Shown here: positions 1 to 23,360 of the stretch, piece by piece
Layout of the letters: each line of letters opens with the position of its first letter
Numbering within the stretch: the first letter of the stretch is position 1
IMG/VR virus record: IMGVR_UViG_3300013014_000134
Location: 1 to 23,360 of that record
Source: a virus
Length of the DNA: 23,360 nt
Reading direction: 5' to 3' (one strand)
Program-made: the position numbers and the translations under genes
The notes under the pieces: model-generated
Seen by the model: only the letters and a program-made list of their open reading frames with translations
Database searches by the model: none
What the model was told of the DNA's origin: nothing

Positions 1-69
1 ACTTCATCTCTTCCATATTTTGATGATGGCATCGCCAGAAATAGAGACGACGATTTTCTGGTGATATAG
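1..69 (+). CDS. 3' end of an upstream gene (partial, function unknown)
   Basis: Reading from base 1 gives 22 codons ending ...DDGIARNRDDDFLVI and a TAG stop at 67-69, 18 bases before the next start. A second frame is also open until a TGA at 62-64, so the frame choice is an inference. It rests on position and on the tight spacing to the next gene, which matches the rest of the window. Too little is present to assign a function. Confidence 0.4.
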   Translation, partial: TSSLPYFDDGIARNRDDDFLVI

Positions 70-87
70 CAAAAAAAGAGGATAACA

Positions 88-2436
88 ATGCTTAGAAAAA
101 AACTCAAAGTTGAAGCTGGAAAAGCCTACACGGTTAGGGACGCCTCTTCGACTTACACCATTATCGTGGGAGATGTAAGCGAGGCAGACTCCGGAGCTGG
201 AAGCCCGACACCAGAATCATACAGTTTTTTTAATATTGGAGCCGGCTCTCCATCGCTAAATCTCGGAAGAATAGGAAGCGTCTACCTCGACTCGGTGAAT
301 AAGACACTTTACACCAAAGATGCGATTGGATGGGACTCTGGGTTCGCGATGGGAGGGTCGGACGGAAGCTCTGAGTTCAAGGTTGGCATGGGCGCTCCGT
401 CCCTGAGCTTGAGCTCAAGTATCAATGCCTACATCGACATGCAGAGCATGACTTTCCACACCCGCTCAGGAGGAAGTTGGGACGAGGGTCGTCTCATGCG
501 AGGAAGCTCTGGACAGAACGGTAAGTCGGTCAGGTTCGGAAGCGGCCCACCTATCGCCAGCCTTGGGGCTGACGACGAGGCTTACATCGATCTAAACGAC
601 TTCAAGATCCACACAAAGACTGCGGGAAGCTGGTCATCCGGCCAAGCTTTCAAGGGCAGCAACGGGCAGAACGGCCTCAACGGAAAGTCACTACGATTCG
701 GAAATGGGCTTCCGTCAGACAGCGACGGTGATGACAACGAGGTCTACCTTGATCTTTCAAATTTCAAGATTCACTCCAAGTCTGCTGGTTCCTGGGGATC
801 TGGAGCGGAATTTAAGGGAAGCAGGGGAAATGACGGACAGAACGGCAAGTCGGTTAGGTTCGGAAACGGTGCTCCCGCCGCGAGCCTCGGTAACGATGAC
901 GAAACGTACATAGATCTCGATAGCTTCAAGATACATTCAAAGTCGGCAGGTTCATGGGGCTCAGGCCACGTTTTCAAGGGAAGCGATGGCGCTCACGGAC
1001 TAAACGGCAAGTCGATCAAATTTGGGAATGGAGCACCGTCTGACGCTGATGGAGATGATGACGAGGTCTATCTCGACCTCTCAAGCTTCAAAGTTCACAC
1101 GAAAGCAACGGGATCTTGGAACTCGGGCTTAGCATTTAAGGGAAGCAACGGAGATAATGGCACCGACGGTCAACCTGGGTCTGACGGAAAGCACGGTGTT
1201 TCTGCCCAGCTGACAAACGACTCGGACGTTATCCCGGCTGACAGCGATGGAAGCGGCTACGATTTCACCAACACTGGTGGAGAATTTGAGATCAGAAGCG
1301 GTGGGACAAAAGTAAGCTCCGGAGTGACGTATTACGCGGGAGCTTCTGGGGTGAGCTCAACCTCAACAGTCAATGGTCTTACGTTAACGATAAATTCTAG
1401 CGGAACCTATTCCCTATCAGGAGCTAGCTGGAGCCAAAATTTTGCAAAATTTACAATGCGCGCGGATTATGATGGTGTCACATACACGAAAGTCTACAAA
1501 GTAACTAAAGCTAGAGCTGGTCTGAGAGGTTCTGATGGGAATAGTGGGAGCGACGGAAAAGATGGCACAAATGGAACTGACGCTTTAACGGGCCATCTTT
1601 CGAATGAAGCCGATGTTGTTTCTGCCGCCAATGATGGAACGGGATACTCGTTCTCTGGGACCGGAGGCACATTCTACGTCTACTCTGGTAAGACTCTCGT
1701 GTCACCATCAAATTTCTTCGCAGGAGCTATCGGCACATCGACGACTCAGATAATCAGTGGGCTGACGCTTAGCGTTAATTCATCAGGTGTCTACTCTCTC
1801 TCTGGTGCCTCCTGGACTTCCGACACCGCATCATTCACAATCAGAGCTCTCTACAGCGGGGTAACTTTAACCAAGACGTACAAGATAACAAAGTCGAAAG
1901 CTGGCTCTAGGGGAGATAGCGGAGACGCAGGTAGTCCCGGTACGGACGGCGAAGGAGTCAACAAGTACGTCGACTCTCTATTTTCAGATTATTCGATGGC
2001 AGCTAACACGCCAAGAAAGTTGTATTACAATGACCTGGTAGCTAATATCGGCAACGTTGTCGTAAAGTCTGGAGACGCAACAAACGGGTCAACGTTCACA
2101 ATTAGCAGCCTTGGCAGATACAAGGTTGATCTCGCATGCGGATTCAAAGCAATCTACGCAGCAGGAGCTTCGGTAAGCTTCAGCGTCAAGCTGCTGGTAA
2201 ATGATGTTGTTAAAAGAACGGTCACCGGGTCCAACACATCAATATCGGGGTCGGAGACAAGATATCCGAACCTCGATCTTTCGTGGATAGGATTCCTCCC
2301 AGCCGGCTCGACAATTAAGTGCGAGGTAGAGAGGACATCATCTGGCACCAATCCGACGCTCCACGCCAACGCGATCGATAAAACGACATTCAACGCTACT
2401 GAAGAAGATACGATCATCTCGATCACCAAGCTTTAA
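88..2436 (+). CDS. Modular collagen-like tail fibre / adhesin protein
   Basis: This 782-residue protein looks like an extended, probably trimeric virion fibre. After about 45 N-terminal residues, two degenerate repeat units (about 46-92 and 95-141) precede four clear 54-residue units starting at K146, K200, K254 and K308, each with a core like DLxxFKIHxKxAGSW. Gly-X-Y linkers (about 350-370, 479-497, 607-624) separate two copies of a roughly 108-residue beta-rich module (371-478 and 500-606, both containing YSLSGASW). The C-terminal 155 residues, with GRYKVDLACGF and GFLPAGSTIKCEVE, resemble a C1q/TNF-type jelly roll, which in phage fibres is a typical trimerising or receptor-binding head; that fold is inferred. 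The ATG start has an AGAGGA ribosome site at 77-82. Beta-rich repeats plus collagen-like linkers are typical of phage fibres and adhesins, but which fibre this is cannot be told. Confidence 0.7.
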   Translation: MLRKKLKVEAGKAYTVRDASSTYTIIVGDVSEADSGAGSPTPESYSFFNIGAGSPSLNLGRIGSVYLDSVNKTLYTKDAIGWDSGFAMGGSDGSSEFKVGMGAPSLSLSSSINAYIDMQSMTFHTRSGGSWDEGRLMRGSSGQNGKSVRFGSGPPIASLGADDEAYIDLNDFKIHTKTAGSWSSGQAFKGSNGQNGLNGKSLRFGNGLPSDSDGDDNEVYLDLSNFKIHSKSAGSWGSGAEFKGSRGNDGQNGKSVRFGNGAPAASLGNDDETYIDLDSFKIHSKSAGSWGSGHVFKGSDGAHGLNGKSIKFGNGAPSDADGDDDEVYLDLSSFKVHTKATGSWNSGLAFKGSNGDNGTDGQPGSDGKHGVSAQLTNDSDVIPADSDGSGYDFTNTGGEFEIRSGGTKVSSGVTYYAGASGVSSTSTVNGLTLTINSSGTYSLSGASWSQNFAKFTMRADYDGVTYTKVYKVTKARAGLRGSDGNSGSDGKDGTNGTDALTGHLSNEADVVSAANDGTGYSFSGTGGTFYVYSGKTLVSPSNFFAGAIGTSTTQIISGLTLSVNSSGVYSLSGASWTSDTASFTIRALYSGVTLTKTYKITKSKAGSRGDSGDAGSPGTDGEGVNKYVDSLFSDYSMAANTPRKLYYNDLVANIGNVVVKSGDATNGSTFTISSLGRYKVDLACGFKAIYAAGASVSFSVKLLVNDVVKRTVTGSNTSISGSETRYPNLDLSWIGFLPAGSTIKCEVERTSSGTNPTLHANAIDKTTFNATEEDTIISITKL
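523..1170 (+). repeat. Four tandem 162-bp (54-residue) coding repeats
   Basis: Units start at 523, 685, 847 and 1009, in exact 162-base register, within the fibre gene. Units 1 and 3 resemble each other (KSVRFG, ASLG, YIDL), as do units 2 and 4 (PSD, DGDD, EVYLDL), so the array reads as a duplicated two-unit block of 324 bases. Two diverged units lie just upstream (about 223-510). Confidence 0.85.
1198..1905 (+). repeat. Two copies of a ~108-residue beta-rich module with collagen-like linker
   Basis: Copies at about 1198-1521 and 1585-1905 share the order (N/E)(S/A)DV, GY(D/S)F, GG(E/T)F, GLTL, NSSG, YSLSGASW and YK(V/I)TK, ending in AG. A Gly-rich GSDG/GKDG linker separates them. They are diverged at the DNA level, indicating an old internal duplication. 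Confidence 0.8.
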
Positions 2437-2444
2437 CTGAGAAC

Positions 2445-2477
2445 TTGCGCCGCTGATAATTAAGGTTGGCGGTGCAA
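2445..2477 (+). promoter_or_regulatory. Imperfect 9-bp inverted repeat before the 310-aa gene
   Basis: TTGCGCCGC (2445-2453) pairs with GCGGTGCAA (2469-2477) with one G-U wobble and a 15-base loop, ending four bases before the ATG at 2482. The loop contains AAGG (2462-2465), the only Shine-Dalgarno-like string nearby and too far upstream (16 bases) for normal use. No U-tract follows, so it is not a classical terminator. A role in translation or RNA processing is inferred. Confidence 0.45.
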
Positions 2478-2481
2478 ATAG

Positions 2482-3414
2482 ATGGCAGGAATACTCGACC
2501 CTAAATCAAGGATCATGGACGTTGTCCTCACGCAGCAGGGACGACAGCAGATCGCATCAGGAAGGATGAAGATCGAGTACGCATCTTTCACAGACATCGG
2601 CGCCTCTTACGATGCAGCGATTGGCGACTCAATAGAGGATCCATCTGGTAAGATCTACCTGGAAGCGTTGACCGATGTCTCGGCTGACATGATCACTTTT
2701 GAGACGGACGACGCTGGTTTCCTGCGACCGTTCACGGGAGACGGAGCTGCGGTCTCTGCTGGTGGGAATCTTCTTTCTGGATCAGCAGACCTGACCGGTA
2801 GCATCTCTCTGAATCCGGCCGCCGACTTCCTGCTTCAGTCGATTACGCAATCTCTTGGCTGGAATCAGATAATCGGGACGAATGATCCGTTGTCTGAAAC
2901 CACAGGATTTCAGGTATCTCAGCCCTCCATCACGTTCAACGTTCGCGACGGATTCCCTTTCGATCACTCCAGGGGCGATGTTGAGTATGCCACCCTAAAT
3001 ACGATAGAGTCGCTTCAAAATGACATGCGACTTTCCAACCTTCCAAACTTCAAGTATCTTCCACCCGTCAATGGCGCTGGAGTCCTAGCTGGAAAGACGC
3101 TTGCAAGCTATCCAAACTATAATGAGAATAGTGACACCGACAGGATCGCAATGCAGTCACGCTTATCTCAGCTCGAGAGCGCCGAGATAACATTTTTGGA
3201 GACTTCCAGCGAGAACAATTTCATTATGCAGGCTTTTGAGATATCAGGACTCTCAAGCATCACGAAGCTTGATGCAATCGATTACGGCTACAGGAGCTCG
3301 TTGGAAAACCCACAGAAGCTAGTAAGGACAATATTTCTTGGAAAAGTCTACACTGACACCACTAGCGATCCCACATTTGTCAACATGTTCACGCTGGAGT
3401 TGGAGCAAGCATGA
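2482..3414 (+). CDS. Phage virion structural protein with LTxxGR-type N-terminus (310 aa)
   Basis: The first 40 residues carry ILDPKSRIMDVVLTQQGR followed by IASG and EYASFTD. The same pattern, roughly D.VLT..GR...A......I...F, opens the 236-aa protein at 11216, so the two probably share an N-terminal fold used to dock into the same kind of virion assembly (inference). The rest shows no signal peptide or membrane segment and no enzymatic motif. It lies between the fibre gene and a large FN3-like protein, and its TGA overlaps the next ATG (ATGA), so the two are translationally coupled. The ribosome site before its own start is poor and lies next to a hairpin. From my memory of phage annotations, proteins opening like this are usually listed only as structural proteins. 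Confidence 0.65.
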   Translation: MAGILDPKSRIMDVVLTQQGRQQIASGRMKIEYASFTDIGASYDAAIGDSIEDPSGKIYLEALTDVSADMITFETDDAGFLRPFTGDGAAVSAGGNLLSGSADLTGSISLNPAADFLLQSITQSLGWNQIIGTNDPLSETTGFQVSQPSITFNVRDGFPFDHSRGDVEYATLNTIESLQNDMRLSNLPNFKYLPPVNGAGVLAGKTLASYPNYNENSDTDRIAMQSRLSQLESAEITFLETSSENNFIMQAFEISGLSSITKLDAIDYGYRSSLENPQKLVRTIFLGKVYTDTTSDPTFVNMFTLELEQA

Positions 3415-5780
3415 GACTGAAGTCTAAAACTCAAATTCAAGTGATGAGAAGAAGCTTGACTCTGCCTGAGGCGGTCGGTTCTAAGGGAGACAGCATTATC
3501 TTTAGGATCTACGTTGACATAGACGCTGAATCAGCCATCAAAAATAACGTCTTGTTCTTACAGTATCAAGTTGCACCAGACAACATAGCAAAAGTTTTGA
3601 CGCCGAAACCTTCAGTGAAGAACTCAAAGACCATCTATCAGATACCCTCTCTACGCGCTGAAAAGTTAAAGCGCGATGAGAACCTTGTTGTCTACGCTGG
3701 AAGTGCTGACATAACCAAGTATTTTCCAAATGACAGGATTCGAGAAATTAGAGCCGGCGCTCCTTTTCAAAGAACAAGATCAGTTAGAGCGTCAAGCTCT
3801 AAAAATTCGATAAATTCACTCTTGCTCAAGTCGGACGCTACAAAGACGATTGTAGCGAGAGCTGGAGTCGTCAGCAAAGTCTACAAAACGATGGCTGAGC
3901 AAAAGAAAAAAGATCCAGCGCATGAAATTAATGCTAGACCATCCCACGCACCGCTTTCAAAAACACTGTCAGGATTTAGAGCAACTGGAAACTACCAAAA
4001 CGCTGATCTGAATTTTGAGTCGGCTAGGTTAGAGATGCAAAAGGTCGGTAGCACAATCTCAAGCTTCGAAAAAGTGAATGAGTCTGTTGGGCTCATAACA
4101 GTGCCGCTTGACATTGAGATCTTGGGAAGCGAAGTGAAGAGATACTCGGTCATTATTAGCGCGCTAAAGAGCGGAATAATCATTCAGCGACTCAGTCAGA
4201 TCATCGATTTTTCTAGCATCTTAAATGATGCCACCGTCCCATCTATCGCTCCAAAAATCTCAGTTATCGATAACGGTAAAGGTAGAAAGATCGGAATCAA
4301 GCAGGTCGATCCACGAGCAACTCGGATCAAGATTTATAAAAAGATACTGAACAAAGACAGCGCTGTTGACGATGCGTACGAGCTTGTCAGCGATTTAGGG
4401 GCTGCGTCTGGTGAAGCCTTCAATATACCTGACAGCAAGCTGTCTCTTCGCCAAGGGATCTATCGCGCTGTATCATACGATAGTTTTGGAAGGACAGTTG
4501 GCGAATTTTCAAGCGCGGTGATCGGTAAGAGTCGAATTTCAAAACAAAAAAATGTTGAAGACCCAGTTACCGTGTTCGCGTATGAGACCTCGTCAGGAAT
4601 ACAAGTGAACGTTTATAACATTCCTTACAGCGTCATTTCGGTCAGACTTCTCAGAAAAAATTTGACAACTCATGAAAAGAAATTCTCAGATCCTTTAATT
4701 TCCGAGAATAGCGGCCAAGTATCTGTCAGCAATGAGAAAACAACGGCTTCATTTCTTGATAGACGGCTTCGGCCTGACTCTACGTTTGAGTACAAAGTGT
4801 CATTGACTGACACCAGGGGGAACGTATACGAGTCACAGAGGTCAGCAGTCTCTCATTTTGTCGGAAGCAAGAGCGAAGATGAGGCAAGCTCCCTAACGAA
4901 TAATGATTATGACATCAAGTTTGAAGGGTCGGGACGCACAGTTTCGTTTCAAATTGATACTTCAACCTCAAAGACAACAATCAATCAGGTTTATGACATA
5001 CTCACTACGACTGGGCTAGACGCTCAATACCTGGACGAAATAAAGTCTAATCGTGAGCTTCTAAATAAGATCACAGCTTTTGAGATTGTGAGATTCGATT
5101 GTATGACTGGATACGTTGAGAACTTTGGGGTTATCGCGACAGGTGTCTTTGAGGATAGCTCAAAGACTAGAAAGATCAATAACGTCTCTGAAATCATTCC
5201 AGGAAGAAAATATGTGTATTTTTCACGTTTGCTCGTGAGATCCCCGGGCTCTATATTCAGCCAGGTAAATGTTCAAAGAGTGGACATAGAAACTGGAAAG
5301 TCTTACGTAACTAATCTGAAAAAATACAACTCCCCCAAGACCCTGAGAAAGGGTGTTTTGTCGTCAAGTGTTGTCCAGAAAAGAGCTGTTTCATCGACAG
5401 GACTGGCTTCGGATCCATCGTCATCAACCAGCGACGAGATGATAGCTGGTATGACATCTACAACAATGGCAATAATTGTTGACATCCCGCGTAAAGATGC
5501 GGAGGTTAAAAGTGCATTCGTGAGAAACATGAATCTCGGTAATGAGGTCAGCTGGAACATTCTCTCGAACGATAGAGAGATAGATCACATTATTGTGCAT
5601 GCTGATTACAACGGTCGGCTAGCGCCACTTCGAGCCGTTCATTTTGATGGAAATCAATCCATGAAGTTCATAGACGACTTTTTGTCTTTAGAGAAAACGC
5701 CCGTGCAGTATTACGTGCAGATTGTCTACGCCAACTACGATATGGGCCCAATGTTCGGGCCAGCAAAGGTTAAGCAATGA
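3411..5780 (+). CDS. Large virion protein with fibronectin III-like segments (789 aa)
   Basis: The protein has several segments that look like Ig/fibronectin III beta sandwiches. One lies around residues 275-380 (ATRIKIYKK ... GIYRAVSYDSFGR), one around 385-490 (ISVRLLRKN ... FEYKVSLTDTRGNVY), one around 500-620, and one at the C-terminus (IDHIIVHADYNG ... VQYYVQIVYAN). The pattern is the FN3 one: a strand with a pair-forming motif, a turn, then Y-x-hydrophobic-x-V/A and a D-x-G turn. The N-terminal 270 residues are unassigned. It starts with ATG overlapping the previous stop, with GGAG at 3402-3405, and its own stop overlaps the next ATG at 5777. The gene is noticeably A+T-rich compared with its neighbours. 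FN3-like folds are common in phage tail and baseplate proteins that touch surface sugars or build scaffolds; enzymatic function is not visible. Confidence 0.6.
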   Translation: MRLKSKTQIQVMRRSLTLPEAVGSKGDSIIFRIYVDIDAESAIKNNVLFLQYQVAPDNIAKVLTPKPSVKNSKTIYQIPSLRAEKLKRDENLVVYAGSADITKYFPNDRIREIRAGAPFQRTRSVRASSSKNSINSLLLKSDATKTIVARAGVVSKVYKTMAEQKKKDPAHEINARPSHAPLSKTLSGFRATGNYQNADLNFESARLEMQKVGSTISSFEKVNESVGLITVPLDIEILGSEVKRYSVIISALKSGIIIQRLSQIIDFSSILNDATVPSIAPKISVIDNGKGRKIGIKQVDPRATRIKIYKKILNKDSAVDDAYELVSDLGAASGEAFNIPDSKLSLRQGIYRAVSYDSFGRTVGEFSSAVIGKSRISKQKNVEDPVTVFAYETSSGIQVNVYNIPYSVISVRLLRKNLTTHEKKFSDPLISENSGQVSVSNEKTTASFLDRRLRPDSTFEYKVSLTDTRGNVYESQRSAVSHFVGSKSEDEASSLTNNDYDIKFEGSGRTVSFQIDTSTSKTTINQVYDILTTTGLDAQYLDEIKSNRELLNKITAFEIVRFDCMTGYVENFGVIATGVFEDSSKTRKINNVSEIIPGRKYVYFSRLLVRSPGSIFSQVNVQRVDIETGKSYVTNLKKYNSPKTLRKGVLSSSVVQKRAVSSTGLASDPSSSTSDEMIAGMTSTTMAIIVDIPRKDAEVKSAFVRNMNLGNEVSWNILSNDREIDHIIVHADYNGRLAPLRAVHFDGNQSMKFIDDFLSLEKTPVQYYVQIVYANYDMGPMFGPAKVKQ

Positions 5781-8700
5781 GCGTGCCAACTGAGATATTG
5801 GGAATTTCCAAGCTTTATTCGATAAGCTCGAAGTCTAATTCTGAAAGATACAACAGGATCGTGAAAACGCTGCAGGAATTAAAGATTCTAGATGTTACAC
5901 ATGTGGTTAGTCGTGGTCTGGAGGAGGACCCATCAGGCTCATGGTCTTCCCTTAAGAAAGCAACTGACGATGACCTCACGGCCGCCAAGAAGTTTGTCGA
6001 AGATCTCAACACTTTCCTGACATCTCTGGAGCGACTGATAGACTCACTTGACGTCTCAACCCCGAAAGGTGGATTCAATGAAAAGTTCATTGACTTTCTC
6101 TCGGGAAAAACAGCGGACGGTCTTACGTCTCCTGCCGCAAGAGACTCTTCAATCTCAGGAGTAGCTCTCAGAGGAAACACACCGAGCGACGGTCTGACAA
6201 ACGTCGATCTCATATCTCTTCTTTTGCATGAGATAAGAATCAGGTCTACAGGGGTTGAAGACTTTAACAGCTCGAACGGAAGGGCTGCATTCGAGGTGTT
6301 GCGGTGGTTAGGTCAAACGGAACCGTATGACTATAACGGTCCAGGAACAAATCGAAGTCCGAAAAACTATATCTCCAGGTACGCTAGCGAGTATTCTGTA
6401 AATCCTCTTGAACTGTGCGTACATGCTCTGTCGAGCACGTTCAACCTATCCGCTGGGATCACCAGGTTAAAAAGAATTCAGTCGGAGGTTGGACTGAGCG
6501 TTTCGAACATATCGGACGCTGATAAAGTTTTTGACGGTGTCCGAGTCGCTGATATAGAGAAATATGCTACCTTTGTCAGTAATGTACTCTATCAAAGAAG
6601 CTTAGACACCGGTAGACTAGAAAGTACTTCCTACGCTCTTAAAGTCGCTAGGTACGACGACAGTCTAAACAAGATTGCACCTTGCGAGAAGCCTATCAAC
6701 ATAACACCGGAGACACGTTACACCTCTGGTGAGACCTCACTGATAAGAGATTCTTTGGCTGAAAATGACTTCAATTTTCAGAAATTAGGTTTGTACGATG
6801 CCCAGCTCGAATCCTCGCTTGACCAGCTTCAGAAAGTCACTGAGAGTCTGGTTGGATTCATGGACACCGAAAATGAGCTGACACCGTTCGCGGTGTTCTC
6901 AAAAATTTTGAAATCTTCAATCGCTGCGCTGGATCTGGCAGGGAAAGATGATCTCAACAAGTATCAGCTGCTGGCGCTGATGAGACTCGCGTCGATCTCA
7001 GGTGATCAATCCGTCGAGATCGAGAAATTCATAGTTCGAAGCGTAGGAGTCTTGAAATACTATAGAATAAGCAAAGGCACCGGGAGCAAAGCTGGATCAG
7101 AATCTTCCAAGTCCACAGTTACGCTAGCAACATCACGAACTTCCACGGGCAGCGATAGCATACAGGCTGACGCAGAAGTGAAAACTGTCGAGACGGTGTC
7201 CAGCACAAGCGACGCAGCAGACAGCGGCAGAGTTATCACCCGCGCCGCCGGTGATTCTAATTTAAGCGCGGACATAATATCGAGCGTAGTGAATAGCATT
7301 TCTAATAAACGAACAGCGGAGTCCGCCAGGGAATTAGAAAAGCTTCTCGCTGCTAAGAACGCTGCGGATCGAGCCCGAGAATACGCGGAAGCGCAAGCAG
7401 AAGATACGGGGAAATTAGATTACGTCCAGCAATATAGAGACGGCCAGAGGATCACTGACGCAAAGCGGGTCCAGGACGACGCAGAGGCAGCTTACCTCGA
7501 GGAACTACAAAACGTCAACGCTGCAAGCGTGTCGGATGAGACGGAGCAAGAAATTTTCAATGCTCTCGAAGAATCACGAAAGAAAGAGGGAACAATATTC
7601 AGTCTGATGGTGGACTTGTACGATGATTTCACGACAAAGTCGAAAAACAGCGTAGGAGAAAATGAGAAAATCACAGATTCGATGGGTTACACAAGTTACG
7701 GGAAGATGGACGAGTACGCGATTCTGTCTTTGATCATCTCATGCTTTTCTCAGATTTTCGACCTCGTCATGCCAAGCGACACCGGTTTTGTTGGAACTGA
7801 TTTCAATTTTGGTGCTGCCGAGCTGTCGGCCGCGATGAATACAATTCAAGCTGCGATGACCACTGGCGGCACCGGGCTTAGTACTCAAATCGACTATCGA
7901 CTCTACGGGGTGAGAAAGTACGTTGAAACCTACCAGAACTGCTACGCTTTCCTGGACGCGTACCTCAAGAATATAAGGGAGTCAAGGCTTCTAGCCATCT
8001 CAAATTTCTCGGAAGTTTCCAAGGACCTGAGCTTCACGAGCGACGTGGGCAGGCTAAAATCTCTGGCCAACGTCACAAGTCATAGCGTAGCAGTGCGGCG
8101 TGCCCTACTGAGAAAATGGGAACCTGTCGAGTCATCAGGTTATCTCTCAAGATTCTCATCGACAGTTGTTCCCGTAGACTCTTACATCAGCACTTTGAGA
8201 TCGTCTAAAGTTCCGAACACGTACGCAGATAACAGCCTGCAAAATATGAGAGTTCTCCATGTCGGAGTTCCGGCTTCAACCATCGTGAGCGATTCGATCG
8301 GAAAGACGCAGCTCATCAATGTGGTGGTTGGAAAGCTCGACTACCGCTACTATCTCTCCGACACATTCATCGAAAAAAGTTTCATATTCGATCCGGCGCT
8401 CTTCGTTGGCGATTTAGGGATAGCTGCGACAGGAGTGTCATCACGCAGCGGTTCCACCACCACAACTTTTTATTTTTTCGATAGAAACGGCTCGAGCGGT
8501 CCGTACTCGTACGATGAAACGCTGGCTCGTTATCTAGAGGTAAATCCTGGCGCTGATAGAAACGTTCTAGAGAGCGTGATACTAAACTGCTACAACTCGG
8601 CGATGATAGAGGCATACCAGTACTACACGTCCGGGATCGTGCTGGATGAGTCGACGTCTACCGGGGTCGATACCTCGATATCACCCGCTGGGTTGAGCGC

Positions 8701-9391
8701 CTTGGGCCTTCTCTCCGGGCTGAACCTATCAGACGTCTCTCTTCCTCCTGGTGCAGCCATCTCCAGCGCTTTTTCGGATGGTCATATCAACTTTGAAGAG
8801 GCTGCGAGCGGCCTCAGCTCTTCAAAGAAAGAGATACTGTCCAATGTTGCGTCGTCTTACCTGTTTAAGTCGAACAGGATCTTGGATCGGATAGCAAGGA
8901 ATTTCGATCATGATAGAGTCTTTTTAATACCCGTAGACCCAGACAGCTTTGAGATTAACGCAAGTCGAGAGTTTATAGATACGTTTGGGTCTCAAAACCT
9001 AAGATTTACGGGATCTGCTCGTGGTCAACTCCTAGATCAGGATCCATCCGACAACGGAATGATGGCAGGAAGCTTCTACGCTCAGATTTCGGAATATACG
9101 ATCACCACAGCCAACATAACGGAGTCGAGCGCATCCGCACCCTCGGGTTTCGGCTTTGAAATCGACACTCTCGCGGAGCGCGCTGCACGCGCTCGCGCAA
9201 GTGAGCTCCTCGGCGATTCCCCAGACCCCAGGAAGTCCAGCGTGGAGCGCGCGGTCGATCGAGGTGCCGGATACGCCGCCAACGCCACACGGCGCACAAG
9301 GAAGAGCCCCCCCGGTGGCAGCATCACCTCAGACGACGCGAAGAAAGCCCCAGCAACTATGAAAAAATTCAATCCGAAGAAGAGAGGTTGA
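5777..9391 (+). CDS. Very large virion structural protein with coiled coil and basic tail (1204 aa)
   Basis: No family is recognised. The N-terminal 420 residues look helical and globular. A Ser/Thr-rich low-complexity stretch (about 434-488) leads into an Ala/Glu/Arg-rich probable coiled coil (about 508-608). The region from about 630 to 1110 is mixed alpha/beta, with a beta-rich part near 810-900. The last 80 residues are disordered-looking, Ala/Arg/Lys/Pro-rich and end in FNPKKRG, encoded by a G+C-rich island. There are no transmembrane or peptidase motifs. The ATG overlaps the preceding stop (ATGA) with AAAGG at 5765-5769, and the next gene starts two bases past its stop. Location inside a fibre/FN3/LamG cluster suggests a tail, baseplate or internal virion protein. 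A tape measure would normally be more uniformly helical, so I do not call it that. Confidence 0.5.
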   Translation: MSVPTEILGISKLYSISSKSNSERYNRIVKTLQELKILDVTHVVSRGLEEDPSGSWSSLKKATDDDLTAAKKFVEDLNTFLTSLERLIDSLDVSTPKGGFNEKFIDFLSGKTADGLTSPAARDSSISGVALRGNTPSDGLTNVDLISLLLHEIRIRSTGVEDFNSSNGRAAFEVLRWLGQTEPYDYNGPGTNRSPKNYISRYASEYSVNPLELCVHALSSTFNLSAGITRLKRIQSEVGLSVSNISDADKVFDGVRVADIEKYATFVSNVLYQRSLDTGRLESTSYALKVARYDDSLNKIAPCEKPINITPETRYTSGETSLIRDSLAENDFNFQKLGLYDAQLESSLDQLQKVTESLVGFMDTENELTPFAVFSKILKSSIAALDLAGKDDLNKYQLLALMRLASISGDQSVEIEKFIVRSVGVLKYYRISKGTGSKAGSESSKSTVTLATSRTSTGSDSIQADAEVKTVETVSSTSDAADSGRVITRAAGDSNLSADIISSVVNSISNKRTAESARELEKLLAAKNAADRAREYAEAQAEDTGKLDYVQQYRDGQRITDAKRVQDDAEAAYLEELQNVNAASVSDETEQEIFNALEESRKKEGTIFSLMVDLYDDFTTKSKNSVGENEKITDSMGYTSYGKMDEYAILSLIISCFSQIFDLVMPSDTGFVGTDFNFGAAELSAAMNTIQAAMTTGGTGLSTQIDYRLYGVRKYVETYQNCYAFLDAYLKNIRESRLLAISNFSEVSKDLSFTSDVGRLKSLANVTSHSVAVRRALLRKWEPVESSGYLSRFSSTVVPVDSYISTLRSSKVPNTYADNSLQNMRVLHVGVPASTIVSDSIGKTQLINVVVGKLDYRYYLSDTFIEKSFIFDPALFVGDLGIAATGVSSRSGSTTTTFYFFDRNGSSGPYSYDETLARYLEVNPGADRNVLESVILNCYNSAMIEAYQYYTSGIVLDESTSTGVDTSISPAGLSALGLLSGLNLSDVSLPPGAAISSAFSDGHINFEEAASGLSSSKKEILSNVASSYLFKSNRILDRIARNFDHDRVFLIPVDPDSFEINASREFIDTFGSQNLRFTGSARGQLLDQDPSDNGMMAGSFYAQISEYTITTANITESSASAPSGFGFEIDTLAERAARARASELLGDSPDPRKSSVERAVDRGAGYAANATRRTRKSPPGGSITSDDAKKAPATMKKFNPKKRG

Positions 9392-9392
9392 G

Positions 9393-11138
9393 GTGTCTAT
9401 AATCGATCGCAGTGTCAGTCGTCCGTTTCACATTGTGGATGCTCCGGCTCCTGCTAATTTGCGACTTCAGTTCATCTACAATTTTTTTGAGGCTGATGAG
9501 CGCACCGCGGATGGCTCTATCCAGGAGGACACCGGAGCATTCGCGCGGGGTTTTAAGCTTGAGTGGTCCCCACTTGGAATTTCTGGGTTCCAGGGCAACA
9601 CGAGCTCAACGAGCGAGACTGATAGATACTCTGCGATTGAGACAGATTTGAAAGACGACTTGGTCTCAGGTCTGAGCATTGAAAACTCAGGACTCAAGGT
9701 CAATGAAGATAAAACAACCACAAGAAATTCATTCTCTGCATTCATTCAAGATCAAAATTTTGACACCAAGTATGGAGAGCGACTGGTGGAATCGGTGTCT
9801 TTACGTAACCTAAGCACGGGTTCCGCATCCGACATCGGGGCATCGGTCAAGACAATCATAGGAAGAGATTTCGTTCAATCAGACCTGGACATTCGAGAAA
9901 TAGTACCAGCGCTGGCAGACCCAATCACGAGACGCACAATATCAACTGACTATGGCTCTAACGACGAATCATTTCAGTTTTTGCTGGACGACGAGCGCGC
10001 GCGCGCTGCATTTCAGGAGTTTGAGGGATCTCCTGTCGTAAGAGCTTCTTACGAGGTGTTCAACGACTTACGCAACTATTACGTTGTTACCAATGACGTT
10101 CCGGACGAAAACGACGCAAATCCACGCTTTGACGGACTCCCTATGTCTGAGTCTACCAGCGCGATTTTGCCGTCTCCGACCCTTCTAGGGTATATGGTCG
10201 AAAAATTTTCTGATGACCCCGCGGAGTCGTATCCGAAGAGATTCATCGTCCCGCGCGGGACGCGAAGCTACCTGGACGTAGCAATCAAATACGGAAAAAC
10301 GTATTCTTACCGGATGCGCTCGATTGTCGCCGTCTACACAGAGGCTGAGGTTGTGTATGAGACCTCGTCTCCGAGACCTTGCATAATTCCATTCATCTCT
10401 AACCCGACAAAATTGTTGTCGTTGAAAGCCAGTGAATCCGTCCCACCTGCCTCGCCTGCAGACTTTAATCCGCATTGGAACTACCAGGATTCTACGCTGC
10501 AGCTTATCTGGTCATTCCCCAATAATCCCCAGCGAGACATCAAGTACTGGCAGGTGTTCCGGCGTAGCTCGATAAATGAACCGTTCACTCTCATCAGGAT
10601 GATAGATTTCGATGACTCCACCGTGCGATCCCAGTTTCCTGAGACAATCGATCCGTCCCTCATCTCAAAATTCCAGAGTTCGGTCAACTACTATGTTGAC
10701 CCTGAGTTCAGCAAGGACTCCGACTACATCTACACGATGTGCTCTGTGGACGCTCATGGTCAATCTTCAAACTACGGAATGCAGTTCAGAGTGAGATTTG
10801 ACAGGTACAAGAACAAGCTCATCAAAGAGCTCATATCACCGTCAGGAGCGATGAAGCAGTACCCTAATACTTACCTAAACGCTGAGCTCACACTCGACAG
10901 CGTGAAATCCAGCGGAGCTACCAAGATGAAGATATACTTTGATCCTGAGTACCTCGTCGTCACGGACGTCAACGGTAGGGAAAAGAATTTTCTCCGAACA
11001 TCAGAATCTGCGATCTACCAGCTCCAGCTGATAAACATTGATAGACAGAAGCAGTCCGAGGTCATAATATCGATAAGCGACCCGGACGGCTACATCACAA
11101 CAACCTCGGCAATTGCAACTGGCGCGGTTTCCAGTTAA
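9393..11138 (+). CDS. Virion protein with fibronectin III-like domain (581 aa)
   Basis: Residues about 345-470 read as an FN3-type beta sandwich: LQLIWSFPNNPQRDIKYWQVFRR, then YIYTMCSVDAHGQSSNYG. A second possible one lies around 285-330 (YGKTYSYRMRSIVAVY). The N-terminal part (PFHIVDAPAPANLRLQFIYNFFE onward) is unassigned. The start is GTG at 9393, supported by AGAGAGG at 9381-9387 and by the absence of a better in-frame start near it; it begins one base after the preceding stop codon. Similar FN3-like segments in the 789-aa protein suggest the two work in the same structure. A 77-base gap follows, the largest in the window, so the transcript or translation unit may be subdivided here. Role inferred from fold and neighbours only. 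Confidence 0.55.
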   Translation: MSIIDRSVSRPFHIVDAPAPANLRLQFIYNFFEADERTADGSIQEDTGAFARGFKLEWSPLGISGFQGNTSSTSETDRYSAIETDLKDDLVSGLSIENSGLKVNEDKTTTRNSFSAFIQDQNFDTKYGERLVESVSLRNLSTGSASDIGASVKTIIGRDFVQSDLDIREIVPALADPITRRTISTDYGSNDESFQFLLDDERARAAFQEFEGSPVVRASYEVFNDLRNYYVVTNDVPDENDANPRFDGLPMSESTSAILPSPTLLGYMVEKFSDDPAESYPKRFIVPRGTRSYLDVAIKYGKTYSYRMRSIVAVYTEAEVVYETSSPRPCIIPFISNPTKLLSLKASESVPPASPADFNPHWNYQDSTLQLIWSFPNNPQRDIKYWQVFRRSSINEPFTLIRMIDFDDSTVRSQFPETIDPSLISKFQSSVNYYVDPEFSKDSDYIYTMCSVDAHGQSSNYGMQFRVRFDRYKNKLIKELISPSGAMKQYPNTYLNAELTLDSVKSSGATKMKIYFDPEYLVVTDVNGREKNFLRTSESAIYQLQLINIDRQKQSEVIISISDPDGYITTTSAIATGAVSS

Positions 11139-11141
11139 TTC

Positions 11142-11182
11142 TTTCAAGTTCTATTCAAAAAAGTTTATTGGAGAACTTGAAA
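11142..11182 (+). promoter_or_regulatory. Perfect 11-bp inverted repeat in the largest intergenic gap
   Basis: TTTCAAGTTCT (11142-11152) and AGAACTTGAAA (11172-11182) are exact reverse complements around a 19-base A+T-rich loop, 33 bases upstream of the ATG at 11216. A TAATAT hexamer (11187-11192) follows, but no convincing -35 box is present. No U-tract follows either arm, so an intrinsic terminator is unlikely. It could be an operator, an RNA-processing hairpin or a stability element for the mRNA of the next genes. Confidence 0.55.
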
Positions 11183-11215
11183 ATTCTAATATCTATGAGC
11201 AGGGACAACTGAAAG

Positions 11216-11926
11216 ATGGGATTTCTCGATCACTCAACAAACAACATCATAGTCGACGCCGTGCTGACCGACATCGGTCGTGAATTCTTGGCACGTAACG
11301 ACGGCAGCTTCTCCATCATCAAGTTCGCGATGGGCGACGATGAGGTTGACTACACAATGATTCAAAAGTTCGGGCGCACAGTCGGTAAGGAGAAGATCGA
11401 AAAAAACACACCGGTTTTTGAAGCTCAGACAAACGCAAATCTGGCTCTCAAGTATCGTGCGATTTCGATCTCCAATCCGAACCTTGTACGCATTCCTCTG
11501 ATCACGCTGACCTCTACAGGTGCTGATGCGACTGGGACAATCATCTCGATGACCCGCATCGGATCGGCATCAAGTCGCCAGGTCACACTAGAGCAGACAA
11601 TCACAGGTGAGAGCTTGATCGATCCAGAGCTTCGCGATCAATCGTACATCGTCAAGATGGCGAACCAGTTCATCACGCTCACGGGTCTCACCCCCGACAC
11701 AATCGACAAGGACGGCGTCGCAACGTACCTGCTCCTTCGTTCTGCCGGTGAGACATCGGCCGGTGGTTCTCGTGTCACGCTTCCGATTGCAGTGAGATCA
11801 CTGACTGACACTCAGTTCACGGTATACGGTAACTCTCAGAATAAGTCGATCATTACGACTGTCGTCAGCATCACGGGCCTTCAGTCAGGTGCTGTGAAAG
11901 AATTTCAGGTCCAGATCACAAAATAA
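11216..11926 (+). CDS. Phage virion structural protein, paralogous N-terminus to the 310-aa protein (236 aa)
   Basis: It opens MGFLDHSTNNIIVDAVLTD followed by IGREFLARNDGSFSIIKFA and GDDEVDY. From memory, this N-terminal pattern recurs in structural proteins of large phages. The remainder is beta-rich (VTLEQTITGE, GGSRVTLPIAVRSLTDTQF) and ends in SGAVKEFQVQITK. AGGGA at 11201-11205 is the likely ribosome site. It stands first after the 77-base gap with the 11-bp inverted repeat and is followed 17 bases later by the 444-aa gene. Compared with the 789-aa gene, codons here favour C at the third position (ATC, AAC, AAG), which would fit an abundant virion protein. The exact position in the particle is not known from sequence. 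Confidence 0.65.
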   Translation: MGFLDHSTNNIIVDAVLTDIGREFLARNDGSFSIIKFAMGDDEVDYTMIQKFGRTVGKEKIEKNTPVFEAQTNANLALKYRAISISNPNLVRIPLITLTSTGADATGTIISMTRIGSASSRQVTLEQTITGESLIDPELRDQSYIVKMANQFITLTGLTPDTIDKDGVATYLLLRSAGETSAGGSRVTLPIAVRSLTDTQFTVYGNSQNKSIITTVVSITGLQSGAVKEFQVQITK

Positions 11927-11943
11927 GAGGCACATTCTAGCAA

Positions 11944-13278
11944 ATGGCTACATTTAAAGAAATATCAGCCGCTGATATCAAGACCAGCAGGTCTGCTCTA
12001 AACCAGCTTGTGGACGTGATCCAGGAAGACGTCTCTGGTTCTGCGACCCGTCGCGCGTATCAGGTCTTTGTGACTGGCTCAGGCGCTACGAGCGTGACAG
12101 CGTCTCTCTTTCAGACCGTGTACGATCAGGACTACACACTCCAGACCGCAAACCCAATATTTGACATGACGGTTGGGTTGTGGTACTCAGGCAGTACGGT
12201 CCAGAATATCAAGATCGGTGAGGACACTGCTGGTAAGCTTCTCTTCCCGAGCTCATCCATGCAGATGAGAGAGAAGATCGACGTCTACCGCCAGCAGGCA
12301 GCGAGACTGCTCGGGGACGCTGATCAGGCTTTCTACTCACCCTTCCAAGTTTCGACTGACCCAACGGCGACATCGACAGATCGTATCAACGAGGCACTGT
12401 TCCTCAATTTCAAGCGTCTCTTCGCTCGAGACAAAGTCAAGCGCGAAACTTTCGCAATGCGCTTCTACACGACCGCAACTCTTGACAACGCACCTAAAAC
12501 TGACAAGTCGGCTGCAGAAACTGCGATCACTTCCGCCCCTGGGTTTCCAACCGGAAGCAATATGTTCAAAACTTCGAACTCGGGATCAGCTATCTTCACC
12601 GATGTTGGGGCTGCTAGCTCCAAGCGAACCACATTCGGGGGCGAGGTCGGCGAGATTGTCGATGCTTCCAACACATCACGAAAAGTTGGTCTCATGTTCT
12701 ACGATGCTGGAACTGCAGTCCTTGATCTCTCCAAGATTGCGTGGGGCAAACAGCACATGTCAGGCGCCATCTCATCCGTGGTCGGAAATCCAAGCATCCC
12801 TGGGTATGCAACAAACGAGACAACAATCGGAGCGCCAAACAGCTCGTCTTTCGACGCGCGAGGTCCGACAATGGTCTCTTCCTACGGTTCCAATCCGTAC
12901 GCAACGTTCGTCCCTGACTTCCTAACCTCAGGCAGCATCGATGATATTGTTGATCATGTTGCATCATGCAGGTTCAGCTCCGGATCAAATACTGCCGTCA
13001 CATTCCAGAACACGACAAACATCAACAGCACTCTCATCTTCTGCCGCGCCGGCGCCGATGAGTTCAACTACTCTTCGAATCCGACATACGTAGATTCGGA
13101 CGGAAGAATCGTCGTTATCGATTCTGGTCAGGAGGACACACAGCGTGCCTTCAACTTTGCCACAACGGTCGGTCTGTACGATGCGAACGACAATCTGCTG
13201 GCGGTCGCAAAGCTCTCGAGACCGGTTGAAAAAAATGATGAAAAGGACCTGACGATAAGAATTCGCCTGGACTTCTAA
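11944..13278 (+). CDS. Phage virion structural protein with conserved C-terminal tail (444 aa)
   Basis: The N-terminus (FKEISAADIKTSRSALNQLVD) and the segment TLQTANPIFDMTVGLWYSGS belong, as far as I remember, to a structural protein family seen in large environmental phages; no function is established to my knowledge. There are no enzymatic, membrane or signal sequences. The last 36 residues (GLYDANDNLLAVAKLSRPVEK, then a basic strand ending RIRLDF) resemble the end of the neighbouring 742-aa protein, so both may use the same C-terminal element to bind a shared partner. Codon choice is C-ending and orderly like the 236-aa gene upstream, consistent with high expression. GAGG at 11927-11930 is a rather distant ribosome site (13 bases). 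The stop overlaps the strong ribosome site of the next gene. Confidence 0.65.
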   Translation: MATFKEISAADIKTSRSALNQLVDVIQEDVSGSATRRAYQVFVTGSGATSVTASLFQTVYDQDYTLQTANPIFDMTVGLWYSGSTVQNIKIGEDTAGKLLFPSSSMQMREKIDVYRQQAARLLGDADQAFYSPFQVSTDPTATSTDRINEALFLNFKRLFARDKVKRETFAMRFYTTATLDNAPKTDKSAAETAITSAPGFPTGSNMFKTSNSGSAIFTDVGAASSKRTTFGGEVGEIVDASNTSRKVGLMFYDAGTAVLDLSKIAWGKQHMSGAISSVVGNPSIPGYATNETTIGAPNSSSFDARGPTMVSSYGSNPYATFVPDFLTSGSIDDIVDHVASCRFSSGSNTAVTFQNTTNINSTLIFCRAGADEFNYSSNPTYVDSDGRIVVIDSGQEDTQRAFNFATTVGLYDANDNLLAVAKLSRPVEKNDEKDLTIRIRLDF

Positions 13279-13283
13279 GGAGG
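13277..13283 (+). promoter_or_regulatory. Strong Shine-Dalgarno supporting a TTG start
   Basis: AAGGAGG is a near-perfect anti-16S complement that overlaps the TAA stop of the 444-aa gene and lies four bases before the TTG at 13288. It is the strongest ribosome site in the window and decides that TTG is the true start of the LamG gene, likely compensating for the weak codon. Confidence 0.8.
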
Positions 13284-13287
13284 AATC

Positions 13288-15516
13288 TTGTCGATAATCA
13301 AGCTCGGTCCGGATAACTTTGAGAGATTCACTGTCATCGCGAGACCTCGACGCTACTTCTCATCGTCTTCGTTGACAGGGGTCACGGGCTCTGTGCCCGT
13401 GTTCCCACGACTGTCGACAATAGAGAGGGAGGTTGTCTCAGCTTCATTTGGGATCACTGCATTCTCTGAGATAACGACTCTCAGCAAATACAGTTCCTTC
13501 AGCTCATCTGTGGGCACCCTTGGAGCGGCACTCGCTTTCTCAGACTACACATCTTCTTTCACAACGAATGCCAATCGATCGAAGAAGATGGAGATCACAA
13601 GATTTGTCCCTCCCTTCACTTTTGACACGGGATCACTCAAGAAAACAGCGATAAGGCAGAATCTCTTTCGCTATCACGGTACGAAGAACCCATACGCTGG
13701 CTGGTCGTTCACCAATTACCAGTGCTTGAACTTCTTCTCTTCTTCGGATGCAACTGCAAATTCATCATCGTTGATGTATCCACATCAAACTTTTGATCCT
13801 TCCGGGAGCGCCGCTATCGAATTTTCGATTGATTTTCAGATAAACCCTAGATATAGACCAGAAGCAGGAGAAGAATACAAGGCAGGAACAATAGCCCAGA
13901 TATCTGGATCATTTGCGCTTTCTATCATCACGGGTTCACACAAAGATGAATCAGGTCGAACTGATAAGTTCAGACTTCAACTACAGCTAGGGACTGCAGC
14001 ATCTTATCTGACACCGTCCACGGCAGTAGGATCCTACGTCTTCAAGTCTGACGATAACTCTCTGAGCTATAATTGCTGGCATCATGTCGCTGTGAGATGG
14101 TCACGATCTAGATCCAGCGTTTTAGGGTACGGATCTTTCGTGGTTGACGGAACTGAGGTTGGATCGTTTAGCGCGTCAAGTGCGTCCTTTACTAGACCAA
14201 ATTTTGGTGTTGTTCTTGGTAATTTCTACGAAGGAACAAGTCTAAACGATCTAACTCTTAATTACTCTAACGACTACCCTAGCACACTTTCTCATCCGCT
14301 TCGTTCAGAAATTCATGATGTGAAGATATGGAACAAGTATCTCACTGATTCAGAGATAAAGAATTATCAATCCAACAGTGTTGGGTCCTCGATACCAGAG
14401 CGCCTTGCTTTTTATGTTCCCGTGTTATTCACCAGCCAGTCTTATCACAAAGTTATGGGCTCATACCCAGAAATCTTGAAAGATTTGGGAACGAGCAAAC
14501 CCAGCTCAAATCTTAACTTTGTCACTCAACGCGCGGGCTCAAGCCCGTACAATTCGCTGCTTCACTTCAATACTGGTGAAATAGAGGTTAACGTTGAAAA
14601 TTACTTGAGAGATTTTGCGAGTGGAGTCTATCCGAGACTTTATAATCTAACAGGATCTGCGAATTCGGTTACTGGACAATCTTTGTACAATCAACCAAAG
14701 TTCAAAAAAAGAAATCTTACGATCTTACCGTGCGACAACGGCAAGTTCCAGATGGATTACGGGATACTTGTCAGCGGAACTCTGGAGCAGAGACCTCCGA
14801 TGACAGGGTCAGCTCACTCTAGATTCGTTAATGATTTCGGAACTTTGGATCTTTCGCTCGTCTCCCTAGCTCAAGTTGTTCCAAGCGCTTCGCTTCACAA
14901 TTATGATGACGCAGAAACTTTTTACTACGACAGCGGTGAGGAAGTTCCAGCTCGATACTCATCTACTCGAGACAATTCGTCAGATGCCGTTGTCTTCTTC
15001 GATTCAAGCAACCTTTTTTACGGATCTAGGATACACCCTGGAAGCCTGACGCTAGTTGATCGCTTGCTTACCGGATCTGACGGAGAAATTAGCATCACAT
15101 TGAAAGACAATGGTTTTGGCGGGCTCTATCGCGCTGACGCTCTCACTCCTCATGCGACATGGGCCGGCGTCGGGACCGTCCTATACGACGAGGGCATCAC
15201 TGTGATAAAGTCTCCCATGCTAGCGCAATTTGGCACAAGCTCCTTCAGCATGGAGATGAGAGGCGAACGTCCAGTCCATGTGATGCAGATCGCCGTTCCT
15301 TGTCCAGCAGGTCAGATCAACTCGAGCTCCAGCCCGACCTTCCAGCCCTTAACTGCCTCGGACGTTCCGTCTGAGACTTCGGTCGGGCCCGTCATCATCA
15401 CCGGCATTAATTTCCACGATGATAACCTGAACGTTGTCGCAAGGTCGCAGCTCGCCCAGCCGATCGTGAAGAGAAGCGAGGACAGATTCCTCTTCAGAAC
15501 TAAGATCGACTGGTGA
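13288..15516 (+). CDS. LamG / concanavalin A-like domain virion protein (742 aa)
   Basis: Residues about 175-362 form a laminin G/concanavalin-type jelly roll. They show the family hallmarks IEFSIDFQI, then YNCWHHVAVRWS, FVVDGTEVGSF, a GVVLGNF strand and the closing EIHDVKIWNKYLTDSEI. In this family the fold binds glycans or proteins; in a phage tail it points to host-surface recognition (inference). The N-terminus (FTVIARPRRYFSSSSLTGVTGS) is basic and Ser-rich. The C-terminal 38 residues (DDNLNVVARSQLAQPIVKR ... FRTKIDW) resemble the tail of the preceding 444-aa protein. It starts at TTG with an excellent ribosome site and ends four bases before the resolvase start, closing the structural module. 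Confidence 0.75.
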   Translation: MSIIKLGPDNFERFTVIARPRRYFSSSSLTGVTGSVPVFPRLSTIEREVVSASFGITAFSEITTLSKYSSFSSSVGTLGAALAFSDYTSSFTTNANRSKKMEITRFVPPFTFDTGSLKKTAIRQNLFRYHGTKNPYAGWSFTNYQCLNFFSSSDATANSSSLMYPHQTFDPSGSAAIEFSIDFQINPRYRPEAGEEYKAGTIAQISGSFALSIITGSHKDESGRTDKFRLQLQLGTAASYLTPSTAVGSYVFKSDDNSLSYNCWHHVAVRWSRSRSSVLGYGSFVVDGTEVGSFSASSASFTRPNFGVVLGNFYEGTSLNDLTLNYSNDYPSTLSHPLRSEIHDVKIWNKYLTDSEIKNYQSNSVGSSIPERLAFYVPVLFTSQSYHKVMGSYPEILKDLGTSKPSSNLNFVTQRAGSSPYNSLLHFNTGEIEVNVENYLRDFASGVYPRLYNLTGSANSVTGQSLYNQPKFKKRNLTILPCDNGKFQMDYGILVSGTLEQRPPMTGSAHSRFVNDFGTLDLSLVSLAQVVPSASLHNYDDAETFYYDSGEEVPARYSSTRDNSSDAVVFFDSSNLFYGSRIHPGSLTLVDRLLTGSDGEISITLKDNGFGGLYRADALTPHATWAGVGTVLYDEGITVIKSPMLAQFGTSSFSMEMRGERPVHVMQIAVPCPAGQINSSSSPTFQPLTASDVPSETSVGPVIITGINFHDDNLNVVARSQLAQPIVKRSEDRFLFRTKIDW

Positions 15517-15520
15517 TCAC

Positions 15521-16057
15521 TTGATACTTGGACTCGACGTTTCGACAAGCTCGACTGGCTGGGCTGTTCTCGATGAGGCTGGAAATCTCGTTGAGATGGG
15601 AAGTTTCCAGCTCGATAAGCAGGAGGGGTTGTTCAACAAGGCGGACATCGTCAGCCGGGGATTGCTGAACCTGCGATTGAAATATCCTGAGATAAAGAGG
15701 GTCTCGATAGAGGAACCTCTCCAGGGGTTTCGTCGCGGACTCAGCTCCGCGTCAACTCTGCTTACCCTGGGACGATTCAACGGCATGGTCTCCTGGCAAT
15801 CATTCGTCGTCTTCGGCTTCGAGCCGATCTTTTTCAACTCCTCAGCTGCCCGTAAGGGTCTGGGGATCACCCTCAGCAAGGATCGGGATACGAAGGATCA
15901 GATCATGGAGTGGGTCGAGGTTGTGACGGGTCAGCTCCTTGCTCGGAGGACTGTCAAGGCCGGTAAGAAGAAGGGGCAGGTTGTCTACGACAAGGGTGTG
16001 AACGATGCTGCTGACGCTTATGTGATGGCTCGAGCGGCGTACTTGTTAAAACCGTAG
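15521..16057 (+). CDS. RuvC-like Holliday junction resolvase
   Basis: A 178-residue RNase H-fold nuclease that would cut four-way or branched DNA. Visible catalytic acids are D6 in the first strand (LGLDVSTSSTGWAV), E64/E65 (VSIEEP), and D162/D165 in the last helix (GVNDAADAYVMA), matching the RuvC layout of Asp, Glu, and paired Asp. The length matches bacterial RuvC (about 170 residues). In phage T4 the same job, resolving branched replication intermediates before packaging, is done by the unrelated endonuclease VII (gp49); a RuvC-type enzyme would replace it here (inference). The start is TTG at 15521, required because the D6 strand begins almost immediately; GGTGA at 15512-15516 is the probable ribosome site. 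It follows the LamG gene by four bases and precedes the primase, so it opens the DNA-processing block. Confidence 0.85.
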   Translation: MILGLDVSTSSTGWAVLDEAGNLVEMGSFQLDKQEGLFNKADIVSRGLLNLRLKYPEIKRVSIEEPLQGFRRGLSSASTLLTLGRFNGMVSWQSFVVFGFEPIFFNSSAARKGLGITLSKDRDTKDQIMEWVEVVTGQLLARRTVKAGKKKGQVVYDKGVNDAADAYVMARAAYLLKP

Positions 16058-16058
16058 T

Positions 16059-16081
16059 TCACAAGTAAAATGTACTTGTGA
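16059..16081 (+). promoter_or_regulatory. Perfect 9-bp hairpin enclosing the primase start codon
   Basis: TCACAAGTA (16059-16067) and TACTTGTGA (16073-16081) are exact reverse complements with a five-base loop AAATG. The 3' arm contains the GTG start of the primase (16078-16080), and no ribosome site of normal strength is visible upstream. The repeat sits between the resolvase stop (16055-16057) and the primase start. It could mask initiation, bind a protein as an operator, or be both. Confidence 0.6.
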
Positions 16082-17034
16082 TAGACACCCGCGAAAGAAT
16101 CGAAATACTGACACGAGCTCTCGGCGCTTGCTCTCTCGACAGGAAGGGCATCAACGCGGCGTTCCGCTGTCCGATGTGCCAGCATTCGAAGAAGCAGAAG
16201 CTTGTTGTCAAGCTCGACACCGGACAGTACCACTGCTGGGTCTGCGATGCCCGTGGTGCCTCGATCTCAAAGCTGCTGAGGAAGTCATCACCTGATGTGG
16301 CTTCGAGGTGGGACGCCATAGCTGGTTCACACCAGCGAAGGTTCCTGGATGAGGTTGTCGAGAAGCCGCGCGTTGATATCCCTCCGGGTTTCAAGCTGCT
16401 CGCTGAGCTGCAGGATTCAAGGGATCCTGACGTTCGCGGATGCCTCGAGTACGTTAGAAATCGTGGGCTCGGGATACGTGAGATGTGGTACTTCAGGCTC
16501 GGATGCGTCAGGCGGGGTCGACTCTCTCGCCGGATTATCATGCCTTCATTCGACTCAGAGGGAAAGCTCAACTACTGGACCGCACGCGCTATCGATAGTG
16601 ATGTCGTCGGAAAGTACGTGAATCCCTCGACCCCAAGGGGAGAGTTTATCTTCAACGAGCTCAACATAGACTGGCGTCAGGAGCTCACGCTTGTCGAAGG
16701 ACCTTTCGACCTGACAAAGTGCGACAGCAACGCCACGGCGATACTCGGGTCCAACATGTCGAGAAAGTCAGCACTCTTTCAGGCGATCGCCAGAAATAGA
16801 ACACCCGTCATCCTCGCACTTGATAGTGACATGCCTGAAAAGCAGCACAAATGGGCAGCTGCTCTATCTGAGTTTGACGTGCCCGTCAAGATGCTCAACC
16901 TTGGTACAGCCAAGGACGTGGGCGAGATGACACGTGAGGAATTTTTAGCTGCGAAAGCGTCAGCACGAAACTGGGACAAGTTTCAGGGTATTATTAACCT
17001 TTCTAGAATTATGAGAAGCGGGAGCATCCTTTGA
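16078..17034 (+). CDS. DNA primase (zinc finger plus TOPRIM, DnaG/T4 gp61 type)
   Basis: A 318-residue primase that would lay RNA primers for lagging-strand synthesis. The N-terminal zinc ribbon shows C31-x2-C34 (CPMC) and C53-x2-C56 (CWVC), the CHC2-type DNA-binding finger. The TOPRIM catalytic core follows, with E207 in LTLVEGPFD and D249/D251 in ILALDSDMP; D280 in GTAKDVGEM may be a further metal ligand. No helicase domain is fused, so a separate DnaB-like helicase must be encoded elsewhere. The size is close to T4 gp61 (342 residues), which uses a partner helicase. The GTG start at 16078 is the only start that fits, since the ATG at 16070 runs straight into a stop. It lies in a perfect hairpin. 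The stop overlaps the next TTG start. Confidence 0.88.
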   Translation: MIDTRERIEILTRALGACSLDRKGINAAFRCPMCQHSKKQKLVVKLDTGQYHCWVCDARGASISKLLRKSSPDVASRWDAIAGSHQRRFLDEVVEKPRVDIPPGFKLLAELQDSRDPDVRGCLEYVRNRGLGIREMWYFRLGCVRRGRLSRRIIMPSFDSEGKLNYWTARAIDSDVVGKYVNPSTPRGEFIFNELNIDWRQELTLVEGPFDLTKCDSNATAILGSNMSRKSALFQAIARNRTPVILALDSDMPEKQHKWAAALSEFDVPVKMLNLGTAKDVGEMTREEFLAAKASARNWDKFQGIINLSRIMRSGSIL

Positions 17035-20000
17035 TCAAGATCGCACACCTGTCCGACATCCACTGGCGTGGACTTCAACGTCATGATGAGTACACCGAAG
17101 TTTTCGAGGACTTCTTCAAGAAGCTGGACGAGCTTCAACCGAACATGATCGTTGTGGGTGGAGACATTGTCCACTCGAAGACGCAGGGCATCACTCCTGA
17201 GCTTGTCGATCGCCTCCGCTGGTGGTTTCAGAAGCTGGCCAACTGGCCTACCGTTGTTATCCTTGGAAATCATGACGGTCTTATCCACAACAAGTCGCGT
17301 CTCGATGCGATCTCACCGATTGTTGCCGCTCTTGACCACCACAACATCCACTTTCTCAAGAATTCTGGCAACTACGAGCTTGATGGTATCAACTTCGCCA
17401 ACTTCTCATGCTTCGACGAGGAGAGCTGGAACAAGTGCAGTCCAAGTAGCGATCCGAATTTGATCAACATCGCGCTCTACCACGGGGCCGTGGGCGGATC
17501 ACTGCTCGATACTGGAATGCCTATCGACGGTGAGGTGACGGTTGACATGTTCAGACCATACGATTTCTCACTTCTCGGTGATATTCACCGTCGGCAGTTC
17601 CTTGACGGTGACACTCGAATCGCCTACCCAGGTTCGACTGTCCAACAGAACTACGGTGAGGAGATCGAGAAAGGGTTCCTCTACTGGCAGATTAAGAATC
17701 GTGACGAGTACCGCGTCAACTTTGTCAAGCTCAAGAACCCCAAGCCTTTCCACTCGATCGAGTGGCAGGGAGATGTCTCTTCCACCGTAGAAGTCTGTGA
17801 GAAGCTGCCGATGGGCTCGCGCTTCAGGATTCTCAATGATGAGAACGTGGCGATTTCCGAATCTCGTCAGCTGGCTGGTGAGCTGAAGAAGAAACGGGGC
17901 GCGTCCGAGGTAGTTTGGAAGTTCGTGGGTGAGCAATCGAAGGAGGACATGCGAGCCGGTGCAACCTCTCTTTCACGCGAGAATCTAAGAGATCCCGCAA
18001 CCATAAGAGGGCTGTTCAAGAGCTACGCTGAGTCCAAAGGGCTCGAGGGTGAGGCACTCACGAAGCTTGACTCGACAGTCTCGAAGCTCATCGACTCTCT
18101 GCCTGAAGATGAAAGGCTCGGAAACGTCAAGTGGTCGATCAAACGTCTGCGCTGGGATAACACCTACGCTTACGGAAAGGAGAACGAGATCGATTTCGAG
18201 AGTATGAACGGGATCACTGGGATCTTCGGTCGAAACGCTCAGGGAAAGTCCTCCATCCCTGGCACCATCATGTACTCTCTATTCAACACGACTGATCGTG
18301 GTCCGATCAAGAACCTTCATATCATCAACACTCGAAAGGATTACTGCAAGGCCTCAGTGGAGTTTCAAGCGGGTAATGACATCTACCTGTCGGAGCGACA
18401 GTCGGTTAAGCACCAGACGAAAGCTGGGATCCAGCATGCAGTCACCCATCTCAACCTGTTCAGGCTCGATCAGGACGGAAATCCAATCGAGGATATCTCA
18501 GGCGAGCAGCGCAAGGATTCTGACAAGATGCTCCGGTCGCTCATCGGCACATCCGAAGATTTCCTGCTGACTTCCTTCGCTGCTCAGGGCGAGATGAATG
18601 CTTTCCTCAAGGAGCGTGCCACGGCCCGAAAGAACATTCTATCGAAGTTCCTGAACCTTCAAGTTTTCGACTCTTTGAATCTGCTGGCCAAGGAGAGCGC
18701 AAGCTCGATCAAGTCAGAGCTCAGGAGAGTTCCTGCCATCAACATCAGGTCAGCTATCGATGAGAAGCGGAAGGAGGAGACAGCTCTTCATGCCGAGGCG
18801 GAAGAGCTTGAATCCGAACGTGTAACTTTCGACTCTCATGTTAAGAAGCTTCGGGCTATACTTGAGCGTGAGTCACCGGGATCTTCCCACACTCTGGATG
18901 ATATCAAGAGCTATGAAGCTGATGTGATCAGCTTGGAAAAGAAGACACAGCAGAACGAAAAGGATCTGGCTGCGGCCATTCAGGAGCGTGATGATCTGAA
19001 GGCAAAGCTCGACAAGATAGAGAACGTTGTCTCAGGTTTTGACGTTGAAGCTCTTCGCCGTGACGTTGAGCGGATGGAACGGATTTCCAGCAAGATAAGC
19101 GAAGTGGAGGCTCGGTCCAGGACTGAGGCTGAGGGTATCAAGCTTCTTGAGAGATCTGTCAAGAAGCTGGGGGAGGTTCCCTGCGGTAACACTTTCCCGA
19201 CCTGTAAGTATATCAAGGACTCCCACAAGGATCGTGAGCTCCTGCCGCAGAAGCAGAAAGCTTTTGATGACATCGCATCGACCCTAGAGGAGCTGCGTCA
19301 ATCATTCGATGGCGGAGCGCTTAAGGACACCAAGGATCGGCTCGAGAAAGTGACGGGTCTGCAGTCCAAGCTCCCAGGGGTGAGGACTTCGTTACAGGCT
19401 CATGAGAGTCGCGCAGAGAGTTTGAAGTCTCTCGGAGATTCTCATAAGAAAGATCTCGAGAGGGTAAGAAAGGCCCTGCAGGAGCTCCGCGCGGCAACCT
19501 CCGTCTCAGCTCTTGAGGAGGTCAAGAAGATGCAGCAGGAGATCGAGGGGGAGGAGCGCAAGATCCAGGAGGTGACCAGGAAGATGCTCAAGGACAATCA
19601 ACGTCTGGGAGCTATCGGTTCTGAGATCTCTCGACTCGAGCAAGACGTTGAGAGAATAGAGAAGCTGCAAGCTGATTGGAAAGTCTACGAGACAATACTT
19701 GCTGCAACTGGTAAGGACGGGATCCCACTACAAATCATCGCATCTCAGCTTCCCAGGATCAACAGCGAGATCTCGAAGGTCTTGACTGGTGTTGTCAACT
19801 TTAATGTCGAGCTTGTTGCAAATGAGGAGGACGGGGACCTTGAGATCTTCATCGATTACGGTGATTCGAAGCGTCCGATAGAGCTCTCCTCAGGCATGGA
19901 GAAGATGATCTCATCGTTGGCCATCAGGACCGCGCTGATTGAGGTCTCTGCAATTCCCAAGCCCGATCTTTTCATCATTGATGAGGGCTTCGGAGCCCTT

Positions 20001-20162
20001 GACGACACCAACCTTGAGGCCTGCGCTCGGCTGCTCACATCTCTCAAACGTAATTTCAAGAACATGCTCGTGATCTCCCACGTTGATAGCATCAAGGACA
20101 TTGTTGATAATGTCATAGAGATCTCGCATGATGGCATCGACGCTAACGTGAGGTACTTTTGA
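17031..20162 (+). CDS. SbcD-SbcC (Mre11-Rad50) single-chain nuclease/ATPase fusion
   Basis: A 1043-residue protein joining both subunits of the recombination exonuclease that T4 encodes separately as gp47 and gp46. The N-terminal third is an Mre11/SbcD phosphodiesterase: D9-I-H11, GGD45, GN80-H81-D82, H151, and GDIH186. The C-terminal part is Rad50/SbcC: Walker A GRNAQGKSS at 400-408, Q-loop region near Q519, long charged coiled-coil arms (about 571-715 and 730-885), a hook with C718 and C725, signature LSSGMEK at 952-958, Walker B LFIIDE at 980-985, D-loop GALDD, and H1017. It would resect double-strand ends for recombination-dependent replication. TTG overlaps the primase stop (TTGA) with GGGAG upstream; its own stop overlaps the next TTG. 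The short hook and covalent fusion are unusual. Confidence 0.9.
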   Translation: MIKIAHLSDIHWRGLQRHDEYTEVFEDFFKKLDELQPNMIVVGGDIVHSKTQGITPELVDRLRWWFQKLANWPTVVILGNHDGLIHNKSRLDAISPIVAALDHHNIHFLKNSGNYELDGINFANFSCFDEESWNKCSPSSDPNLINIALYHGAVGGSLLDTGMPIDGEVTVDMFRPYDFSLLGDIHRRQFLDGDTRIAYPGSTVQQNYGEEIEKGFLYWQIKNRDEYRVNFVKLKNPKPFHSIEWQGDVSSTVEVCEKLPMGSRFRILNDENVAISESRQLAGELKKKRGASEVVWKFVGEQSKEDMRAGATSLSRENLRDPATIRGLFKSYAESKGLEGEALTKLDSTVSKLIDSLPEDERLGNVKWSIKRLRWDNTYAYGKENEIDFESMNGITGIFGRNAQGKSSIPGTIMYSLFNTTDRGPIKNLHIINTRKDYCKASVEFQAGNDIYLSERQSVKHQTKAGIQHAVTHLNLFRLDQDGNPIEDISGEQRKDSDKMLRSLIGTSEDFLLTSFAAQGEMNAFLKERATARKNILSKFLNLQVFDSLNLLAKESASSIKSELRRVPAINIRSAIDEKRKEETALHAEAEELESERVTFDSHVKKLRAILERESPGSSHTLDDIKSYEADVISLEKKTQQNEKDLAAAIQERDDLKAKLDKIENVVSGFDVEALRRDVERMERISSKISEVEARSRTEAEGIKLLERSVKKLGEVPCGNTFPTCKYIKDSHKDRELLPQKQKAFDDIASTLEELRQSFDGGALKDTKDRLEKVTGLQSKLPGVRTSLQAHESRAESLKSLGDSHKKDLERVRKALQELRAATSVSALEEVKKMQQEIEGEERKIQEVTRKMLKDNQRLGAIGSEISRLEQDVERIEKLQADWKVYETILAATGKDGIPLQIIASQLPRINSEISKVLTGVVNFNVELVANEEDGDLEIFIDYGDSKRPIELSSGMEKMISSLAIRTALIEVSAIPKPDLFIIDEGFGALDDTNLEACARLLTSLKRNFKNMLVISHVDSIKDIVDNVIEISHDGIDANVRYF

Positions 20163-20440
20163 GAAATTACTATGAGGATTTCGGCGATTTCATCGTCATC
20201 AAGCGCGGTAGCATTGCCAAGGATCTTACTCCAATAGATTGCTCTCTGTGTCTGTGCGTTGTTAGGGACGAGGTCGACGTCACGTCGATAAGCAGGTCAG
20301 GCTGCTGCTTCGATTGCGAAAATGAGATCGCTGATCCCAATAGAGCACGTTGGCTGGACGGTTGGCGTCCGACAGGAAAAGATTTGGATGCAATACGTAT
20401 AAGGAGACTGTCATCTCCACACTCGAGACGACATAATTAA
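20159..20440 (+). CDS. Small cysteine-rich protein, possible zinc ribbon (93 aa)
   Basis: Not recognised. The sequence has C28-x2-C31, C33 and C49-C50-x2-C53, a spacing compatible with a four-cysteine zinc ribbon, flanked by an acidic, aromatic N-terminus (RNYYEDFGDF) and a basic C-terminus (SRRHN). Start is TTG at 20159 overlapping the SbcCD stop (TTGA), with GAGG at 20150-20153, so translation is coupled to the nuclease fusion. That coupling suggests a small partner or regulator of the nuclease or of the following packaging genes, but this is inference. No homologous family is claimed. Confidence 0.55.
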   Translation: MRNYYEDFGDFIVIKRGSIAKDLTPIDCSLCLCVVRDEVDVTSISRSGCCFDCENEIADPNRARWLDGWRPTGKDLDAIRIRRLSSPHSRRHN

Positions 20441-20455
20441 AGATGGAGTTTCATT

Positions 20456-20827
20456 ATGCACCTAACTGACGAGCACCTAAGGGCTCTGGGTCAAATCACG
20501 CAGAAGGGATGGGGCGTTTCTTCCATGCCTAATTCCGTTACATGCTCAATGCACAACGACAGCATCACGCTAAAATACTTGACCGTCGTCCATTTTGCAG
20601 CTGAGAACGCGATGCGTGATCAAGTTGCCAGAATAAACCACGAGTCGATCCAAATCCTGACTAAGTGCGTGGATGACATCAAGAAGAGCTTCAAGGAAGA
20701 GACAGGAGATTCTCTTCGGCTCAAGGAGACTTCCAACAAGGACTCCTTGGAGATGATCGTCGCGACCAATAATTCTCCTCGTCGTGTTGCTTACTATCGT
20801 CGTCAGGTGACGCTACAGGTAGTGTGA
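20456..20827 (+). CDS. Conserved-looking small protein upstream of terminase (123 aa, unknown)
   Basis: Not recognised with confidence. The visible pattern is an N-terminal helix (LTDEHLRALGQITQKG), two strands (SVTCSMHND and TLKYLTVVHF), a long helix (about 49-84, NAMRDQVARINHESIQIL onward), then two C-terminal strands (SLEMIVATN and RVAYYRRQVTLQV). No helix-turn-helix is visible. ATG at 20456 has GGAG at 20444-20447. Its stop overlaps the terminase ATG (TGATG), the position often taken by a small terminase, yet T4 gp16-type features are not obvious. It could be a packaging cofactor or a small structural protein. Confidence 0.55.
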   Translation: MHLTDEHLRALGQITQKGWGVSSMPNSVTCSMHNDSITLKYLTVVHFAAENAMRDQVARINHESIQILTKCVDDIKKSFKEETGDSLRLKETSNKDSLEMIVATNNSPRRVAYYRRQVTLQVV

Positions 20828-22446
20828 TGGCGGTCCTGTCAAAAGACCGCCAGGTGGCCGAGATAATCGCGTGTGGGAAGAATTCGTCGTACTTCATCAA
20901 CAAGTACGTCAAGATTCAGCATCCCACACGTGGCACCGTTCCGTTCACAACATACAAGTTTCAGGATGAGTGTCTCGATAAGTTCGAAGAGCATCGATTC
21001 AACGTCATCCTGAAGTCACGGCAGCTCGGCATCTCAACTCTCGCTGCTGCATACGCGCTCTGGCTCGCGCTGTTCTACAAGGACAAGGCGATCCTGATCA
21101 TCGCCACAAAGCTCGCAGTTGCCCAGAACTTCATCAAGAAGGTGAAGGTCATGCTGCAGAACCTGCCCTCATGGCTCATCATGCCATCGATGAAGTCGGA
21201 CACCAAGCAGGTCGTTGAGTTCAGCAATGGATCCTCGATCAAGGCTATCCCGACGTCAGAGGACGCGGGTCGTTCAGAAGCTCTTACGCTCCTGATCGTT
21301 GACGAGGCTGCATTCATCGGAAACTTCGACGAGCTCTGGACCGGTCTCTACCCCACGCTTTCAACCGGTGGTCGAGCGATTGTTCTCTCAACTCCGAACG
21401 GTGTCGGTGGTCAGTACCACAAGATTTACGCTGAGGCCGAGGGGGGTCATAACGAGTTCAACGCGATCAAGCTCATGTGGGACGTCCATCCCGAGCGTGA
21501 TAGTGTCTGGTTCGAGAATGAATCTAAGAACATGACCCGAAAGCAGGTGGCCCAGGAGCTCCTCTGCGACTTTGCCGCGTCAGGTGACACGTTCCTCGGA
21601 GCGAACGAGCTGGACCAGATAATGTCGATGACGCAAACACCTATCGAAAGGTGGGGTCCAGAGATGGGAGTTTGGGTCTGGAAGTACGCTCTGACCAGCC
21701 ACAAATACATCATCGCTGCTGACGTTGCTCGCGGGGACGGCGCTGACTACTCCGCCTGTCACGTGATAGACATAACCTCAGGAGAGCAAGTCTGCGAGTT
21801 TAAGGGAAAAGTGCCGCCTGACCAGTACGCCGTCCTCCTGAATGAGATCGGCATGAGGTACAACAAGGCTCTACTATGTCCTGAAAACAACAGCTACGGG
21901 TACGCCGTCTGCATGAAGCTGAAGGAACTTGGGTACCCGAACCTATACTACAAGGACAAGAAATACCAGTTCATGGGAGCGTACGCTGGTTCCGAGGATA
22001 TCGCCAACATCGGTTTCACGACTGGCGCCTCCAACAGGACCAAGATGCTCACGAAACTCGAGGAAGTCCTTAGAAACAAGCAGCTTCGTGTTAGATCAAC
22101 GCGACTCTTCGACGAGCTCAAAACTTTTGCTTGGGTCGGTCAGACGCCAAGAGCTATGAAAGGTTACAACGACGACCTTGTCATCTCGCTAGCTATCGCA
22201 ACATGGCTCTACGACTCATCCGAGGATCATTCAAGGCACAGCCACGAGATGAGTAAGGCTATGCTGGCCGCATTTGCTGTCAATCGTAACAGAGACGATA
22301 TGGAACCGGTCGTTCCGCACCCCAGGAATCCCTTCTCGCCCATTATGGTCGAGGCGATACCGTCATCAGGAAAAACAATAAACTCTTCGAATCCATACGC
22401 GCAATTTGGATGGCTAGTAAATGATTTAAGTAGGACGAGAAGATAG
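20827..22446 (+). CDS. terL: Large terminase subunit, DNA-packaging ATPase/nuclease (T4 gp17 type)
   Basis: This motor cuts concatemeric DNA and pumps it into the prohead through the portal. Numbered from the ATG at 20827, the ATPase domain has a deviant Walker A KSRQLGIST at 63-71, where the lysine sits at the start of the loop and not in the usual GK(S/T) place; such loops are known in large terminases. Walker B is LLIVDEAAF (DE at 159-160) and the coupling motif is LSTPNG (188-193). The RNase H-type nuclease carries the expected three acids: D299 (IIAADVARG), E353 (CPENNSYG) and D449/D450 (NDDLVISLAIA). A GTG three bases upstream (20824) is an alternative start; ATG is chosen for codon strength and spacing from AGG at 20817-20819. 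Length 539-540 residues is slightly under T4 gp17 (610). Confidence 0.93.
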   Translation: MAVLSKDRQVAEIIACGKNSSYFINKYVKIQHPTRGTVPFTTYKFQDECLDKFEEHRFNVILKSRQLGISTLAAAYALWLALFYKDKAILIIATKLAVAQNFIKKVKVMLQNLPSWLIMPSMKSDTKQVVEFSNGSSIKAIPTSEDAGRSEALTLLIVDEAAFIGNFDELWTGLYPTLSTGGRAIVLSTPNGVGGQYHKIYAEAEGGHNEFNAIKLMWDVHPERDSVWFENESKNMTRKQVAQELLCDFAASGDTFLGANELDQIMSMTQTPIERWGPEMGVWVWKYALTSHKYIIAADVARGDGADYSACHVIDITSGEQVCEFKGKVPPDQYAVLLNEIGMRYNKALLCPENNSYGYAVCMKLKELGYPNLYYKDKKYQFMGAYAGSEDIANIGFTTGASNRTKMLTKLEEVLRNKQLRVRSTRLFDELKTFAWVGQTPRAMKGYNDDLVISLAIATWLYDSSEDHSRHSHEMSKAMLAAFAVNRNRDDMEPVVPHPRNPFSPIMVEAIPSSGKTINSSNPYAQFGWLVNDLSRTRR

Positions 22447-22460
22447 TAGGATTATGAATC

Positions 22461-23360
22461 ATGGCAGCTAAAGACAACCGCAGCTTATTCCAGCGTCTTA
22501 CCCAGCTCTTCAGAGCTGGGCCCGTTATTCGTAGAAAAGTCAAGGATTATCACGAGCCCACCGCGTCGTCAGCGTATGAGATGTTCAGGAAAAATCAGTC
22601 TGACATCTACTCAAGTACGGTCGCTGCTTACGGAGCTTTCGACAGAATGTCGAGATACTCTGACTTCTCGGAAATGGAGGCGACGCCCGAAATAGCCTCA
22701 GCTCTTGACATTTACGCCGAGGAGACGGTCGCACAGGACGAACGGGGACATGTCCTTCATATTCACTCTGAAAACCGAAGGGTCAAGGAGCTTCTTGAAA
22801 CTCTGTTCAACGACACTCTGAACATCGAGTTTAACCTTCCCATGTGGACAAGGAACCTCTGCAAGTACGGAGACTTCTTCCTGTTCAACGACGTGCATCC
22901 GAACTACGGCATCATCAACGCGTATCCTATTCCTATCTCCGAGATGGAGCGTGAGGAGGGCTACGACCCGAAGGATCCGATGGCTGTGCGATTCCGGTGG
23001 GTCACCCGCGGTAACCAGGTTCTCGAAAACTGGCAGGTCTCGCACTTCAGGTTACTTTCCAATGACGCCTTCCTCCCCTATGGATCGTCGGTTCTGGAGT
23101 CAGCTCGCAGAATCTGGCGCCAGATGATCCTCATGGAGGACGCGATGCTTGTGTATCGTATTGTTCGTGCTCCTGAGCGGCGAGTGTTCTATATCGATGT
23201 TGGTAACGTCCCGCCAGAGGAGGTCGCTAACTTCATGGAGCAGGCCCAGACAAGCTTGAAGCGTAATCGACTTGTCGACAAGGCGAATGGAAAGATGGAC
23301 CTTCGATACAACCCGCTGTCGGTTGACGAGGACTACTTCATTCCAGTTCGCGGCGGTGAG
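22461..23360 (+). CDS. Portal protein, N-terminal 300 residues (T4 gp20 type, runs off window)
   Basis: The portal is the dodecameric channel at the unique capsid vertex; it seeds prohead assembly and docks the terminase and tail. The frame is open from ATG 22461 to the window edge (300 codons) with no stop. Recognition rests on the T4 gp20-type block RAPERRVFYIDVGN, followed by a long helix (VANFMEQAQTSLKRNRLVD) and SVDEDYFIPVR, from about residue 235 on, plus SALDIYAEET near residue 80. T4 gp20 is 524 residues, so roughly 40% is missing. The earlier ATG at 22454 meets a stop within six codons, so 22461 is the start; AGGA at 22448-22451 is the ribosome site. T4 has sheath and tube genes between terminase and portal; none lie between them here. 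A GC-rich hairpin lies at codons 14-20. Confidence 0.92.
   Translation, partial: MAAKDNRSLFQRLTQLFRAGPVIRRKVKDYHEPTASSAYEMFRKNQSDIYSSTVAAYGAFDRMSRYSDFSEMEATPEIASALDIYAEETVAQDERGHVLHIHSENRRVKELLETLFNDTLNIEFNLPMWTRNLCKYGDFFLFNDVHPNYGIINAYPIPISEMEREEGYDPKDPMAVRFRWVTRGNQVLENWQVSHFRLLSNDAFLPYGSSVLESARRIWRQMILMEDAMLVYRIVRAPERRVFYIDVGNVPPEEVANFMEQAQTSLKRNRLVDKANGKMDLRYNPLSVDEDYFIPVRGGE
22501..22520 (+). promoter_or_regulatory. GC-rich 8-bp hairpin inside the 5' end of the portal gene
   Basis: CCCAGCTC (22501-22508) and GAGCTGGG (22513-22520) pair perfectly around a TTCA tetraloop, 40 bases after the start codon. It encodes ordinary residues (QLFRAG). The mRNA hairpin should be quite stable; there is no U-tract after it, so termination is unlikely. 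A role in pausing, decay or translation rate is inferred. Confidence 0.45.

Follow-up and report, generated by a model that had tools for sequence, protein, structure and literature searches.

A single-chain Mre11-Rad50 fusion gene on a tailed-phage contig and its viral relatives

The window, that is the whole stretch of 23,360 nucleotides analyzed here, carries on its plus strand (17031-20162) a genuine fusion gene in which a Mre11/SbcD phosphodiesterase is followed, in a single chain, by a complete Rad50/SbcC ATPase. The phage is an aquatic one. With a probability of roughly 0.88, we consider that the gene product is a one-chain Mre11-Rad50 like Mimivirus R555 and that it would act as the counterpart of T4 gp46/gp47 in recombination-dependent replication. 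A Mre11-Rad50 fusion is not new: the viral kind was already described in 2011 and the window gene is a further member. It leaves existing knowledge of the Mre11-Rad50 complex unchanged. At 23 kb, the window contig covers only a fragment of its phage genome, and the genome-wide context given below is taken from the contigs of relatives.

One open frame with two active sites

The frame is continuous over 1043 amino acids from a TTG start. The sequence GGGAG (17020-17024) lies six bases 5' of this codon, whose last two bases are shared with the stop codon of the primase-like gene before it (TTGA). TTG is likewise the aligned first codon in the closest relative, L001, and in L003-L006. Based on Pfam, residues 2-186 match Metallophos above the family cut-off (E 3.5e-11), and SMC_N, SbcC_Walker_B and AAA_23 match at approximately 370-1033, below their cut-offs. 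Based on PHROGs, the same chain matches an SbcD-like family over residues 3-355 (E 2.1e-25) and an SbcC-like family over residues 367-1032 (E 2e-51). The single frame and these matches bear out the preliminary description of the window, which had proposed a Mre11-Rad50 in one chain, complete with the two active sites. Its statement that T4 and bacteria have a separate gene for each enzyme held for T4 and E. coli.

The phosphodiesterase domain (residues 1-234; 17031..17732, +) is delimited by the Metallophos match and by conservation in 77 aligned fusions. It contains the metal-site residues D9, H11, D45, N80, H81, H151, D184 and H186. All of the residues named at the outset (D9, H11, D45, N80, H81, D82, H151 and H186) are present in the window protein, and the tallied residues of both nuclease and ATPase are invariant in the 77 fusions, except N80 (76/77). 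D184 had been overlooked. It occupies the position of Pyrococcus Mre11 His206 and is invariant in the 77 fusions, as is H48 of the GDxxH motif. Every position of the phosphodiesterase motifs DxH, GD, GNHD, H and GHxH is filled, the last as GDIH, in which one metal-ligand His has become Asp. An invariant Asp in place of a metal-binding His of studied Mre11 would fit a protein that tethers DNA as a structural element, in the manner of SMC proteins, and has an altered or inactive nuclease. We regard such a protein as very unlikely, given that the remaining metal-site residues are all conserved and that Asp serves as a metal ligand elsewhere in the Mre11-type phosphodiesterase fold.

The Rad50 N-lobe (residues 367-560; 18129..18710, +) carries the Walker A motif GRNAQGKSS (18228-18254) and the Q-loop residue Q519. 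The C-lobe (residues 894-1043; 19710..20159, +) carries the signature SSGMEK (19887-19904), the Walker B motif LFIIDE (19968-19985) and the H-loop residue H1017. Both lobes are placed by Pfam, PHROGs, a structure model and conservation. Between them, model helices and conservation define an antiparallel coiled coil (residues 561-893; 18711..19709, +) with a hook-like turn, PCGNTFPTC (approximately 19179-19205; C718 and C725). The complete ABC ATPase that had been described is thus present, split in the model by a long antiparallel coiled coil, and Rad50 heads are among the Foldseek matches of the model to solved structures. A strict CxxC, the canonical form of the Rad50 zinc hook, is absent at the tip of the coiled coil and C-x6-C (CGNTFPTC) stands in its place, with C725 found in 77/77 fusions and C718 in 75/77. 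Both this hook and the Asp at the His206 position are unlike studied Mre11-Rad50 and could change activity. Near the hook, residue 732 is His in 61/77 fusions.

The structure model was made with AlphaFold2 from 54 related sequences (mean pLDDT 84). Because it is a monomer with a pTM of 0.49, we used only its local folds and not the arrangement of its domains. Of the viral proteins, those that match its fold best are Tenacibaculum phage fusions and repair proteins of giant viruses, the latter 969-1389 residues long, which is fusion length.

The stretch between nuclease and ATPase had been read as a Mre11 capping and Rad50-binding tail reduced to a connector, which the model contradicts. Residues 240-298 (17748..17924, +) fold as strand-helix-strand-helix-strand where the capping domain is expected, an assignment based on AlphaFold2 secondary structure and on structural matches to complete Mre11 chains of known structure. 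A linker follows (residues 299-321; 17925..17993, +) in which residues 301-315, with pLDDT below 50, are probably flexible. The modeled helix-loop-helix (residues 322-355; 17994..18095, +), the expected Rad50-binding element of Mre11, agrees in position with that described for Thermotoga Mre11 (PMC3175470). It ends approximately 11 residues ahead of the first Rad50 strand, leaving residues 356-366 (18096..18128, +) as the joint between the Mre11 and Rad50 parts. In Foldseek, solved Mre11 chains of approximately 366-385 residues align over 399-409 model columns (3tho_B, for instance, with 366 residues and 399 columns). The length of the stretch 235-366 ranges from 127 to 147 residues in the 77 fusions. 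As the model and the whole-chain Mre11 matches show every element of the tail, we conclude that the tail is complete and that a reduced connector is unsupported. Based on the model, the window protein would have both the capping domain and the C-terminal helix-loop-helix of Mre11, and is predicted to bind Rad50 through the usual element.

Relatives and integrity of the joint

Eight relatives were recovered when viral contigs were scanned with the protein alone; a scan with an alignment yielded at least 577 confirmed relatives among the 600 candidate stretches listed. The fusion is frequent in IMG/VR viral contigs. It also occurs in isolated phages: Microcystis phage Mel-JY01, Tenacibaculum phages pT24 and PTm1, Chryseobacterium phage MA9V-1 and Sphingomonas phage PAU. 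Complete isolate genomes annotate it as one gene, under plain names. A search of phage genomes, which had been proposed as a way to see how widespread the fusion is, thus returned both many viral contigs and several isolates. The preliminary description had made its case depend on the same fusion not being known from many characterised phages. For occurrence this does not stand (publication in 2011, isolates, IMG/VR); for biochemistry it does, and we found none for any close member of the window fusion. The literature collection searched held no later work on these fusions and no papers on Mel-JY01.

The fusion is an unbroken single frame in 76 of the 78 whole-protein relatives compared from viral contigs. 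The closest relative (L001), 94% identical and on a contig of 171.5 kb, is open across the joint, as are 75 further viral contigs. In every part of the protein, the joint residues 330-390 included, dN is well below dS, with many dS estimates saturated, and this pattern points to purifying selection on the joint. A missed stop or frameshift near 18030-18150, for which a check had been proposed, was not found. Separate genes lie close together in T4, SPO1-like and other phages, and a read error, a lost stop or a faulty assembly could in principle join such a pair. Because 76/78 relatives are unbroken and isolate genomes carry the fusion as one gene, we exclude this origin for the window gene. 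Selection on the joint and its near-constant length also argue against it, and the chance that it applies is negligible.

A scan of the genome_contigs set retrieved six relatives (L118-L123), all in metagenome-assembled bins labelled bacteria or archaea. The surroundings of L118 have a phage gene order, and the fusions in the six bins are therefore probably on phage contigs binned with their hosts. A chromosomal cellular gene was rejected on these observations. In the plasmid search, no fusion covering over 80% of the query was found.

Known fusions and the tree

Yoshida, Claverie and Ogata (2011) described Mimivirus R555 as a Mre11-Rad50 fusion and listed twelve further fusions, from a Bacillus phage, bacteria, plasmids and eukaryotes (PMC3175470). 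The capping and helix-loop-helix regions are mostly kept in these known fusions, and R555 has a GDxxH motif and an Asp replacing Mre11 His206 (PMC3175470). R555 homologues were reported to be abundant in aquatic viral metagenomes, where some may belong to phages; phage-type primases lie on metagenome scaffolds with such homologues, and phages were proposed as a source of Mre11/Rad50 fusions (PMC3175470). The window fusion resembles R555 in having Mre11 N-terminal and Rad50 C-terminal, in keeping the capping and helix-loop-helix regions, and in GDxxH and the Asp for His206. It also adjoins a primase-like gene, and primases occur on the scaffolds with R555 homologues. Unlike R555, a protein of 1351 amino acids from an amoeba virus, it has 1043 amino acids and belongs to a tailed phage. 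This likeness was judged from the published description and from structure matches to related giant viruses. We consider D184 more telling for it than GDxxH, because GDxxH also occurs in some split phage proteins. With phage fusions this frequent, the suggestion made in 2011, that aquatic phages are rich in them, is borne out.

Among the isolates, Mel-JY01 offers a complete genome with a single-chain fusion (WWT39521.1) and a primase-like gene close upstream. Its protein is, however, only 29% identical to the window protein, has another hook cysteine pattern and bears no annotation beyond 'AAA domain containing protein'. The fusions of pT24, PTm1, MA9V-1 and PAU are also single-chain Mre11-Rad50 and fall on the fused side of the tree described below, but they are approximately 1300 amino acids long, form a distant branch, have Gln for H11 in all four and are annotated only as metallo-phosphoesterase. 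T4 gp47 and gp46 are the same two enzymes, encoded in one gene cluster and used in phage recombination. In contrast to the window fusion, they are two genes, separated by approximately 440 bp that hold two small ORFs. T4 has His at the D184 position, a CPTC hook and the signature SEGEK, whereas the window protein has D184, C-x6-C and SSGMEK.

We built a tree of 35 systems from nuclease and ATPase columns. A branch with support 100/98 separates the fused chains, along with three systems in which the break lies within the nuclease, from nine split systems that include T4 and E. coli. Sampling followed similarity to the window protein and the tree lacks a known root, so that a single origin is allowed by it and not proven. 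Of the fused chains, only that of Sphingomonas phage PAU lacks D184, and the signature contains SGM in nearly all of them.

In L101 (5001-8236), L103 (1456-4718) and L115/L117, the fusion is split in two inside the nuclease domain. The first gene encodes approximately 215 residues and stops shortly past the GDIH motif. The second, of approximately 860-870 residues, starts at an ATGA or GTGA overlap and encodes the remainder of the nuclease together with the connector and Rad50. At the site of the break, the unbroken L091 and L092 carry a loop comparable in length and sequence, so that the break probably arose within an inserted loop. At the same position, L010 (5959-10166; LR756508.1, a 484 kb phage) has an ORF of 305 amino acids between the two halves, with a weak match to a TnsA-like endonuclease. 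At gathering thresholds there was no Rfam intron match in the window or in L010, and a self-splicing intron in L010 was rejected, the interruption being this ORF. In nrdA of phage Aeh1, a homing endonuclease splits a phage gene, the products of which still assemble (PMC2988022).

The broken chains stand in two separate places of the tree, and thus require at least two breaks, or one break and one rejoining. Tentatively, and with the odds slightly against it, we suggest that the phage fusions are a distinct, old Mre11-Rad50 branch (D184, C-x6-C hook, SGMEK) whose chain, after fusion, has undergone two or more new breaks within the nuclease domain. Selection would then keep the two enzymes coupled and the position of the break would be movable.

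Gene neighborhood and proposed role

Directly upstream of the fusion is a DNA primase-like gene (16078..17034, +; PHROG DNA primase, E 1.2e-39), which occupies this place in 59 of the 76 loci with room for it. A gene for a RuvC-like Holliday junction resolvase precedes it (15521..16057, +; PHROG, E 4.6e-9); such a gene is upstream of the fusion in 61/69 loci with room. Downstream lies a T4-type terminase large subunit gene (20824..22446, +; Pfam Terminase_6N), as in 72/77 loci with room. The contig of the closest relative has a Gp23-family major capsid gene, and a RecA-family gene is present both there and in Mel-JY01. The term 'T4-like' used at first is therefore supported in part, by the terminase family and the major capsid; unlike in T4, a family-B DNA polymerase was not found on the contig of the closest relative. 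On that contig, G001:C1:29868-30482 has sub-threshold traces of a family-A DNA polymerase only.

By analogy with established Mre11-Rad50 and with T4, two fusion chains would form the usual Mre11(2)Rad50(2) clamp, with the coiled coils meeting at the cysteine hook. The Rad50 heads would close on DNA ends with ATP, and the nuclease domains would trim or nick these ends. As the equivalent of gp46/gp47, the fusion would resect linear phage DNA at its ends and perhaps also break down the DNA of the host. The resected ends would let the phage RecA/UvsX invade, leading to recombination-dependent replication and repair. Dimerization, both activities and the replication role are carried over here from what is established for these systems. 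In T4, gp46/gp47 are needed for the degradation of host DNA as well as for recombination, so that the chain might mainly be a nuclease against host DNA, or act in counter-defence, and not in phage replication. We think this unlikely, given the conserved replication and packaging neighborhood of primase, RuvC and terminase, and prefer a role in recombination-dependent replication.

The two-protein Mre11-Rad50 complex is awkward to study. A phage protein of approximately 1040 residues that holds the two active sites in one chain, and so in a natural ratio of 1:1, offers a convenient model.

Elsewhere in the window, positions 88-2436 encode a tail-fibre-like protein of 782 amino acids, which has glycine-rich, collagen-like stretches and repeats of the unit 'KSVRFGNGxP'.
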